Source: Victivallales bacterium | GTDB lineage: Bacteria; Verrucomicrobiota; Lentisphaeria; Oligosphaerales; Oligosphaeraceae | Reading direction: 5' to 3' | NCBI GenBank assembly: GCA_017535315.1 | Contig: JAFXUD010000094.1 | Coordinates: 1 to 64,000 of the forward strand | DNA length: 64,000 nucleotides | Shown here: one piece after another, positions 1-64,000 of the stretch | How the letters are laid out: each line of letters opens with the position of its first letter | Numbering within the stretch: the stretch's first letter is position 1 | Notes under the pieces: model-generated | Database searches by the model: none | What the model was told of the DNA's origin: nothing | What the model saw: the letters and a program-made list of their open reading frames with translations, nothing else | Program-made: the position numbers and the translations under genes

Positions 1-116
1 CCGCCCCTGCAAAACCGCCGCCCCTGCAAAACCGCCGCCCCTGCAAAACCGCCGCCCCTGCAAAACCGCCGCCCCTGCAAAACCGCCGCCCCTGCAAAAC
101 CGCCGCCCCTGCAAAA
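1..116. repeat. 17-bp GC-rich tandem repeat, about 7 copies
   Basis: The 17-bp unit CCGCCGCCCCTGCAAAA is repeated head to tail without visible divergence. The first copy is cut by the window edge (14 bp seen), then six full copies follow. The array therefore extends to the left of this window by an unknown amount. It runs directly into the leader of the Y1 transposase-like gene: the last CTGCAAAACC continues as AGGGG, which is the probable Shine-Dalgarno. The core CTGCAAAACCAGG reappears with one mismatch inside that gene at about 477-489, between two hairpins. There are no spacers, so it is not CRISPR. Confidence 0.95.
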
Positions 117-130
117 CCAGGGGATTTTTG

Positions 131-1096
131 ATGGGAAGACTACCAGGTTTTGATTATAAGAAACCATTCTTTTACATGGTTACGCTGAAAAGGTTGCGGA
201 ATCATCCTTGCAAGTTTCCTTTTTGCAGCATTTCAGATGATGGGCTTGTGGTGAACAATCCTATTACAGAGGCTTTCAAGGAGGTGCTTTCGATTTTTCA
301 TGAAACATGGTGGTGCATTGAACCAATCCATTACTATGTAATAATGCCTGACCATTTACACATGATTATCAAGATGCGCGAGGTGGAAGGGCGTGTTTCA
401 TTGCCAGTGGTGGTGCGGCAACTTATTAAGGCACTGGAGCGAGCTGTATGGGAAAATGCCGTCGCGGAGCGACGGCTGCAAGACCAGGTTTTGCAATCGG
501 CTGCTCCGCAGCCGATATTCGAAAAAGAGTGGCATGATTGGATTGTTAAGAAAGAGGGGCAGTTGGCGGCATTTCGAAAATACATAGAAGACAACCCGAA
601 GCGCTATGCTTTGCGGCGTGCAAATCGGCAGTTTTTCACACAGGCTAGGGTGATTGCCTTCCAAGGGCGGCAGTATTGTGCCTACGGTAATGAAGCATTG
701 CTGGAACTACCTGTGATTGTGGCAATCAAGGGGCATAGACAGCCAAGTCAGGGGGCTCCCATGGGGCAAAGGGCACTACTTGCGGAAGCATCAAGGCTTG
801 GACCTGGCGCAGCAGGGCTTTCGACCTTTTTGTCACCACTGGAGAAAAATGCTGGCAATGAGATTATCAAGGCTGGCGGTTCGCTGATTGTGCTTTCACT
901 GGCTGGTTTTGGCGAAAGGTGGCATCCTTCCGAAAAGCAGGAGCGTTTTTGTGCAGAGGGGAGGATGCTCTTCCTTTCGCCGTATGCTCCCGATGTTGCC
1001 AAATTTGACCACAAGACCATGTATCTACGAGCACATGAACTTGTCGATTGGGCTCTTGCCCATTCAAACGAGCAGTTGGAAGCATGGCCATGTTGA
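131..1096 (+). CDS. Y1 (HUH) REP-associated transposase-like protein with DprA-like C-terminal region
   Basis: Predicted single-strand DNA nicking/joining enzyme of the Y1_Tnp (RAYT/IS200-like) group. The N-terminal half shows the HUH motif as MPDHLHMII (residues ~73-81) and a candidate catalytic tyrosine in RKYIEDNPKR (Tyr ~151). Residues ~110-129, between these motifs, are encoded by two back-to-back DNA hairpins, so the linker looks like an in-frame REP insertion. Residues ~195-321 resemble the Rossmann-like core of DprA/Smf: a G-rich stretch, then IKAGGSLIVL, then HPSEKQERF and a G-x-x-x-SPY segment. This part of the call is inference. At 321 aa it is about twice the size of a plain RAYT. 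The ATG at 131 is chosen over an adjacent TTG at 128 because AGGGG lies about 6 nt upstream. Confidence 0.78.
   Translation: MGRLPGFDYKKPFFYMVTLKRLRNHPCKFPFCSISDDGLVVNNPITEAFKEVLSIFHETWWCIEPIHYYVIMPDHLHMIIKMREVEGRVSLPVVVRQLIKALERAVWENAVAERRLQDQVLQSAAPQPIFEKEWHDWIVKKEGQLAAFRKYIEDNPKRYALRRANRQFFTQARVIAFQGRQYCAYGNEALLELPVIVAIKGHRQPSQGAPMGQRALLAEASRLGPGAAGLSTFLSPLEKNAGNEIIKAGGSLIVLSLAGFGERWHPSEKQERFCAEGRMLFLSPYAPDVAKFDHKTMYLRAHELVDWALAHSNEQLEAWPC
458..516. repeat. REP-like hairpin doublet inside the transposase gene
   Basis: Two perfect hairpins lie 19 bp apart within the coding sequence. The first is GCCGTCGC-GGA-GCGACGGC at 458-476 (8-bp stem, 3-nt loop). The second is ATCGGCTGC-TCC-GCAGCCGAT at 496-516 (9-bp stem, 3-nt loop). 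The loops GGA and TCC are complementary, so the units face each other as in a BIME. The spacer contains CTGCAAGACCAGG, one mismatch from the edge of the upstream tandem repeat. The doublet stays in frame and encodes about 20 residues. Confidence 0.85.
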
Positions 1097-1147
1097 ACAT
1101 ATAATTCACGGAAGCCCTATTTTCATCTGAAAGGATTGTTATTCAAC

Positions 1148-1176
1148 TTGACGCAGTGAATGTTTTATTGTATAGT
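1148..1176 (+). promoter_or_regulatory. Sigma-70-like promoter of the STAS-phosphatase operon
   Basis: TTGACG at 1148-1153 and TATAGT at 1171-1176 are separated by 17 bp, a near-consensus housekeeping promoter. It points at the STAS gene at 1218. The predicted leader also holds a 9-codon reading frame (1199-1228) behind GGAGG that overlaps the STAS start in another frame. Confidence 0.75.
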
Positions 1177-1217
1177 ATCAGAAATCACTGGGAGGAAAAT
1201 GTCAAAGGACCACGCAA

Positions 1218-1514
1218 ATGAACATTAACAAAACCACAAACGGAAGCACCCTTACGCTCAGCCTTGAAGGAAGGCTCGACACAACGACATCACCTGAATT
1301 GGAGACGCTGCTTGATGCAAGCCTTGACGGCATCACGGAACTTGTTTTTGATTTTTCAGGACTTGACTATCTTTCCTCAGCAGGGCTTCGCGTACTGCTT
1401 TCAGCGCAGAAACGAATGAATAAGCAGGGAAGTATGAAACTACTCCATGTCAATGAAACCGTCAAAGAAGTTTTTGAAATAACGGGTTTTTCGGATTTTC
1501 TAACGATAGAATAA
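1218..1514 (+). CDS. STAS-domain anti-sigma factor antagonist (SpoIIAA/RsbV-like)
   Basis: A single STAS domain of 98 aa, the usual length for an anti-anti-sigma factor. The phosphorylation region reads LDYLSSAGLRVLL (residues ~49-61), so a phosphorylatable serine is kept. In this family the unphosphorylated protein binds an RsbW/SpoIIAB-type kinase and frees its target sigma factor or effector. AAGGA at 1206-1210 supports the ATG at 1218. One base separates its stop from the start of the next gene, which carries both a PP2C phosphatase and a kinase-like domain, so the two very probably form a switch. The sigma factor or effector is not in the window. Confidence 0.93.
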   Translation: MNINKTTNGSTLTLSLEGRLDTTTSPELETLLDASLDGITELVFDFSGLDYLSSAGLRVLLSAQKRMNKQGSMKLLHVNETVKEVFEITGFSDFLTIE

Positions 1515-1515
1515 G

Positions 1516-3636
1516 ATGAAATCTTTTCATTTCAACCGACGACGCACAATTGTTGCCATTGCTATTCTGGTTTATGTTTCCGCATTGGCTTTCACATGGC
1601 TTCTTTCTACAAAACGTGCTTGGCATCAGACAGAATCGATGCTGGACTATGCGATGTTGGATTTGAATGACACCTTGAATGGTTCCCTTGACACGATGCT
1701 GCTGCATATCGCAGTTTCCATCCTTGAAGACCTGGGGAGTGCAAAGCCCATTTCCAATGAAGATGCGTTGCGGATTCTGGCAGAACGGCGCATTGATGAG
1801 TTAAATGTCCTGGATCGTACTGGACGTAATCTTGGCTCCTCTGATTCACGTCTCATAGGAACATCCATGGCGGACACCCCGAAATCCGCTGAATTTCTGG
1901 TATTGACAAAGGGGGAGGTTCGTGCTTATTCGCAACCTTTTCGTACGGGGGGACACAATCCTGATGTTTGCAGAAAATATCTTGGATTGGCTTTCCCCGA
2001 CGGAGATGGCTTCATTCAGGTTGGAATTGACGAATCTCACGTCACCACGATGTTTCCATCCATCATGGGGTTTATTTTTGATGAATGGCTTTTGGGAGAG
2101 AAAGGCTTCTTTTTGTGTGCAAATATAGACGATGGGCGATTGATTTCAAATCCTGCACGTCATCGTGACGAAGCACATTTTTTGGAGGAAACAGGCTATG
2201 ACCCCAATGGATTCAATGTCTGTGAAGATGGAAAGAGAACATTCAATCAGCGTCTATTTGGCGAAACGTGCAATTGCCGTGCCATTATATTTGCAGGGCA
2301 TCGTATTATTGCGGCGCTTCCTCCCGCCGAGTATTTTCGTACAAGGACAGTCTATACAACAGGATTGGCAGTTTTGTTGGCAATAATACTGTCTTTGTTT
2401 GTTGTTTTGCTTTGCCGCATCAACGCGGATTCGATGCGTATTCAGGCCTTCTATGCATCGGAGGTGGAAAAGCATGCGGCGGAGCTTGAGCTGGGGCGTA
2501 CTATTCAGATGGCGGCCTTGCCGACGGCCTTCACCATGAATGAGTATTGTCGTCTTGCCGCTTTCATAGAGCCTGCGCAGGAGGTCGGGGGAGATTTTTA
2601 TGATTTCTTCTCATTGGATGAGACGCACCTGGCGTTTCTTGTCGCCGATGTTTCTGGAAAAGGAATAACGGGGGCACTTTATATGATGAATGCCAAGACA
2701 ATCATCAAGAATGTGCTTATGGCAACCACAACCTACGATCCAGCTGAGGCTCTTAGTCAAGTAAATGCCGAACTTTGTCGAAACAATCCAGCAGAGATGT
2801 TTGTCACTGCGTGGGTTGGAGTGCTAGATATTGATACAGGATATGTCTCTTTCGTCAATGCAGGACACAATCCGCCCATTCTTCGTCATTCCACTGGCGA
2901 AACCGAATGGCTCAAAGCGCGTTCAGGTTGCCCGTTGGGTTGCTTTGAAAACGCGACTTACAAGGTACGCGATATGCTGCTTAAGCCTGGCGACATGATT
3001 TTCCTTTACACAGATGGCGTCACAGAGGCGATGAATGTTTCTGGAGAACTCTTTGGCGATGAGCGTCTGATTGCAACCTTAGGTGATGGAAAACAACTGG
3101 CAGAGAATGCAGGTCCGTCAGAGGTATGTGCGGCAGTTCGTTCGAGTGTTGAGAGGTTTGTTGAAAAAGCCCCACAGGCGGATGATCTTACGCTTCTCAC
3201 AGTGCAGTACCTTTGCATCCCCGAACGATATGTACGGACCTTCCCTGCACAAGATGTTGCGTTGGTGGAAGCACCGTCATTTGTGGAGGAAAAACTACGT
3301 GCAGTCTTGTGTCCAAATAAAACAAGGGGGCAGATTCTGATTGCACTTGATGAGGTGCTTTCCAATGTGGTGCGTTGCTCGGGTGCATCGGGTATTACCG
3401 TGTCGTTGACTTTTTCTCATGCACGGCAAAGCCTGACGATGGCAATATCCGATGACGGCAAACCGTTCAATCCTCTTCATGTGCCGCCGCCAGACACCAC
3501 ACTTCCGCCTGAGAAACGTCCCATTGGCGGTCTAGGTATTCTGCTTTTGCAGAAGACAATGGATAAACTGGCCTATCGTTATGTGCATGGATGCAATATT
3601 CTCACGCTGTGCAAGACTATCGTGGCTAATTCATGA
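1516..3636 (+). CDS. Membrane sensor with SpoIIE/RsbU PP2C phosphatase and C-terminal RsbW-like HATPase
   Basis: A 706-aa fusion. A transmembrane helix (~11-31) and a second (~279-300) bracket a ~250-residue extracytoplasmic region, probably Cache-like. A PP2C/SpoIIE phosphatase follows at ~325-570, with metal-binding aspartates in GGDFYD (360), ADVSGKG (378), YTDGVTE (500) and DDLTL (~557). The end (~580-706) is an HATPase_c domain with an N-box LDEVLSNVV (Glu613, Asn617), a G1 box DDGKPFNP and a G2 box GGLGILLLQ. The phosphatase should dephosphorylate the STAS partner and the kinase phosphorylate it. Having both activities in one chain is less common than separate proteins. It ends 3 bp from the convergent thiH stop. 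Confidence 0.92.
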   Translation: MKSFHFNRRRTIVAIAILVYVSALAFTWLLSTKRAWHQTESMLDYAMLDLNDTLNGSLDTMLLHIAVSILEDLGSAKPISNEDALRILAERRIDELNVLDRTGRNLGSSDSRLIGTSMADTPKSAEFLVLTKGEVRAYSQPFRTGGHNPDVCRKYLGLAFPDGDGFIQVGIDESHVTTMFPSIMGFIFDEWLLGEKGFFLCANIDDGRLISNPARHRDEAHFLEETGYDPNGFNVCEDGKRTFNQRLFGETCNCRAIIFAGHRIIAALPPAEYFRTRTVYTTGLAVLLAIILSLFVVLLCRINADSMRIQAFYASEVEKHAAELELGRTIQMAALPTAFTMNEYCRLAAFIEPAQEVGGDFYDFFSLDETHLAFLVADVSGKGITGALYMMNAKTIIKNVLMATTTYDPAEALSQVNAELCRNNPAEMFVTAWVGVLDIDTGYVSFVNAGHNPPILRHSTGETEWLKARSGCPLGCFENATYKVRDMLLKPGDMIFLYTDGVTEAMNVSGELFGDERLIATLGDGKQLAENAGPSEVCAAVRSSVERFVEKAPQADDLTLLTVQYLCIPERYVRTFPAQDVALVEAPSFVEEKLRAVLCPNKTRGQILIALDEVLSNVVRCSGASGITVSLTFSHARQSLTMAISDDGKPFNPLHVPPPDTTLPPEKRPIGGLGILLLQKTMDKLAYRYVHGCNILTLCKTIVANS

Positions 3637-3639
3637 CAA

Positions 3640-4890
3640 CTACAGATAGAGATAGTCGTTGAGAACAGGCTGTAGGCCTTCTGATTCCATGTCGTGGTAC
3701 ATGGATTTCAGGCTGCGGCTGTCGGCGATTTCGAACTGTTCATCGCCCTCGTTTTCATTTTCCTTGCCAGTGTATTTGCTTTCGTGGTCGCCGATGCCAG
3801 TGGAAACTCCAGCGGAAATTTTTGTCGCGGCGATTTTTGCGATGCCGTTTCGGAAGGAGGCACTTTCGCGGGAGGAGACGGTAATGCCCGCAAAGGGCAG
3901 GAAGATGCGGTAGGCGCAGAGTATCTGGCAAAGCTCGCGTTCATGTACATCCTGCGGATTGATGGCCTCGTTGTTGACAATGGGGCGTAGGCGAGGACAG
4001 GAGAGTGAGATTTCCGCATGGGGGTATTTGCGTTGCAGGAAGTAGGCGTGGAGCCCCGTGGCGAGGGCATCCTTGCGGAAATCAGCCAGTCCCAGCAAGG
4101 CAGAAAAGGCGACTCCGCGCATTCCGCCCATCAGAGCGCGTTCCTGTGCATCGAAGCGATAGGGCCAGACACGTTTGTGGCCTGCAAGGTGTAGCTGCTC
4201 GTAGCGGACGGCATCATACGTCTCCTGGAAAACGGTAACATAATCGACACCACGTTCGTGCAGATACTTGTATTCGTCCGTGTTAAGTGGATAGACCTCG
4301 ACGCCGACCATTCGGAAGTATTTGCGTGCCAGGGCACAGGCATCGCCAATGTATTCAACGCTGCTTTTGCTGCGGCTTTCGCCTGTCAAGATGAGGATTT
4401 CCTCCATGCCTGAAGCAGAGATGATTTTCATCTCATGCTCAATCTGCTCCATGTCCAGCCTCATTCTGCGGATGTGGTTGTAGCAGTTGAAACCGCAATA
4501 GACGCAGTAGTTTTCGCAGTAGTTTGCGATGTAGAGCGGTGTGAAGAGATAGACGGTGTTGCCGAAGTGGCGGACCGTTTCACGGCGTGCGCGGGTGGCC
4601 ATCTGCTCCAGGAAGGGGGCGGCGGCGGGGGAGAGCAACGCCTGGAAGTCCTCGATGGTGCAGTTTTCATGTTCAAGGGCCCGAAGGACATCCTTTGCTG
4701 TGAACTGGGAGGCGTCGTAGGAGGCAACGCGCCCCATCACCTGCTCGCGCGTGTCGGATTTAATGACCTCCATGCCAGGTAGATAGGTCATAATATCCGT
4801 TCTGGATGCAGGATTGTTCTCCAGTTCGTGCTTTCTTTTCAGGGCAGCGGGGGAGAGAAACTCGGAATCGACGAAGAATTGGTTGGGCAT
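3640..4890 (-). CDS. thiH: 2-iminoacetate synthase ThiH
   Basis: Radical SAM tyrosine lyase that makes 2-iminoacetate (dehydroglycine) for the thiazole ring of thiamine, with 4-cresol as by-product. It is 416 aa. The [4Fe-4S]/SAM motif CENYCVYC (Cys125, Cys129, Cys132; CxxxCxxC) is clear, as is the BATS-type C-terminal region with SCPRLRP and TVSSRESASFRNG. It is the last gene of the thi operon, 18 bp after thiG. No clear terminator is visible in the 3 bp before the convergent phosphatase gene. Confidence 0.97.
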   Translation of the reverse strand: MPNQFFVDSEFLSPAALKRKHELENNPASRTDIMTYLPGMEVIKSDTREQVMGRVASYDASQFTAKDVLRALEHENCTIEDFQALLSPAAAPFLEQMATRARRETVRHFGNTVYLFTPLYIANYCENYCVYCGFNCYNHIRRMRLDMEQIEHEMKIISASGMEEILILTGESRSKSSVEYIGDACALARKYFRMVGVEVYPLNTDEYKYLHERGVDYVTVFQETYDAVRYEQLHLAGHKRVWPYRFDAQERALMGGMRGVAFSALLGLADFRKDALATGLHAYFLQRKYPHAEISLSCPRLRPIVNNEAINPQDVHERELCQILCAYRIFLPFAGITVSSRESASFRNGIAKIAATKISAGVSTGIGDHESKYTGKENENEGDEQFEIADSRSLKSMYHDMESEGLQPVLNDYLYL

Positions 4891-4908
4891 AATCTATTCT
4901 CCCGAAAA

Positions 4909-5682
4909 TCAATTGCGAAGGAAACCCGTGAGCGGGTCGGATGCGGAGGCTCCGCGCTCCAGGACGCGCCCAAGACCCGCGAGCCAGGCGGAACGACCTG
5001 CCTCGATGGCGTTGCGGAAGGCGTGTGCCATGAGCGGGATGTCGCCAGCCGTGGCGAGGGCGGTATTTGCCATGACGGCAGTGCATCCCATCTCCATCGC
5101 CTCGCATGCCTGAGAGGGACGTCCTATGCCCGCATCGACGATAATGGGCAGTTCGATTTCATTGACGAGTATCTGGATGAACGGTTTGGCCTGCAATCCC
5201 TGATTGGAGCCGATGGGGGCGCCCAGGGGCATAATGGCGGCTGCGCCTGCCTTGACCATATCGCGTGCAGCCATCAGGTCGGGAAACATGTAGGGGAGCA
5301 CGACGAATCCATCAGATGCAAGCGTTTCGGTGGCTTTGATGGTTTCCTGGTTGTCGGGCATGAGGTATTTGGTGTCGCGCATGATTTCGATTTTCACAAA
5401 GTTTCCGCAACCCATTTCACGGGCGAGTCGGGCGATGCGCACTGCCTCGTCGGCGTTACGCGCACCAGAGGTATTTGGGAGCAGGGTGACGCCTTTGGGG
5501 ATGTAGTCGAGGATATTCTCATGGTCGGCGGTATTGGCGCGCCGAACCGCCAATGTGATGATTTGTGCACCAGCGTGCTCGACAGCTGCCTTGATTAGGT
5601 TCAGGGAGTATTTGCCTGAGCCTAGAATGAAACGTGAGGTGAAACTGTGGCCGCCTAGTTGAAATGAATCGTTCTCTTGCAT
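4909..5682 (-). CDS. thiG: Thiazole synthase ThiG
   Basis: Builds thiazole phosphate from deoxyxylulose 5-phosphate, ThiS-thiocarboxylate and the ThiH product. It is 257 aa, full length, a TIM barrel. The Schiff-base lysine sits in NFVKIEIM (Lys97), and the phosphate-binding GIGRPSQA and later NTALATA segments are present. A 198-bp palindromic repeat element lies between it and thiF, so its translation is not coupled to thiF. Supply by the same riboswitch-controlled transcript would need read-through of that structured element. Confidence 0.97.
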
Positions 5683-5703
5683 TATGGCTGTCCTTGGTTT
5701 GTT

Positions 5704-5901
5704 GTAACTATTCAGAGGTGTATTAAATTGGGACAGGCCGCTAGCTTTTCTGCGCCTTGCCGCTCCGCTTCGCTACGCGGCACGACGCAAAGGAACCAGG
5801 GGAATCGCCTGCCCGTGGGTTACGCTTGCCGCTACGCGGCTTCGCTTCACCCACGGCTATGCTCTTTCGCCGCTATGCGGCTAACTCTTCTGAATAGTTA
5901 C
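5704..5901. repeat. 198-bp hairpin-rich repeat element, copy A (between thiF and thiG)
   Basis: The element is bounded by inverted ends GTAACTATTCAGA (5704-5716) and TTCTGAATAGTTAC (5888-5901). Inside are a hairpin TGCGCCTTGCCGC/GCGGCACGACGCA, a stem CCGTGGGT...ACCCACGG enclosing GCCGC-TAC-GCGGC, and a hairpin GCCGC-TAT-GCGGC. A second copy in the opposite orientation lies at 43594-43790. Both fall just after a stop codon and just before the next co-directional gene. No protein is encoded. Confidence 0.9.
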
Positions 5902-5907
5902 GATTAG

Positions 5908-6564
5908 TTATTCTTTAATGTTGACGTTCTCGAAGTCTCCTGCGATGATTTGGATGACAGCAAGCGCCTCGTGCGCGGCGCAGGCCATGACTCGTGCGGA
6001 AAAGAGGGTGCCGCTGGCTTCAACATCGCTGACACCGTCGCCGCAGATGATGAAGTGCCTGCCAAGGCGTCGCGTGCGGATAAGATTCGCACTCCCCTTG
6101 CCTGCCATGCCATTGCCCGAGACAAGCCACTTGTCTGGAAAGTGCTTCAGGACGGCATTGACCAGCATCGCCTTGGCTTCCGCCTTGTCGAACGCCTCGC
6201 AAATGATGTCGGGTTCAGCCAGAAGCGTGGGGATGTTCTCCTCTGTGACACGCACCGTCGAGGTGGTGACTTGGAGATAGGGGGCAATCTCCTTCAGGTT
6301 ATCGCGCAAAGCCTCCGTCTTGAACAGGCCGAGTTGCCGAACAAAGTATTGCTGTCGGTTCAGGTTGGAGATATCGACACGGTCGAAGTCGATGAGGTGG
6401 AGGTGCCCGACACCTGCGCGCGCCAGGGCGATGGCGATGTTGGAGCCAAGGCCGCCGAGCCCGCAGATGGCGACAGTGGCCTGGGAAAGGCGTGCGTGAA
6501 GCTCTGCGCCGTGTCGGGCAATCAGAGCATCATCCAACTCCTGCTTTGAGGGAATGACGGCCAT
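5908..6564 (-). CDS. thiF: ThiS adenylyltransferase ThiF (short form)
   Basis: Adenylates the C-terminal glycine of ThiS before sulfur transfer. From the ATG at 6564 it is 218 aa, the size of the short ThiF family found next to thiS-thiG-thiH. The nucleotide-binding loop GLGGLGS (residues 35-41), DFDRVDISNLNRQ and the later KAMLVNAVL region are present. The zinc CxxC pairs of longer E1-like ThiF proteins are absent, as expected for this family. An extended start at 6603 would overlap thiS, so it was rejected. One base separates this ATG from the thiS stop. Confidence 0.95.
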   Translation of the reverse strand: MAVIPSKQELDDALIARHGAELHARLSQATVAICGLGGLGSNIAIALARAGVGHLHLIDFDRVDISNLNRQQYFVRQLGLFKTEALRDNLKEIAPYLQVTTSTVRVTEENIPTLLAEPDIICEAFDKAEAKAMLVNAVLKHFPDKWLVSGNGMAGKGSANLIRTRRLGRHFIICGDGVSDVEASGTLFSARVMACAAHEALAVIQIIAGDFENVNIKE

Positions 6565-6565
6565 T

Positions 6566-6760
6566 TCAACCGCCTCCAACAAAACTGACGATTTCCAGAA
6601 CATCGCCTTCTTTCAGGATGACTTCTGCGAAGGTGGCCTTTGGGACGATGTCGCCATTGAGTTCGACGGCGATTCGCTTGAGGTCATAACCCGCTTCCGC
6701 TAGATAGTCGGCCAGCGTTTTTCCCTCGGCGGGTATCTGTTTTCCGTTGATGGTTACCAT
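6566..6760 (-). CDS. thiS: Sulfur carrier protein ThiS
   Basis: A 64-aa ubiquitin-fold sulfur carrier ending in SFVGGG. The terminal GG is the site of adenylation by ThiF and thiocarboxylation. It is the first gene after the TPP riboswitch, about 20 nt downstream of the terminator hairpin, and is tightly packed with thiF. No strong Shine-Dalgarno is visible. The start was chosen from family length and the typical MVTINGKQ opening. Confidence 0.96.
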   Translation of the reverse strand: MVTINGKQIPAEGKTLADYLAEAGYDLKRIAVELNGDIVPKATFAEVILKEGDVLEIVSFVGGG

Positions 6761-6776
6761 ATTGCATACCCATGTG

Positions 6777-6812
6777 AAAAAAGGCGGAAATCCGTGGGAC
6801 TTCCGCCTTTTG
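6777..6812 (-). terminator. Intrinsic terminator of the TPP riboswitch
   Basis: Read on the minus strand, AAAGGCGGAA pairs with TTCCGCCTTT (10 bp, 11-nt loop) and is followed by six T. It sits between the aptamer and thiS, so it should act as the riboswitch expression platform: bound TPP favours termination before the operon. Confidence 0.88.
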
Positions 6813-6824
6813 GCGTGTGTCTTG

Positions 6825-6918
6825 CTTCCCTACGTTGGTATAATCCAAATCAGGTCTGCGGGTCGAAGCACTTTGGTGGCTTCCTCTCAGGCTGTTCTGG
6901 GGCAGCCTCCCCGAGAAG
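6825..6918 (-). ncRNA. TPP riboswitch (THI element)
   Basis: Minus-strand sequence shows the conserved CUGAGA at 6890-6885, then ACCUGAUUUGGAUUAUACC and AACGUAGGGAA. The outer P1 helix pairs CUUCUC (6918-6913) with GGGAAG (6830-6825). This is a textbook thiamine pyrophosphate aptamer. It controls thiS-thiF-thiG-thiH through the terminator at 6777-6812. Confidence 0.97.
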
Positions 6919-6934
6919 ACGAGTGTGAAATTAT

Positions 6935-6968
6935 ATTATAAATATAGCATAATCTGTGGTTTTCTCAA
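6935..6968 (-). promoter_or_regulatory. Promoter of the thi operon
   Basis: On the minus strand TTGAGA (6968-6963) is followed 16 bp later by TATATT (6946-6941), overlapping a further TATAAT (6940-6935). It lies just upstream of the TPP aptamer, as expected. Confidence 0.65.
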
Positions 6969-7065
6969 TTGCGGCAGGGCTTTTTTGTTTGGATAAAATA
7001 ACGACGAGGGCTTGCTAGAACATGCGCAGCCACAGCGCAAATGCAATGCCGCAATAGGGGTGTTG

Positions 7066-8301
7066 TTACACCTTTTTTCTACGAAGGATTTCCAGGAGTT
7101 CGCCGAGAGGGCAGAGGAAGCGGCACCAGGGACGCGGAAGCCAGATGGAGAGAAGCAGGGAGAGAAGGCCGATGACGAGGGCGACTATGGGGGCGGTCTG
7201 GGGGTGGAAGATGGTGAAGGCTTCGAAGTTGGCGAAGTCAAACGTGAGGCCGATGGCGATGGCGAGTAGACCGCCGAAGAGAATGGCGGTGCGAAGCATC
7301 TGGAGCCATTGGAGCAACGTTGGCGCGAGTTTGAGCTTATGCTTCTTGTTGAGTTCGCCCAGCAGTACCTGTGCGGCCCCCATCGGGCAGAGCCATGCGC
7401 AATAGTATGCTTTGCCGAAGATGATTGGCAGGAGGATGGAGAGCAGGAAAAGCAGAAGAATTGCCCATTGGGCAGCGATGGGTATGCCATTGACAAGCCA
7501 TACGGTGAATTGTGCCATGGAAAGAATCCTGCCTTGCCAGATGGCCAGGACGATGATGGAGGCAAGCAGGAGCCATATGCGCCCTTTGCCCATCAGCGAG
7601 GGACGGAAAAAGGCCACGAACGAAATGATGATCAGAATGAGAAAAACGGCATCGGAAAAGAGACGCTTCCGATTGGTCGGCGAGAGGGCAGGTGTGGTAT
7701 CTGGAGGCGGTTCCTGGGAAGATTGCTGTTCGAGTTTGACGGCGGCCATTCTGGCCTGCATGGAGCCGATGACACCTTTGCTGGAGAAGGTGGCTCCGCT
7801 AATGACATCCACCTGCTTGTCGGCGACTTGCGAAGGCAGAAGCCCATTCCATGCATCTAGGAGGCCGTTGGATTTGACGCGTTCGAAGAAGGGTGGTGTC
7901 TCCTCATTTTTCAGGGCGATTACCTTTTGGATTTTGAGGTCGGGAGCCAGGCCAATCAGAAGAGGAGTGGGACCCATGAAGCCGCTGATTTCATCGGAAT
8001 ACGGGGCGGATTTCATAAGGAGGCCCAGTAGGGACTCGCCGTTTTTCACCTCATAGATGGCATCGTCCTTGAGGACGAGTACGGTTGCTTCTGGGAAAAG
8101 CTCCTTTGCCTCTTCAAGGGTGATGACAGCGGACGGAGGCACAGGAGCCTCCTCGTTTGTGCTTTCAGGTGGTGTTTCCACCTGGGACGAAGAGGTTGGT
8201 GCCTCTTTGGAGAAAAGGGCGTTACCAAGGAACTTGGCTCTATTGATGCAGAGCAGTGCGAAGAGGAGAAGCAGGATGATGATGTCGAGTAGCTTTTTCA
8301 T
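7066..8301 (-). CDS. FMN-binding / polyferredoxin membrane protein (NosR/RnfG + NapH-like)
   Basis: A 411-aa membrane redox protein. A TM helix (~4-20) leads to an extracytoplasmic FMN-binding domain (~60-190) with DVISGATFSS, in which Thr171 fits the site for covalent FMN attachment by an ApbE-type transferase. Several further helices (~213-390) follow. Two short cysteine motifs, CAWLCP (301-306) and CRFLCP (393-398), match the CxxxCP elements of NapH/NosR membrane proteins; no full CxxCxxCxxxCP ferredoxin motif is seen. The likely role is moving electrons across the inner membrane. It overlaps the exported flavin reductase gene by 4 bp (ATGA), so they are translationally coupled. The partner and donor are unknown. 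Confidence 0.88.
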   Translation of the reverse strand: MKKLLDIIILLLLFALLCINRAKFLGNALFSKEAPTSSSQVETPPESTNEEAPVPPSAVITLEEAKELFPEATVLVLKDDAIYEVKNGESLLGLLMKSAPYSDEISGFMGPTPLLIGLAPDLKIQKVIALKNEETPPFFERVKSNGLLDAWNGLLPSQVADKQVDVISGATFSSKGVIGSMQARMAAVKLEQQSSQEPPPDTTPALSPTNRKRLFSDAVFLILIIISFVAFFRPSLMGKGRIWLLLASIIVLAIWQGRILSMAQFTVWLVNGIPIAAQWAILLLFLLSILLPIIFGKAYYCAWLCPMGAAQVLLGELNKKHKLKLAPTLLQWLQMLRTAILFGGLLAIAIGLTFDFANFEAFTIFHPQTAPIVALVIGLLSLLLSIWLPRPWCRFLCPLGELLEILRRKKV

Positions 8302-8987
8302 TTTTCCACCCTGTTTTCCTCTTTGACAAAGACATTCAGGATTTCGCCGACATATTCGGAATGGATGCCAATCTGGCGTTTTTCGTAGAAATCCTTTTGT
8401 TCAGGCAGAAGTTTGGCGGAATCGAATGGAGCTGCATAGATTTTGCGGCACTCGATGACCAGGAAGGCCTCGTCGAAAATCGGGTTGCCTGCCTCCGTGT
8501 AGTTCAAATGGAGACTAGTTTTACGGATTTTGTCACCGTCGCGTCCCGAATGGTGTCCGAGATACATCACGTCTTTCATGTGGGATTTGTTGAAGAATGT
8601 GACGGTGAAGGTGTCGTACTTTTCCAGCAGGGTGTAACTGAAACGGCTGGAGGAGACGAAGACGGTGTAGATAGGTTTGCCCCAAAGAACCCCGAGGGTG
8701 CCCCAACCGATGGTCATGGCATTGTGCTCCTCCTTGTTGCCCATGGCCAGAATGCCCTTGTAGTTGTCAATTAGGTCAATGGAGTTGTCGGTGATTTCCG
8801 ACGGGGCGATTTTCTTCCAGCCGTTGGTGGTGGGCACAGATGGCGGTGGAGCAGATTGGGCAGACTGCTGGGCGGTAGGCTCGGTGGACTCGGGGGACGT
8901 GGATTTCTTGCATAATACTGTGCAAATCAAGGCGACGAGAAGGGCGATGCAGAGAAGCTGATAAACTAGTGTCTTTTTGTCTTTCAT
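8298..8987 (-). CDS. Membrane-anchored or exported flavin reductase-like protein (flavoredoxin family)
   Basis: 229 aa. An N-terminal hydrophobic segment (~8-26) is followed by a proline/serine-rich linker (~30-50) and then a flavin reductase-like domain (~55-225) with NAMTIGWGTLGVLWGKP and SRFSYTLLEKYDTFTVTFF, the usual FMN-binding pattern. Most relatives are cytoplasmic; here the anchor and linker suggest a periplasmic location. It lies 12 bp after the epimerase and overlaps the FMN-binding membrane gene by 4 bp. It may receive electrons from that protein. There is no convincing lipobox. Confidence 0.85.
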   Translation of the reverse strand: MKDKKTLVYQLLCIALLVALICTVLCKKSTSPESTEPTAQQSAQSAPPPSVPTTNGWKKIAPSEITDNSIDLIDNYKGILAMGNKEEHNAMTIGWGTLGVLWGKPIYTVFVSSSRFSYTLLEKYDTFTVTFFNKSHMKDVMYLGHHSGRDGDKIRKTSLHLNYTEAGNPIFDEAFLVIECRKIYAAPFDSAKLLPEQKDFYEKRQIGIHSEYVGEILNVFVKEENRVEK

Positions 8988-8999
8988 AGGTAAACCTTG

Positions 9000-10082
9000 T
9001 TATCCTTTGTAGTGATGGAACCATTCGGCGAAGTGGCGCAGTCCCTCGCGGATGGGAATGGTGGGGCGGAAGTCGTAGTCGCGTTCGAGGGCGGAACTGT
9101 CGGCGAAGGTGACAGGCACGTCGCCAGGCTGCATGGGAACCAGCTTCTTGTGGGCATCGAAGTCGTAGTCTGCGGGCAGGATGCCGACGCGCAGGAGCTC
9201 CTCCTGGAGGGTGGTGATGAAGTCTAGGAGGTTTTCGGGATGGCCTCCGCCGATGTTATAGATGGCGGCTGGCGGAATGGGAAGACCGTCATCGCCTGTG
9301 GTGCGTTGTGGTGCTCCCTGCATGACGCGCCAGACACCTTCGACGATGTCATCGACGTAGGTGAAGTCGCGTTTGCAGTTACCGTAGTTGAAAATCTGGA
9401 TACATTCCCCGCGGACCAGCTTTTCGGTGGCGGAGTAATAGAACATATCGGGGCGGCCAGCGGGACCATAGACGGTGAAGAAGCGGAGGCCAGTTGCAGG
9501 TATGGAGTAGAGTTTGCTGTAGGCGTGCGCCAGAAGCTCGTTGCTTTTCTTCGTGGCTGCATAGAGTGAGACAGGGGAGTCGGTTTTATCCTCCGTTGAG
9601 AAGGGGACTTTCTTGCTGCTGCCATAGACGGAGGAACTGGAGGCATAGACGAGGTGCTCCACGCCCGTTTGTCCCCCATCGTAGGAGTGTCGGCAGGCTT
9701 CCAGGATGTTGTAGAAGCCAATGAGGTTGGATTCGATATAAACGTCGGGGTGGTCGATGGAGTAGCGCACACCTGCCTGTGCGGCGAGGTTCACGACGAC
9801 GGAGGGTTTGTGTTCTGCGAAGATTCCGTCAATGAATGGCTTGTCCGCGATATTTCCCTTGAGGAAGAACCATTGTGCAGCAGAGTTTTTTGCTCTGGTC
9901 TGGATGTTCTGAAGGCGGTGCTCTTTGAGGGCGGGGGTGTAGTAGTTATTGACGGAATCCACCCCGATAATTTTCATAGTCAAGCCAGAGGAAAGCAGGC
10001 GTTGGACAAGGGCGGCTCCAATGAAGCCTGCTGCACCCGTTACAAGGATTGTTTTGTGGGATAGTTCAAGGTGTTGTTTCAT
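9000..10082 (-). CDS. NAD-dependent UDP-sugar epimerase (UDP-glucuronate 4-epimerase-like)
   Basis: Extended short-chain dehydrogenase, 360 aa from ATG 10082. The Rossmann motif GAAGFIG, the SSSSVYG segment and the catalytic YAATKKSNE (YxxxK) are visible. The pattern YSIDHPDVYIESNLIGFYNI and the size match UDP-glucuronate/GalA C4-epimerases that feed capsule or LPS synthesis. A longer reading from 10244 adds 54 residues with no domain and was rejected. It is co-directional with upstream glycosyltransferases (179-bp gap) and with the downstream redox pair. Confidence 0.9.
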   Translation of the reverse strand: MKQHLELSHKTILVTGAAGFIGAALVQRLLSSGLTMKIIGVDSVNNYYTPALKEHRLQNIQTRAKNSAAQWFFLKGNIADKPFIDGIFAEHKPSVVVNLAAQAGVRYSIDHPDVYIESNLIGFYNILEACRHSYDGGQTGVEHLVYASSSSVYGSSKKVPFSTEDKTDSPVSLYAATKKSNELLAHAYSKLYSIPATGLRFFTVYGPAGRPDMFYYSATEKLVRGECIQIFNYGNCKRDFTYVDDIVEGVWRVMQGAPQRTTGDDGLPIPPAAIYNIGGGHPENLLDFITTLQEELLRVGILPADYDFDAHKKLVPMQPGDVPVTFADSSALERDYDFRPTIPIREGLRHFAEWFHHYKG

Positions 10083-10261
10083 AGTTGCTAGAAGTGAAGT
10101 TTTCCAATTAGTGCAAAAAAAGGATGTCGCCTTCGTGGAGACCTCTACATGTGGTGAGGTATCCGCCTGTGATGGATGGAGATAGGTACATCTTGATGAA
10201 CTGAAGTTGTGGAAAGACAGTAATGATTTAATGTAGTCAAACATCCTTGATAATCAACTGG

Positions 10262-11254
10262 TCATAATCGTGATGCCAGTGACCTGAAGTACAGGTAGCA
10301 TTGGATTGCCAAGGAATAGATGTTGCCAGGATGGGGGGTGCGGATGCCCAATTTGTGGGGTATGGAGAAGGTTCTGCCTGTCAGTTCAAGCATGAGCTTG
10401 TGGAAGGCCTCGCGATGGGGCTTCGCCTTGTCAAGCCAGGCGGCGCGGATTCTGTGTGGGTCGGGCGGGTTAGCTGACCAGTAGGCTATTCCTTCGGCGA
10501 TAGCTTCGGGAGTTGGTTCCACATTTTTCACGAACTCGTCTGGGAAAAGCACATCCCGACCACCGAGGGCGGGAGTATTGACGAGGGGCAGGCCACAGAG
10601 AAAGTACTCGGCTGACGCAAAGCAGGCTCCTTCGCTCGCCGACAGTGCGAGGCCGCATTTTGCCTTGGCGAGATATTCGGAAATCCTTGCGCCAGAAAAG
10701 TATGGAATCCAGGTAGATGCTGCGTATTTCTGATGGATACCATCGGCATAATCACGTTCCTCCTTGCGGACGTTTGCGCCCAGCAACAGCAGCTTTGGAG
10801 CGAGGTCCGTTGGAAGCAGACCATGCCGTTTGAATGGCGTGAGACGCGCGATGTAGGCGGCTTCAAAAGGGCGTTTCCCGTAGAAGGGACGGTAGCGCCT
10901 TTCGTCCAGAAAGACGTTCTGGTTAATAAAGTGAGTGTCAGCACCGTGGGCATGGATGGCCTGGTTTTCTTTTTCGTTATTGCAGAGTACGATGATTTGT
11001 GGCTTGCCGTCAGCGGAAGCCAGGAACTCTGTGACGAGTCTGCCCAGGTGGGCGGCGGGTTCTGGGGTTTCATGCTCAAAGCCGATTTGAAGCAAGATGA
11101 GGGTATTGGGATTTGAACGGCAAAAGAGTGTGAAATCGTCTTTGAACTTCTCGAAATCAAACTCAAAGGCTGTCAGGACACAGCGTGGTTTGGAGAGCAG
11201 CATCGCGACACGGTTTTCACGCAACAGCTTCTCAAATGACGGGGATATTTCCAT
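10262..11254 (-). CDS. Glycosyltransferase, GT4-like (GT-B fold)
   Basis: 330 aa. The C-terminal half has the GT-B signature region SASEGACFASAEYFLCGLP followed by VNTPALGGRD, the usual E-x(7)-E-like donor nucleotide-sugar site. The N-terminal half is divergent and shorter than usual. It lies in the minus-strand polysaccharide cluster, 37 bp after the GT-C-like membrane protein. Donor and acceptor are not predictable from sequence. Confidence 0.8.
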   Translation of the reverse strand: MEISPSFEKLLRENRVAMLLSKPRCVLTAFEFDFEKFKDDFTLFCRSNPNTLILLQIGFEHETPEPAAHLGRLVTEFLASADGKPQIIVLCNNEKENQAIHAHGADTHFINQNVFLDERRYRPFYGKRPFEAAYIARLTPFKRHGLLPTDLAPKLLLLGANVRKEERDYADGIHQKYAASTWIPYFSGARISEYLAKAKCGLALSASEGACFASAEYFLCGLPLVNTPALGGRDVLFPDEFVKNVEPTPEAIAEGIAYWSANPPDPHRIRAAWLDKAKPHREAFHKLMLELTGRTFSIPHKLGIRTPHPGNIYSLAIQCYLYFRSLASRL

Positions 11255-11291
11255 ATGTGAATCCTAAAGTACTTGTTGCAAAGTTGTTTCT

Positions 11292-13028
11292 TCACGCATG
11301 AAATGGCGAAGTGGGTTGTTTCCACTGTCTGCGCCATTTTACGATGCAGAAGACGAGAAGAATGCTTACGGACACGAGCGATATGGCTTGGGAAAGGCGT
11401 TGCAAACGGGTAGCCTTGTAGCAGACACGGATGATGCCGTTTGTGCACTCGCGTGGAATATGGACAGAGAGGAGCTTGTTCGGCCCCAGACCGACTTTCA
11501 GGTTTTGAGTTGTGCCTTCCATTTGCAATTGGGCAGCATAACCATAGTAGGGTACAAGTGGCAATTCCACATCGTTGTCCGTTGTGTTGCCAGAGAAAGA
11601 AAGCTGGAGAAGATTGGTTTGGGGACGAGATAACACGATGTCGAGCGGATGGGAAGACATGGCTACGTCGCCTCGGAGACGGATCTCCTTGTCGAGCAGG
11701 CCGTCTTTGACGAGGTAGTGCAATCCGCTGGCCTCCTGGGGACGGCCAATACGGTAGTTTTTTGTGATGTCATGCTCGGAAATGCGCGCCGCATAGAAGT
11801 AGCCGACATTGACGAACCAGGCGAAGGCCGCTCCAAAGATGACAAGCCAGACCCAGCTACGTTCATGTGAATGGTCCTGGCCGACAAGCATCGGGAGCAC
11901 TAGTCCACATCCAAAGGCCAGAAACGCTGTGGCGGGGCCGAAGAAACGCCAGGGGAACTGGATGACGGCCAACGGTTTGGCCCACCCTTGCCAGGAGGGC
12001 ATATCAGTTGCCATCAAGAGGCAGCAGAAGCCGGCAATCAATATCATGTCGCGGAAGTGCTCGCTTGGTGTGCGCCTGAGGGCTGGCAGTCTGAAGCGCT
12101 GCAAGGCGACGATAACCATCATGGTACCGATGCCAGCTGGATACCAATAATCCATCTTGCTGGTGGGAATCTCCAAAACGAGTTTCAAGAAGGGCATGCA
12201 GCGTTCAAGGATGTTCTCGTTTTTTTCATATTCGATGATGAAATTGAGATGGGAGAACTGTTCGATTGTTGGCAGAAGATAGGCCATCCCGACAAGAATC
12301 GTCGGGATGGGGGAGATTGCCAGAAAGAGAATGCGCCGTGGTTCGCGCAGAAAATGGACGACATTGAATGAAAAAAACACGGCGCAGACGACAGCCATTA
12401 TAAAAAGCGACAGACTGTGTGCACAGACTAGTCCAGCAAAGCCCAAGGACAGATACCAGAATTTTCGAGGGTCGCCCAGAGTGATTTCATAGAGGCCCAG
12501 GATGATCCATGGCATGAAGATGAAGAAGCAGCACTCTCCAAATGCCTCTCGGATGAAGAGATCAGATGCGATATAGCTGCTCCAACTGTAGAGAATAGCT
12601 GTGATGAAAGCCCCAAAACAGGAGGCGGATAGCTTCCGCGCACAATAGTACGCGCTGAAGGCAATGCCCAACAGTCCTATGACGATTAAGCATTTATAGG
12701 CAGCAACTATACCAATTCCACATCGCATGAGTAAGAGGGCAGGGTACAGGAAGAGGTCTGGATAGAAGAGCCCCGTGGCATATCCATAACCGCCCAATGC
12801 CTCATGGTTGATCATGGATGGAAACTCGCCAAGACGCAAGTTGACGTCCATCGCGTGCAGGCGTGATAGGTGGTAGTACAGATCATGCCCGCTTGGAAGA
12901 CCTGGCATGAGCAGGGGAAGAAGCCCTCCGAGGACGAGTACACCCAGCAGCATGGGATAAAAACGCTGTGGGGTCAAGCGCTTATATAGGCTGTCAAAAA
13001 GGTTGTTTGTGGAGTCGATGATGTTCAT
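11292..13028 (-). CDS. Polytopic membrane protein, 6-PTPS-related / GT-C glycosyltransferase-like
   Basis: 578 aa with about 11 hydrophobic helices. After the first helix comes GLPSGHDLYYHLSR and FPSMINHEALGGYGYATG, matching PTPS-related/YfhO-like membrane proteins thought to be GT-C transferases using polyprenyl-linked sugars. The acidic/His pair in GHDLYYH is a candidate active site. The ATG at 13028 overlaps the stop of the upstream GtrB-like gene (ATGA). That gene makes polyprenyl-phosphate sugars, so the two probably form a donor/transfer pair. Confidence 0.8.
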   Translation of the reverse strand: MNIIDSTNNLFDSLYKRLTPQRFYPMLLGVLVLGGLLPLLMPGLPSGHDLYYHLSRLHAMDVNLRLGEFPSMINHEALGGYGYATGLFYPDLFLYPALLLMRCGIGIVAAYKCLIVIGLLGIAFSAYYCARKLSASCFGAFITAILYSWSSYIASDLFIREAFGECCFFIFMPWIILGLYEITLGDPRKFWYLSLGFAGLVCAHSLSLFIMAVVCAVFFSFNVVHFLREPRRILFLAISPIPTILVGMAYLLPTIEQFSHLNFIIEYEKNENILERCMPFLKLVLEIPTSKMDYWYPAGIGTMMVIVALQRFRLPALRRTPSEHFRDMILIAGFCCLLMATDMPSWQGWAKPLAVIQFPWRFFGPATAFLAFGCGLVLPMLVGQDHSHERSWVWLVIFGAAFAWFVNVGYFYAARISEHDITKNYRIGRPQEASGLHYLVKDGLLDKEIRLRGDVAMSSHPLDIVLSRPQTNLLQLSFSGNTTDNDVELPLVPYYGYAAQLQMEGTTQNLKVGLGPNKLLSVHIPRECTNGIIRVCYKATRLQRLSQAISLVSVSILLVFCIVKWRRQWKQPTSPFHA

Positions 13029-14002
13029 ATATCCTCTTGCTGCTTTTCCCAGGTCCTGTTGCTGATGATTACACGCGGCCTTGACTTGGACTCGAGATAG
13101 GCCTTTCCAACATATTCGCCTACAATGCCGATGGCGGTCAGGTTGAGGCCGCTGAGGAATGCCATAGCGGAAAGGATGAGGGCTGTGTTGTTGCAGAAAA
13201 GATGGAACAGGGATAAAAGCAGTAAGACGAGTAGCGCCACCAGGCCGAGGCACGTCAACAGAATGCCGCTTCCTAAAACAAGGCGAATGGGACGGATGGA
13301 GAGGCTGGTGATACCATCGCCAGCGAAGGCCAGCATCTTAAAGACACCGTAATGGGATTCGCCAGCAAGGCGTTTCTCCCGCTTGTATGATACCTGGGCG
13401 CTCTGGAAGCCGATGAGCGGAATCAAGCCGCGCAGATAGAGATTCACCTCGCGATAGCGAGAGAGTGCGTCAATGGCACGAATGGAGAGCAGTCGGTAGT
13501 CGGCGTGGTTGAAAACAGCGGCCACTCCCATGGCAGCCTGAAGGTGGTAGAAGCACTCTGCTGTAAAACGCTTGAAGAAGGAGTCAGAGGAGCGGTCGCT
13601 GCGGACACCATAAACGACATCGGCGCCTTTTTCATATTCATCCAGCATGGCTGCAAAGGCGTGGACATCGTCCTGCCCGTCGCAATCGATTGTGATTGTC
13701 ACGTCGCAACCCAGTGTGCGCGCTTCCATCAAGCCCGCCCAGAGAGCGCACTGGTGTCCTCGGTTTCGGCTTTGGCGGATGCCGATGAAGCGGTTGTTAC
13801 TCTTTGCTAGATCGACGATGGTCTGCCAAGTGGCATCCGTGCTCCCGTCATCCACGAAAAGGACGCGGCTGTCAGGCGAAATTCTGGTTGACTCCACCAG
13901 AGCCGCCATCTCATCTGCAAACAGGACATTTGAGACAGGCAGCATTTGTTCCTCGTTATAGCAGGGGACGACAACAATCAATTTGGGAGGATGGGCTGAC
14001 AT
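13025..14002 (-). CDS. GtrB/DPM1-like polyprenyl-phosphate glycosyltransferase (GT2)
   Basis: 325 aa. The N-terminal GT2 domain has VVPCYNEEQ, FVDDGSTDATW and ITIDCDGQDD. Two C-terminal TM helices (~232-255 and ~268-290) and the tail GEYVGKAYLESKSRPRVI are typical of bactoprenol glucosyltransferases. It would load a sugar on undecaprenyl phosphate at the inner face of the membrane. A TTG at 14020 overlaps the previous stop as TTGA and could be the real start (6 more residues). ATG 14002 is used here; neither has a good Shine-Dalgarno. Confidence 0.92.
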   Translation of the reverse strand: MSAHPPKLIVVVPCYNEEQMLPVSNVLFADEMAALVESTRISPDSRVLFVDDGSTDATWQTIVDLAKSNNRFIGIRQSRNRGHQCALWAGLMEARTLGCDVTITIDCDGQDDVHAFAAMLDEYEKGADVVYGVRSDRSSDSFFKRFTAECFYHLQAAMGVAAVFNHADYRLLSIRAIDALSRYREVNLYLRGLIPLIGFQSAQVSYKREKRLAGESHYGVFKMLAFAGDGITSLSIRPIRLVLGSGILLTCLGLVALLVLLLLSLFHLFCNNTALILSAMAFLSGLNLTAIGIVGEYVGKAYLESKSRPRVIISNRTWEKQQEDI

Positions 14003-14016
14003 AGATAATATGGGGG

Positions 14017-15120
14017 TCAACGGTTTCCTGTCAAAGCCTTGTAGAGCTTTGGAAGGTAACGGTCAAGAACAAAAGCGAATGAGATTGAAATAGCAGAAGT
14101 GACCGAAAAACGCAAAACATATATCAGAAAATCGTTGTCCAGCAGATACCTTTTCAGAAGGTTGCATGCCTTTTGGCAGAACAACATGTTGAGAATCGCG
14201 TAATGGGATGCGAAGATGAAAAAAGAGTACCCCAGAACACGCATGGATTCCATTTTATCTCTCATGGGGAAGAGGTCATATAGGCACCATAACGCAGCAC
14301 ATCCTACGATGAAGGAAAGATGCAGCATGATAAAGCTGATCTCCTTGCCAAAAAGACTATATGGCCAGGCCAACGCGAACCACAAAAGGCATAGAATGGC
14401 TGATAACCACACTGTCTTTTTATGATTGTCCGTCACTTGAATGGGGTAGCGTTTCAGATAGATGCCTAGGGAGAAGAAAAGAAGCCCTTTGAAAGAAAAA
14501 CCAGTCTGGAAAAACTGCCACAAGGGACGTTGTATCATAAAATGGGACAGATAGAAGAATAATGCGATGACAAGAAAAAGGACACTAGTAAGTTTCCTTT
14601 TCAGAATCGCAAACAAAAAGGGAGAGATAAGGACAAGAAGCATAAGATTTCGAACATACCAGAGTGGGCCGTCGGCAGGAAACAGGAACATGTCAAAACC
14701 AAAAATACGAAATGGATTTTGCCAGGATGTCAAGGGCAGGACAAGGCAGGTGTTGTCATGAAGCGGCCGCCCTGCCAGATGATTGCCATAGATGGTGAAG
14801 GCAATATACGTCAGGGTGTAAATGATGCACCAGTAACAATAAGGCTTCATTAATGAACTAAGGCGTTTCTTAACAAGTTGCGAATAGGGCACCTGATTGT
14901 CATATTGGTGTGCAAGAAAATAGCCTGATACAACAAAGAAATAGGGTACGCCAACTCCACAGAGGCCTATCGAAAAAAACTTCTCAATTATCAGAGCTGT
15001 CGAATCGGAAGATTCAGGTGAATTACCAGTATAGGCGTGTAGCAATACGACAAGAAGTGCATTGAAAAACGAAAGCCCCTTGATTTTCAGGCTTAGGGAC
15101 TTTGATATTGGAATGGACAT
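14017..15120 (-). CDS. Acyltransferase family 3 membrane protein
   Basis: 367 aa with about 10 TM helices, the Acyl_transf_3 (OafA/WecH-like) fold. Characteristic are FFNALLVVLLHAY near the start (the histidine is the conserved catalytic candidate) and GVPYFFVVSGYFLAH. It probably O-acetylates a sugar residue of the polysaccharide. First gene of the leftward cluster; AGGAT lies upstream of the ATG. Confidence 0.9.
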   Translation of the reverse strand: MSIPISKSLSLKIKGLSFFNALLVVLLHAYTGNSPESSDSTALIIEKFFSIGLCGVGVPYFFVVSGYFLAHQYDNQVPYSQLVKKRLSSLMKPYCYWCIIYTLTYIAFTIYGNHLAGRPLHDNTCLVLPLTSWQNPFRIFGFDMFLFPADGPLWYVRNLMLLVLISPFLFAILKRKLTSVLFLVIALFFYLSHFMIQRPLWQFFQTGFSFKGLLFFSLGIYLKRYPIQVTDNHKKTVWLSAILCLLWFALAWPYSLFGKEISFIMLHLSFIVGCAALWCLYDLFPMRDKMESMRVLGYSFFIFASHYAILNMLFCQKACNLLKRYLLDNDFLIYVLRFSVTSAISISFAFVLDRYLPKLYKALTGNR

Positions 15121-15327
15121 GTCAAGTTGTATCCTGGAATTCAGATGAAAAACAGTTAAAGCAAAAAGGCGGAGAGCTAACCTGTCAACTCATCCTATTG
15201 CAGCATATTAGGAAGTATTCTCCAAAACATAATATCACCACAAGACAATGAGTTCTATACTTTAATTTATCTGTGGTTCTTAGAAAATCAACCCGAATGG
15301 TGGTTTATCATTCGTTGAACAGTCCCA

Positions 15328-15351
15328 ATATTGGAGGTTTACCTCCGATAT
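15328..15351. promoter_or_regulatory. 24-bp dyad, candidate operator
   Basis: ATATTGGAGGT and ACCTCCGATAT flank a TT centre, giving ATAT and GGAGGT arms with one mismatched pair. It lies upstream of the rightward promoter and between divergent genes, a typical place for a regulator site. The binding protein is unknown. Confidence 0.5.
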
Positions 15352-15411
15352 GTACAGTGTGGAAATAAACAGAGACACCGTTTTTGCCATCGCTATTTGA
15401 AGCAAGGTGGC

Positions 15412-15439
15412 TTGACTTCGTGGGAGAGACATCTATAAT
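15412..15439 (+). promoter_or_regulatory. Sigma-70-like promoter for the 15509 gene
   Basis: TTGACT (15412-15417), 16-bp spacer, TATAAT (15434-15439). Its distance to the ATG at 15509 gives a leader of about 65 nt. Confidence 0.7.
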
Positions 15440-15508
15440 AATTGAAGGCATTTGACATTTTGAGTTAAGATATGGGAAATGCCCCTGTAGTAGAATTACC
15501 TTACAAGA

Positions 15509-16465
15509 ATGATTGAAATGGTTTCATCTCAACCTATAATGAAGAATGACATAAGGACAACGGTTGTTACCGCTGGCGACAGGGCGTTTGCCTGGGGTGC
15601 GCTCCTGCTGGTGGCGAGCATGCGCAGGAACGGCATGATGCACCCAGTCATTGTCGGAACGACTCAGTGGCCAGAAGTGATGAAACATCGGATTCTTTCA
15701 CTAGGCGGCGTGACACTGCATGAACTGCCCAATTCAAGGCGCTGCGTGGCCTGCCAGAAGCCTATGATGATGAATCTTGATGAGATTGAAACGGAATGGG
15801 TTTGCTGGGCGGATGCTGACGCCGTTTTTGTCGGCGATTGCTCTGAGTGGCTCATAGGCGAGAACCAAGAGGAGATCATTGTTCGTAAATACGATCCCGT
15901 TCCGCCTGATTTCACCCCCGAGAACCTTGAGGTATGGCGGCGTGACGTAGAGCATTTCATCGGCCATGCGCGTTCCGAAAGCCTCTATGCCACCCGTATG
16001 AACGACCCATTTGTCGTGATACACCGCAAGTGGCGCTTTTTCCTTGAACGCTGGTACAATCAGATGATGAACGTCCTTCCCGACGACGTGGGGATTATCA
16101 TGAAGCATGGCACGCCGTATTTTCAAACGGATGAAAGCGTTCTAGCTAGTCTCCTTTGCTTCGATCCTGAGGCACCTGTGGTGGCTGAGACATACAAGGC
16201 CAACGGCAGCGTTGACAGAAGTCGGTATTACGCGCATTTTGCCTACAATCCGAAGCCCTGGCAGATGTGGAACTCCTATTCGCTCAGGTGGCACGACACA
16301 CTTGTCCCTGTCGTCAATTGGCTTGTGGAACAAGGCATTGTTAAGCAGTGCGACCTGCCTATCCCGCTACGGAAAGCATGGTGGCCGTTCTGCCGTGCTG
16401 CAGCGCCCCTTGCCCCATGGGTTTGGCGCATGATCAAGTTGAAAAGAAAGCTTTTCGGGGCGTGA
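15509..16465 (+). CDS. Putative GT-A glycosyltransferase
   Basis: 318 aa, not assigned to a named family. The opening strand TTVVTAGDRAFAWGALLLVAS and the acidic motif WADADAVFVGD (a DxD-type metal site) suggest a GT-A fold like GT8/GT24-type enzymes. DESVLASLL and HFAYNPKPWQMWN fit the later half of such folds. The C-terminus is basic and hydrophobic, possibly for membrane association. It is transcribed alone, opposite to its neighbours, within the polysaccharide cluster. An internal ATG at 15539 is an alternative start. Confidence 0.65.
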   Translation: MIEMVSSQPIMKNDIRTTVVTAGDRAFAWGALLLVASMRRNGMMHPVIVGTTQWPEVMKHRILSLGGVTLHELPNSRRCVACQKPMMMNLDEIETEWVCWADADAVFVGDCSEWLIGENQEEIIVRKYDPVPPDFTPENLEVWRRDVEHFIGHARSESLYATRMNDPFVVIHRKWRFFLERWYNQMMNVLPDDVGIIMKHGTPYFQTDESVLASLLCFDPEAPVVAETYKANGSVDRSRYYAHFAYNPKPWQMWNSYSLRWHDTLVPVVNWLVEQGIVKQCDLPIPLRKAWWPFCRAAAPLAPWVWRMIKLKRKLFGA

Positions 16466-16511
16466 AAACTCAAGAGTTCCTGCGAACACGCACGTTAAGA
16501 ATCATTGGTCA

Positions 16512-17678
16512 TCAGCTCAGAATATGTAGCAGAAGGTCGTGCTGCCGTTTCAGATAGGTTTCGCGGGAGAAGAGTTTTGCGCGTTCAATGCAGTGGAGTT
16601 GTTGTATTTCCCGAAACTTCTTGTCTAATAAAAGCCTGACGAGGATATCTGTGGCCTGTTCATTTGTCTTGTAGGAGAGAGCTGGATTGTTGACAACCTC
16701 GCAAGCCCCTCCTTCATCGGGGACGATTGCAATAATGCCTGATTTCAGATACTCTACGATGGCGATGCCGAAAGCCTCGCAACGTTCCGCGTGCAGAGCA
16801 TAGGAGCCTGACAGCAGAAACTCTTCTTTCTCTTTCCCGTACAGCGGTCCGACGAACTTCAGCCAATCCCTTTCCGCCGCCATGTGGCTAAGTTTTTCAC
16901 CGTAGGCAGGGGTTTGATCTAGTCGTCCTGCAAGATGAAACACGATATCTAGCCCCGTTGCAGAACGTGCCTTTTCAACGATGTCAATGAGGTCAACGAT
17001 ACGTTTTTCTGGTAGGATGCGTCCAATATAGACGACCTTTAGGGGGGCGTGTGCAGGAGCGGACGATGGCTCGAACAAGGTTGGTGGATAGAAAACACTG
17101 CTGTTGAATGGACCATAGAACTGCGTCATTAATCCTTCTACAAAATGCGAATTGGGGTAGATGTGTTCCCGACGGTCGCAGATTATGCGTTTTTTGGAAC
17201 GCATGCCCATGATTGGTCTCAACATGGATTCCACGATGAATCGTTTAGTCTTTGTTGCAATTCCTGGCTGGATTGGTTTGGAAGGATTTTGCACAAATGC
17301 CGTGAAGGCGTCGTCGCCGAATGCCAGCATGTTGATAAAGTGGTGGGCGGGTTTGCCGAAATCCATGATATTTGCGGTGGAAATGCAAATGTTCGCTTCT
17401 TTGGCCAATTTCTGAAGGTGCCTGGATCGGTAGTAGGAAGCAAACGCGTCGTGTTGTTTGGGATTGTATCCTTGAGGAGTAACCTGTACGACTTTCACTT
17501 TGGAGAGATCAATTTCAATTCCGATAAGCTTTGCGGCCCGCTCAAGATTGCCAGAAACATCAAGGGCGACAGTGAGTTGGCAGATGTCCTGCAAGGCTGC
17601 TATCAAGGACAGTGGCAGATGTTCGCCTCCACCAAATGAAAAGCTGAAACTGTAGTAAAGGAGAACCTTTTTCATCAT
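16512..17678 (-). CDS. Glycosyltransferase family 4
   Basis: 388 aa, GT-B fold. The N-terminus KVLLYYSFSFSFGGGEHLPLSLI carries the GGGE loop for acceptor binding. VVYIGRILPEKR and the donor-site pattern ERCEAFGIAIVEYLKSG (E-x7-E) are clear. The start ATG-ATG (17678/17675) overlaps the upstream GT2 stop and follows AGGAGG. Together with the GT2 it forms an operon pair that adds sugars to the polysaccharide. Confidence 0.9.
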   Translation of the reverse strand: MMKKVLLYYSFSFSFGGGEHLPLSLIAALQDICQLTVALDVSGNLERAAKLIGIEIDLSKVKVVQVTPQGYNPKQHDAFASYYRSRHLQKLAKEANICISTANIMDFGKPAHHFINMLAFGDDAFTAFVQNPSKPIQPGIATKTKRFIVESMLRPIMGMRSKKRIICDRREHIYPNSHFVEGLMTQFYGPFNSSVFYPPTLFEPSSAPAHAPLKVVYIGRILPEKRIVDLIDIVEKARSATGLDIVFHLAGRLDQTPAYGEKLSHMAAERDWLKFVGPLYGKEKEEFLLSGSYALHAERCEAFGIAIVEYLKSGIIAIVPDEGGACEVVNNPALSYKTNEQATDILVRLLLDKKFREIQQLHCIERAKLFSRETYLKRQHDLLLHILS

Positions 17679-18760
17679 GCCTTTTCCTCCTTGCGTCTGA
17701 AGCCTGCGAGAAAGAAATAGCATTTGAAAAACCATTCAGAAAAAGTGCGCATGCTGGGATGTCGTATGAATTGGCGCATCCACCAGGCAAGCACTCGTTT
17801 AGTTTTCTGCGGCATGGCGGTTATGAGCAGATTGAAATCATTAAAGCCATTGGCAAAGAGTAACTCCAGTGTTTCTACTCGAAGTGCACGGGGAATCTTG
17901 TCAATGTTTTTTGGGAAAAACCAAAAAAAGAAGATCAACTGAATCCACTGACGTGCCCAATGCTGTGATATTTGGGTGTTGAAGTCTGGTTCTACCGAAA
18001 CTTTTGCGTGGAAAGCAAGCAACGACCGTAGGATGACGGCCCAGTCACGATGAAAATAGCCAGCACCTCGCGCAGCTGAACCGACTGAAGCCGATTGGAT
18101 GCGATATCGATAGAATGGCTCGTGAAGCGGAATAACCCGCTTGGCAAGATAGAGCGCGCGAGGGGAGAATTCGCTGTCCTGACGCCGCAGACCATGGATG
18201 CATTTCAGGTCATTCGCTAGAAGAAACTCGCGTCTGAATACCGATAATTGAAGCATCGGGCATGGATTCTGATGGTACCGATAGACCATCACTGTTGCTT
18301 CAGGCCCCGTCAGTTCACCGTTGAAATCGACGGGATAGTTGTCACGTATTGGTTCATCCTTGTTGGTCATGTCGTTGTGGACAAGCATGGCGCAAGGGTA
18401 GATATCTGCTTCAGGACGCGAGGCGATTTTGTCGTGGAGGCGTTGGAGGGAGTCTTCGGTGATGGTGTCGTCGCCATCAAGGAAGATGACGTACTCTCCA
18501 GTCGCCATGTCGATGCCTGTATTTCGGGAGGCGGAGCATGAGCCGCTACGGGGGCCCGTGAAAGCTCTGAAGCGGGGATCCTTCGTTTCATACTCGTGGA
18601 CTATTTCCTCTGTCTTGTCTTTAGAGGTTTCGATGCCGATGATGCATTCCCAGCCTGTAAAGGGTTGGTTCAACACGGAATCTAGGCATTCGCGCACGTA
18701 TGGCTCGACATCACAACAGGGGATGATAATGGAGAAGAATGGTAAATTGGACGACATCAT
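17675..18760 (-). CDS. Glycosyltransferase family 2
   Basis: 361 aa. The GT-A domain has FFSIIIPCCDVEPYVRECLDSVL, SASRNTGIDMATGEYVIFLDGDD (DGDD metal site) and a C-terminal half typical of EpsJ/WcaA-like enzymes. AAAGGAGG sits at ideal distance from the ATG at 18760. It is coupled by overlap to the GT4 downstream. The 201-bp gap behind it (18761-18961) is AT-rich, without a clear feature. Confidence 0.93.
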   Translation of the reverse strand: MMSSNLPFFSIIIPCCDVEPYVRECLDSVLNQPFTGWECIIGIETSKDKTEEIVHEYETKDPRFRAFTGPRSGSCSASRNTGIDMATGEYVIFLDGDDTITEDSLQRLHDKIASRPEADIYPCAMLVHNDMTNKDEPIRDNYPVDFNGELTGPEATVMVYRYHQNPCPMLQLSVFRREFLLANDLKCIHGLRRQDSEFSPRALYLAKRVIPLHEPFYRYRIQSASVGSAARGAGYFHRDWAVILRSLLAFHAKVSVEPDFNTQISQHWARQWIQLIFFFWFFPKNIDKIPRALRVETLELLFANGFNDFNLLITAMPQKTKRVLAWWMRQFIRHPSMRTFSEWFFKCYFFLAGFRRKEEKA

Positions 18761-18961
18761 TCTACCTCCTTTATGTCAACAAAAAGAGCAGGAAGAGTGT
18801 ATAGGGAGAACTCTCTAGCCGCATAATTGGGTCGATATTGTTCAATTTAGGCAGGAACATCTGCAAGAATGGATTCTGGTTTGTGCGTTTTTCAAACATA
18901 AAATATATCTTTTCAATCACGTTTTTCAACGAAAATAGTTATCCATGATGGCAGATTGACA

Positions 18962-20143
18962 TTAGTGTTGGTTTGTTTCCAGAAGGGCTGCCTTGAGAAG
19001 CTGCGCCGCTGATTGGAGACGGGAATGGAGAAGCTGCATTTGGGAGTGTATGGCTGTGGAGAAATGTTCAGGAGGCGCAGAAAGAATCTCAAGGATGCGT
19101 TGATATATGGCCTCGAAGTTGCAGTTGGTGACAGTGCCCACAGGGAAGTCATTGAAGTTGTGGAGCCAATTCCTGATTTTACTGCCGCGTTCGATGCCGA
19201 TGACTGGGATGTCGGCGTTGGAGGCAAGAATGAGCAAGTGGAGACGGCTGCTGACAACGACACGGCACTGCGCGGCACAGGCTTGGACAACGGCTGGGTC
19301 AGAGCTTTCAAGCAATTCAACGTTGTTCTTTTGTGGAAGCTCTGATGCAAGGTTGCCCATGAGCGCCTTGTCTGTTTGGGGGTTCATGGGAATGAGGACG
19401 AGTTGGGTATTTGGAAGTGCCAGAAGCCGAGACCAAAGTTCCACAAGCTGTTTTCTTTGAGAGAGTTCACGTTGGGCTGAAATACAGAATCCAATGCGAC
19501 GGATGCCTGGGGCTTCAGGCAAAGGGGGAGCCACGACCGCGTTTTGAAGGATGGCTGTGTCTGCAGAAACGATGATATTGTCGAGGCCGCATTTACGGAG
19601 TTCGTTAGCGGATTCTGGATCCCGTACCGTAACGAGAAGGCATCTTGCCAACGTGTCGTGGATGCGTTTACGAACTCTCTTAACTAAATGTGCTTCAACA
19701 CGTTCTACTGCATTGAATTGCCTGAAGGAGAGGAGAGAGAGCAGGGCTTTTTTCTTGCCTTGGAGTCTAAAAAACGCTGGATTGAATTCGTCATCCATTC
19801 CAACCCCCCAGACGATGGTCTTGATGCCTGCGTTTTGCGCCGCATCCAAAAGGTGCAGGGCGGTTTCGGGGTAATCCGACAGACCTGTTGCGCCGAACCA
19901 GATAAAGACATCAAACTGTTTGACAAACGATTGGAAACCATGTAGCTTTGGAGTGGGAGGAAAACCATATAGAGGTGCTGTTTTCACAGCCAGCAGCCTG
20001 GAGGTGTTTTCCAAATCATGAGTACAGACGGTCAGCTCTGCATCAGGAATAAGATGTTGAATGAGCTTTACGACGCATGCGAGGATGGCTTCATCACCGA
20101 TATTATTACATCCCAAAGGAACACCGCCAAGAAGAATTTTCAT
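18962..20143 (-). CDS. Polysaccharide pyruvyl transferase family protein
   Basis: 393 aa, PF04230/CsaB-like. The N-terminal loop PLGCNNIGDEAIL is the family hallmark. The second Rossmann half has RIGFCISAQREL, QLVLIPMNPQTDK and a conserved SSRLHLLILASNADIPVIGI. It would transfer pyruvate from PEP to a sugar, adding acidic ketals to the polymer. It is probably transcribed from its own promoter in the AT-rich spacer 20144-20640. Confidence 0.93.
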   Translation of the reverse strand: MKILLGGVPLGCNNIGDEAILACVVKLIQHLIPDAELTVCTHDLENTSRLLAVKTAPLYGFPPTPKLHGFQSFVKQFDVFIWFGATGLSDYPETALHLLDAAQNAGIKTIVWGVGMDDEFNPAFFRLQGKKKALLSLLSFRQFNAVERVEAHLVKRVRKRIHDTLARCLLVTVRDPESANELRKCGLDNIIVSADTAILQNAVVAPPLPEAPGIRRIGFCISAQRELSQRKQLVELWSRLLALPNTQLVLIPMNPQTDKALMGNLASELPQKNNVELLESSDPAVVQACAAQCRVVVSSRLHLLILASNADIPVIGIERGSKIRNWLHNFNDFPVGTVTNCNFEAIYQRILEILSAPPEHFSTAIHSQMQLLHSRLQSAAQLLKAALLETNQH

Positions 20144-20655
20144 CTAGAATGCCTTTGCGTCAACGTGTTTTGTCAATTATCATTCTTTTGCAGTCACCTG
20201 TATGAATGATGAAGCTTGTTCGTGCGTCAGCGAATAGAGTTTTGCCATAGAAATCTCTTTTCTAATATAAAGCGACTACTAGGAATATCAAGTTTTTCAA
20301 CAAAAACAAAATATAGTTGGAAATAATTAAAATGCAATTAAATAATATATATAATACTATCCTTAAGATAGCTTTTAATTCTTTTTATGAATATATATGA
20401 ATTAATAATCATATCATTGATAGCATAAAAGAATAATGGGACTTTATTGTAACGCTGGTATAAAACCAACATAAAGAGAGATGATGAAATGGGAAGTAGA
20501 AAAGCGGGTATTTGAGTTGATTTCCTCTATTTTTCAGGTAAATTTACAAAAGAGACAGTTCATTTCTTTGCGATTTCTTGAAGATGACGAATTAACTGAA
20601 GCAAAGACAATAAAACAGGTATTTTATAAGTGTTAGGTGCTTGGGGAAGAAAGGC
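20144..20655. other. 512-bp AT-rich divergent intergenic region
   Basis: Very AT-rich from about 20240 onward, between the pyruvyltransferase (leftward) and the hydrolase at 20656 (rightward). Several TATA-like boxes are present, but no -35/-10 pair stands out. No hairpin, repeat or ORF is convincing. Confidence 0.6.
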
Positions 20656-22692
20656 ATGGAGTCGGCAATGACATGGTATGAACGGTGTTATTCGCGTCTG
20701 CTGATAGACAACCATATCACGGATTTACGCGAGGAGTACATGAGCCGATTTTCGCCAGAAGAATATGTACGGCTTGTGAAGATGTCGGGTGTGGAGGCGT
20801 CGATGGTGTATGCGTGTGACCACAACGGCAACTGCTATTTTCCTTCGAGGATAGGCCATGTTCACAAAGGCCTGAATGGGCGGGACATATTCGGAGAGAC
20901 CACGGCGCTTCTGCGAAAGGAGGGGGTCTCGCCAATTGCCTACTACACGGTGACATATCATCGGGACTGCGCGGAGCAGTTGCCGCATACCTCCGTGCGC
21001 AGTGTGACGGGGAGTACGCGGTCTGGGCGTTACAAGTTCACCTGTCCCAACCAGCGGGATGCCGTGGAATTCTACAAAAAGGAGATCGCCGAAGTGCTTC
21101 AGTATGACTTGGACGGTATCTTCCTGGATATGACCTTCTGGCCGAAAGTCTGCTGTTGTGACGCATGTCGCCAGAAGTTCGGACGCCCCATTCCAGAGAT
21201 TATTGACTGGGACAATCCCGAATGGGTGGCCTTCCAGAGGTTTCGTGAAGATTCGCTGGCGGCCTTTGCCGAGGAGTTGACCGTTTTTGTGCGCAAGACA
21301 AAGCCAGGCATCTCCGTCACTCACCAGTTTTCGCCAGTGCTTCACGGCTGGTACATGGGTCAATCCACAGCCATAGCGGAGGCTTCCGACTACTCCTCGG
21401 GCGATTTCTATGGCGGCAAGTTGCAGCACCGCTTCGGTGCGAAGGTTTTTGACGCCTTCTCCAGCCACCGTCCCTTTGAGTTTATGACCTCACGCTGTGT
21501 CAATCTCTACGACCACACCTCCACGAAGTCCGACGACGAGCTTTTCTTCTCTGCGCTCACCTCGCTAGCCAATGGCGGCGCCTACTTCTTCATTGACGCC
21601 ATCAACTCAGACGGTACGCTGCACGAGCCGTTCTACCATCGCCTGCAGGCCATCAACCGCAAACTGCGTCCCTACAAGGAGGTAGTGGCGCAGACAAAGG
21701 TTTGCCTTGATGCAATGGTGGGCATTTATTTCTCCATGAACAGTTGCGTCAACCGCGAGGGAAACGGGGTATCCCTCAAGGCGATGGAAAGCGAAAGCTC
21801 CAGCAATATGGTTGTGCGGCGCAACAGCGTCAACGAGGAGATGATGGGACTCTCGGAACTTCTGAACAAGATGCATGTTCCGTACAAGGTCATCACGGAG
21901 CGGGAGACGGAACTGTCTGGTTATAAGATCATTTTCCTATGCCAGAGTGACTATCTCACGGTAGCGGAGTATGAGAGGCTGCGCGGCTTTGTCTGCGGTG
22001 GCGGCACGCTTTTCGCCACAGGATGCTCGTCGCTGCATGACCGTTTTGGCGGGGGGGCGGGAGACTTTGCCCTGACGGATGTGTTTGGCATCCATTTCAC
22101 AGGCGACTATTCGCCTGAGATCACCTATACGGGGGAGGAACTGATTTCCGCCAAGGGGAAGGTGCCGTTGGTGCAGGTTGAGGCTACCACGGAGGTCCGT
22201 GCCCTTCTGACCTTCCCAGATTTCCCAGTTGGGGATTCGGACAGCTATGCATCCATCCACTCCAACCCGCCTGCCAGTAAGCCATCAACTTTCCCTGCCA
22301 TCACGCTTCACACCTTTGGAAAAGGCCGTTGCTATTGGATGGCTGCGCCCATTCTGCAAAACCGCCAATACACACAGCAGGTGTTTATGCAAAGACTCTG
22401 TTCAGAGTTCCTGCCAGTTTTTGTGGAAGCGGAGAATCTGCCTGGCTCCACGGAGGTGACATTCTTGAAGTCACAGGACGGGGCGGGGCATCTTCTTTGC
22501 CTGGTCAACTACCAGGACGAACTGCCAGTCATCCCTCTGCACAATGTTCGCCTGAAGCTGCATTTGGAGTTTACGCCAAAGGCAATTCGTCGTGTCTCCA
22601 ACGGTGCTATGGTGCCTTTTGCCATTGAAGATGGCATAGTCGTCTTCTCGTTGGCGAAGCTTGATGAGGGGGAGTTCTTCTGGATTGAGTAG
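20656..22692 (+). CDS. GHL6-like putative glycoside hydrolase with beta-galactosidase trimerisation-like domain
   Basis: 678 aa, no signal peptide, so cytoplasmic. The N-terminal TIM-barrel part resembles the hypothetical glycosyl hydrolase 6 / alpha-L-fucosidase-like group: SGVEASMVYACDHNGNCYFPS, DLDGIFLDMTFWP, and a CCCDACRQKFG cysteine cluster often seen in this group. A later domain, LSGYKIIFLCQSDYLTVAEY and GGGTLFATG, looks like the flavodoxin-like GATase fold of GH42 trimerisation domains. The candidate nucleophile is the Asp in GIFLDM. Substrate unknown. ATG 20656 behind GGGGAAG is preferred to TTG 20641. Confidence 0.75.
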   Translation: MESAMTWYERCYSRLLIDNHITDLREEYMSRFSPEEYVRLVKMSGVEASMVYACDHNGNCYFPSRIGHVHKGLNGRDIFGETTALLRKEGVSPIAYYTVTYHRDCAEQLPHTSVRSVTGSTRSGRYKFTCPNQRDAVEFYKKEIAEVLQYDLDGIFLDMTFWPKVCCCDACRQKFGRPIPEIIDWDNPEWVAFQRFREDSLAAFAEELTVFVRKTKPGISVTHQFSPVLHGWYMGQSTAIAEASDYSSGDFYGGKLQHRFGAKVFDAFSSHRPFEFMTSRCVNLYDHTSTKSDDELFFSALTSLANGGAYFFIDAINSDGTLHEPFYHRLQAINRKLRPYKEVVAQTKVCLDAMVGIYFSMNSCVNREGNGVSLKAMESESSSNMVVRRNSVNEEMMGLSELLNKMHVPYKVITERETELSGYKIIFLCQSDYLTVAEYERLRGFVCGGGTLFATGCSSLHDRFGGGAGDFALTDVFGIHFTGDYSPEITYTGEELISAKGKVPLVQVEATTEVRALLTFPDFPVGDSDSYASIHSNPPASKPSTFPAITLHTFGKGRCYWMAAPILQNRQYTQQVFMQRLCSEFLPVFVEAENLPGSTEVTFLKSQDGAGHLLCLVNYQDELPVIPLHNVRLKLHLEFTPKAIRRVSNGAMVPFAIEDGIVVFSLAKLDEGEFFWIE

Positions 22693-22756
22693 CAATAGCT
22701 ATTCTGGGGAAAAGAGGTTACTGATGAAAAACTAATGACTTGGAAATAGGCGAGTT

Positions 22757-23929
22757 ATGGACGACAATCTCAATATTAGCGACATGGTTGTTTCAGGTGG
22801 AAAGAACGCGAAAGATAGAACCCACAGGAAAGCCATCCGTCGAATCACCCTCTGGGGACTGGCGGTCAACATCGGGCTGACCATCGCCAAGTTCATCGTC
22901 GGGTATCTAGCGAAAAGCCAGGCGTGCATTGCGGACGCGGTCCATAGCTGCTCCGATTTTTTGACGGACATTGCTGTGCTGGTCGGTATTCGCTTCTGGA
23001 CGGCTCCTGCCGACAGCGACCATCCCCATGGGCATCAGCGCATTGAGGCATTGATTACCATGTTCATCGGCGTGCTTCTTGGCGCAAGCGCCGTCAGCAT
23101 GATTGTCAAGGCTGTCAAGACCATTGGCGAACAACCAGATTCGGCAGCCTCTGCATGGCCGCTTCTTGGTGTGGCACTTGCCTCCATTTTATGCAAGGAG
23201 ATTTTGTACCAATGCACCGTTATGGTGGGACATGCATGCGGCTCTAGCGCAGTTATTGCAAATGCGTGGCATCACCGTTCCGATGCCATCTCTTCCATCC
23301 CAGTGGCGGTGGTGGCCGTCGCGGCACGTATCTGGCCTGAAATTACCTATTTGGACCACATCGCTGCTGTCATTGTGGCGTGTCTGCTGCTTCATACCGC
23401 TTGGTCAATCGCATGGCCCTGCATCAAAGAGCTTTCCGACCAGGGGGTAAGCCTGCGGGAACTGGAGGCCATCCGCAAGATTGCCGCTGGAATATCAGGA
23501 GTCAAAGAGGTGCATAAGCTGCGGAGCAGACGTTTCGGCAATGGCATCCTGCTGGACATGCATATTCTTGTCGATAAGAACATGTCCGTGGATAACGGTC
23601 ACCGCATCTGCGAGGAGGCCACCACCGAAATCAAACGGAAAATGCCGATAGTTTTGGATGTTCTGACGCACTTGGAGCCTGATGAGTCCGTGAACCTCCC
23701 ATCAGAAATCGAAAAGGTGGCACGTGGCGTGGAGGGAGTTCAGGGGGTTCAGTCGATTGCCGTGAGGAACTTGACGCAGGAAATAGAAGTTGAATGCACC
23801 ATTCTTGTGGTCCCCACGATGACCGTTGCAGATGGGGCTATAATTGGTACACGGGTGCGGGACAGCCTGCTTGCTGCTCACCTGAAAATCAAGAAGGCGG
23901 TTGTACACGTGGAACCGTGGGGTAGATGA
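22757..23929 (+). CDS. Cation diffusion facilitator family metal transporter
   Basis: 390 aa. Six TM helices lie in the first ~215 residues. The metal site of helix II reads CIADAVHSCSDFLTD, the helix II/III loop DHPHGHQRIEA and the helix V site ANAWHHRSDAISS. Two repeated cytoplasmic ferredoxin-like domains follow (~225-310 and ~315-390), so it is longer than simple YiiP-type members. It probably exports Zn, Mn or Fe against protons. Its stop lies 9 bp from the convergent hydrolase. Confidence 0.95.
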   Translation: MDDNLNISDMVVSGGKNAKDRTHRKAIRRITLWGLAVNIGLTIAKFIVGYLAKSQACIADAVHSCSDFLTDIAVLVGIRFWTAPADSDHPHGHQRIEALITMFIGVLLGASAVSMIVKAVKTIGEQPDSAASAWPLLGVALASILCKEILYQCTVMVGHACGSSAVIANAWHHRSDAISSIPVAVVAVAARIWPEITYLDHIAAVIVACLLLHTAWSIAWPCIKELSDQGVSLRELEAIRKIAAGISGVKEVHKLRSRRFGNGILLDMHILVDKNMSVDNGHRICEEATTEIKRKMPIVLDVLTHLEPDESVNLPSEIEKVARGVEGVQGVQSIAVRNLTQEIEVECTILVVPTMTVADGAIIGTRVRDSLLAAHLKIKKAVVHVEPWGR

Positions 23930-23938
23930 CTGTTTTTT

Positions 23939-25807
23939 TCATGCTTCCTCAAGCTCAATCAATAGCGTTTCGGGGGCGTCAAAGTCGTATTCGATGCAGT
24001 CGGTCGGATGTTCGTCAACGGGGTGTCCCAAGAGTATGTGAGGGACGGCGGGGCGCTTTAGGTGAATGCACCTCTTGCCCGACTTGATTGTGTGGACCAT
24101 CAGGAGACCATTGCAGTACCAGACGGGTTCCGCTTCGTCCGTAAACAAGTGGACACCTGCCGACAGCGCCATGGTGCGAAGCACATCAGGCGGAATGGCG
24201 GCTGTCGATGGTGCAAACACGCTTGTCCAGCCATCCTGCTGGACAGTGCGCATATCGGTTGTGCCGTAAGGCACGCCAGTGAGTTCTTCCATGTGGGCAT
24301 GGGTGGATTTCGTGCCGTCTGAAAGCGCGGCAGCATACGTCCAGAGGATGGTTCTGCCTTGTTTGAGAAGATATTGCTTTAGGATGGCTTCCTTTTCCGA
24401 CGTCACTTTGAAGAAGCCAGGCAGGATGGCAAGACGGATGCGGTCTAGGTCAGCGATAGCAGGGATGTCGTTGAAAGAATAGACACGGTAAGGTGCCCCT
24501 AGGCGATTCAGGTTATTCAGTAGCCTGCGGTAGAGGTTCATAGGGAGGTTTGTGTCTGGATTGATGTAGCTGTCGTCAACATAGAAGGTGCTGTCTGGAT
24601 CGACAAACACCGCGACTTCCGCCTCGGGCTGTCGTGTGATGTCGCCAAGGCGGTCGTTGATTCGCTTGAAAGAGGCTATTTCATCCACAAGTGCCTGCGA
24701 CTCGTAGAATTTCCCCCACATGTCGAACCACCAAAGCGATGCGCCGTGGAAGAGCGACAGGCAGTATTCGCGTCGAAGCCCAGCGATGTCCTCCTTTTCA
24801 TTGGCCCAGCGCTTCATCCAGGGGAGCGTCACATGTTTGTTCATGACCATGCTTCCCGTGCTGGTCCGATGGTCGATTTCATGGAAGTAGTTCTTGCCTT
24901 TCAGGTGAATCGTGCCATTGGGAGACATTGCTCCTGCCGCTCCACCCATATCGCGGTCCTCATAGTCGCCTGGGCTTATGAAGAAGTCAAGCTCTGGAAG
25001 GGAGAATACCTTCTCGTAGGCGAGATGCCCACATTCGACAAGGCGTCCTCCGCAGAGTTCGAGGATGTATCCGAAGAAGCAGCCTAGCTTTGTCGTATCG
25101 GGGATGAGCTTTCGTGCTTCACGTGCAAAGTAGGCGATGGAATCGGCGACCGTGGCGCTGACGAACCGCCAGAAACGGAGCGATTCAGCGTCCTGCTCAT
25201 CGTTTCGCAGGCCCAGGGGGGCATCCGAGCGGAAGCGTCGGGAAATCGGCGGAATGCACTCTGGAATCTCATAGCCATGCGCCTTGCTCCACTCCTGGAA
25301 CGCCTTCAGCTTGCACGCCAGTTCGCGCCCCTTCGAGTAGTCCATCCACTCATCGGTCTGTCCGCAGGCGAGGATGTAGGCGGCGATGCGTCCAGGAAAG
25401 GTTGTTTCGACATGCGTGAGCAGGTCATGCATGTACTTGGTGACTGCATCTCGCCAGGCTGGCGTCGTCAGCGCGTCGGTCAGACCCAGCATGCTGTCGC
25501 ACAACGTGCCTTGTAGCTGGCGCACCAGCCAGTAGGGCGTGTTGAGGTCGATCATGAAGAGGATTTCAGCATCGGGTGCAATATCAAGGATATCCTGAAT
25601 CTGCTGGTCAACGTGTTCGAATTCGTATTCATTGAAGAAGTACCAGTTGAAAGGATACTCGGAGTAGTTTTGGCCTAGCGAGTTGGTCGTGTTCGAGGAA
25701 AAAACGCAGAACTGCCTGATGCCTGCTTCATAGAATCGTTTTACCGTCTCCAGTTCCTTGTTGAAGCTGCGATAGGCGAAAAATGGCTTGGTGATGCGTG
25801 TGGACAT
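23939..25807 (-). CDS. GH42-like putative glycoside hydrolase
   Basis: 622 aa without a signal peptide. The barrel part has FMIDLNTPYWL, AAYILACGQTDEWMDYSK (the place of the acid/base in GH42-like enzymes, though the usual Asn-Glu is not there) and SLFHGASLWWFDMWGKFYES. A central domain, LDRIRLAILPGFFKVTSEKEAIL and GRTILWTYAA, matches the trimerisation domain of beta-galactosidases, and the C-terminus is a beta-sandwich. Substrate unknown. It is the last gene of a minus-strand run with the GH36-like enzyme and the amidohydrolase. Confidence 0.72.
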   Translation of the reverse strand: MSTRITKPFFAYRSFNKELETVKRFYEAGIRQFCVFSSNTTNSLGQNYSEYPFNWYFFNEYEFEHVDQQIQDILDIAPDAEILFMIDLNTPYWLVRQLQGTLCDSMLGLTDALTTPAWRDAVTKYMHDLLTHVETTFPGRIAAYILACGQTDEWMDYSKGRELACKLKAFQEWSKAHGYEIPECIPPISRRFRSDAPLGLRNDEQDAESLRFWRFVSATVADSIAYFAREARKLIPDTTKLGCFFGYILELCGGRLVECGHLAYEKVFSLPELDFFISPGDYEDRDMGGAAGAMSPNGTIHLKGKNYFHEIDHRTSTGSMVMNKHVTLPWMKRWANEKEDIAGLRREYCLSLFHGASLWWFDMWGKFYESQALVDEIASFKRINDRLGDITRQPEAEVAVFVDPDSTFYVDDSYINPDTNLPMNLYRRLLNNLNRLGAPYRVYSFNDIPAIADLDRIRLAILPGFFKVTSEKEAILKQYLLKQGRTILWTYAAALSDGTKSTHAHMEELTGVPYGTTDMRTVQQDGWTSVFAPSTAAIPPDVLRTMALSAGVHLFTDEAEPVWYCNGLLMVHTIKSGKRCIHLKRPAVPHILLGHPVDEHPTDCIEYDFDAPETLLIELEEA

Positions 25808-25850
25808 GGTTAAAAACAGGGGCTTGGGATGGCAAATAGGAGGATTTTTC

Positions 25851-28148
25851 TCACGTCAATTTGTCATTGGCATCGCTGTCGATGCGTTCAAAATGGATTT
25901 GGCGAGTAATGGTATCGGTATCGAAGCGAAGGGGGAGGCGCACAATCAAATCGCCTGTGGTGCCGTTGCGGTTGCGGGCGGTGTAGCAGCTTCCTGAATC
26001 GACAATGTGGAGAGTCTGTGGCATGAGCAGGAAGACGGAGCCTGTTTCTCCAGTGGGGCGTGTTGCGGTGAACTCCAAGGTTCTCGTCTTTTCGCAGTAG
26101 TGGATGTTGCTAAGTTCAACCTGTCCCATCAGCACATGCATGTCCGTCCCGATGATTTGCGGCCTGTCAAGCTGGGGGGTGAGACGATAGACCCGCACGC
26201 TTTCTGGTGGGACGACAGCGGTGAGTTCTCCGCTCATGCATCCCATATAGGCCTCGTGCCAGAACTCCCATACGACGTAGGTTGCGTCGGCGGGAAGTCC
26301 AAGGGATTCAAAGGGGATGCTCTCTTTCCTTGATTCCGCGCTAAAGTTGTAAAGTGCCACCACCTCGTAGGGTTCAGAAACATCCCTGACGCTCAGGTGG
26401 AAACGGTGCGGTGGCCATTGGTCGCAGTTAAAGAGGTCCAGGGGCTTTGCAGCTTCCGTGCCGCGCGGGAGGGTCTTCTTGATGATAGAGAGCCTGTCAT
26501 CGTTGATGTAGCGGATGTCGTCTCCTAGCATCGTGCAGGAGCCAGACAGCGCGTGAATGGTGGCGTGGATCCATGCCGTATCCAGGGGAAGGGGCTTGTC
26601 AACGGTCAATACATTGCCGCAGTTGTTCTGATAGAGCTTGCCGTGGGTGTAGTAGCTTAGCGAGGCGAAGCCAAGCGCGGCAGCTGCCGCCGTGAAGGAG
26701 CCGTTGATGACAAAGCTGGCGGGGTAGAAGTAGGCGCCCTTGGTGACAGAGCGCCCCTCGCCGAAATCATTGCCGACGCGGACGGCATCAGCGGCTCCAG
26801 CCATCTGCAAGGTGGGGCCTGTGCTGGTGAGAATGAAGGTGTCGGGGCCGACGGTCTGCCGTATCTCCGCAAGTGAGGAGGTCAGTACCTCTGGACCAGC
26901 GGTCAAGGAATGGTCGAAGTGGTCTTTGTAGGGGTGGCGTTGAATGCCGCCAGAACCCGCTTCCAGGAAATCCAGCATGTAATAACGGACACCATTGGCC
27001 CTGTATTGCTCGAAAACCTGCTTGAGGTAATTTCGCACTTTGGGGTGGGAAGGGTCGAGGGCATAGATTTGCGGTCGTTTTTCGGCTGGTACCAGCCCTG
27101 CGTCACCATGGGACCAAATTGGTGAATAGATCATCCTTTCACCGTCTGGTCGCCGCAGGATGGCGTCGTCGAATTCCTCCACTTTTTGTTCAAGGTGGTT
27201 GCTGAGCATATAGGGGCCTACCCAGAGACCCAGCTTCAGGCCATGCTCCGCCAACTTCTCGCAAACTCCCTTGTTTCCGCTGGGAAATCGAGGTGTGTTC
27301 CAATGCAGGTAGTCTCCAGGGTTGCCGCCAGGGATGTTGAGGACGCTGACCCAGGCATATTCGATGCCGTAGCCATTTAATTTCTTTTGGATAGCCTTTG
27401 CATTCTCCAAGAGGAGCTGCTCGCAGTTTTCCGTGGCGGAGCCAAGGCAGTTCACCCAGCTCCAGCCAAGCCAGCCGATGGCGGGCTTGTGGTTGAATTG
27501 CGGCTTTACAATGTCAGCGGCTTCATTGGCCCAATTCTCCAGTTGTGTCATGGGATTGTTGCCAAAGGTCACCGTGAAGACATCGCAGGTGGTTTCCGAA
27601 TGGGGCTGCAGTTCCCAGCCGACGAAATCGCTGGCGACGGTCAGCCTGTCTTTGTATGCGATAAAGTTGTAGGTGCGCAGAAAGGTCAGGAAGCCGATTT
27701 GCAGAGCCTCCTTGGTGGCGGCCATGGAGAATTGCGCAAAATGGGCACTGCAGCGCCAGCAGCCTTCATCATCAAGGCGTTTGATTTGACGATGGTAGGC
27801 TCTTCCTCCATAGGGATTCTCCAGTACCTCCACATTGTGTGGTGTGTAGTTGGGAAGGCAGTAGTCGTCGGTATCAACCCAGCACACCTTCCCAAGGCGA
27901 ATGGAATCCCCGCCATTGTTCACCAGTTTGGATTCGACGACCAGCCGCTGTTCGCGCCTAGACCATTTCCAGAGCCAGACCAGCTGGGGGAGTTCGGCAA
28001 AGTGCCAATGGCAGTCATAATCGTCAAAGTGCCCTGCTGCCAGGAGGCGTTTGCCGTTTGCCTCCACAAAAGGAGCGCTATTCGCGTAGATGGACTTTCC
28101 ATTGATGGCAAGGGATTTACCGTCGAAAGAAACTGGTTGATTTGACAT
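25851..28148 (-). CDS. GH36-like alpha-galactosidase
   Basis: 765 aa, no signal peptide. An N-terminal beta-supersandwich is followed by a clan GH-D barrel. GWLGWSWVNC opens the barrel, GLWVGPYM follows, the nucleophile is Asp ~393 in RYYMLDFLEAG, and the acid/base is Asp ~461 in AVRVGNDFGE. The C-terminal sandwich ends near SVRVYRLTPQ. It should hydrolyse alpha-galactosides or a related alpha-glycoside. ATG 28148 avoids overlap with the upstream amidohydrolase; a longer start at 28175 is unlikely. Confidence 0.88.
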   Translation of the reverse strand: MSNQPVSFDGKSLAINGKSIYANSAPFVEANGKRLLAAGHFDDYDCHWHFAELPQLVWLWKWSRREQRLVVESKLVNNGGDSIRLGKVCWVDTDDYCLPNYTPHNVEVLENPYGGRAYHRQIKRLDDEGCWRCSAHFAQFSMAATKEALQIGFLTFLRTYNFIAYKDRLTVASDFVGWELQPHSETTCDVFTVTFGNNPMTQLENWANEAADIVKPQFNHKPAIGWLGWSWVNCLGSATENCEQLLLENAKAIQKKLNGYGIEYAWVSVLNIPGGNPGDYLHWNTPRFPSGNKGVCEKLAEHGLKLGLWVGPYMLSNHLEQKVEEFDDAILRRPDGERMIYSPIWSHGDAGLVPAEKRPQIYALDPSHPKVRNYLKQVFEQYRANGVRYYMLDFLEAGSGGIQRHPYKDHFDHSLTAGPEVLTSSLAEIRQTVGPDTFILTSTGPTLQMAGAADAVRVGNDFGEGRSVTKGAYFYPASFVINGSFTAAAAALGFASLSYYTHGKLYQNNCGNVLTVDKPLPLDTAWIHATIHALSGSCTMLGDDIRYINDDRLSIIKKTLPRGTEAAKPLDLFNCDQWPPHRFHLSVRDVSEPYEVVALYNFSAESRKESIPFESLGLPADATYVVWEFWHEAYMGCMSGELTAVVPPESVRVYRLTPQLDRPQIIGTDMHVLMGQVELSNIHYCEKTRTLEFTATRPTGETGSVFLLMPQTLHIVDSGSCYTARNRNGTTGDLIVRLPLRFDTDTITRQIHFERIDSDANDKLT

Positions 28149-28164
28149 GGTAGTATGTTGAGGC

Positions 28165-29058
28165 CTACAGTCCAAGGAGTTTTTCTGCGTTCAGGTGTGT
28201 GACTTTTTCATAAACCTCTTTGCTGATGTGCTTTTCGGCAAGGGCATTGTTGAGGAAGTCGCGGAGGCCGAAGAAGCGGTCGGAGTTGCGGTTCTTGGGC
28301 TGGCAGAGGTCGGTGCCGTAGAAGAGCCTGTCCTGGAATTCATCCAGAAACTCGTACCCAAAAGAGGGGTCGCGCATGATGGCGTTCATCCCGCTGCCAG
28401 CGGAGAGGTCTCCCAGCAAATTGGGGTACTTGCGCATCAGCTCTGTGATACGGCCTGGCCTGGCAACGGGGCCTGTTGGATAGCCGCCCCAATTGTTGAG
28501 GTTGACATCAGAACTCTGGTGCGCCCAGAAGGTCTGCGAATGGCCAAGTATCTTGAGGTTCGGGAACTTCTGGAGGACTGCCTCCAGGCGTGGCAACCCA
28601 AGGTCGTCAATCAACCCATAGATGTTTCCTTCGCGCGTTGCGATGTGGATGGTGATGGGCAGGTTGTTCTTTTCCGCAGCCGCGAAGAGGTTAAGCACGC
28701 GCGGGTCCAGAAAGGAGAGGTTAGCCGTCATTTCGCCGATGCCCTTGCAGCCCATCGCCTTGTAGTATTCGACAACGAACTCCAGGTCGGCGTTTGGGTT
28801 GCTGTACATCATGCGCGGATCGACGTTCATGAACGGGATGAAATGACCGTTGCTGGCCTGGACGATGTCCAGCACTTCATCAACAGACTGCACGCGGCAG
28901 ACGCTTTCAGGGGTGACGATGGGAAGCAGCACCCCGTGGTCGATTCCTATCTCCTTGTGCATTTCCAGTAGTATTTCAGTCCATAAAAGGGGTTCGTCGC
29001 CGCGGTGAAGGGGGATGCCTTTGGTTTTCAAGCAATGGCCATGAATGTCAATCAACAT
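28165..29058 (-). CDS. Amidohydrolase family 2 metal-dependent hydrolase
   Basis: 297 aa TIM barrel. The metal-binding DIHGH opens the chain, ITIHIATREG and KILGHSQTFW supply further ligand histidines, and GTDLCQPKN supplies the late aspartate. This family hydrolyses or decarboxylates cyclic acids, lactones and similar compounds. AAAGGA supports the ATG. It sits between the flippase (30 bp upstream) and the GH36-like enzyme (16 bp downstream), so it may process a sugar lactone or uronic acid derivative. That is inference. Confidence 0.88.
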   Translation of the reverse strand: MLIDIHGHCLKTKGIPLHRGDEPLLWTEILLEMHKEIGIDHGVLLPIVTPESVCRVQSVDEVLDIVQASNGHFIPFMNVDPRMMYSNPNADLEFVVEYYKAMGCKGIGEMTANLSFLDPRVLNLFAAAEKNNLPITIHIATREGNIYGLIDDLGLPRLEAVLQKFPNLKILGHSQTFWAHQSSDVNLNNWGGYPTGPVARPGRITELMRKYPNLLGDLSAGSGMNAIMRDPSFGYEFLDEFQDRLFYGTDLCQPKNRNSDRFFGLRDFLNNALAEKHISKEVYEKVTHLNAEKLLGL

Positions 29059-29088
29059 CTTTGGGTTTCCTTTGAAGATAAGTGGTGT

Positions 29089-30651
29089 TTAGTTGGTTGA
29101 GGTTCTGGAAGGTTTGTCAGAATTGGAACTGCCTTTTCGGCTTGAGAAAAAAACGATGAGGTCTCTGTGGAAGAAGGCAAGTACTGCAAGAGTTGAGATG
29201 GTTGCGGCGGCAACTCCTTTGACAAATAGTCCTTGGAAACCATCTATCGGAATCAGATAGACGGCACCCCAAGTGATGGCGCATAGGAACAGAGCCAGCG
29301 CTGCGAAGGTCAAATGATGGTACCAGTAGCGATTCTGCTGCTCACGGTTGAAGAACTGGGTGAAGACCACATGGGTTTCCCAAGGAATCTGGATAAATGC
29401 GAAGCTGACAATGGTGGAGAAAACCACCCCGTCCAGCTTGTACTCCTCTGGCAGGAAGATGACCATGTTGATATTGATGGCCAGATTGATGGCGCCTGCA
29501 ACAATGGGCTTTAATCGGTCTTGCTTCCAGAGAAGGGCGGCTGCCTTGAAGATAAGCAGGGTCTGGCGCGACTGGTTGACATAGAAGTAAAGCACCATCA
29601 GTATAGGGGTCAGGAGGTGGCGTACCATTATGGGATTCCCCTTTGTCCATACGGTGATGAACGGCTGGTAAAGTGCAATCATCATCGCCGCGCACCAGAC
29701 GATGATAATTTGGGTCAGATGGCACATTTTCATGAACAGCTCGAAATTCTCCTCCTTGGAGACTGTGTGGATTTTATTTCCGAAGCCGCCAGGCATTGAG
29801 GCATAGACGGCGCCGACCAGCCCGCAGACGGAGGTGACAACATAGTAGTAGTTGCCGTATATGGCAACTGCTGTCAACCCCAGAAATGCAGAGATGACAA
29901 TGTCATCCACCCTGTAGGATATGGTTCCGCCGACTTTGTGCAGGAAAATAGATTTAACGTCCGAAAAAATTCTGCTGCGTAATTCAGGCGGCAGATTCCC
30001 GTGCGGTTCCATGTCAGGGTAAAGGCGGCGTGATTCCCTGAAAATCAGTAGGTTGATGATGATCGTGAAGGCCACGGTGGTTAAAACATAGAAGTAGTAG
30101 TTGCGGGTCAGGATTAATATCAGGAACACTGTAATGTATTGCACGACTGATACAAAGGTACGAATGTTGGCCATGACATCGGTACGGTTGTGTGCACCGA
30201 GAATGCTGCCGCGATAGGCAAAGAAGAAATAACTGGCTGCTGTATTGACCAAGTGAATCAAGTAGAGGATGTGCAGGTTGAGACCTGGCGGTGTGTTACC
30301 GTGGATCAGTCTTCTCAGGAAGGGGAGCAGGCATAGACCTATTACGAGGATGACGCTGCCCACGCCGCGATAGACAAAACGGTAGAACCGCAGATATGCG
30401 CAGACCTGTTCTCGATTGTCTTCGGCAATGGACTTGTACATGGAGGCATGGACGGCACTTCCAAAGCCGAGTTCCGTCAGCATCAGCACACCCAGAATGG
30501 AATTGAACAAACCGTTGAGGCCCAAGTATTCGGGGCCCAGCAACCACAGGAACAACGTCCTGTTTAGGAAGGGGAAAAACAGCTTCAGAATACTGTTGAT
30601 AGCTGAGGCTGTAACATTCCGTTTTGTATCTCTAGTAAAATCAAGCTTCAT
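29089..30651 (-). CDS. Polysaccharide flippase (Wzx/MATE-like)
   Basis: 520 aa with about 13-14 TM helices, an oligosaccharide flippase of the MOP superfamily. The N-terminus RNVTASAINSILKLFFPFLNR and GLNGLFNSILGVLMLTELGFG are characteristic. It would move the lipid-linked repeat unit to the periplasmic face. ATG 30651 is preferred to an upstream start at 30714 whose extra 21 residues overlap the promoter. It heads a leftward run with the amidohydrolase and hydrolases. Confidence 0.9.
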   Translation of the reverse strand: MKLDFTRDTKRNVTASAINSILKLFFPFLNRTLFLWLLGPEYLGLNGLFNSILGVLMLTELGFGSAVHASMYKSIAEDNREQVCAYLRFYRFVYRGVGSVILVIGLCLLPFLRRLIHGNTPPGLNLHILYLIHLVNTAASYFFFAYRGSILGAHNRTDVMANIRTFVSVVQYITVFLILILTRNYYFYVLTTVAFTIIINLLIFRESRRLYPDMEPHGNLPPELRSRIFSDVKSIFLHKVGGTISYRVDDIVISAFLGLTAVAIYGNYYYVVTSVCGLVGAVYASMPGGFGNKIHTVSKEENFELFMKMCHLTQIIIVWCAAMMIALYQPFITVWTKGNPIMVRHLLTPILMVLYFYVNQSRQTLLIFKAAALLWKQDRLKPIVAGAINLAININMVIFLPEEYKLDGVVFSTIVSFAFIQIPWETHVVFTQFFNREQQNRYWYHHLTFAALALFLCAITWGAVYLIPIDGFQGLFVKGVAAATISTLAVLAFFHRDLIVFFSSRKGSSNSDKPSRTSTN

Positions 30652-30680
30652 CGTTTCTTGCTTGCAATATTCATGAGGAG

Positions 30681-30733
30681 GTTGCACACATGCAACTATA
30701 CTTAAATTTAGCACGGGATTAGGAGAAAATCAA
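30681..30733 (-). promoter_or_regulatory. Flippase promoter with palindrome in the leader
   Basis: On the minus strand TTGATT (30733-30728) and TAAATT (30710-30705) are 17 bp apart. Just downstream, GTTGCA-CACA-TGCAAC (30681-30696) forms a palindrome at or near the transcription start, a plausible operator. Confidence 0.6.
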
Positions 30734-30799
30734 CCTTAATACTGTTTTTGCAGCGATGGTCCATCATTACAGGTGGATGTCTGAATAAAACCTGTTATA

Positions 30800-30828
30800 T
30801 TGAAAATCAATTGTTTTGAGGTTATATT
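30800..30828 (+). promoter_or_regulatory. Promoter of the STAS-GT2-GT4 operon
   Basis: TTGAAA (30800-30805), 17-bp spacer, TATATT (30823-30828). It lies about 50 bp upstream of the GTG start at 30877 and is divergent from the flippase promoter. Confidence 0.65.
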
Positions 30829-30876
30829 ATATCACATTCCAAAACGACAAATGGAAAAGAATTAAGGAAGGTTAAC

Positions 30877-31218
30877 GTGGATTATCATTACGAAACAGTG
30901 GATAATGTCCTGAAGGTTTCTTTGGATGGACGTTTGGTTGCTGCGTGTTCAGAAGAGTTTAAAAAGGAGATGTTTGAGCGCCTGAAGGAGGCCAAGAACA
31001 TCTTGTTTGATTTGAGTAAGATGTCCCATATTGATTCCTCTGGCTTGGGTGCTTTGGTTTCAATTCTTCAGGTAGTCAATGCAAATGGCGGTGTTATCAA
31101 ACTGGCCTGCATTCAATCCCGTCCGAAGATTGTTTTTGACATCACAAAAGTCTATCGTGTCTTTGACATTTACGATACGGTAGAGGCTGCATTGGCGGCC
31201 TTCAACGCACCAGCTTGA
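30877..31218 (+). CDS. STAS-domain anti-sigma factor antagonist, second copy
   Basis: 113 aa. A GTG start at 30877 follows AAGGAAGG. The phospho-acceptor region is MSHIDSSGLGALVSIL, with serine kept. Its stop (TGA) overlaps a TTG codon of the following glycosyltransferase as TTGA. A STAS protein leading a glycosyltransferase operon suggests a switch that tunes polysaccharide production, perhaps through the phosphatase/kinase fusion at 1516-3636. This link is inference. Confidence 0.93.
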   Translation: MDYHYETVDNVLKVSLDGRLVAACSEEFKKEMFERLKEAKNILFDLSKMSHIDSSGLGALVSILQVVNANGGVIKLACIQSRPKIVFDITKVYRVFDIYDTVEAALAAFNAPA

Positions 31219-31232
31219 TTGTTGCGTCCATT

Positions 31233-32087
31233 ATGTGTCGTCTGGTCAGTGTTTTGGTGCGTTCTAGAAATGACGAGGCCTTTGTCAGTGCGACGCTGAA
31301 GGCGATTCTGGAACAGAAGTGCGCATTTCCCTTCGAGGTGCTTTGTTGTGATGACGGTTCAACTGACCATACACCTGAGATTCTTTCCTCATTTCATGAC
31401 AGGATAAGGCGATTGCCACGCCCTGAGGGGGAGTACCATCCTGGCAGGCGCCTGAATTATATGATAAAACAAAGCCGCGGGGAAATTATAGTTTTCAATA
31501 ATGCGGATGCTATACCGCAGAACGACCAGTGGCTTGCAAATCTTGTCGCTCCTCTTTTGGACGAGAGTGCGGATGCTGTTTATGGAAAACAAGTACCGCG
31601 TGAAGATGCGCTGTATCTTGTGCGCAAGGACTATCAGAGGGCTTTTGGCGACGGAAGGATTGCATCAAAATGGCGTTTTTTCTTTTCGCTGGCGACTGCG
31701 GCTGCCAGGCGAGACGACCTTTTGGCTCACCCCTTTGACGAAGAGATTCGCTATTCGGAGGATGTGGAGTGGGCGCATCGTCGTCCCATTCGGATAGTTT
31801 ATGCCTCAGAAGCCATTGTTGAGCATTCGCACAACTATACCTTGTGCGAGCTGAAGCGCCGCTTTTATGGAGAGGGCTATGCAGATGGGGCGATATTCGG
31901 GGATTCACCGTCGCTGTGGCGCGAGATGGTATCTGCAACGATGGAAGTGCTACGGGATGTGCTGTTTCTTTTGAAGCATCCCTGTGGACTCAAAGAGTTG
32001 CCGATGGCTCCAGTTCGCCGATTCACACAAAAGTTCTACCATTGGAAAGGGACAAAGGATTATGCCAGGCGAAACGCATCCGCATAA
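31233..32087 (+). CDS. Glycosyltransferase family 2 (rhamnosyltransferase-like)
   Basis: 284 aa from ATG 31233. GT2 motifs: VSVLVRSRNDEAFVSATL, FEVLCCDDGSTDHTPEIL, IIVFNNADAIPQN (degenerate DxD) and a late EDVEWAHR. The R-S-R-N-D opening and EDVEWA are typical of rhamnosyltransferase-like members. A TTG at 31215 that overlaps the STAS stop is an alternative start (6 more residues) and would couple translation. Confidence 0.88.
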   Translation: MCRLVSVLVRSRNDEAFVSATLKAILEQKCAFPFEVLCCDDGSTDHTPEILSSFHDRIRRLPRPEGEYHPGRRLNYMIKQSRGEIIVFNNADAIPQNDQWLANLVAPLLDESADAVYGKQVPREDALYLVRKDYQRAFGDGRIASKWRFFFSLATAAARRDDLLAHPFDEEIRYSEDVEWAHRRPIRIVYASEAIVEHSHNYTLCELKRRFYGEGYADGAIFGDSPSLWREMVSATMEVLRDVLFLLKHPCGLKELPMAPVRRFTQKFYHWKGTKDYARRNASA

Positions 32088-33309
32088 AATTGCCCATGTC
32101 GTGCGTCGTTTTGTCTTTGACGAATGGGGGGGGACGGAAAACGTCGTCTGGAACACCGTGCTGCAACAGCGTAAAGTAGGGCTGGAGGCGGAGATTCTTG
32201 CGACCAGTGCATTGACGACGGCAGGTGAGGAGGAACGGGAAGGAATCCGCATACGGCGTTTTCCCTACTGGTATCCCTATTTCCCGCTCACGCAGAAGAC
32301 ACGGCTTGTGCTGGACAAAAAGGGGGGAAATCCTTTTTCACCACAGCTATTCAGGGCTTTGGAGTTTGGGCATTTTGACTTGATTCACATACATTGTGGG
32401 GGACGGATGGCCGTGTTGTGCGCCCTTCTGGCACACCGTCTGAAGATTCCCTGTGTCATCAGCCTGCATGGGGGATTTGCGGATGTTCCCGCAGAGGAAC
32501 TGCGTCAGATGATGGCGCCAACCAAGGGATTGTTTCACTACGGTGGCATCATCGACCGCCTTTTCAGGTTGCGGCGCAATCCTGTTGCGGAGGCGGATGG
32601 GGTCATCTGCATCAGTCACGGGGAGGAAAAGCTGCTGAAGGAACGTTTCCCAAATAAGCGAATTGCCTATCTGCCAAATGGCGTCGATTGCGGGATATTT
32701 CGTGTGAAGCCGTCTTGTTCGCCCCGTGCCGAATGGGGCATCCCGAATGAGCGTCGGCTTATTCTTTGCATCTCCCGCATTGATTATCAGAAGAACCAGA
32801 AGGTGCTTCTCAGTCTGCTGTCAGAGGATGCCAACAGCCATTTGCTGCTCATCGGCCCCATTACTGCTCCTGTGTACTGTGAGGAACTGAAGAAGCTGGC
32901 GCAGGAGAAGAATGTTGCGGGACGCTTGACCATCATTCCTGGACTTGAACATGATGACCCAAGGCTGAAGGCGATTCTGCACGAGGCGCAGTTATTTGTC
33001 TTGCCCTCTATCCATGAGCCTTTTGGAATTGTTGTGCTGGAGGCGTGGGCGGCGGGTCTGGCTGTGATTGCATCCAATGCGGGGGGGCTGAAGGACTTTG
33101 TTAGGCACAAACGAAATGGGCTGCTTTTCTCCCCCGACGACGTGGCGGAGCTGGTCGAAAATTACAAATTACTGATGGAGAATCCTGAATTGCGCTCCAG
33201 GCTGGTTGCCACTGCTTTGGAGGATGTGCAAGAATATAGTTGGGAGAGGCTTTCAGAGCGTTTAATTGCATTATATCAGGAGTTGCGCTCCTCTTTTCCT
33301 TCCGCATAG
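32062..33309 (+). CDS. Glycosyltransferase family 4
   Basis: 415 aa. The N-terminus KIAHVVRRFVFDEWGGTENVVW holds the acceptor loop. GVDCGIFRVKP, LILCISRIDYQKNQ and the donor motif HEPFGIVVLEAWAAGLAVIASNAGG are clear. It starts 26 bp inside the preceding GT2 at an ATG behind AAAGGA. An upstream start at 31984 would overlap by more than 100 bp. Its 3' end overlaps the convergent WecG-like gene by 34 bp, an unusual tail-to-tail overlap. Confidence 0.92.
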   Translation: MPGETHPHKIAHVVRRFVFDEWGGTENVVWNTVLQQRKVGLEAEILATSALTTAGEEEREGIRIRRFPYWYPYFPLTQKTRLVLDKKGGNPFSPQLFRALEFGHFDLIHIHCGGRMAVLCALLAHRLKIPCVISLHGGFADVPAEELRQMMAPTKGLFHYGGIIDRLFRLRRNPVAEADGVICISHGEEKLLKERFPNKRIAYLPNGVDCGIFRVKPSCSPRAEWGIPNERRLILCISRIDYQKNQKVLLSLLSEDANSHLLLIGPITAPVYCEELKKLAQEKNVAGRLTIIPGLEHDDPRLKAILHEAQLFVLPSIHEPFGIVVLEAWAAGLAVIASNAGGLKDFVRHKRNGLLFSPDDVAELVENYKLLMENPELRSRLVATALEDVQEYSWERLSERLIALYQELRSSFPSA

Positions 33310-34079
33310 CGGCGAAACGGCTCGCGAAGAATATAGGCGGCGAGGAAGAAGGCGTCGATAAAATAGCGCATAAAAAGCCGCTTGGGTTCCTGTATAATGC
33401 GGAAAAGCCATTCCAGACCCATGTGCTGCATCCATTTTGGGGCTCTGGCTATATGTCCACTGAGGAAGTTGAATGTCCCACCTAGCCCAATGGCGGCCAT
33501 TCCTTTAAGTTTTTCTGCATTTCTACTTACAAAGAACTCCTGTTTGGGGCAACCGAGGCCGACAAGGAGAATGTCTGTTTTGGCATTGGTGATTTGGCGG
33601 CACATTTCCGCCTCTTCGGCAAGTTGTGAGTCATTGGGATTTAAGGCGACCATGGGGCAGGCATGTCCAGCGATTTGTAGCGAGGGGTAAAGGGTCTTGA
33701 GCTTTTCCATTGCCTGAATGGTGTATTTTTCCTCCCCGCCGAAGAAAAAAAGACGCAGTCCTTTTTCAGAGGCGGCTTTGGCAATGTCGTAAATCAAATC
33801 AGACCCCGCAATGCGCTCTGGAAGCTTGGGGCCAAAAAGCCTGCTGGCGAAAATCAGGGGGGCTCCATCTGCAACCACCAGTGGAGCCTCGTTAATAATG
33901 CGGAGAAGGGCAGGGAAATGACGCCGTGCATTGACCATGATCTGGACGTTGACGGTTACAGCCAGTTGTGCAGGCAGTTGTTTTTCTTTTGCACTCTGTG
34001 CAAGGGAAAAGAGACGTTCTAGCGCCTGACTGGAGGTTATCGCGTCAAAATGTATGCCAAAGAGCTTATGACGGTTCAT
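33276..34079 (-). CDS. WecG/TagA/CpsF family glycosyltransferase (GT26)
   Basis: 267 aa. Family motifs: AVTVNVQIMVNARR, LVVADGAPLIFASRLFG, RIAGSDLIYDI, LLVGLGCPKQEFF, GLGGTFNFLSGHIARAPKWM and LEWLFRIIQEPKRLFMRY. The enzyme adds a ManNAc(A)-type sugar to a lipid-linked acceptor. The C-terminal basic helices bind the membrane. It overlaps the double-GT4 gene by 4 bp (ATGA), so they are co-translated. Confidence 0.95.
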   Translation of the reverse strand: MNRHKLFGIHFDAITSSQALERLFSLAQSAKEKQLPAQLAVTVNVQIMVNARRHFPALLRIINEAPLVVADGAPLIFASRLFGPKLPERIAGSDLIYDIAKAASEKGLRLFFFGGEEKYTIQAMEKLKTLYPSLQIAGHACPMVALNPNDSQLAEEAEMCRQITNAKTDILLVGLGCPKQEFFVSRNAEKLKGMAAIGLGGTFNFLSGHIARAPKWMQHMGLEWLFRIIQEPKRLFMRYFIDAFFLAAYILREPFRRYAEGKEERNS

Positions 34080-36523
34080 CCTTGAATCTCCCCAGCATCT
34101 TTTGCGTTTTCATACAGTCGCACGATTTCCGTCACATGATGTTCCCAAGAGAAGTTTTTGGCCCTGCGATAACCTGCCTCAACCAGTTTCTCCCGTATGC
34201 CGTCTCGGTCCTCTAGGATAGTCTGGATGGAATCCCGCATGGCATCGACATCCATGGGGGGGAAGAGCAGGGCTGCATCCTTTCCAAACTCACCCAAAGA
34301 AGAGTTGTTTGAGCAGCAGCAGGGGCAGCCGAAGTGCATTGCTTCAATGAGCGGGAAGCCAAATCCCTCCATCTTGGAGGGAAAGACGTGGAGCGATGCA
34401 GAACGATACGCCTCCGCCTTATACTCCTCAGGAACGTAACCAGTAAACACAATGTTTTCTTTCAGCTTGGATTCCTGCACGGTTTTATCCAGTTCCTTGT
34501 CTCCCCAGCCTTCATTAGAGCCGACGAAAACCAGTTTCTGCTCATTTCGCAGGTGTTCGGGAAGCTTTTCGTATGCCTTGACAAGCCGAATATGGTTTTT
34601 GTTGGGGGCAATACGCGAAACATATAGGATAAAATGACCAGCCTTCAGACCATATCTTTCCAGAAAACCTTCTTCATCTCGTTTAGGAAGGGAGAGGCCG
34701 TTTGGGATAAGACCAATGTGCTTTGGGGGTATCTTCCAGAAGGTCACTATGTCGTCGGAAGTCGCCTGGCTGACGGCTACAATTCGTGTTGCGACACGGC
34801 GGACCAAATGTGCCAGAATATGGTTCAGGTAGAAATTGTGCAGGGGACCATATAGTTTTTTGTTGTGGCACTGGGCCAGGTCGTGGATGGTACCGATGAC
34901 AGGGATTGAACTGTTCAGCGGGAATCTGCGGTTCGCTGCGGCAATCAGGCAGAAGTCATAATCGCAGGGACGAAGCATTCGGGGGAGGCAAACCAGATGA
35001 TAGAGAATCGAGCCGATTGCAGATTTAGCCCAGGCGGGCGTCAGGATAAGATGACTTCCCGTAAAGAACTGTTTATCTGCGGGAACGGACAATACGGTGA
35101 CCTGATGTCCCGCATTCTCCAAGGCCTTTATTACGGCTCTGGTATATTCGGATATGCCTGATTGCCCGTGGTCGAAGGGAAGAGTGTCCACAAGAATACG
35201 CAAAGGGGAAACAGGTGTCGGCGTGGCATCTGCTTTGCCGCTGAGAAGAGACGCCTGCGGAGCAGGACTGCCCTGATGGTCATTTGATTCTGACACATCA
35301 GGGGTGTCGGATGATGTTCCCTCTTTTGGGGAGTGACAAACAGGTGCAATAACCTCCAGGGCTTTTTCAAAGCCAGCGAGAAAACTGTCAATAGAGAAGG
35401 CTTGATTGGCAAACTCCCTTGCCTGGATTCCCATTTGGGCACAGAGAGCAGGATTGTCCAAGAGCGAACAAACTGCATCTGCAAACGCGGGCACGTTTTC
35501 TGTTTGAACCGCAATCCCTGTTTTCCCTGGAATCATCCAGGCGTGCATTCCTCCCAGATCCGAGGCGACAACAGGGAGGGCGTTGGCCGCAGCTTCGACT
35601 CCCACGAGACCAAAGGGCTCCTGCCAGCGGAACGGCAACAGCAGCAAATCGCAGCGGCTATACCATTCCTGCGGGGACTGAATGAAGCCTGTCATCTTAA
35701 CGTTCAGTCCAGAGGCTTCAACACGTTTGTTCAGCATTTCCTTGTCAGGACCATCGCCGACAATGACCCCCTGAAACCGTTTATTTCTGCGGGCAATTTC
35801 CTGAAGCACATCCAGAAAGATCTCTGTGCCTTTGCCGCGTATGAGTTGTCCGACAAAACCAATAAGAGGCGGCTCGTTCTTGAAACATTCTGTCTTGGGC
35901 AAGATGCAGTTCTCTGGAATGGACACTGCAGGAGGCAGAACAATGATTTGCTGAGAAGAAAAACCATTGCGGACCAGGTTGTCCCGCATAAACTCAGAAA
36001 GGACGATGAGATGAGGTATTTGTTTTGCCAATTCGAAACGCTTGTGGAAATCTGTGAATCTGCTTCGGAGGAAAGCGGGCAAACTTGATTGCCAATGGCG
36101 TGGGGCAACCAGCGAACCGCAAAGACCGCAGCGGATGGGGGAATAGGCACGCTGGCAGTTGGTGCGCCCGAATGGGGTGTAATAGTAGCGTCGGGGGCAG
36201 TATAAGTCATGGTCATGGACAACCAGGGCGACACGTTTCCCGAAGTGCACAAGAAGATGTTCTGCAAGGCTGACATCCCAGATACGGTGCATGATGACCG
36301 CGTTAAAATCAGCGGAAAGAGCTTCCAGGGTATTGGAGGCGGAATTGAAGGGTGAAAGGTATTCGGAAACGTTACGTCCCTTTTCCCGATAAAGAAGTTC
36401 CAAGCGATAACCTGCCCCACGAAGCCATTGGGCAACTTGGAAAACATATTGCTCAATGCCTCCTAAAAAGCCAGCATATTCACTGACAAATAGAACGGTA
36501 CCTGGTGTGTGCAAGATGAACAA
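34076..36523 (-). CDS. Tandem GT4-GT4 glycosyltransferase fusion
   Basis: 815 aa holding two complete GT-B enzymes. The first (~8-390) has FLGGIEQYVFQVA, LIGFVGQLIRGKGTEIF and FRWQEPFGLVGVEAAANALPVVAS. A linker rich in Ser, Pro and Glu (~391-440) follows. The second (~443-812) has GQSGISEYTRAVIKAL, ILYVSRIAPNKNHIRLV and FPSKMEGFGFPLIEAMHFGCP. One chain could add two successive sugars. No ATG fits; TTG at 36523 or 36514 is the likely start, since an in-frame stop lies 9 bp upstream. A possible promoter (TTGCAA/TACAAT) overlaps the hairpin at 36550. Confidence 0.9.
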   Translation of the reverse strand: MFILHTPGTVLFVSEYAGFLGGIEQYVFQVAQWLRGAGYRLELLYREKGRNVSEYLSPFNSASNTLEALSADFNAVIMHRIWDVSLAEHLLVHFGKRVALVVHDHDLYCPRRYYYTPFGRTNCQRAYSPIRCGLCGSLVAPRHWQSSLPAFLRSRFTDFHKRFELAKQIPHLIVLSEFMRDNLVRNGFSSQQIIVLPPAVSIPENCILPKTECFKNEPPLIGFVGQLIRGKGTEIFLDVLQEIARRNKRFQGVIVGDGPDKEMLNKRVEASGLNVKMTGFIQSPQEWYSRCDLLLLPFRWQEPFGLVGVEAAANALPVVASDLGGMHAWMIPGKTGIAVQTENVPAFADAVCSLLDNPALCAQMGIQAREFANQAFSIDSFLAGFEKALEVIAPVCHSPKEGTSSDTPDVSESNDHQGSPAPQASLLSGKADATPTPVSPLRILVDTLPFDHGQSGISEYTRAVIKALENAGHQVTVLSVPADKQFFTGSHLILTPAWAKSAIGSILYHLVCLPRMLRPCDYDFCLIAAANRRFPLNSSIPVIGTIHDLAQCHNKKLYGPLHNFYLNHILAHLVRRVATRIVAVSQATSDDIVTFWKIPPKHIGLIPNGLSLPKRDEEGFLERYGLKAGHFILYVSRIAPNKNHIRLVKAYEKLPEHLRNEQKLVFVGSNEGWGDKELDKTVQESKLKENIVFTGYVPEEYKAEAYRSASLHVFPSKMEGFGFPLIEAMHFGCPCCCSNNSSLGEFGKDAALLFPPMDVDAMRDSIQTILEDRDGIREKLVEAGYRRAKNFSWEHHVTEIVRLYENAKDAGEIQG

Positions 36524-36549
36524 AAAACGTTATATTGTAAAAAACATAA

Positions 36550-36897
<348 letters not shown>

Positions 36898-36899
36898 TT

Positions 36900-38033
36900 A
36901 TGGACAATCGTTTTACACTCATTTCGCCTGTGCCAGGCATCAATTCTGGCAGAATATACTATTTTATCCCCGATTGCGTGAAACAGGATAGACCATCGCC
37001 GCTCTTTGTCTTTATGCATGGAGGGGCACAGGCAACGCCCGATGATGCACCATACGAAATGTACCTGCATGAAAAGAAGGGGGTGCTGCAGCCTCATATT
37101 TCACATGCCCCGTTTATTGTTGCGGCTCCTTCTGCGCCTCCTGCCATAGACGGCAAGCGCTGGAACCGTGTTGGAACTGCGAAATATATTGAGGCTGTCA
37201 TTGAAGATGCTTGCTCACGTTTTTGCATTGATCGCGACCGCATCATTTTCGGGGGGCATTCCATGGGCGGGTATGGTGCCTATCATCTTGGGCAGATACT
37301 GGCGGATCGTGCAGCTGGAGTCTTTCTTAGCAGCGGTGCCTGGGTGGAATCGGATTTCCGTTCTCTTTATGGAACTCCTGCCTACATTCTACATGGAAAA
37401 TACGACTGTGCTGCAAACTATCATGAGCAGCACCCCGAACCACGGCACCACGACTGGTGCGGTGTCTCGCACGCGAGGGCGGCGCATGAGTTGATGCTTT
37501 GCTATGGTGTTGAGCATGTTTTTGACGAACATGAGGGAGGACACAGCCTGAAATGGGAACCTGCCCAGATGGCGTTCATGCGCTTTCTTGATTGGGCGGT
37601 CAAGCAGCGGCGCAATCCCTATCCGAAGAAATGTGCCCTCGTGACGCCTTGTGGATCGGGTGACCCTGACCTGGAGAATCGAAGCTCGTCAAGGTATTTG
37701 GAAATCCTCAAACAAGAACCAGGTCTTGTTTCATACGATCGCATTCAGTTGCATGGTCCGAATGTGGCATGGACGGTTCAGCAGTTCCTGCAGCAGGGCT
37801 ATTCCCTTGAGAAGAGTTGGCGGCCAGGTGCGCGTATCATCGCCGAGAATCTGGGGGGAAACCGTTTTGTTGTCCATGCGGAGAATCTCTCCAGCTTCGC
37901 CATAAAACTTGCGCCTGCGATGGGGGACCTTTCACGCCCATTCATTGTTGATGCTGGGGAACTTGGTGTGAAAGCGCTCAAAACAGAGCCTGTTACAGGG
38001 GATTCGGACTACTGCGCACGCATTGTTTTCTGA
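36900..38033 (+). CDS. Alpha/beta hydrolase, putative esterase
   Basis: 377 aa, no signal peptide. The nucleophile elbow is GGHSMGGYGAYH (Ser ~122). The oxyanion region is FVFMHGGAQ, an acid candidate is in ILHGKYDC, and the histidine is in DEHEGGHSLKW. It resembles the Esterase_PHB/feruloyl esterase-like group often linked to glycan use. A C-terminal ~120 residues forms an extra beta-rich domain not assigned. AAGG precedes the ATG. A weak promoter TTAGAA/TATAGT lies at 36842-36870. Confidence 0.85.
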   Translation: MDNRFTLISPVPGINSGRIYYFIPDCVKQDRPSPLFVFMHGGAQATPDDAPYEMYLHEKKGVLQPHISHAPFIVAAPSAPPAIDGKRWNRVGTAKYIEAVIEDACSRFCIDRDRIIFGGHSMGGYGAYHLGQILADRAAGVFLSSGAWVESDFRSLYGTPAYILHGKYDCAANYHEQHPEPRHHDWCGVSHARAAHELMLCYGVEHVFDEHEGGHSLKWEPAQMAFMRFLDWAVKQRRNPYPKKCALVTPCGSGDPDLENRSSSRYLEILKQEPGLVSYDRIQLHGPNVAWTVQQFLQQGYSLEKSWRPGARIIAENLGGNRFVVHAENLSSFAIKLAPAMGDLSRPFIVDAGELGVKALKTEPVTGDSDYCARIVF

Positions 38034-38051
38034 TGGACGAGGTAATAGGAT

Positions 38052-39371
38052 ATGATGATTGTGCATAAACTTCTTTCAGAATGTTCATCACGATGGAAAG
38101 TGGTGTGTGACAAGGATGCGGAAAAAGCAAAACGCTTCTTTGCGCTCTGTGAAATAGTTTGCTTTTCCTTGAGCTGGTTGTCGGTTGTTTTTCTGGCGGT
38201 CCAGTTGATTTGTGCAAGCTGCGGGCGAAAAGATGCTTTTCCCAATTGGCTGTCGGTCTATCTTTCTCCTCTGCTTCTATCGGGAGCGGTGGGCTATCTG
38301 ACGAATTGGATCGCTATTGAGATGGTTTTTCGTCCGTATGAGCCTAAGAAATGGCTACCTTTTTGGCGGCAAGGACTGATTCCACGTAACAAGCCCAACA
38401 TTGCCCGAAAAGTGGGAGACAAGGTGGGAAACGAGTTGCTTTCTCCCGAAAAAATCGCATCGGAACTTAGTGGGCATCTGATGGAGTGGATGCGTCGCCC
38501 TGATGTAATAACCGCTTTGAAAGGAAGACTTCAGGAGTTTCTTGCCTCCCATCAGGAGGCGGTCATCCAGTTTCTGGTGCCACAGATTGAAAATACCTTG
38601 AAGGAGTATGTCGATAAACTGGTGAATCCCGATAGCATCAAGGAACTTTGGGAAACGCAGCTTCTGCCGCTTCTGAACAAGCAGGAGAATCGTCAGAGGA
38701 TTGCCGAGGGATTTGTCTCTTTCTGCAAGGGAAATGCTGGTTCCTTTGCGGTTGTCGTACGTGGACGCATTCGCCAGCATTTGCAGGAGAGGCTCTCCAA
38801 TCTCCCATTTGTGGGGAATTTTTCCGATAGGATTACAGACTGGATTATGGAGTTTTTTGCCGATGAAGAATCAATGAAGGAGATGCTGGCCAACTGGCTT
38901 GCCGAGCCCCAGACGCAGGAGATGCTGGAGCAGAATGTGACGAAGATATGTGAGCAGTTCAACGAGTGGATGAACTCTCCACAGGCGACGGGCAAGTTGA
39001 GCGAATATGCCTCGAACGCCAAGGTAAAACTGAAAACGAAGGTTGCGGAGTATCTGCACGAGGCCTTCCCGAAGACGGTGAAAAACGCCTTGGCATCCGA
39101 AAAACTATGGGATTGGTTTGAGGAGACGGCCCTGCCCACGCTCTCCACCATGCTTTCCAACTACATCACGGAACACCGCCAGGACTTCATCGACCAGCTT
39201 AGGCTGTCAGAACGCGTTGAGGAGGCGATCAACAGGCAGGATATTGGCCAGTTCCACCAGATGGTCAACGAAATTGCTGCCGAGCACCTGGGGGCCATCC
39301 AGGTGCTCGGATATATCCTGGGGAGCATCGTTGGAGCCTTTCAGGTCATGCAGAGTGTTCTTCTGCGCTAG
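38052..39371 (+). CDS. DUF445 family membrane protein
   Basis: 439 aa. An N-terminal helix (~30-53) and a second one (~68-88) with GAVGYLTNWIAIEMVFRPYEP, then GLIPRNKPNIARKVG, are the hallmarks of DUF445 (YheB/YjiN-like) proteins. A long helical, probably coiled-coil region follows (~130-420), with a closing hydrophobic helix (~415-435). Function unknown; members are inner-membrane proteins. It is 18 bp after the esterase. Confidence 0.93.
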   Translation: MMIVHKLLSECSSRWKVVCDKDAEKAKRFFALCEIVCFSLSWLSVVFLAVQLICASCGRKDAFPNWLSVYLSPLLLSGAVGYLTNWIAIEMVFRPYEPKKWLPFWRQGLIPRNKPNIARKVGDKVGNELLSPEKIASELSGHLMEWMRRPDVITALKGRLQEFLASHQEAVIQFLVPQIENTLKEYVDKLVNPDSIKELWETQLLPLLNKQENRQRIAEGFVSFCKGNAGSFAVVVRGRIRQHLQERLSNLPFVGNFSDRITDWIMEFFADEESMKEMLANWLAEPQTQEMLEQNVTKICEQFNEWMNSPQATGKLSEYASNAKVKLKTKVAEYLHEAFPKTVKNALASEKLWDWFEETALPTLSTMLSNYITEHRQDFIDQLRLSERVEEAINRQDIGQFHQMVNEIAAEHLGAIQVLGYILGSIVGAFQVMQSVLLR

Positions 39372-39379
39372 TTTTGATA

Positions 39380-40438
39380 TTATCTCGTTAATCTGTTTTG
39401 TAGCATAAACTCATCCAAAGAAAGGCTATATCCTCGAATTTGCCCCTTGTCCCAGGCGTCATCGACGATGTAGTTGACGATGTAGATTTCGCCGTCAGGG
39501 AACTGCACCCAGCCTGAGTAGCCCAAATCCGCATAGGGAGAGCGGTCGTAATCGATGGGCAGGATTCGTGCAAATGAGTCAGAACGCTTCTCCGCAAGGA
39601 TGGAATCGCGGTCGAGGAGCGCGGCAAAGAGGTTTTGCGTGCCATGCCCCCAGCCACCGCGTCCGCCTTGCATGAAGCGGTAGGTGATGAGGATGTCTCC
39701 GTTGTTCAGGAATCCTGCTGTGGGACGGTGGCAGCCTGGCAGAGGAAGGTCGATGATGGGACCCCAGGTTTCACCGTTGTCATGGCTGATCACTTTTTTG
39801 CAGTCCAGGCCAATGAATGAATTCTCCCGCATAAAGGCGGCAATGCAACTGTGCCCCATTGGCAGCATGGATACCTCGCATAAGTTGAACTCGGGCGAGT
39901 GTGCAACCGTGATGCGGGGAGACCAGTTCTTCCCGCCATCGTCGGAGTAGTGCATGTACTGGGTGAGTTTCCCATCCATCTTGTGGTGCGCGGCGATGAT
40001 GAGGCGGCCCGTGGGGAGTTCGAGCAACTTGTCAGGCACGATTCCGTGGAGCGGCGTTTCGACAGGTTCCATCCAGGTTTCGCCCTCGTTGTCGGAATAG
40101 TAGATCAGGACAACGGCGGCCTTGTAGTCGTCTTCGCTTTTGTCGTGTGAAACCCTATCCACGGTAATGGCCAGGCGGTTGTCCGAAAGGCGGGTGATGC
40201 GGGCGCAGTTGTAATAATAGGGCAGTCCCTTTGTCCCCTCTGTGACGGGCCTTTTGGCAGACCAGGTGCGCCCGCGGTCAGTGGAAGTGGTGAGCATCAG
40301 GCGAGTATAGGAGCGGTCGCCGTGATGGATGCATTCCGAAAAGACGCAGACCAGCTTGCCAGAGGCCGTCAGAACCACGTCAGGCCAGGCTTCGTAGATG
40401 CTTGAATCATTGCTGATGGTGTATTTGCTTATGCTCAT
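39380..40438 (-). CDS. Sialidase-like exo-glycosidase (BNR/Asp-box beta-propeller)
   Basis: 352 aa, no signal peptide. Four Asp boxes (S/Y-x-D-x-G-x-T/N-W) are seen at ~52-59, 115-122, 165-172 and 218-225, so a six-bladed propeller of the sialidase superfamily is expected. FMRENS (~202-207) and CARITRLS supply possible active-site arginines. Exo-sialidase or a related lyase-type activity is possible. ATG 40438 is preferred to 40462 because AAGGA lies 7 nt before it. Confidence 0.85.
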   Translation of the reverse strand: MSISKYTISNDSSIYEAWPDVVLTASGKLVCVFSECIHHGDRSYTRLMLTTSTDRGRTWSAKRPVTEGTKGLPYYYNCARITRLSDNRLAITVDRVSHDKSEDDYKAAVVLIYYSDNEGETWMEPVETPLHGIVPDKLLELPTGRLIIAAHHKMDGKLTQYMHYSDDGGKNWSPRITVAHSPEFNLCEVSMLPMGHSCIAAFMRENSFIGLDCKKVISHDNGETWGPIIDLPLPGCHRPTAGFLNNGDILITYRFMQGGRGGWGHGTQNLFAALLDRDSILAEKRSDSFARILPIDYDRSPYADLGYSGWVQFPDGEIYIVNYIVDDAWDKGQIRGYSLSLDEFMLQNRLTR

Positions 40439-40577
40439 CCTGACATCCTTTTCTTTTTTCATGGAAACAATCTATACAAATATCTTCAAATATACTTCAC
40501 CTTTTGAATAATTGCGAAATATGTTATGAATGTTGTGGAATTGTCGTTATTTGTCGTGAAATATACGCCTCGCCAAT

Positions 40578-40632
40578 TTGCAAAAAAGTTAAAAAAGATG
40601 ATATTATTATACCGCATTTCAGAAAAGAGGAG
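40578..40632 (+). promoter_or_regulatory. Promoter and strong RBS of the EF-G gene
   Basis: TTGCAA (40578-40583), 18-bp spacer, TATTAT (40602-40607). The ribosome binding site GAGGAGG follows at 40626-40632, 8 bp before the ATG. Confidence 0.65.
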
Positions 40633-40640
40633 GCATTATC

Positions 40641-42737
40641 ATGGCGCGTTTACATCCGTTGTCGCAAGTTCGAAATATAGGTATCATGGCTCACATTGAC
40701 GCAGGAAAGACCACCTGCACGGAGCGTGTCCTTTTCTATACAGGTCGTACGCACAAGCTGGGGGAGACGCATGACGGGAAGGCCGTCATGGATTTCATGG
40801 ACCAGGAGAAGGAGCGCGGCATCACCATCACCAGCGCTGCAACCACCTGCATGTGGAACGGGTGTCAGATCAATGTCATCGACACTCCTGGACACGTCGA
40901 TTTCACCGTTGAAGTGGAGCGTTCCCTGCGCATCTTGGATGGCGCTATCGGCCTTTTTTGTGCTGTTGGCGGAGTCGAACCGCAGTCGGAGACGGTTTGG
41001 CGTCAGGCGGAAAAATACCACGTCCCTCGCATCTGTTTCATCAATAAGATGGACCGTGTGGGAGCCGATTTTTTCCAGGTCGTCACGCAGATACACGAAA
41101 TCCTTGGTGCAAACGCCGTGCCGATTGTCCTGCCCATTAACCAGGGGCCTGAGTTCGAGGGGATCATCGACCTGGTGCAGATGTGCCAGGTGCGTTATGT
41201 GGAGGACAAGGGCGGAACATATCCGCAGGATGCACCCTTGACGGAGGAGCAGAGAGAGTATGCGGAGCCTTGGCGCAAGAATCTCGTCGAGCACCTTGCA
41301 GAGTTGGATGAGACCCTACTGGAGAAGTACTTTGCTGGCGAGGAGATTACCGAGGCGGAGATGCGGGCTGCCATCCGCCGCTCCACCATCGCTCAGGAGA
41401 TTTGCCCCGTTCTTTGCGGAAGCGCCTTCCGCAACAAGGGGATTCAGCGGCTTCTTGATGCGATTACCGACTATCTGCCCAGTCCGCTGGACGTCCCGAC
41501 GGCTGTCGGAACGGATGCGGAAGGCCTGCAGATTGAACGCCATGCAGGAGATGAAGAACCGATGGCCGCTCTTGCCTTCAAGGTTGTTGCGGACAAGCAT
41601 GTGGGCAAGCTGGTCTATGTCCGCGTCTATTCTGGAAAAATGGAGGCGGGAAGCTACATTTACAACTCATCAAAGGGCAAGCAGCAGCGTATCGGTCGTC
41701 TGGCGCGTATGCACGCAAACCACCGCGAGGAAGTCGAATGCCTTTATGCTGGTGAAATCGGAGTCGCCATCGGTCTGACGGACACGGTGACTGGGGACAC
41801 TCTTTGTTCGGAGGAGCATCCCATCACCTTGGAGGCCATCGACTTTCCTGCTCCTGTCATCAGCATTGCCGTCAGCCCCTGCAGCAATGGCGACAGGGAC
41901 AAGCTATCGCAGGCTTTGCAGAAACTGGCGGAGGAGGACCCGACCTTCACCGTGCACTTTGACAAGGAGACGGAGAACACCATCATCTCTGGCATGGGTG
42001 AACTGCATCTGGATATCATCGTTGACCGTATTCGCCGTGAGTTTGGCGTGCAGGTGAATTGCGGCGCACCTGAGGTTGCCTATCGTGAGACCTGCACGCA
42101 GGTCGTTAAACACGAGGAGCGCTTCAAGAAACAGACAGGCGGCCACGGGCAATACGCTCATGTGCTTATCACGATGGAGCCGCTGGAGAAGGGTGCTGGT
42201 TACGAGTTCGTCAACGAAATCAAGGGCGGTAACATTCCCAGGGAGTATTTCCCTGCCATTGAGAAGGGGTTCAAGGAGGGACTTGAGGAAGGCCCCAAGG
42301 CGGGCTATCCTGTGGTTGACCTGCGTATCACCCTGGTTGACGGTTCCTACCATGAGGTTGACAGCTCCGAAATAGCGTTCAGAACCTGCGCGTTGAGTGC
42401 ATTCAAAGCCGCTTTCAGCAAGGCGAGGCCCATTTTGCTGGAGCCGATTATGAAGTTGAACATCACGACGCCGACGGAATATGCTGGCGGCATAACGGGC
42501 GGGCTTTGCTCCAAGCGTGGACGTATCCTCGGTATTGACCCCATTAGCCAGAAGACGCAGCTTATCCGCGCCAGCGCACCGCTGGCGAATCTCTTTGGCT
42601 ACACCAGCGAACTGCGAAACATCACCCAGGGACGCGCTGGCTTCAACATGCAGTTCGACTTCTACGAGCCCGTCCCGCAGAATCTCGCCGAGGAGATTGT
42701 CGCGGAACGCCGCAAAAGACGCCAAACAGGCAAGTGA
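40641..42737 (+). CDS. fusA: Translation elongation factor G
   Basis: 698 aa GTPase that drives ribosomal translocation. G1 is [10 protein letters not shown]3 DTPGHVDF, G4 NKMD. Domains II-V are complete, including the domain IV loop region and [14 protein letters not shown] near the end. It is transcribed alone, away from rpsL-rpsG-tuf, so it may be a second EF-G paralogue rather than the main copy. The window cannot settle this. Confidence 0.93.
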
Positions 42738-42757
42738 GTTTTTATTGTTGAGGTGAT

Positions 42758-43576
42758 TTATTCCTTTCTCTCCTCTTCAAAAAACTCCCAGACCTTGTCT
42801 AGGTAGTCTGCCGCCTCGTCATAGACGGCGTGACCATAGTTATCAAAGATGAAGAATCTGCCGCCTGTATTTCGTGCGATTTCCATGGCCTGCTTCGGGG
42901 GAAAAATGCGGTCAAGTGCTCCGCCGATGGCAAGCACGGGGCAGTTGATGGCGTGGAGGTTGGCCGTCAGGTCGAAGCTGCACAGGCCGTCTGCAAAGAT
43001 GGAGAATCGCTTCAACTCCACATCTGTCGTGCCTGAAAGGGAGGCGAGAATCGCCTCTTTGTGCCTTACGTAGAAGGCATCCGTGTAAATCATTTCGGCG
43101 AAGGAACGGCCCAGTTCGTCCGCTTTCCCCGCTTTGGCGAGGGCAGACCAGTTGTTGAGAATGCCTCTGGCATGCTCTGTCATGGCGGGCGTGCTTGAGC
43201 CGATGACAAGCCGTTTCACGAGGTCTGGACGTTCCGCGGCGATTGCCTGCGCCACCATGCCTCCTGCAGAAACTCCCATCATGTAGGCGTCGCGAATGTG
43301 GAGGGCATCCATCGCGCGAATGGTGTCAGTAGCCATCTCCTTCACGGTATAGTGCGCAGGCGGCTCTGACACGCGGTCGAACATGATAATCGTATATTCG
43401 CCGAGAAAACGCCTGTATTGCATGGCGACAGCAGGTGCAAGAGGCATGAGGCTCTTGGTATAAAGCCCTGGAAGGAGGACAAAGCTCTTGGGGCCGCCCT
43501 TGATTATCGCATAGTCCAGCGTAGAGGATGCGGTTTTTATGCTGGAAATCTGAATGTCTGGTTGGGTGGTGCTCAT
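42758..43576 (-). CDS. Alpha/beta hydrolase
   Basis: 272 aa. Nucleophile elbow GVSAGGM, acid in GGALDRIF, histidine in NYGHAVYDEA; compact fold without lid insertions. It resembles 3-oxoadipate enol-lactonase/haloperoxidase-like members. Substrate unknown. The hairpin repeat copy B ends about 18 bp before its ATG, so that element occupies its upstream region. Confidence 0.9.
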   Translation of the reverse strand: MSTTQPDIQISSIKTASSTLDYAIIKGGPKSFVLLPGLYTKSLMPLAPAVAMQYRRFLGEYTIIMFDRVSEPPAHYTVKEMATDTIRAMDALHIRDAYMMGVSAGGMVAQAIAAERPDLVKRLVIGSSTPAMTEHARGILNNWSALAKAGKADELGRSFAEMIYTDAFYVRHKEAILASLSGTTDVELKRFSIFADGLCSFDLTANLHAINCPVLAIGGALDRIFPPKQAMEIARNTGGRFFIFDNYGHAVYDEAADYLDKVWEFFEEERKE

Positions 43577-43593
43577 AGTATTTATTGTTTCTC

Positions 43594-43790
43594 GTAACTA
43601 TTCAGAAGGGTAAGCCGCATAGCGGCGACAAGAATTTAGCCGTGGGTGGAGCGAGCGCCTTTGGCGCGAGCGAAACCCACGGGCTAGCGCCTCCCAATTT
43701 CTTTGCGCCGTGCCGCGTAGCGAAGCGGAGCGGCACGGCGCAGAAAATCTAGCAGCCTGTGTCTATAGGCTACCTTTCTAAATAACTATT
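43594..43790. repeat. ~197-bp hairpin-rich repeat element, copy B
   Basis: Same family as 5704-5901 but in the opposite orientation. One end is GTAACTATTCAGAA (43594-43607), the other a diverged TCTAAATAACTA (43777-43788). Conserved blocks include GCCGCATAGCGGC, CCGTGGGT/ACCCACGG and GCGCCGTGCCGC...GCGGCACGGCGC. The inner loop sequence differs from copy A, but the hairpins are kept. The stop codon TAG of the next leftward gene (43786-43788) lies within the terminal repeat. Confidence 0.9.
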
Positions 43791-46700
43791 CGGCTTTCTT
43801 CAGAACATATTTGTCATAGAATTGCAGTATTTTTGTGCGGGCGTTCTCCATATCGGCGATGGAGCCTCGTGCGGCGGATTCGAAGAGAGTGTGAAGCTGC
43901 GCAGATAGCTCAGCCTGGTCTTGGCGTCCTTCTATGGCCTTGAGGCAGAGCTGTGCGATGCGATAGTCAGTGAAGCCGTCGCACCATGCGTCGAAGCGTC
44001 TGCCAGAAAGCAGGGTGCCGTAGTTGGCGTCGGCGTAAAGGGTGCCGTAATCGCTTCTGTTTTTTGCGTCATAACCAGAGCAGTCGAAGGAGTCGAAGCC
44101 GTCACCGCCCGCATGTGAATCGACGTGCCAGAACGCGGCAGTCGAGCCGAGTCCATCGCGGAGGTTCTGCCAGAAAAAGCGTCGATAGACAGAGGGATGG
44201 ACAACCTTGTCGAGGATGCCATATGTCCAGATGGTGCAGTTGTGCCTCTTCGCGGCTTCGATGACATCGGGGAGCGTGTTGGAGGGGCGGTAGAGCATGA
44301 CAATGTCAAATAGCCCGAAAATTTTGTCCACGGTTTCGGTTGTGAGCTTTTTTCGTCTGCTTCCGAAGGGGTGCGGGTCGATGAAACGGTGCGCTTTCGG
44401 GAGCGCCTCACGTATCCAGTTTCCCGCGTTCCAGGCGATGTTCATCGTCGATTTCGGGTCGTCCCAGTCGCCGCCAGGTTCGTCACATGGATAGATAATC
44501 AGCTGCTCCTGGCGAACGCCGAAGTCGCTTTCCAAATGGTTGGCTAAGGTTTGCAGGAAAAGCTTGAACGCCTTTTCGAATTTGGGAGTGCCGTATGGGA
44601 AGCGTACTTTCCCCTTGTGGAGCATCGCCCATTTCCGCTCCATCGCCAAGTAGAAGATGAAGCTGCAGCTCTGTGGGTCGAAACCGTTGGCGAAGCAGGT
44701 GGCGAGGTTCTTGTCAAGTTGCGAAAAGTCCGATTCACCAATGGTGCCATCCTCCTTCATTTCGGGGTAAGTACCCAGCAACGGGGCAAAGATGGTGTTG
44801 AGACCACGGTCGGCGAGGAAGCGGACATGCTCTGGACGAACGCTCCTGCAGAGCAGGTAGGTGAAGTTCATGTTGGTGCATGGATAATCGTCGGGATTCG
44901 CGTTCGTCACGGTGACCTCCAAGTCGGCAACCTGCACGCCGAAGCCAGGGTAGTCACCCTTGACGACCAGCTTGCCTGTATAAGTGCCAGCTTCAAGCCC
45001 CTTTGACGATATGGTCATCCAAACAGGCGTGGTCCCGTTCGGTGCAGTGCGAAGGACTGTGTTCATGGGAAGCGGTGCAAGCGGGTCGAAGAAGAGGTTT
45101 TTGGCATTATCCATAATTGGAAGCCCTTCTGCAAACTTTATGCCGTTGAGAAAATCGTTCCACGGTTCGTGGTTGAAGGCCTTAGCGCCGCTTTGCAGGG
45201 GCCATTTCTCAAAGCATTTAATCTGACCGAGGAAGGGCTTGTCAGTCATGTTGCTGAACACGAACCCACGGCGCGCCTCGCTGTTACGTGGCATCGTGAT
45301 GGAGATTCTCTGAACTGGCTTAGAGAGCATTGAAATGGCCAGGCTATTGCCATACGGATCTTCTGGTTCCCACAGGACGCAGGGCCGTCCTTCAAGGACG
45401 ATGGAGGTGTAGAGATGCCCGAGGTTCTCAAAGGCTGCGCCGATGCGCGGATACCATGCGGCCTCTTCGCCGTTGGCGGCGATGGTTTCGGCCAGCTTCT
45501 TCAACTCCTGCTCTGCCTTTTGAAGCAGTTCAGGTGCATTTGGAGGCAGGGTGCCCAGAGTATCCTGCTCTACCTTCAGACGCTGCTCGAAATATGCCTT
45601 TCTGCTACCGATGATCATGGTAGGGAAGGAGTCAGGCTGATGGAAATCGGTTGCAAGTGGTCCCCAGGTCTGCAGCCCTCCTGCCGCTGGACCAGAACGC
45701 GTGAAATTGCATGTGTGTTGGCTACCTGGCGTGGGGTTGAGGCCGATTTCAGCGATTGGTATCCTGAAAACCGCCTGCCATTCGGTCGGCGTGTGCTCGA
45801 CGGAGACCGTGGCTGCACTTTTGAATGCGGGGTCTAGCGTGTGTGAGGCAACCATCTTCGCCGTGTAGAGTTTGCCATTGATGCCTGCTCCATAGTGGTA
45901 ATATAGGTGGTGCGTCTTGTCTGGACGGAAGAAAAACTCCACAGCGTCTCCTGACCACACCGTGCCATCTGGGTTGATTTTGGGGTCGATACCCTCTGGA
46001 ATCGGACATTTGTAGGTGACAACAAGCACGTCGCCCGCCAGCATTGCGGATGCGCGCCCTGCGCAACGGACAAACTTTGCGTCTGCCGTGACGGTACTGC
46101 CTGCCGCCGCACCTTCTGAATCAAGCACGTTGAACGGGCAGGTCCACTCGGCTGCACTGACATCTGCGGTGACAAGGATGTTGGAGTTGTCCCGCTCCTG
46201 TGGCGTGTTGTCTACGGCTTCCTCCAGCGGTTTGGGCGGCTCAACAGAGTTCCACATCTTGACGCTGGCGATGAAGCCGCGCAGGAATGCGGTTTTCTCC
46301 TGCGGGTTGCTTGGGTCGGTGCCGAAGGTTAGAAGCGGATAGTATTGCTTTGGCGTGTAGTCCAAGTCGGAGATGGAAAGGGCGTTTTTACGGCAGTCCA
46401 CGAGCATACCATCCAGCCAAAGGAAGCCTTCGCCGCCCGATGCAAGGGCGACCCGTGCGTCATGCCATCTGCCTGGCGCGAGGTTCGCTGTTGCACCAGT
46501 CAAGGCGAACTCCTTGAGTATCGTGTTGCCCTTTCTCTGGCTGATGCGCGCTTCGGGCTGGTTCTTATCGTTGAATTGCAGGATGAAATAGGCCTGTCGC
46601 CATGCGGTATTCTCAAAGCTGATGAGGGTGCGGCGCTTCTTGTCTAGCGGGGTGTCGAGCTTGAAGAGCACATCGAATGTCAGCTCCTTGCAGTCGAGCT

Positions 46701-46923
46701 TTTGGCGTGGGAACTCGATGAAGGTGTAGCCGCCATCTGGGCAGTTCAGCCCTCCCAACGGCGTGCAGAGCGTGGTGCGTGTATATGGCAGCTTGGGTGT
46801 TCCTGTTCCGTTGTCAGGGATTATACCATCACTGATTTGCGTGAAATTCCATGAGTGAAGCGGTTGGCCACCGCATAACCCCAGCGAAAACAGTGTTGTC
46901 AGAAGGAGGAAAAGCTTTTTCAT
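43786..46923 (-). CDS. Secreted DUF4091-type glycoside hydrolase with LamG- and CBM9-like domains
   Basis: 1045 aa with signal peptide (~1-19, LFSLGLCGGQ). A concanavalin/LamG-like domain (~25-230; RWHDARVALASGGEGFLWLDG) and a CBM9-like domain (~245-430; YKCPIPEGIDP and SGDAVEFFFRPD) come first. A linker/sandwich region and a C-terminal barrel follow, with IIYPCDEPGGDWDD (DE pair) and RRFFWQNLRDGLGSTAAFWH, typical of DUF4091 proteins. Extracellular glycan binding and cleavage is likely; the substrate is not known. Its TAG stop lies in repeat copy B. Confidence 0.82.
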   Translation of the reverse strand: MKKLFLLLTTLFSLGLCGGQPLHSWNFTQISDGIIPDNGTGTPKLPYTRTTLCTPLGGLNCPDGGYTFIEFPRQKLDCKELTFDVLFKLDTPLDKKRRTLISFENTAWRQAYFILQFNDKNQPEARISQRKGNTILKEFALTGATANLAPGRWHDARVALASGGEGFLWLDGMLVDCRKNALSISDLDYTPKQYYPLLTFGTDPSNPQEKTAFLRGFIASVKMWNSVEPPKPLEEAVDNTPQERDNSNILVTADVSAAEWTCPFNVLDSEGAAAGSTVTADAKFVRCAGRASAMLAGDVLVVTYKCPIPEGIDPKINPDGTVWSGDAVEFFFRPDKTHHLYYHYGAGINGKLYTAKMVASHTLDPAFKSAATVSVEHTPTEWQAVFRIPIAEIGLNPTPGSQHTCNFTRSGPAAGGLQTWGPLATDFHQPDSFPTMIIGSRKAYFEQRLKVEQDTLGTLPPNAPELLQKAEQELKKLAETIAANGEEAAWYPRIGAAFENLGHLYTSIVLEGRPCVLWEPEDPYGNSLAISMLSKPVQRISITMPRNSEARRGFVFSNMTDKPFLGQIKCFEKWPLQSGAKAFNHEPWNDFLNGIKFAEGLPIMDNAKNLFFDPLAPLPMNTVLRTAPNGTTPVWMTISSKGLEAGTYTGKLVVKGDYPGFGVQVADLEVTVTNANPDDYPCTNMNFTYLLCRSVRPEHVRFLADRGLNTIFAPLLGTYPEMKEDGTIGESDFSQLDKNLATCFANGFDPQSCSFIFYLAMERKWAMLHKGKVRFPYGTPKFEKAFKLFLQTLANHLESDFGVRQEQLIIYPCDEPGGDWDDPKSTMNIAWNAGNWIREALPKAHRFIDPHPFGSRRKKLTTETVDKIFGLFDIVMLYRPSNTLPDVIEAAKRHNCTIWTYGILDKVVHPSVYRRFFWQNLRDGLGSTAAFWHVDSHAGGDGFDSFDCSGYDAKNRSDYGTLYADANYGTLLSGRRFDAWCDGFTDYRIAQLCLKAIEGRQDQAELSAQLHTLFESAARGSIADMENARTKILQFYDKYVLKKAE

Positions 46924-46935
46924 CGGGAGAAAGGG

Positions 46936-48165
46936 TTATTTCATGCGACCCGTGTAGGCATCGACGTCGTTCTTCTCGGCTTGCCCCTTGAAGAACTTCG
47001 TGGCACCTTCGTTCAAGGCAGCGGTGATTTTCGCGCCGTCGCCGAGGTATTGCACGGCGATAAGCTTCAGCTGGCGCTTGTGCCAGTTCACGGAGCAGCT
47101 AGTGCGCCAGGCGCCGCCGTGGCCGAACCACTCGTTTTCGCCGTCTTTGACAGGAGCTGTAAGCCCGAGCGAATAGCCGCCAAGCTTCTCTGGACGCGTC
47201 GATGTCGCCAGTATCGACTTCACAGTATCCTCTTGCAAAATGCGCACGCCGTTATCGCCAACACCGAGATTCATCAGCATCTTGTAGAACTTCAACTGGT
47301 CGCGGACGGTCGTCCAGAGACCCGCGCCTGCGGACGAGAATACGCGGTCGTCATTGTACGGACGCTGCATTGACGCGTTCTGCTCAATCCACTCCGCCTG
47401 CTTGCCAAGCTTTATGCTGTGGAGCTCAATCTTATTCGCAAGCTGCTCGTCAGTCGGCCAGAAGGTACTGTCCTTCATACCGAGAGGATCAAGCACGCGT
47501 TCCTTGAGGAAAGCCTCCCAACGCTTGCCCGTGACAACCTCGACAATGGCTGCGCCGATGTCGATTCCAACATTGGAGTAGCTTGCCTTTGTTCCAGGCT
47601 CGAATGCAATCGGGATGGCCGCTGCTGTCGCCGCGACGGAGCGTAACGGCATTCTGCGCGACCAGCCTCCCATGTCCTTGTAGTTTGGAAGTTCGAAACC
47701 AAAGCCGCCTGTGTGGTTCATCACCATCCTGACGGTGAGCACGTTCTTTGCCTTTACAAGCTTTCTAACTCCGTCAACATTGGACTCCTGCACCCAAAGA
47801 TCCTTGAATTCGGGAAGATAGTTCGACACTGGATCGTCCAGTGACAGCTTTCCTTCTTCGACGAGAATCGCAATTGTCACGCCGCAGAAACCCTTGGTCT
47901 GCGAACACTGCATGTAATGGTCGTCGAGGGTTATAGGGCGCTTTGTCCTTGCGTCCGCATAGCCGATGCACGCCGTCTCCTGCACGCCGTTATCGTAATA
48001 GACGGCAATTGCACCAGGCATTTCGCCTGAATCCATGAACTTCTGCGTCGCCTCCTTCGCGAAGGTTGTCTTTGAATCGACAACGCCCGTCTCCGCGCAC
48101 TTCTTCACGCTGCAGCAGCCTGCAATCAAAACGGACAAACCAATTGAAAAAAGCATCTTCTTCAT
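46936..48165 (-). CDS. Beta-lactamase-fold serine hydrolase lipoprotein
   Basis: 409 aa. Lipobox LIAGC (Cys17) predicts membrane anchoring in the periplasm. Class C-like motifs: S-x-x-K as SQTK (Ser88, Lys91), YSN in ASYSNVG, and HGG in FGHGGAW. This family includes esterases, D-aminopeptidases and PBP4*-like enzymes, so antibiotic resistance should not be assumed. AAGGA supports the ATG. It lies 12 bp upstream of the DUF4091 gene in one operon. Confidence 0.92.
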   Translation of the reverse strand: MKKMLFSIGLSVLIAGCCSVKKCAETGVVDSKTTFAKEATQKFMDSGEMPGAIAVYYDNGVQETACIGYADARTKRPITLDDHYMQCSQTKGFCGVTIAILVEEGKLSLDDPVSNYLPEFKDLWVQESNVDGVRKLVKAKNVLTVRMVMNHTGGFGFELPNYKDMGGWSRRMPLRSVAATAAAIPIAFEPGTKASYSNVGIDIGAAIVEVVTGKRWEAFLKERVLDPLGMKDSTFWPTDEQLANKIELHSIKLGKQAEWIEQNASMQRPYNDDRVFSSAGAGLWTTVRDQLKFYKMLMNLGVGDNGVRILQEDTVKSILATSTRPEKLGGYSLGLTAPVKDGENEWFGHGGAWRTSCSVNWHKRQLKLIAVQYLGDGAKITAALNEGATKFFKGQAEKNDVDAYTGRMK

Positions 48166-48239
48166 AGTAGAATCCTTGTTTGAAACGCCACGCTAGAAAT
48201 CTGAAACAGTCCATACTCCCGAACTTTGGGAGCTTGGCA

Positions 48240-48354
48240 AATTTAGCCTGATTTGAGAGGCTTGTCAAGTCGGCTTTGTAAAAAACGAACGTTCTTCAAA
48301 CGCAAAGAAAAACAGGGAATCGACTTTGACAAGATATCTAGATGAAATTATGTT
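48240..48354. promoter_or_regulatory. Divergent promoter pair
   Basis: Leftward: TTGACA (48268-48263), 17 bp, TAAATT (48245-48240), for the lipoprotein operon. Rightward: TTGACA (48326-48331), 17 bp, TATGTT (48349-48354), for the gene at 48393. Both -35 boxes are perfect. Confidence 0.75.
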
Positions 48355-48392
48355 AAGAAACTGAATCGTGGTTTGTAACAACAAGGATTACT

Positions 48393-50066
48393 ATGAAAGC
48401 AAGATGGATGATGCTGTTTGGGATTCTGGCTGCCTTGACGCTTGTGGGCGGGCAGTACGAGGATCGCTGGTTCTATGTGTCACGCGGACTGAACACAGAC
48501 CAGGAACTGGCCGATGTGGAGGAACTGGTGCGGACGGCGGGCAAGGTGAACCTGAACGGGATGCTTTTCTCTTGCGGTGTCGAAGGCTATGCCACTTGGA
48601 CACCTGACAAGAAGGTGCGTCTGGCGTTGTTGAAGCAGACGTGCGAGGTCAACGGCGTGGAGATCATCCCCATTATTTGGTCAATCGGCTATGGGACGAT
48701 GCTCTGGCAAAACCCGAATTACGTGGAGGGGTTGCCCGCCAGGGACATTCCATATATCGCCAAAGGAGGCAAGGCCTTTTTGAAGCAGGAGGAGGTGCCA
48801 CCTATCCAAAATGGCGATTTTGAGCAGCATGACGGCGATAGATTCGCCATAAAGGGTGCTATTGATGCCCCAGGCGTGCGCTCCTTCGCAGACACGACTG
48901 TCATGCATGGCGGCAAATGCTCCGTTCGACTGACGAACTTCACCAAGGACCAGCATGGACATGGGCGCATCTGCCTGAACGTGAATCTGATTCCGAATCG
49001 CCGCTATCGCATGAGGTTGTTTGCAAGAAGCGAGGATTTTGTCCCCAACAAGAACGTATTCCTGCTTCAGTTCTACAGCAAGAAGGGCAAGCAGATTGCA
49101 GTTGCCAAGCCAGATATCGAGCCTACGCAGGATTGGAAGGAGTACAGCCTGCTGTTTTCAAGTAGCGACGTGACGGAAGGAAACCTTTACATGGGCGCAT
49201 GGGGGGGCAAAGAGGGCAAACTATGGATTGATGATGTTTCCCTGGAGTTGGATGGTGTCACGGATGTCATTCGCCGCGATGGCACGCCCTTTACCGTGAA
49301 AAACGCGAAGACGGGCGAGGTCTATGTGGAGGAACGCGACTATGGCAAGGTCGAAGGGCTGAAGCGGGGGGCAAAAGCCTCGAACGACAGTCTGGTTCTG
49401 GAGTTGCCCGCAGGCTCGCGAATACAGAATGGCGACGAGTTGCTCATCAGTTTCTACCAGCCTGCCAGATATGGAGTCAGCCAGCGCACAACCTGCATGT
49501 CCGAACCCGCCCTCTACGATGAATTCCGCCGTTCCGCCAGGGAAATCATGGAGGCCCTCAACCCGCGCAAATGGTTCCTGAGTATGGATGAGGTGCGGGC
49601 GGGCGGTACATGCGTCGCCTGTGAAGCGCGCCATACGGATATGGCGCACATCCTTGCCGACTGCATCACGAAGCAACGCCAGATCATCAAGGAGGTACGC
49701 CCCGACGCGGAAATCTACATCTGGTCGGACATGCTGGACCCAAACCACAACGCCCGCGACAACTACGTCAACTGCAAGGGGACTTTCGAGGGGGTCTGGA
49801 ATCTGGTGCCGAAGGACCTGGTCATCTCCTGCTGGTATCATAAGAAACGTGAGTTGAGCATGCCCTTCTTCGAGAAACTTGGCTTTAAGACGCAGGCGGC
49901 TGCCTACTATGACTCCGACAGCCTGACGGGCTGCCGCGAATGGCTTGAAACCTGCAACCACACGAAAAACTGCACGGGCATTATGTACACCTCATGGCAA
50001 CGCAAATACGCCCTGCTAGAAGATTTCGGCAAGATGGTGCAGGAATTCAGCAAGCCATTAGAATAG
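48393..50066 (+). CDS. Secreted GH20-like putative hydrolase with inserted carbohydrate-binding domain
   Basis: 557 aa with signal peptide (~1-21). A barrel start (RWFYVSRGLNTDQEL, IIPIIWSIGYG) is interrupted by a CBM4/9-like jelly roll (~138-286; NGDFEQHDG, GKLWIDDVSLEL). The barrel resumes with FLSMDEVR (Asp399-Glu400), which sits where GH20-type hexosaminidases have their DE pair. ACEARHTDMAHI and EIYIWSDMLDP follow. The hydrolase class is likely, the exact family uncertain. AAGGA lies before the ATG. The next two genes are co-directional. Confidence 0.72.
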   Translation: MKARWMMLFGILAALTLVGGQYEDRWFYVSRGLNTDQELADVEELVRTAGKVNLNGMLFSCGVEGYATWTPDKKVRLALLKQTCEVNGVEIIPIIWSIGYGTMLWQNPNYVEGLPARDIPYIAKGGKAFLKQEEVPPIQNGDFEQHDGDRFAIKGAIDAPGVRSFADTTVMHGGKCSVRLTNFTKDQHGHGRICLNVNLIPNRRYRMRLFARSEDFVPNKNVFLLQFYSKKGKQIAVAKPDIEPTQDWKEYSLLFSSSDVTEGNLYMGAWGGKEGKLWIDDVSLELDGVTDVIRRDGTPFTVKNAKTGEVYVEERDYGKVEGLKRGAKASNDSLVLELPAGSRIQNGDELLISFYQPARYGVSQRTTCMSEPALYDEFRRSAREIMEALNPRKWFLSMDEVRAGGTCVACEARHTDMAHILADCITKQRQIIKEVRPDAEIYIWSDMLDPNHNARDNYVNCKGTFEGVWNLVPKDLVISCWYHKKRELSMPFFEKLGFKTQAAAYYDSDSLTGCREWLETCNHTKNCTGIMYTSWQRKYALLEDFGKMVQEFSKPLE

Positions 50067-50144
50067 GGAGAGTCGTAAAGCAATGACAAGAATATGGATT
50101 GGTATTTGTCTGTGAATAGATGTTTTTTGGATAGGAGTTGAAAT

Positions 50145-50984
50145 ATGATTAGTGCTTACATGTCGTATAAGAATGAGTTGCGGGATTGCTTGTGGATGTG
50201 GGGACATGAGACAGGCGTCTATGACGGGCTTGGCAACGAATATAACATTCCTGTGACCGAACCGATAGGTATGGCGCATGCCTGTGGATACATGGGAATA
50301 CCAAATGTCTGTTCCGTACGTTGGCAGACCTGTGGAAAGGCACAGCTGTGGCAATTTCGCGAGATGAAACGCTTCGGATGGGTTATCGGGCATAATCCAG
50401 AGACCTATGCGAGGCTTTGTCCGTTTGCGGAAAGCCTCGTCCCTGCATATCCCAACCTGACGGCGTTTGAACTGGATGATTTCTTTGACAACAAGCCTGA
50501 TGAAATGCAGGTTGATCCCAAAGGTGGAGAGACATGTGTCTCGCCTGCGACCCTGACTTTACAGGAGTTGGATGACCTTAAGACGCGGATGAAGACGCTG
50601 GCGCATCCTGTTGAATTGCGCATTGTCCTATATGCCAGGCAGTTGAAACCGACCATTGTGCCTGCCTTGAGTTATGCGGACACTGTCCTTTTCTGGACCT
50701 GGAATGGGGCGGACATCTCTAAGCTTGCCGATAATTTTCACAAATACCGCGACATGATGCCTGACAAGCCAACGCTTCTCGGCATCTACATGTGGGATTT
50801 TGGCGATAAAAAGCCCTTGGAGCTAGGCTTTATGAAGGAACAACTGGCGATTGCGCTGAAGTGGTGGAAGGAACGTGAAATTAATGGCCTTATCTTCCAT
50901 TGCACACCTCTTGTGAACAAGGACCTACCCGCCGTCGAATACTGCCGTGAGTGGATTGCACAGCACGCTATGGAAACAAGATAG
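50145..50984 (+). CDS. Conserved hypothetical protein, TIM-barrel-like
   Basis: 279 aa, no signal peptide or TM helix. Not assigned to a known family. The strands AFELDDFFDN, VELRIVLYARQ, DTVLFWTWNG and LLGIYMWDFGD look like successive barrel strands ending in acidic or aromatic residues, as in glycoside hydrolases. The candidate catalytic residues Asp-Asp in ELDDFF are speculative. GGAG lies upstream of the ATG. It is placed between a secreted hydrolase and the metallophosphoesterase fusion, so a glycan role is possible. Confidence 0.6.
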   Translation: MISAYMSYKNELRDCLWMWGHETGVYDGLGNEYNIPVTEPIGMAHACGYMGIPNVCSVRWQTCGKAQLWQFREMKRFGWVIGHNPETYARLCPFAESLVPAYPNLTAFELDDFFDNKPDEMQVDPKGGETCVSPATLTLQELDDLKTRMKTLAHPVELRIVLYARQLKPTIVPALSYADTVLFWTWNGADISKLADNFHKYRDMMPDKPTLLGIYMWDFGDKKPLELGFMKEQLAIALKWWKEREINGLIFHCTPLVNKDLPAVEYCREWIAQHAMETR

Positions 50985-51014
50985 TTTTTCATTTTTGATT
51001 TGGATGATTTGAAG

Positions 51015-52523
51015 ATGACACACATACTAAACACTCCGTCCCGTCCCTATACAGACAAGCCTTTGCTGGATGACCCGCAGGATTTTCATTTCGCCATTAT
51101 TGCCGACCGCACTGGCGGCGAAAGAAAAGGTTTTTTCGGCGAGGCGATGAAGGCCTTGAATCTCCTGCGACCTGAGTTTACTATCTGCGTTGGCGACCTC
51201 GTGGAAGGGTGCTATGGTTCCCCGACGGAGGAGGCTGCCGAAAAGCGGATGAATGACGAGTGGGACGAACTGGAGGGATTCATCGACAAACTTGACATGC
51301 GTTTCTTCTATGTGGTGGGAAACCATGACATCAATCTCGGATGGCCTAGCAATCACCTTGCACACGATGTCTCGAAACGAGTGTGGCAGGAGCGCCATGG
51401 GGAAAAAACGTACTATGATTTCATATATAAGGGCTGCCATTTTGTCTGCCTTGATTCCATGGATGGGCGGGATGGACGCATTCCTGTTCAGGGCATCACC
51501 GATGAGCAGTATGCCTGGGCTAGGCAGGTAATACGAGACCACTCCGACGAGACACGTTGGACATTCATATTCATGCATATGCCCATCGATTGGACAAGCG
51601 ACAAGTGGCTAGCCTTCGAGCGTGACATCAATGATGTGAACTACACTCTCTTCTGCGGAGACTGGCACAACCACGTGAAAGCTGTCCGACATGGTAAAAA
51701 CTACTATATGCTGGGCACGTGCGGAGGTGTCTGGGACCGAGGGGTGAAATGGGACGATCTGCGCTATGGTATCATGGATTCTATTACCTGGGTGACGGTT
51801 ACGGACAAGGGACCGATAGTTGCCAATCTTCAGTTGTCAGGTATCTATGGAGATTCTATTCAGCGCTGTGCAACGACCAAGGGGTGGATTGAAACCCCGC
51901 TGGACTACCCAGATCACCTGATGGTGGCGGACGGTTTGGATGCCGAAGGGCAGGGCGATGGCAGCTACGACTGGCATTTTCGCCATGCAATGATTCTCCG
52001 CAACGGCGATTTTGTCATAAAGCCTGACATTGTTATTGCTGGCGATGGCATCATTCATCGTTGGGGAGGACTGAACTGGTTTGGGGACAAAATGTATCCG
52101 CGTCCTCAAGAGTTGGACACGCCGTTTTTCAACCAGCAGCGTGTGCTGAACATGGGCTTCATTGGTGACAGGAATGAGAATCTTCTTTGGCGCATCCGTC
52201 ATGGCGAGCTAGAGGGGTGTTTCCCAAAGGCGGTCATCCTGCACATTGGCTCTGAAAATCTGCGTGCAGGTGAAGGACCAGATAAAACAGCGGAAGGGGT
52301 GATGCGGAATGTGCGTGCCCTTCATGCGGCTGTTCCAGATGCATTCATCTTGGTTTTGGGACCACTGGAGGAGGTCTCAGGCGACAAGGAACTGAATGCC
52401 CTGATGAGTCAATTCCTTGCTGGGGATGTCAAGGCGGAGTTTCTGGACTTTGCGGATAATTATCGCCAGGGAGGAATTGCAGCTTTGGAGAGCTTCCTTC
52501 TTACTCATCCATCTATTTTGTAA
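51015..52523 (+). CDS. Calcineurin-like phosphoesterase fused to a degenerate SGNH (PAF-AH-like) domain
   Basis: 502 aa. The N-terminal metallophosphoesterase (~25-285) shows IIADRTGG, CVGDLVEG, VVGNHDINLG, FIFMHMP and FCGDWHNH. The C-terminal domain (~320-500) closely follows PAF-acetylhydrolase-like SGNH proteins: VLNMGFIGDRNENLLWRI and ILHIGSEN. However, the nucleophile GDS is GDG (IAGDGIIH, ~343-345) and the closing D-x-x-H is not seen, so this domain is probably non-catalytic, perhaps a binding module. The ATG at 51015 is chosen over a TTG at 51000. Confidence 0.85.
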   Translation: MTHILNTPSRPYTDKPLLDDPQDFHFAIIADRTGGERKGFFGEAMKALNLLRPEFTICVGDLVEGCYGSPTEEAAEKRMNDEWDELEGFIDKLDMRFFYVVGNHDINLGWPSNHLAHDVSKRVWQERHGEKTYYDFIYKGCHFVCLDSMDGRDGRIPVQGITDEQYAWARQVIRDHSDETRWTFIFMHMPIDWTSDKWLAFERDINDVNYTLFCGDWHNHVKAVRHGKNYYMLGTCGGVWDRGVKWDDLRYGIMDSITWVTVTDKGPIVANLQLSGIYGDSIQRCATTKGWIETPLDYPDHLMVADGLDAEGQGDGSYDWHFRHAMILRNGDFVIKPDIVIAGDGIIHRWGGLNWFGDKMYPRPQELDTPFFNQQRVLNMGFIGDRNENLLWRIRHGELEGCFPKAVILHIGSENLRAGEGPDKTAEGVMRNVRALHAAVPDAFILVLGPLEEVSGDKELNALMSQFLAGDVKAEFLDFADNYRQGGIAALESFLLTHPSIL

Positions 52524-52734
52524 CCCAAAGAAACGCTATGTTTCTCAAACAGGGTGATAGGGACCCAAACGACCTAACGGAGCTAAACGACGCAAATAAC
52601 ATAAGGGTAGCCTCCTTTCTGTTTTCCTTTGTGTATTTCATGTCCTTTTTGCGTCTTTTAGTCCCTTCTTCATATTACGTCAGTGCTTTCCTGCCTTTAT
52701 GGAGAACAGAGTATTGTAAATGACATACCATCAA

Positions 52735-52770
52735 TCAAAAACTCCAGCAACTTCTTGAAGCTGCTGGAGT
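52735..52770 (-). terminator. Intrinsic terminator of tRNA-Val
   Basis: On the minus strand ACTCCAGCA-G-CTTC pairs with GAAG-T-TGCTGGAGT (13 pairs and one mismatch), followed by TTTTT at the base of the stem. It lies 6 bp downstream of the tRNA CCA end. Confidence 0.9.
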
Positions 52771-52776
52771 TAAAGA

Positions 52777-52853
52777 TGGTGGGCGCCAGCGGACTCGAAC
52801 CGTTGACCTTTTGGGTGTAAACCAAATGCTCTAACCAACTGAGCTAGGCGCCC
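52777..52853 (-). tRNA. tRNA-Val (anticodon TAC)
   Basis: 77 nt including the encoded ACCA 3' end (52780-52777). The acceptor stem is GGGCGCC/GGCGCCC, the D-arm GCTC...GAGC with loop AGTTGGTTA, and the anticodon stem TTTGG/CCAAA encloses loop TTTACAC with anticodon TAC (valine, GUA). The T-loop is TTCGAGT. One T-stem pair (A-C) is mismatched. It is a single tRNA with its own terminator. Confidence 0.93.
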
Positions 52854-53395
52854 GATGATTCGTTTCTACCTTAGATTATGAAAAACAATTTGTTTCGTTC
52901 TTCATAAGGATAGTTTTTTCTTGATAAACCAGATTATCTAGGCTATCTAGGCTAGTATTTTTCTTTTCAGTGAAAACCGTTTTAATATAACCAAATTAAA
53001 GAGCTTTTCAACCAGGTCATGCTTTTTTTGGAATACACCCAGCAATGCAGAACCTCATTCTGAATCCAACTTTTTATGTGTGGCGTTGGATAGTCGCGTG
53101 TAACCGATTAATATGATAACACCTTATGGGAAGTGAACGACGGGAGCGACAGAGCAGAGTACCTGATACTGTTCTCTGTCGCTTCCGTTCTTCTCGTCGT
53201 TCTCGTCTCTTCGAAGTTAGGCGCAGCAAAGACTCGTTGTTCCCCCCTTGCCTGTGGTTGCGTAATGCCTCAAGTTTATAAAGCGGTATTCGCCGCTTGT
53301 CCAGTTGACGTGACAACATGTAGGAAAAGCAGAGTAAAAAAGCATTTCCCGAAAAACAATTCCTTGGTGGGCATGGAGAGCTAAGCAGAAAGAAC
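52854..53395. other. 542-bp non-coding region with a hairpin
   Basis: Upstream of the tRNA on the minus strand, downstream of the EEP-family gene. It contains a tandem TATCTAGGC pair near 52934-52954 and an imperfect long hairpin at 53135-53190. Short ORFs on both strands (53074-53403 minus, 53133-53384 plus) are low-complexity readings of this and are not accepted as genes. Confidence 0.65.
53135..53190. repeat. Imperfect long hairpin
   Basis: The arm at 53135-53154 pairs with CTCTGTCGCTTCCGTTC (53174-53190); GGAGCGACAGAG is matched except for one pair, with a 3-nt bulge. Loop about 19 nt. No T-run. Function unknown. Confidence 0.7.
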
Positions 53396-54172
53396 TCATC
53401 CAAAGTCCACTTCTGCGGTTACAGGGAAGTGGTCGGAAGGTGGCATCCCTTCGAAAAGGTCATCCAGAACATGAACGGCTTTGACCTTGACATTGTTTGT
53501 CGAGAAGATGTAGTCGATGGGGGCTTTGTGCGGAGATTCAAGCGGTTTGTAGGCATGATAGGTGTAGGCGGGACCTGTGACTGGGGTAGCGGAAACCTCG
53601 TTTGCGTAGTTGAGCTTCTGTTTGGCAACCGCGACGGCCTCGTTGTCGGGGAAGATGTTGAAGTCGCCTGTCAGAAAGCAGGGGATGCCGCTTTGGACAG
53701 CCTGCTCCATGCGGTTCAGAATCAGCAGCAACCCGTTTTTCTGCGCCAGAGGGCTGCGATGGTCCAGGTGCGTGTTGAAGTGGTATAATGAACGTCCTGT
53801 AGCCAGTTCCGTGAAACGTCCCCAGGTGCAGATGCGGGCGTAGGAGGTTTCCCACGACTTAGAGCCAGGGATCTCGGGGGTATCTGACAACCAGAAAGTG
53901 CCGTTTTCCGCAACGCTAAAGAGGTTTTTGTCGTAGAGGATGGCGCTGTATTCGCCGTCGCCGCGCTCGCCTTCGCTCTGGCGCCCGACGCCGATGAAGG
54001 CGTATTGACCGTCTGCGCAGAGGTCGGTGAGCTGTTCGATGCGTGACTCTTGGAGGCCGAGGAGGGGCAGGGAGTACTTCTGGAGGAGCTGTTTGACGTG
54101 AGGGAATCTACTGGCCCAATCGTAAGGTGCCTTGTCGCAAGGCGTGCGGACATTGAAAGTGGTAATGAGCAT
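53396..54172 (-). CDS. Endonuclease/exonuclease/phosphatase (EEP) family protein
   Basis: 258 aa, cytoplasmic. EEP motifs in order: TTFNVRTP, LLGLQESR (metal Glu), HFNTHLDHRS, FLTGDFNIFPD, IDYIFSTN and PPSDHFPVTAEV. It is a phosphoesterase that could act on nucleic acid, lipid or sugar phosphates; substrate unknown. ATG 54172 is used because the promoter (54239-54211) rules out the longer ORF start at 54211. Confidence 0.93.
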   Translation of the reverse strand: MLITTFNVRTPCDKAPYDWASRFPHVKQLLQKYSLPLLGLQESRIEQLTDLCADGQYAFIGVGRQSEGERGDGEYSAILYDKNLFSVAENGTFWLSDTPEIPGSKSWETSYARICTWGRFTELATGRSLYHFNTHLDHRSPLAQKNGLLLILNRMEQAVQSGIPCFLTGDFNIFPDNEAVAVAKQKLNYANEVSATPVTGPAYTYHAYKPLESPHKAPIDYIFSTNNVKVKAVHVLDDLFEGMPPSDHFPVTAEVDFG

Positions 54173-54210
54173 AATATGTCGTCTTGTTTTAGAGTGAATG
54201 GTTGCTTTCA

Positions 54211-54239
54211 AGTATAATCCTTAAAATACGCTTTGTCAA
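54211..54239 (-). promoter_or_regulatory. Sigma-70-like promoter of the EEP gene
   Basis: On the minus strand TTGACA (54239-54234), 17-bp spacer, TATACT (54216-54211). Leader about 30 nt to the ATG at 54172. Confidence 0.78.
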
Positions 54240-54285
54240 GTTGAAAATGGCCATATATGGGTGATATTAGGGATTAAAGCGATGG

Positions 54286-54500
54286 AAGTGATGAAAGCGA
54301 AATACTATGTTCTTCGAGGGGGGCAGGAACCCGCGCAAGCGGCCAGTGCACGGAGTACTCGACAATCGTAGTCCAATGCTACGCACTCTAATGCGTAGCA
54401 TTGGGTGAGTAGCCTTCCAGATCTTCGCGCCTGGAGGACGCAACAAAAACGTTGCTATTACCTTGCTCTCATGGGGTAGATAGCGGAGTGATGAAAGCGA
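54286..54500. mobile_element. Possible small non-autonomous element with direct-repeat flanks
   Basis: The sequence AGTGATGAAAGCGA occurs at 54287-54300 and again at 54487-54500, exactly 200 bp apart. The interval holds a perfect 13-bp hairpin CCAATGCTACGCA/TGCGTAGCATTGG (54373-54404, 6-nt loop) and no ORF. This fits a MITE-like insertion with target duplication, but terminal inverted repeats are not clear and the second flank is part of a GATGAAAGC microrepeat, so chance is possible. The right flank carries the start codons of the next gene. Confidence 0.4.
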
Positions 54501-56566
54501 TGAAAGCGATGATAAAAGAAGTTGTTGTACTGTTGGGATTTTTAACGGCTAGCTTGTATTCAACTGAAGTGCTGATTGACGATGATTTCACATCGCCAAA
54601 GGGCAATTACTGGCAGGAGATTCGCATATTCATGCCCTTTTCCAATGTGGTCTATGGGGGGATGGGGCTGGTGATGGGCCGCAACGAGAAGCAGACGCCG
54701 ATACCAGGGAAGCTTTTTGACACCGCTTTCGAGCTGAAGAGCCAGCCTTTGATTCTGCCGACTGATGCGCGGGCTTTTCAACTGACGCTTAAACTCGGAA
54801 GCAACAAGAAGGGGATTTCGCCCAAAGGTTTTGGTGACAGCTACCAGAACCGCATTCTCTGGTTTGATGCCGAGGGGAAACGCTTGGGCGCGTTCTACTA
54901 TATTCCGTGCTTTGATTATCCCCTTGACGAGCCTGGCTGGTGCCTGTTTCGCGGTGCCATCCCAAGGGGGGCGGTCAAGGCGGAAGTCCAGTTCGGCTTC
55001 GATACGCCAGATTTTCTGGATGGTGAGAAGGGCGTGCTGAATAGGCTCTCTTTCATTGTCGGGACGGAGGCGCAGATTCAGGAGCTGGCCGCCCCGTGTG
55101 TCTTGCCGCATACGCTGACCCTTCTTTCAAAATCCCCCACGGAGGACGGAAAAGCGCCAGTTGTTTTTGCAGTCTCAAACCCCAAGGCTGTGGATTGGAA
55201 CGGCTTGTCTGTTAAACTGGATGGACTGGATGTATCGGGACTGGTTAAGGTATTCGATGACCAACTGACGCTGATGCCGCAGGGCAGCTTTGGTGACGGG
55301 CTGCATGTCGTTGAGGCGACTCTGAAGGACAAGATGGGTGAAACTGTGACGGAAAAAGGCATCTTCTATGTTGGAAAGTCGCGCAAAGAGAATGTGATGA
55401 CCCTTCGCGAAGATGGGATGCCTTTGTTGGATGGCAAGCCTTTCTTCATGCTTGGTATTGCCTGCCTTGTCAGGCAAGGGCGCAACGGAAACAACTATGA
55501 CCGCGCCTTTGAGGAGGCTTCTGCCGCAGGGCTGAATTTCGCGCGCCATTGGAGCACTTACAACATGGATTCCAAGGACGCCGACGAGTTTGTGGCCGCC
55601 GCAAGGAAGCACAACATGTTCATCTCCATGTCGCCGACTCTTGTGCAGAACGACATTGATGCGGAGCGCGTGGCAAAGGGGATTGTTAAGCAACTGGATG
55701 TGGATCGGATACTTGCATGGGACATCGGCGACGATACATCTGCCTTCATCAAGCCAGCCGACCTATTGGCCAAGCACAATGCCATTCGCGCCGTGGATGA
55801 TACGCGCCTGACGACCCAGGCGGACAACATGGGGCTGGGGTGTACTTCAGGCTCCTTGAATGAGCATAGCAGCTACACGGACTATGTGCTGGCATCCGAC
55901 ACCATCCAGCCTGAAATCTACCCCATCCGCGAGTATTTGCCAGGAACCGCGCCTGCTAGGGCAACGATGGTGCCGCAAGTTATTCGCGATATGAAACAGA
56001 TCAGGCGGGACTGGCAGATGAAGGGGGCTGCACCACGTCCCATCTGGCCATTGATTCAATATTTCTACTATGCACCATCAAAGCGCAGCTGGTATGGACT
56101 GCCCACGCCGCAGGAGCTGCGTGCGATGAGCTATCTGGCGGTTATCCACGGCTCGCACGGGGTGTTCTGGTATCGCTATGCGGGTTACCGTGGAACGGAG
56201 AACGCTTCTCGCGGCTACTCCGACGAGCAGTGGAAGAACCTTTCCACGGTCACATTGGAGTTCCGTGCGCTTTACGATATGTATTGCACGACGCCTGTTG
56301 AACAGACACAGACAGCGATTATTTTGGATGGCCCTCAAAAGGACGGCCTGGGGTTTGATTCCATCAACACCCTGCTGAAAAAACACGATGGAAAAAGCTA
56401 TCTCATCACGTGCAATTCTGCCTACCAGGAGGTCAAGGCGCGATTTGATGTCCCTGGTGTCAAGTGTGTGGAAGAGTACTTTGAGAAACGTGAACTGCCT
56501 ATGAAAGAAACTGCGTTTGAGGATTCATTTGCGCCATACGGCGTGCACGTCTATGTGATGGAGTGA
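54491..56566 (+). CDS. Secreted putative glycoside hydrolase (GH-A clan-like)
   Basis: 691 aa with signal peptide (~1-22, LLGFLTASLYSTE). N-terminal beta-sandwich (~25-200), an Ig-like domain (~205-310), then a barrel beginning MTLREDGMPLLDGKPFFMLGI with GLNFARHWSTYN. At the usual acid/base strand it reads ILAWDIGDDTSAF, where many relatives have DEP, so the catalytic role is uncertain. YLAVIHGSHGVFWYRYAGYRG is a late barrel strand. The start region is the repeat ATGAAAGCGATGAAAGCG, giving several possible starts; 54491 has GGAG nearest. Its end overlaps the convergent GH27-like gene by 16 bp. Confidence 0.72.
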   Translation: MKAMKAMIKEVVVLLGFLTASLYSTEVLIDDDFTSPKGNYWQEIRIFMPFSNVVYGGMGLVMGRNEKQTPIPGKLFDTAFELKSQPLILPTDARAFQLTLKLGSNKKGISPKGFGDSYQNRILWFDAEGKRLGAFYYIPCFDYPLDEPGWCLFRGAIPRGAVKAEVQFGFDTPDFLDGEKGVLNRLSFIVGTEAQIQELAAPCVLPHTLTLLSKSPTEDGKAPVVFAVSNPKAVDWNGLSVKLDGLDVSGLVKVFDDQLTLMPQGSFGDGLHVVEATLKDKMGETVTEKGIFYVGKSRKENVMTLREDGMPLLDGKPFFMLGIACLVRQGRNGNNYDRAFEEASAAGLNFARHWSTYNMDSKDADEFVAAARKHNMFISMSPTLVQNDIDAERVAKGIVKQLDVDRILAWDIGDDTSAFIKPADLLAKHNAIRAVDDTRLTTQADNMGLGCTSGSLNEHSSYTDYVLASDTIQPEIYPIREYLPGTAPARATMVPQVIRDMKQIRRDWQMKGAAPRPIWPLIQYFYYAPSKRSWYGLPTPQELRAMSYLAVIHGSHGVFWYRYAGYRGTENASRGYSDEQWKNLSTVTLEFRALYDMYCTTPVEQTQTAIILDGPQKDGLGFDSINTLLKKHDGKSYLITCNSAYQEVKARFDVPGVKCVEEYFEKRELPMKETAFEDSFAPYGVHVYVME

Positions 56567-57858
56567 AATGTGAGAAAGGCGCAGCCGCGTTTCTGGATAT
56601 AAAAATCGACTGTGCCATCGGGATTCGGGACGACTGGACGATTTCCTCCCCAGACATCGGTGAGGACAGGCATTTTATCAAATCCTAAGGCATTGGCATC
56701 AAGGGAAATATGACGGTCGAGGTCGTTTGTGTTGAAAATCGCCACCCAGCCTGTCCCCTTTTCCTTGCTGGAGACTGCCTTTCGGACATCGGTGTGATTT
56801 TGGTAATACGTCCGTATCCCAGGGCAACCATTTCGGTTGCATTTGATAATCTCGTTGTTGAGGAGAATCTCAAAGTCTTGTGGTGGGGTTGTTGGTAGGT
56901 CGCCTCCGAAGATGATGGGGGAGCAGACAATGGCGCAGAGTGTCATGAGGGCTTGTTTGCCAGCAGGGGAAAGATTGCTTTGTCGCGCACAGCCTAGAGG
57001 CGCGACTGGCTTGCTACTGTTTTGCGGCATGTTGACCTGAAGTCCCCCGAAGGGAATCATGTCCAAATCCATCCAGCAATGTGGCCCCGATAGCCCCTCA
57101 AGATTATAGGAACGCTCCAAGGCAGGGAGGATTGCGGCATCTTCGTCCCAGCGGTCTTGAGTGATGCGCACCATATTGGCGAACGTCCCATAGTGCTGGA
57201 AAAGCTTGTCGTACATTTCGTTGCCAGGGGAAAGGCTGAGCAGGATGGGGCGGGAGCTCTTGTCGATGGCGCGTGCAAAGGCTTCAACGTCTTCTGGATG
57301 CTCTGTGGCATCGTCCAGTTTGATGAAGTCCACGCCGATGTCGTTGGCAAGATAATTGACCTCGCTATCCAGGAACTCTTGTGCGCCAGGTTTGTGTACG
57401 TCCATGGCGGTCCAATATTTGCACCATGAGCAATTCTGCTCGGGCAAGGCGATGTCGCGTGCATGGTAAGGCGTGCCAAGTATGGGGGTATTGTAGCGGT
57501 ATGCCTCTGTCGGGATTCCACGCATCATGTGAAGACCGAACTTGACGCCATTGACATGGCATCGGTCGGCAAGTGCCTTGAGACCGTGTGGAAACATCAC
57601 TGGCGAAGCAATGTGCCGTCCCCATTCGTCAATGTGCATAGGCCTATACATCCCCTTGGCACGGAGTTGGTTGTTGAAAAGGACAGAGCCATCTGCATAC
57701 CATGCCGCATCCAGACAGAAATAGTCGAACCCGAATGGCTTGAGGCGGTCGATGAATACATCGAGGTTGGCATTGGCCTCCTCTTCGTTGATGCACCCTG
57801 CATAGCAGTCATAGCTATTCCATCCGCATGGCGGCACTTCTGTCTTGGATATCAGCAT
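56551..57858 (-). CDS. GH27-like alpha-galactosidase family protein
   Basis: 435 aa, no signal peptide. PPCGWNSYDCYAG matches the GH27 opening PP-x-GWNSW. The nucleophile is Asp182 in DFIKLDDAT and the acid/base candidate Asp235 in RITQDRWDED. GPHCWMDLDMIPFG and CSPIIFGGDLP follow, then a C-terminal beta-sandwich (WVAIFNTND). It would hydrolyse alpha-galactosides or alpha-N-acetylgalactosaminides. AAGGAGC precedes the ATG. It follows the DUF4838 gene by 10 bp. Confidence 0.9.
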   Translation of the reverse strand: MLISKTEVPPCGWNSYDCYAGCINEEEANANLDVFIDRLKPFGFDYFCLDAAWYADGSVLFNNQLRAKGMYRPMHIDEWGRHIASPVMFPHGLKALADRCHVNGVKFGLHMMRGIPTEAYRYNTPILGTPYHARDIALPEQNCSWCKYWTAMDVHKPGAQEFLDSEVNYLANDIGVDFIKLDDATEHPEDVEAFARAIDKSSRPILLSLSPGNEMYDKLFQHYGTFANMVRITQDRWDEDAAILPALERSYNLEGLSGPHCWMDLDMIPFGGLQVNMPQNSSKPVAPLGCARQSNLSPAGKQALMTLCAIVCSPIIFGGDLPTTPPQDFEILLNNEIIKCNRNGCPGIRTYYQNHTDVRKAVSSKEKGTGWVAIFNTNDLDRHISLDANALGFDKMPVLTDVWGGNRPVVPNPDGTVDFYIQKRGCAFLTFHSIT

Positions 57859-57868
57859 TGGTTGCTCC

Positions 57869-60265
57869 TTATTTCTTTTTGGCTAGCACGACGCGATCGA
57901 CGAGCATGGTCTTGCCGTCGCCTTTGTCCTTCAGTGAGATGTAGAAGTCGTACTCTTGGTTTGGGTTGTTCTCGTCGAAGAACTCGCCGATGAAGAAGCA
58001 GGCCTTTCGGGTGGGGACAGTCTTCAATGTCAAATCACCGCGCACGGAGAGCTTGCCACTTCCCGCATAGTAGCAGTGGTAGCCTGGTTTCGACTTGAAA
58101 AGCTCCATGTTCTTCGGGCTGAAGAGCGGCTTCTCAAAGGGAATGAAGGTCGTTGAGTTCCATGGCAGGCCATCCTTGGTAGTGAGGGTAATCTCCTGGA
58201 TGCCGATCTTCTCCTCCGTGTAGGCAACCTGGACGGCAAAGCCCGTATCGGTCTCGTCGCCCCAGTAGGCTGGCTGGCGGCGTACCTGGCAGGGCATCAC
58301 GTTGATGAGATTCTCCTTGCCATACTTGTCAATCAACTCCTTGGGGAAGGTGTGCTTGCGCTTGTAGTACTCGTATGGCATACGCGGGCCGTTGTGGATG
58401 AAGCTGTTGACATGTCCTTCCATCAGCGCCTTGTTTGATACATTCTTGTACTGGACAGCCGCATCTAGTTTGACATACGTGCAGTAGCGTTTGTAGATAG
58501 TCTCCAGCGTCTCGGTTTTGGCGAGTTCAGGATTGCCTGCTGCGAAGCGCGGGTAAACGAGAATCGTGACGGCATCGAGGTTGATGCGGGCGCGGCGGAC
58601 GTTGAAGAGGGCGTGCTCGTCGTCCTTCACCAGGGCTTCCATCTTGTTGAAGGCCTGCTGCCAACGGGCGAGGTTCTGCGGCGAGTGGACACCGCGCATG
58701 ACACGCGGGTCGTAGAAGTAGCGGAAGTAACCTGGATCCTTGCGGCATTCCGTGTCTGCATCCTTCAAATACGCCTGCATATCCTGCGAGGCGGCTCCGT
58801 AGCAGGCATCGCAGAACTCCTTGATGGCGGCCTCGACATTCGTGTTCACATCCTCCGCGAGGAGGCATTGCAGATAGACGTTCAGTTCCTTGAAGGAGCA
58901 GCCATGGACGACGCTGCCGCCTTGCTCAGCAATGATGTACCTCACGCCTGCCTCATAGGCCAGCTTCATGTTTTCCGTGTTGCGGTAGATGCCAGGGAAG
59001 AGGGAGTAGATCATCATGCCATGGGGGTAGAGCGTCGGATAGTTCCACAGCCAGACCTCCTTGCAGAGCTTGCCCCAGATACGCATCTGGTTCAGGAAGC
59101 GCACATTGTAGTTGTCGGAGAAGGGCTTGGAGAAGTCCTGCGCCAATGGCGCGATGATGACCGACATGTTGTCGGGAAAAACAATGCCTTTGGGCGGAAT
59201 GCCCGTCATGTCCTCCTGATAGGCGAAGAATCTGAAGGTGAGCTTCGGATAGAGTTTTTTGAAGTGGTTGCCCATCTCGACCAGGAAGTCAAAGTAGGCA
59301 CCGCCTGGCGTGGCGTATTTCTCTGTGAGTGCGATGCAGTTGGGGCAGTGGCAGAAGCCGCCGCTGCGGTCGTTTTGCGTGAAATCCAGCACAGCGTATT
59401 GGTTGGCATCGTACTTCTCGTAGCGAATGGCTTTTTGGACATTCTCCAGAAGAATCCTGCGCACATCGGGATTCGTGAAGCAGAGCTGGCGTTCAGGGAC
59501 GCGCTTGCCTTGTGTGTTCATCGTGAAGTATTCGGGGTGCGTGGCGAAGTAGGACTTGTCGGAGAGGCTGACGTGCGGACCTGCCAGGAAGCTGCCGTCG
59601 TCGCCGAAGGAGCCTGGGCGGCGGCGGATTGGCGGGAAGTAGGCGAAGAGGGTGTGGGTGACAGGGCCGATGTAGCGCCAGGCGTCGTCTGGTTCGCCGA
59701 TGTAGTATTTGGGCATGAGGAAGGAGTTGTTGCGGCGCACCCATGCGCGGATGTCAGGGTTCACAACCGCAGCCAATTGCTTGGAGCCGTGTTCGATGGA
59801 CTTGAAGCTCGGTACATGGCTGTAGTCGAATGTCTTGAAGGTGAGTTCCGCGTTTTTCGGGATGCGCATGTCGCCTGTCGCAGAATACCAGCGGCATCCG
59901 CAGAATTGGGTGAGGAAGTTGTAGATGGCCCCCACTGTGCCGTAACGATAGTCGCCGTAGATGTAGATGTCCTTGCCGATGCTGCGGATTCGGCGTTCGC
60001 GCGGCTGGTATTCACGCGTATCGCCAGGTGCTGTGACGCCTATTAGGATTCTGGGGCCTTCCGCCTTAGCGGCTATGGGAAACTTGGCACCTGTAATCTT
60101 CTCCAGGAAGAGCGAGAGGTCTTCCACGGCGGGATTCACAACCACATCCTCTTTGTTCAAATCATAGACAATCGTGTAATCCGTCTTGCCGCCATGCGAC
60201 AAAACCAGCTGGCCGTAAAGGGGGAGAATTGTGCTAAGTGCCATCATCATCAGAGCTTTTTTCAT
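57869..60265 (-). CDS. Secreted DUF4838-domain protein (GH67/GH20-N-like)
   Basis: 798 aa from ATG 60265 with signal peptide MKKALMMMALSTILPLYGQ. An N-terminal GH20b/GH67N-like domain (~35-125: YDLNKEDVVVNPAVEDLSLFL, YGTVGAIYNFLTQFCGCRWY) precedes the DUF4838 barrel (~130-600), with FTQNDRSGGFCHCPNC and LWNYPTLYPHG. A C-terminal beta domain with LVDRVVLAKKK closes it. This type is frequent near polysaccharide lyases. A longer start at 60463 runs through a hairpin array and was rejected. No clear Shine-Dalgarno. Confidence 0.9.
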   Translation of the reverse strand: MKKALMMMALSTILPLYGQLVLSHGGKTDYTIVYDLNKEDVVVNPAVEDLSLFLEKITGAKFPIAAKAEGPRILIGVTAPGDTREYQPRERRIRSIGKDIYIYGDYRYGTVGAIYNFLTQFCGCRWYSATGDMRIPKNAELTFKTFDYSHVPSFKSIEHGSKQLAAVVNPDIRAWVRRNNSFLMPKYYIGEPDDAWRYIGPVTHTLFAYFPPIRRRPGSFGDDGSFLAGPHVSLSDKSYFATHPEYFTMNTQGKRVPERQLCFTNPDVRRILLENVQKAIRYEKYDANQYAVLDFTQNDRSGGFCHCPNCIALTEKYATPGGAYFDFLVEMGNHFKKLYPKLTFRFFAYQEDMTGIPPKGIVFPDNMSVIIAPLAQDFSKPFSDNYNVRFLNQMRIWGKLCKEVWLWNYPTLYPHGMMIYSLFPGIYRNTENMKLAYEAGVRYIIAEQGGSVVHGCSFKELNVYLQCLLAEDVNTNVEAAIKEFCDACYGAASQDMQAYLKDADTECRKDPGYFRYFYDPRVMRGVHSPQNLARWQQAFNKMEALVKDDEHALFNVRRARINLDAVTILVYPRFAAGNPELAKTETLETIYKRYCTYVKLDAAVQYKNVSNKALMEGHVNSFIHNGPRMPYEYYKRKHTFPKELIDKYGKENLINVMPCQVRRQPAYWGDETDTGFAVQVAYTEEKIGIQEITLTTKDGLPWNSTTFIPFEKPLFSPKNMELFKSKPGYHCYYAGSGKLSVRGDLTLKTVPTRKACFFIGEFFDENNPNQEYDFYISLKDKGDGKTMLVDRVVLAKKK

Positions 60266-60324
60266 TGTGTTGCCTGTATTATTTGGGGAATTGAGGACAA
60301 AAAGCGAATTAGGCGTTTTGTTGC

Positions 60325-60459
60325 GCCCTTGCGGGCCAGGGGGTTCGGGGGGCGCAGCCCCCCGTCGGTTGTGAGGCTTTCCCCATGCTGCGCGCCCTTG
60401 CGGGTACTTGCATGGGGATACGCATAGTCGCGCACTCCGTGCGCTAGCCACTTCGTGGC
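60325..60459. repeat. Array of five GC-rich hairpins (REP/BIME-like)
   Basis: Five palindromes in 135 bp: GCCC-TTGC-GGGC (60325), GGGGGGC-GCA-GCCCCCC (60347), CCCCATGC...GCATGGGG (60381-60417), GCGCAC-TCC-GTGCGC (60430) and GCCAC-TTC-GTGGC (60447). Three have 3-nt loops like the hairpins in the Y1 gene. The array sits between the 447-aa hydrolase and the DUF4838 gene, both leftward. There is no T-run, so it is not a plain terminator. Confidence 0.85.
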
Positions 60460-60496
60460 CCAAGTTCCAAGCTCATTGTTGCCTGCAATGAATATG

Positions 60497-61840
60497 TTAC
60501 TTCTTGCAATACACCTTAAGTATTTTCACCTCAAGTGGTTTGAACTCCAGTTCGGTGTTGCCTTCGGGGACGACGATGTATTCAGGCTTGTCGGCCATGA
60601 CATCCTCGTAACCCATGTCGCTTCCGTAGGGAAGGCCGTCCAGCACGGCGGTCACTGCTTCGTTAGCAGAGTTGACGATGGTGAGGTAGCGTGCGTTTTT
60701 CCAGGCGATGTTCGCCATGCAGAGTGACGGGCGTTCCGCCTCCAGCTTGTGGTTCTTGAATTGGAGGTTTTCAGGCCCCTCGGTGACGGTGAGCGTTAGG
60801 TCATCGCGGCGTTCGCCAAACATATAGATTTGTGCCAGGGCCATGGGGCCGTTCAGCTCTTTGGAGACCTTCAGATAGGCATCCAGGTAGATCTTCCGTG
60901 TTTCGGCGAAATTGGCGCGTCGGCTGGCCGAAAAAATGAGCACTCCCTTTGCGCCTGCAGCAAGGGCGACATAGACATCGTGACGCACCCACGTTGGGAT
61001 TTTTGCCATGTCTTCTGGTTCCTTGGCTGGCTGGAACATCTCGGGCAGTGCCCAGCAGACTGTTCCAGGCGCGTCTTTTATGGCCTCCAACTGCTGCTCG
61101 ATGCACCAGCGTGCCCAGACGCGCGCCTCCTTCTTGCCCGCATAGTTTACATACATTCCGCGCCAGCTGATGTCGAGCGGCGGGAAAAAGCTCTTCATGG
61201 TGCCAGCACCGTAGTGGTTGGGAAGGTAAAGCGCGACGGGGCGTTTCAGGGGATCGAGTTCTTTTACCGTTTTGGCAACGAACTGGAGGATTGCCAGTTC
61301 CGTTTTTCGCCAGGGGCGCACTTCCTCTGGCACGATGTTCCACACGGCAATCTCTGGGGTTTTGCCGACTGCGTTGATGACGGTCTCGATTTCCGCGCGG
61401 ATGTGTTCCCAGTTGGGTTGCTTTTTTTCCTTGCCAAGCTGCTCGATGCCCGCCTTGCTGCCCAAATCCACACCATCAACGATAAAGTGCTGCTTTCCCA
61501 AGGAGTACATCGTATAGGCGCATTTCAGCTTGCTGCGCTTCGCATCGGCAATCACGAGGTCGTTCAACTCGTAGGCGGGGCCAATGAGGGTGATGTTGCC
61601 GTTCTGCGTCATATAGTCCTGGTCGGCATGGCGCTCCTCCTCCGTGAGCATGACGCCGCGCTTGGTGTCGCTGCCGCCGCCGAAACTGTAGAAGCCGAAG
61701 GGGAAGAGTTGGCCTTTGGGATAGAGTTCGTTAGCGGGGAGCTCCTTGGGAATCTCGGTTGGGCCGTTGAAGAAGGTCTCCTTGTCGGCTGCGAAGGTGC
61801 AAAGTGAAACTAGGGCAAGAGCGATGAGGAAGTGTTTCAT
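60497..61840 (-). CDS. Secreted protein, putative TIM-barrel glycoside hydrolase
   Basis: 447 aa with signal peptide MKHFLIALALVSLCTFAAD. No named family recognised. Barrel-like strands: LFPFGFYSFGGG, LKCAYTMYS, EIAVWNIVPEEVRPW (Glu-Glu where GH-A enzymes keep acid/base), PVALYLPNHYG, GTVCWALPEMFQP and KGVLIFSASRR; a C-terminal beta-sandwich (LTIVNSANEAVTAVLDG) follows. AGGAA lies before the ATG. It is between the beta-helix gene (15 bp) and the hairpin array, in one leftward run. Confidence 0.7.
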   Translation of the reverse strand: MKHFLIALALVSLCTFAADKETFFNGPTEIPKELPANELYPKGQLFPFGFYSFGGGSDTKRGVMLTEEERHADQDYMTQNGNITLIGPAYELNDLVIADAKRSKLKCAYTMYSLGKQHFIVDGVDLGSKAGIEQLGKEKKQPNWEHIRAEIETVINAVGKTPEIAVWNIVPEEVRPWRKTELAILQFVAKTVKELDPLKRPVALYLPNHYGAGTMKSFFPPLDISWRGMYVNYAGKKEARVWARWCIEQQLEAIKDAPGTVCWALPEMFQPAKEPEDMAKIPTWVRHDVYVALAAGAKGVLIFSASRRANFAETRKIYLDAYLKVSKELNGPMALAQIYMFGERRDDLTLTVTEGPENLQFKNHKLEAERPSLCMANIAWKNARYLTIVNSANEAVTAVLDGLPYGSDMGYEDVMADKPEYIVVPEGNTELEFKPLEVKILKVYCKK

Positions 61841-61855
61841 GGTGGTTCCTATGGC

Positions 61856-63412
61856 TTACTTTTCGTAAACGAACTCGGTATCTTTGAAGAAATGGAGGTT
61901 GTATCCCAGGCGGAGGGCCTTGCCTGAGGTGGTTTTGATGTTTTTGGCGGTGACCTTTTTCGTACGGATGTAGGGGTAGGTCTCCTTGTATTTTTCATCG
62001 TATTTGCCGTTGAAGCCCGCGAAAACGAATGGGCCATTGTAGGTGGGGAAAAGGATGTTTTGGTCGTCGATGGTGAGGCCGTCGATGACGATGTTGGTGG
62101 GCATGCGGCATTCATAGCCGAAGTCGTGCTTGCCGTTGTTGTAGCCCCCGATGATGCAGACTTCCGATGGATTCCTGTTCACAAAGGTGCAGTTTCGGAT
62201 GATGAGGTCGCCGCGCCAGAAGGAACCGTAGTCAGGGCGCAGACTGAGCATGGTGCGCCCGTGGACGATGGAGTTCTCTATGAGGAAGGTGCCGTATCCG
62301 ATAAGGTTCACGCCCGCGTGCCCCATCTCGGAGTTGCGGATGGTTGCGTTGCAGACACCGCAGTGCGCGTCGAAGCGGGAGACCTTGCAGTTTTCATAGA
62401 GGAGGTTCTTACAGTAGTTTGTGCCGAGAACACCCCAGTAGCGCCCGTCCATGATGTCATTGGACTGCCTGAGGTTGATGAAGGAGAGGTTGATGGTGCG
62501 CCCCGCTCCCAAATCATACGTTCCCATCGAGACTTTTGTGCCTGCCGAGCCGATGGTCGTGTAGGTCTTGTGGCCTGTGACGATGGAATCGCGTATGACA
62601 ACGTTGGCGCAGTTGTTGACCCCATAGAAGGCGCTGTAGGGGGCTCCGTGATCCAGTTCACCTGTCACGAGGTGCGTCATGTTCTGGAGGGTTGTATTGG
62701 AGCGTGTAATCTTGATGTTCCTCCCATAGTAAGTGTATTTGGATTCCGCCTGGTTGGCGATGGTGGTGAAAATCCCTCCTTGCACGGTGATGGGCTTGAC
62801 ATCAAGCGGGATTGCCTGGGAAGATGTGACTATGTCGAAGTCCCAGACGATGGGGGTGGTGGGATCGACGTTGCCATTTTCATCTACGATGAAACAGTCG
62901 GAAGCACTGGTGCCGTCGTTCTGGTTGCCGCCATGGCGGATGAAATGCTTCACTTTGTTATTGAAGACAATGATCATCGTCTTGCAGGGAAATCTCCTGC
63001 CGATGTTTTCCTGTCCCGCCTTGAGAGGGCCTTTGATGTCGGGGGAGTAGGTTGGCTTGTCTGAAACGATTTGAAAAACGGGCTTTTGACGCCTATCGAC
63101 GGGAATCTTGCTGTCGTCGATGATGAAATGCGCCTTGCCGAAATCGATGTCGGTCATGATGGTTGCGGTCGCATAGGTGTCGCCAATGTAGTAGGTGGCG
63201 TCGTCATCGGCCCTTACGGGGAGGTTGTGTTCATTGGCGTAATTATGGGCGTCGATGATGGCCTGGTGGTCGTCAGTCTTGCCGTCGCCCTTGGCTCCGA
63301 AGTCCTTGTAACGGACTGGAACGAGATTGGCATCCTGTGCCAAAATGGCGGATGTCGAGAGCAGGGCGGCAGTGAGAATCGAGTTTTTTCCGTTGGAGTT
63401 GCTGGTCGTCAT
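61856..63412 (-). CDS. Right-handed beta-helix protein (pectate lyase 3-like)
   Basis: 518 aa with a signal-like N-terminus (~1-26, ILTAALLSTSAILAQ). VRYKDFGAKGDGKTDDHQAI is the Pectate_lyase_3/GH28-type opening. Repeated coil elements follow (NVVIRDSIVTGHKTYTTIG, NLLYENCKVSRFDAHCGVC, IENSIVHGRTMLSLRP, DLIIRNCTFVNRNP). It is probably an extracellular polysaccharide lyase or hydrolase. It follows the heparinase-like gene by 17 bp, so they may act on the same acidic glycan. Confidence 0.88.
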   Translation of the reverse strand: MTTSNSNGKNSILTAALLSTSAILAQDANLVPVRYKDFGAKGDGKTDDHQAIIDAHNYANEHNLPVRADDDATYYIGDTYATATIMTDIDFGKAHFIIDDSKIPVDRRQKPVFQIVSDKPTYSPDIKGPLKAGQENIGRRFPCKTMIIVFNNKVKHFIRHGGNQNDGTSASDCFIVDENGNVDPTTPIVWDFDIVTSSQAIPLDVKPITVQGGIFTTIANQAESKYTYYGRNIKITRSNTTLQNMTHLVTGELDHGAPYSAFYGVNNCANVVIRDSIVTGHKTYTTIGSAGTKVSMGTYDLGAGRTINLSFINLRQSNDIMDGRYWGVLGTNYCKNLLYENCKVSRFDAHCGVCNATIRNSEMGHAGVNLIGYGTFLIENSIVHGRTMLSLRPDYGSFWRGDLIIRNCTFVNRNPSEVCIIGGYNNGKHDFGYECRMPTNIVIDGLTIDDQNILFPTYNGPFVFAGFNGKYDEKYKETYPYIRTKKVTAKNIKTTSGKALRLGYNLHFFKDTEFVYEK

Positions 63413-63429
63413 GGGGAATGGTGAAGAGG

Positions 63430-64000
63430 TTATTTGTCTTTGAGATCGATGTTAATGGTTACTTCACCTGCTGTCTTGTCGCAGGTGAAGCGGAGGCGGT
63501 TGTACTTCTCCTTTTTACGGACGATAAGCACATCGCTGGAGAAGGCGAGCTCCTTGGGGAATGTAATGATGGCGCACGCATTTTTGCCGTCAACCTGAAT
63601 CTTGTTGTCGGCAATCTTCTTGAAGGGAAGTTCGGTAATCCAGAGGAAAGAGGCGGCACTGTAGTTTTCCTTCAGTTCATAGTTGTCCGTGATGCTGTAG
63701 TTTCTAGGGTTCGGGGAGTCGAAGGTGCGGTGCCAGCTCTTGAAAAAGAGTTCAGATGATGGTTGCGGGTTGATTTCCGCATGGAAGGCAGTCTCGTCAC
63801 CCGTGCCGACGGGGCGTATGTCCGCCGAGCTGACCGCCAGGGGTTCATTGTCGGGCATATTGCTGGGGACGAGCATGTTGTGGTAGTCGGAGCGTTTGAC
63901 GAGGTGTCCGTCCTCGTCGGCATAGTTTTGCCCGCCAGGGTCTGCCGCAAAGGTATCGCCGCCGTATTCGAGGACGAAGCTGCCGCGGTCATTGTGGCGG
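63430..64000 (-). CDS. Heparinase II/III-like polysaccharide lyase, C-terminal part (cut by window edge)
   Basis: The reading frame stays open to the right edge, so about 190 C-terminal residues are seen and the start lies outside. It begins RHNDRGSFVLEYGGDTFAADPGGQ by position, then ADEDGHLVKRSDYHN, matching the heparinase II/III C-terminal pattern (H-x-D-x-GSF, then D-P-G). A beta-sandwich follows (FHAEINPQPSSELF, YSAASFLWITELPF, GEVTINIDLKDK). The internal ATG at 63876 is not the start. Likely substrate: uronic acid-containing glycan. Confidence 0.85.
   Translation of the reverse strand, partial: RHNDRGSFVLEYGGDTFAADPGGQNYADEDGHLVKRSDYHNMLVPSNMPDNEPLAVSSADIRPVGTGDETAFHAEINPQPSSELFFKSWHRTFDSPNPRNYSITDNYELKENYSAASFLWITELPFKKIADNKIQVDGKNACAIITFPKELAFSSDVLIVRKKEKYNRLRFTCDKTAGEVTINIDLKDK

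Follow-up and report, generated by a model that had tools for sequence, protein, structure and literature searches.

The locus

The window, that is, the whole 64,000-nucleotide stretch of Victivallales bacterium DNA that was analysed, begins with base 1 of its contig, C41 in the host genome, within a tandem array of 17-bp units, behind which lies a gene that joins a REP-associated transposase (RAYT) to a C-terminal DprA-like domain (Table 1). The transposase half is as an earlier sequence-only reading had described it, with the HUH (H75-L-H77) and catalytic tyrosine (Y151) motifs of its family in place. The NCBIfam model REP_Tyr_transpos (NF047646) matched residues 66-161 with an E-value of 3.1e-9 at 36.8 bits, below its 80-bit cut-off, and in a Pfam scan of the 321-aa protein the match to Y1_Tnp was marginal. 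The tryptophan of the W motif is kept as W134, and the residue that follows is H135 instead of Q.

Table 1. Features at the start of the window, with positions counted from its first base.
Feature	Position	Strand	Evidence
17-bp tandem array CCGCCCCTGCAAAACCG	1..118		Unit = 3' stem arm + foot of upstream REP
AGGGG, ribosome-binding-like site, 7 nt 5' of ATG	119..123	+	Sequence
RAYT-DprA-like fusion gene, 321 aa	131..1096	+	Open frame; whole-length homologues elsewhere; AlphaFold2 pLDDT 84.3, pTM 0.78
Y1/HUH transposase domain, ~residues 1-162	131..616	+	NCBIfam REP_Tyr_transpos 3.1e-9; Foldseek 4er8 1.8e-5, 2xm3 2e-5
HUH motif H75-L76-H77	353..361	+	Both His invariant in 22-sequence alignment A7
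In-gene REP 1: GGTCTTGCA foot + hairpin GCCGTCGC-TCC-GCGACGGC	456..485	-	Covariance model R1 39.8 bits, E 4.3e-8
In-gene REP 2: GGTTTTGCA foot + hairpin ATCGGCTGC-TCC-GCAGCCGAT	487..516	+	Model R1 37.8 bits, E 1.4e-7
Catalytic tyrosine Y151 in YIEDNP	581..583	+	Y and NP invariant in alignment A7
DprA-like Rossmann domain, ~residues 180-312	668..1066	+	Foldseek 4ljr/5mll/3uqz DprA, 8zva ShosA; profile + hhalign

Conservation and distribution of the fusion

Homologues of the whole fusion, 43-57% identical, are present in the genomes of several relatives, and whole-length homologues were also found in named Kiritimatiellae/Victivallales metagenome assemblies, whose source is ruminant guts. With a profile of the C-terminal domain, the fusion domain was detected in 80 of the 388 genomes of the phylum, in at most 12 copies per genome. 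The HUH motif is present in all complete members inspected and Y..NP in nearly all, as judged by simple pattern matching. No match to the fusion was found in plasmids, phages or viral contigs, where one of the queries was a single peptide pattern. In three homologue pairs both halves gave pN of 0.12-0.35 against pS of about 0.8, values that are quoted separately since pS is saturated, and this pattern indicates purifying selection on both halves in the sampled pairs. Together, the whole-length homologues and the purifying selection make the gene neither a product of chance nor a frameshift artefact, the latter being one of the outcomes that the sequence-only reading had named as fatal to its own proposal.

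Broken copies of the gene are known. In one relative (G027) a frameshift splits the fusion gene (L037, 4923-5892), and elsewhere (L038, 2011-2398) a remnant is left in which, through an internal deletion, the first ~18 codons run directly into the last 35 in a different reading frame. Such copies would fit a reading of the window gene as a decaying element with a C-terminal part that is meaningless read-through, but the occurrence of the domain across a fifth or so of the genomes searched, its invariant residues and the low pN relative to pS indicate that this reading is already refuted by conservation, and we give it practically no credence.

On a transposase-core tree that included the unfused RAYTs of the same genomes, the distribution of fusions required 2 label changes, against a mean of 18.3 when labels were shuffled, and a single fusion clade could not be rejected (p-AU 0.457). 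Just one row labelled 'unfused' falls among the fusions; this row (L202), whose sister is a fusion, is located close to a contig end. The RAYT-DprA-like architecture is real and widespread. A literature search returned no paper that joins RAYT and DprA in the sense of a fusion, and the architecture is apparently an undescribed RAYT variant, the function of which we infer below.

The cognate REP family

The two REP elements within the gene form an inverted, REPIN-like doublet separated by one base, and lie in frame between the HUH motif and the catalytic tyrosine. The family to which they belong has the foot GGTTTTGCA, a TCC loop and a variable stem of 7-9 bp. In an alignment of 16 elements the loop is invariant and the foot nearly so, and the stem covaries: 81% of stem cells are paired, compared with 57.5% in shuffles and far above slid versions, and 29 cells show double changes, compared with 13.6 in shuffles (0/500 shuffles). 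Covariance model R1, which was built partly from genomes that were later scored, found 12 copies in the host (G000), 77 in G012, 18 in G025, 2 in G020 and 20 in G011, the main genome left out of its building, together with single weak matches in two further genomes; the remaining members of the set of 60 relatives gave no match. G000, G011, G012, G014, G020 and G027 carry close fusion genes (E<1e-60), and the carriers of REPs overlap with these (Fisher p 1.5e-4); two of the close carriers, G014 and G027, the latter with the frameshifted gene, have no REPs by model R1 at E 0.01.

The elements are also tied to the gene by position. In G011 the gene (37002-37871) is flanked on both sides, by REPs at 36730 and 36854 and at 37946 and 38038, and REPs lie in or beside the fusion gene in L032, L034, L037 and G012, the REP of L032 (4480-4509) again being in frame between the HUH motif and the tyrosine. 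The window gene is a REPtron, with cognate REPs upstream of it and within it that are multiplied in most genomes carrying them. More distant fusions seem to have their own elements. In the closed genome G008, which has two distant fusion genes, copies of a different hairpin, GCCGCTTGCGGC, are clustered at each of these and also at other places; it is this clustering that matters, as the contrast in number (24 copies compared with 15 in the reversed control) is weak. An Rfam scan of window positions 1-4000 matched no family. The 18-mers GGTTTTGCAAGAGCCTCC of G044 and G029, which resembled REPs in a pattern search, were rejected as members, as they form no hairpin and give no model R1 score; their flanks are divergent (e.g. 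L158 167, L165 121), and they are perhaps a regulatory site.

Arrays of stem arm and foot

Outside the start of the window, the 17-bp unit occurs at just one other place, the end of contig C73 (7072-7190 of 7197), where the array follows a complete REP with hairpin and foot (C73:7058-7087). On account of this restricted occurrence, C73 and the window's contig very probably are neighbours split by the array. C73 carries a large Ala/Pro/Thr repeat protein and genes that by eye resemble those of the FliP/SctR, SctT and SctU components of a type III export apparatus (L084, 3263-6169), and this contig probably precedes the window.

REP arrays were considered as a general cause of contig ends in the host, and this was rejected. 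At four contig ends (L214, L215, L216, L219) a REP is found directly 3' of an apparent 5S rRNA gene and terminator, as identified by eye, so that the clustering of REPs there is explained by rRNA repeats, and only the break between C73 and C41 is due to the array. Behind the host's rRNA operons this same REP is found with one to four units of 15 bp, which likewise consist of the 3' stem arm and foot, and in several relatives there are short in-frame tandem repeats within the fusion gene. The arrays may be caused by slippage or by enzyme action. A 9-bp tandem repeat, CTCCTGTCT, is present in about 9 copies at 36726-36808 of the window.

Fold and kinship of the C-terminal domain

In an AlphaFold2 model of the window protein, made with ten family sequences, residue 194 is followed by a Rossmann domain of beta-alpha-beta type, the last strand of which ends at residue 317. 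In a Foldseek search of the PDB the first match of this model was H. pylori DprA (HpDprA, 4ljr; E 3.8e-6, prob 1.00), followed by ShosA (8zva; 1.2e-5), E. coli TnpAREP (4er8; 1.8e-5), ISDra2 (2xm3; 2e-5) and pneumococcal DprA (4e-5). A second member, 27% identical and modelled separately with 22 sequences (pLDDT 89.3), matched TnpAREP (4er8; 1.5e-6), ShosA (5.7e-5) and DprA (3e-4). LOG structures were absent from the best 50 Foldseek matches of both models, the LOG/SLOG nucleosidase motif PGGxGTxxE is not conserved across the fusion family, and a viral structure library gave nothing at E<=0.001.

At the level of sequence, this domain drew no match when the single sequence was run against Pfam, NCBIfam and, with phmmer, the PDB, and a PF02481 match is absent from the window protein and the members of alignment A1. 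When the domain profile was run on the full set of PDB chains, it matched only HpDprA (E 0.005, or 0.02 with 43 sequences), with 'GN..LL..P....R' opposite 'GD..LL..P...GTR'. By hhalign the alignment to true DprA was weak but in register (prob 10-15%, P 0.002-0.003), and that to three stand-alone DprA-like proteins (L081-L083), which were found by a PF02481 search and themselves match PF02481 (best 1.4e-6), reached P 1.6e-9 and prob 96%. As the direct alignment is weak, homology to DprA rests on the fold and on this bridge family. The three stand-alone proteins carry an SGF.SP.E motif and are possible defence or toxin-antitoxin genes, and one of them (L081; G032:C418) matches PADLOC PsyrA at 1.1e-9. 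The C-terminal domain is a truncated DprA relative; as judged by these alignments, DprA proper is more distant from it than the PsyrA/ShosA-type branch is. The DprA/Smf motifs that the sequence-only reading had picked out are present in the window protein and conserved across 43 relatives, and the check that it had suggested came out in its favour, in a confident DprA-like fold that is repeated by the divergent member, and in the sharing of the architecture with other genomes of the phylum.

R203, present in 43/43 sequences, aligns with the ssDNA-binding arginine of the DprA G-S/T-R motif, which is R52 in HpDprA and R115 in SpDprA (PMC4066776); E238 (43/43), R278 (42/43) and K239 (38/43) are also conserved. 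The DprA motif SGxAxGID is absent, with S(P/T)xxSPxE(K) in its place, and the domain aligns solely to columns 5-130 of the 224-column DprA alignment. In SpDprA, RecA is contacted by E235, M238, D243 and E265, and the dimer residues are 249-275 (PMC4066776). Mapped by offset, this whole stretch (235-275) would fall beyond column 130.

Function of the fusion protein

On balance we favour a reading of the protein as a RAYT with a truncated C-terminal DprA-like domain, in which the HUH half works on its own REPs, with ssDNA of these elements as the most likely ligand of the DprA-like half. As inferred from its family and from its association with the REPs, the Y1/HUH half would cut and rejoin the hairpins of its cognate REPs as single strands; these substrates lie 5' of the gene, within it and at scattered sites in the genome. 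The fold and the conserved R203 suggest that the DprA-like half would bind ssDNA next to the active site, either that of the REP substrate or that of the intermediate left by cleavage; in this way it may help to hold, protect or re-anneal the single strand for rejoining.

DprA loads RecA on incoming ssDNA, and the sequence-only reading had hinted at such a link for the fusion. In this case the strand cut by the transposase would be passed to the host recombinase, and REPs would move by RecA-dependent recombination. Conservation of the ssDNA-binding arginine would suit this role, and the tandem clusters and arrays of REPs could come from recombination. However, the fusion domain ends soon after its aligned part in the AlphaFold2 model, and the host already has an intact, full DprA of its own (G000:C36). 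Because the fusion lacks the part of DprA that bears the dimer and RecA interfaces, RecA loading by it is unlikely, has little to recommend it among the readings discussed here, and the earlier hint is left unsupported.

A different role is suggested by the kinship of the domain, as its nearest profile match is to the stand-alone proteins that include the PsyrA-like one, and ShosA ranks high among the structural matches of both models. The domain could be an antitoxin-like regulator of the ShosA/PsyrA kind, which senses a nucleotide or the state of DNA and restrains the HUH nuclease until it is needed. We regard this as rather unlikely, since the domain occurs fused to a RAYT, the fusions themselves have no PADLOC match, and the conserved basic residues fit DNA binding equally well.

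It is also conceivable, albeit with clearly lower probability than the reading we favour, that the domain mainly extends REP recognition, by reading the foot GGTTTTGCA in place of the GTAG-reading C-terminal tail of TnpAREP. The foot of the fusion family is not GTAG, the C-terminal tail of E. coli TnpAREP contacts the last GTAG bases (PMC8266576), and the fusion keeps the tryptophan of the W motif and has H135 where Q would follow. Against this, other feet are read by RAYTs elsewhere, those of subclass 2.6 and class 3, with no Rossmann domain involved (PMC6006769), and, since the REPs of distant fusions seem to differ, one shared domain would have to serve different feet. This reading also overlaps with ssDNA binding beside the active site, our preferred explanation.

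A bolder form of the preferred reading, which we hold only tentatively, is that of a self-contained REP-copying enzyme, in which the HUH half cuts the REP strand and the DprA-like half protects it, anneals it or hands it on. If this were so, the spread of REPs in this phylum would involve a recombination-mediator step that has no described counterpart among RAYTs, and the recurrent short tandem arrays of 3' stem arm and foot would be the footprint of the enzyme.

How REPs spread, and why RAYTs persist as single chromosomal genes, are unanswered questions in the field. In the fusions, a recombination-mediator-like domain has become fixed on the nuclease of a large RAYT clade that has a recognisable cognate REP family. 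This offers the GGTTTTGCA hairpin as a concrete substrate and R203 as a concrete residue for asking what becomes of the strand after cleavage. The case also places a DprA-like fold outside transformation and outside toxin-antitoxin systems.

Comparison with known systems

The fusion shares with RAYT/TnpAREP proteins (E. coli TnpAREP, PDB 4er8) the HUH and Y...NP motifs and the Y1 fold, as well as a low copy number and cognate REPs that flank the gene and occur in multiple copies across the genome. It differs from them in its C-terminal DprA-like Rossmann domain and in scoring below the cut-off of the NCBIfam RAYT model. In the portion of the classification of Quentin et al. (2018; PMC6006769) used here, the C-terminal domains of known RAYTs are HTH/DnaA_C-like or subclass-specific, and a DprA or Rossmann domain is not mentioned there. 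That classification describes, for RAYT subclass 2.4, a REP inserted in frame between HUH and tyrosine, as in the window gene. The canonical RAYT foot is GT[AG]G, in contrast to the GGTTTTGCA of the fusion family, but subclass 2.6 and class 3 also lack this foot in that account, so that it is not required of every member (PMC6006769). The IS200/IS605 TnpA proteins (IS608, ISDra2) have the HUH/Y1 catalytic fold in common with the fusion, but have Y...Q where the fusion, a chromosomal gene with REPs, has Y...NP.

With DprA/Smf (PF02481; HpDprA 4ljr, SpDprA 3uqz) the C-terminal domain shares the Rossmann core, with the first four core strands in register, and the 'G(N/D)..LL..P...(G/S).R' segment that bears the ssDNA-binding arginine. 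Unlike DprA, it lacks SGxAxGID, the C-terminal dimer/RecA stretch and a SAM or DML1 domain, sits on a transposase and has no PF02481 match of its own. With ShosA (8zva) and the PsyrA-type stand-alone proteins (L081-L083) it has in common the S-G/P-F-x-S-P-x-E motif and the 'GRLL.LSP' strand; those proteins are stand-alone or belong to toxin-antitoxin or defence systems, whereas the fusion domain is carried on a RAYT.

Follow-up and report, generated by a model that had tools for sequence, protein, structure and literature searches.

A probable IS66-type MITE shell around a REP-like, Y1-linked cassette in a Victivallales bacterium

MITEs are generally interpreted as reduced versions of a single parent element, and a transposase encoded in the same genome is a usual, not an obligatory, feature of them. 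IS66 insertion sequences have GTAA ends and make 8-bp target duplications. As a review describes them, bacterial MITEs such as Chunjie, ERIC, Correia/NEMIS and MITEPsy1 are 70–300 bp long, carry terminal inverted repeats (TIRs) and target duplications, and occur as many intergenic copies together with partial copies that lack the ends (PMC10969869); the term IS66 is absent from that text. In REP/BIME/RAYT systems and in TIRYTs, inverted palindromes surround a Y1 transposase gene and are present in more than 100 copies (PMC2817692 and PMC3733652), and the hallmark given is a RAYT gene lying between inverted REPs (PMC2817692).

Here we describe, from analysis carried out wholly in silico, an element that occurs twice in a 64,000-nucleotide stretch (the window) of a Victivallales genome. 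This type-A element resembles the MITEs above in each of the respects listed and differs from them in that one cassette is common to three sets of ends in a single genome. A module within that cassette resembles the REP and TIRYT palindromes in its copy number and its inverted arrangement around Y1 genes. It differs from a REP in having two linked hairpins, a stem foot without a tag and Y1 partners that score below the RAYT cut-off, and in travelling inside DDE-type MITEs. The original prediction of a REP/MITE-type family is borne out in both its halves, as two layers: the element is very probably composite mobile DNA, an IS66-type MITE shell around a REP-like cassette tied to Y1 transposases. 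The literature searched contained no report of the end sequence or the cassette motif and, in titles and abstract starts, nothing on an IS66-derived MITE or on a REP inside a MITE, so that the description of the family as new is not contradicted.

The window copies and the type-A family

The features of the window that bear on the argument are as follows.

5704–5901, minus strand (strand set by hairpin 1 first): type-A MITE copy 1, 198 bp
5704–5716, plus strand: TIR of copy 1, GTAACTATTCAGA, exact
5889–5901, minus strand: second TIR of copy 1, TCTGAATAGTTAC, exact
5696–5703, unstranded: left target duplication of copy 1, GGTTTGTT
5902–5909, unstranded: right target duplication of copy 1, GATTAGTT, 6/8 identical to the left GGTTTGTT
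5869–5882, minus strand: cassette hairpin 1 of copy 1
5811–5857, minus strand: cassette hairpin 2 of copy 1, GCCGTGGGT...ACCCACGG
5751–5789, minus strand: cassette hairpin 3 of copy 1
5908–6603, minus strand: gene for a ThiF-type adenylyltransferase (270.9 bits, cut-off 159), upstream of copy 1
4909–5682, minus strand: 257-aa ORF downstream of copy 1, without NCBIfam match, which we take to resemble ThiG
6810–6923, minus strand: TPP riboswitch preceding the operon on the thiF side
43594–~43790, plus strand: type-A MITE copy 2, with one exact end (43594–43606) and the other worn
43612–43684, plus strand: module of copy 2 (hairpin 1 - linker - hairpin 2), covariance model match
43704–43742, plus strand: hairpin 3 of copy 2
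43786–46923, minus strand: 1045-aa ORF with its stop codon within the worn end of copy 2, without NCBIfam match
42758–43576, minus strand: ORF resembling alpha/beta hydrolases, downstream of copy 2, the matches listed all being below family cut-offs

The two stretches are indeed copies of one palindromic element of ~198 bp, mutually opposite and correctly placed. Inverted ends had been claimed for both; in copy 1 both 13-bp ends are exact, while copy 2 retains one exact end and is mismatched at 4/13 positions of the other. Each of the three hairpins was confirmed; in stability the folds exceed 200 dinucleotide-shuffled sequences by 5.5 to 6.6 SD, and 0/200 shuffles folded as well. Copy 1 is short, non-coding and bounded by TIRs, as a MITE should be. 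The G+C content of the element is 58%, against 52% for the window. At gathering score, an Rfam scan of the window placed no family on either copy; it returned one tRNA and one TPP riboswitch. Elsewhere the window contains a tandem repeat with a 17-bp unit at its start (1–119) and another with a 9-bp unit, CTCCTGTCT, at 36717–36817.

The source genome is a 4.9-Mb draft of 96 contigs, 95.6% complete. A DNA search of it gave at least 65 matches (40 of 274 candidates scored), and the 13-mer end with at most one mismatch occurs 71+63 = 134 times, compared with 2+4 = 6 for the reversed control, which argues against a chance repeat. A family should have many intergenic copies, and the genome has at least 39 two-ended type-A copies; the 39 that were read dispose of the idea that only two exist. 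Among these distinct two-ended elements, taken from fetched loci, 37/39 are 191–201 bp long and two are longer.

Flanking 8-mers agree at seven or more of eight positions in 20/39 copies, as compared with 1/1482 mismatched pairs, and the duplication is exactly 8 bp, since lengths of 5–7 and 9–12 score 0. The remaining 19 copies lack a clear duplication: eight, copy 1 included, agree at 6/8 positions and 11 at five or fewer. For copy 1 there is also an empty site. In a genome of the same genus (G001), the spacer between thiF and the next gene has no element and a single GGTTAGTT, from which GGTTTGTT and GATTAGTT each differ by one base; a second genome of that genus (G002) also lacks the element at this site. 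No orthologous DNA was found in relatives for copy 2. The two ends, the 8-bp duplications and the empty site together identify the window copies as MITEs.

Near the empty site, a small terminator-like palindrome, GAGGTAATTAAAATTACCTC, lies at the position that the MITE occupies in the window genome (L271, G001:C572). Tandem arrays were seen in or beside elements (L040, 3250–3748; L348, about 350–740; L041, 3206–3343); the array features listed are a 103-bp period with repeated left ends, a 139-bp period and a 41-bp period.

IS66 transposases and the spread of the ends

A search for the IS66 transposase domain PF03050 gave 0 matches in the source genome, a 95.6% complete draft. The domain is present in 11/22 genomes bearing A-ended elements, and at none of their 20 IS66 loci was an A end found. 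IS66 genes with an exact A end emerged only from a wider search of 118 relatives, 34 of which have PF03050. In G002, of the same genus, locus L382 encodes a 501-aa IS66 transposase (NF033517, 229.4 bits against a cut-off of 180; PF03050, 2.9e-34) with an exact end, GTAACTATTCAGAACCCC, beyond the 5' side of the gene; on the other side, 5 bp of contig remain. A 122-aa ORF without Pfam match lies upstream, and the accessory genes tnpA and tnpB are absent from some IS66 groups. In G018, of the same family, locus L385 holds the 3' part of a transposase 77% identical to that of L382, and an exact end lies about 104 bp downstream of the stop codon. Each of these two candidates for an autonomous element thus shows one exact end, and on no contig of the 118 relatives do both exact A ends surround one IS66 gene. 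Two further loci have related ends: an IS66 gene in G012 with an exact end of type C, one of two other end types described below, at the contig end (L389), and an IS66 gene in G038 between two GTTACTATTCAGGTA ends, which have two mismatches to the A end (L380).

Closed plasmids supply complete examples. The L382 protein matches 174 plasmid records, and in 6/8 of those fetched, GTAAC... ends and a perfect 8-bp duplication surround the IS66 relative (pHTA426, Planococcus, Leptolyngbya, Deinococcus, Bradyrhizobium and Octadecabacter, the last three with ends less alike); matching ends with a duplication were sought on the Chlorohelix and Streptomyces records and none were found. The closest described elements are those of the IS66 single-transposase group (DUF6444 + DDE_Tnp_IS66), such as the one on pHTA426 (NC_006509.1). 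The pHTA426 element has ends GTAACTATTCAGCC, alike to the A end at 12/12 and 11/12 positions, and the target duplication AACTCGTC, and so shares with the type-A elements GTAACTATTCAG ends and 8-bp duplications; its transposase is 33% identical to that of L382 over 487 residues. The type-A elements, by contrast, are gene-less, and the window genome is without the transposase. In the present data, IS66 elements with GTAA ends and 8-bp duplications were seen both on plasmids and at locus L381. The record NC_006509.1 (L403) names its IS66-like element ISGka4, a name that clashes with the ISLre2-family element so called in PMC8024623.

Because exact ends border IS66 genes in relatives, and near-identical ends with 8-bp duplications do so on plasmids, the type-A shells appear to be IS66-type. 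We infer that an IS66-family transposase acting in trans would cut at the GTAACTATTCAGA ends and insert the ~198-bp piece, with duplication of 8 bp.

The same ends reach well beyond the Victivallales. When 84,980 genomes were scanned for the two exact ends at a spacing of 158–188 bp, with duplications no search criterion, 46 loci were found, in 26 genomes. Going by the record names, the hosts are MAGs of Lachnospiraceae and other Clostridia, with one Victivallales (L053), one Parachlamydiales (L072) and one gammaproteobacterium (L062); nearly all end-bearing genomes are MAGs, in which binning errors could add hosts. The flanks are identical (8/8) at 27/46 loci and alike at seven or more positions at 33/46; those of the gammaproteobacterial copy agree at only 2/8. 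Across 28 such genomes, including two relatives, counts of the 13-mer range from 2 to 106, against 0 to 2 for the reversed control. Between the exact ends lie hairpin-rich interiors that, judged by eye, are unrelated from clade to clade. Palindromes of ~46 bp with type-A ends occur in a gammaproteobacterial MAG (L255–L260, L248–L250) and are perhaps the smallest movable form.

Several other candidate partners were rejected. TIR pairs at insertion-sequence distance (G079:C41, G076:C15, G076:C7) enclose host-type ORFs and no transposase, and contig-end fragments near ends encode host genes or nothing. In viral contigs, at least 120 stretches match the end plus A, with two spaced pairs and no duplication among those listed, and a protein search there found no relative. 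A Methanosarcina plasmid has a 17-bp match that lacks a partner end and is roughly what would be expected by chance; in about 200 kb of an Agathobacter plasmid, the elements have worn ends and none is autonomous; and DNA matches in rhizobial plasmids cover the GC-rich hairpin parts only.

A cassette in three shells

Within the shell lies a cassette of ~130 nt with three hairpins, whose first part is the hairpin 1 - linker - hairpin 2 module. A covariance model built from 36 module copies matches 123/123 candidates scored in the source genome (2522 in the first look) and has matches in 29/40 genomes searched, the source genome included. It had been proposed that the inner stems differ in sequence and keep pairing. 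Over the 36 copies this holds for hairpin 1, with compensatory G-C/C-G changes (GCCGC/GCGGC, GCGCC/GGCGC and GCCCC/GGGGC); the outer stem of hairpin 2 was itself a selection criterion, the copies having been chosen for the alignment (A3) by a pattern that fixes that stem. Covariation over the whole structure scores 0.093, compared with 0.030 in shuffles, 0/500 of which score as high.

Both window copies lie between co-directional ORFs, as the original prediction stated, and the placement directly after stop codons needs qualifying: the thiF stop is 6 nt outside copy 1 and overlaps the target duplication, and the stop of ORF 43786–46923 lies inside the worn end of copy 2. Across 37 type-A copies (two elements longer than 230 bp left out, ORFs called by length only), 17 lie between co-directional ORFs, 10 between divergent and two between convergent ones, two are inside an ORF and six are in unknown context. 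With only 17/37 of this kind, co-directional placement is not general, and in view of the mixed context of the 37 copies we do not propose targeting of stop codons. In 5/37 copies the neighbouring ORF is closed by the end's own TAA. Near genes, the hairpins would probably come to lie in 3' regions, at little cost to the host, and might serve as structures at the ends of transcripts.

Such structures could instead be what selection maintains, as RNA or terminator elements whose hairpins are kept for transcripts near gene ends and whose mobility is incidental. The strong folds and the compensatory changes in hairpin 1 are what this would predict, and a stop codon lies within 50 bp of 22/37 type-A copies, in a count without random-position control. 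Orientation to genes is not fixed, however, with 10/37 copies divergent and two inside ORFs, and the tandem arrays, the chimeras and the truncated copies have the look of neutral change. Furthermore, hairpins are needed by single-strand transposases also, so that pairing alone is no proof of an RNA function, and we consider this explanation unlikely.

The ends of 141 modules in fetched loci (module matches spanning less than about 45 model positions left out) are A/A in 40, B/B in 24, C/C in 7, mixed in 3, one-ended in 32 and absent in 35; because loci L330–L369 were chosen by eye as modules without an adjoining exact A end, these are not genome shares. The three mixed-end modules lie within two elements. 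Type B elements are 239–319 bp long with ends GGGAATTATATACTT..., and type C elements are 190–196 bp, one of them 295, with ends GTAATNCCTCACCGATTG.... The loci concerned (L241 and L346–L367 for type B, L332–L347 for type C) represent two further MITE families in the source genome. Duplications of 8 bp flank 11/21 type B elements, compared with 11/420 in shuffled pairings, the B flanks being A/T-rich, and 5/6 type C elements, compared with 0/30. No transposase was found for the B ends.

The A, B and C consensus sequences are alike only over A20–151 or 156, at 80% to B and 89% to C, and their ends differ. Two chimeras join a left A to a right B end (C38:64.3 kb) and a left B to a right A end (C80:97.0 kb), and in both the flanks are unmatched, as expected for recombination between elements. 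A C-ended element without cassette has a perfect duplication (L025), and therefore a shell does not need the cargo; conversely, the cassette also occurs bare in the source genome. Since the cassette sits in several shells and the same ends surround unrelated interiors, ends and cargo assort independently. The cassette would have entered several MITE shells and would now spread, in this genome, within shells of at least three end types, with recombination between shared cassettes swapping the ends.

These observations also bear on another possible origin, that the element simply arose from one IS66 by internal deletion and that its interior is leftover insertion-sequence DNA. MITEs are commonly thought to arise by internal deletion of a parent element, according to PMC3189936, and the ends do match an IS66 of the same genus. 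A deletion derivative should not, however, share only its cassette with elements of two other end types, nor should that cassette occur bare and around Y1 genes, nor should A-ended elements elsewhere have unrelated interiors. We regard such an origin as distinctly improbable.

Y1 transposases and the Acido-Lenti-1 RNA

The source genome has three Y1 (IS200-like) genes (C58, C78 and C47). Inverted modules lie on both sides of two of the three, the arrangement that marks REP/RAYT loci: eight before and three after the gene in C58, two before and two after in C78. No module adjoins the third, in C47. Modules adjoin Y1 genes in G002 and G012 as well, and at six other Y1 loci of relatives (L325–L329 and L309; L307 coincides with L327) the pattern used found none. 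Of the Y1-flanking modules in the source genome, 14/15 are without an A, B or C end, and one has a 3-mismatch A-like match.

By reading, the Y1 proteins have an intact HUH motif (HIH) and tyrosine; against the RAYT model they score 22.4 and 19.4 bits, below the cut-off of 80. The GTAG/CGTC tag at the stem foot is absent from the alignment, GTA(G) being found only in the hairpin 1 loop. Because of the missing tag and the sub-cut-off scores we call the module REP-like rather than REP; as a palindrome it would belong with Y1 transposases (IS200-like, RAYT-type), which may spread it. A pure REP/REPIN family, in which Y1 moves the whole 198-bp unit and the inverted ends are an outer stem, would account for the inverted modules around Y1 genes and for the more than 100 module copies, but it is strongly disfavoured by the empty site and by 8-bp duplications in 20/39 copies, which to our knowledge Y1 (HUH) transposition does not make, as well as by the end-less state of 14/15 Y1-flanking modules and the presence of the same ends beside IS66 genes, and we judge it very improbable.

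We know of no function for the Acido-Lenti-1 RNA. Its Rfam family, RF01687, stands among the RNA candidates in Table 1 of PMC2864571, with Acidobacteria and Lentisphaerae as its taxa. The Acido-Lenti-1 model aligns to the opposite strand of the module (hairpin 2 - linker - hairpin 1), module copies scoring 23–29 bits on it, below the gathering score of 37. Such matches below the gathering score occur in 5/10 loci of one set (L324, L030, L320, L339 and L340, the scores of L339 and L340 being the same) and in 2/13 loci of a second set. Beside Y1 genes of relatives there are 13 matches in 8/20 loci (L317, L299, L300, L302, L297, L304, L295 and L305); L317 has one match above the gathering score (37.2 against 37), and in L299, L304 and L305 matches lie on both sides of the gene. 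In 20 control loci of similar total length, unselected for Y1 and partly from other genomes, which makes them a rough control, there were 0/20. These matches suggest that Acido-Lenti-1 may be a Y1-linked REP-type repeat rather than a small RNA.

A wider proposal, for and against which we see the case as evenly balanced, is that the cassette is served by two unrelated chemistries, by Y1 when alone or in arrays and by DDE-type shells when carried as cargo, that shells are changed by recombination within the cassette, that ends and cargo are exchangeable modules across phyla, and that Acido-Lenti-1 is of the same kind. The occurrence of one cassette in three shells, together with shell-swapped chimeras, means that MITE interiors can be acquired cargo with a history of their own, and it links REPs and MITEs, which are normally studied apart. 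Ends that occur from Victivallales to Lachnospiraceae would be given an IS66 origin, and the reassignment of an orphan Rfam RNA family is a concrete, testable proposal. With an IS66 partner that has exact ends, transposition in trans becomes directly testable.
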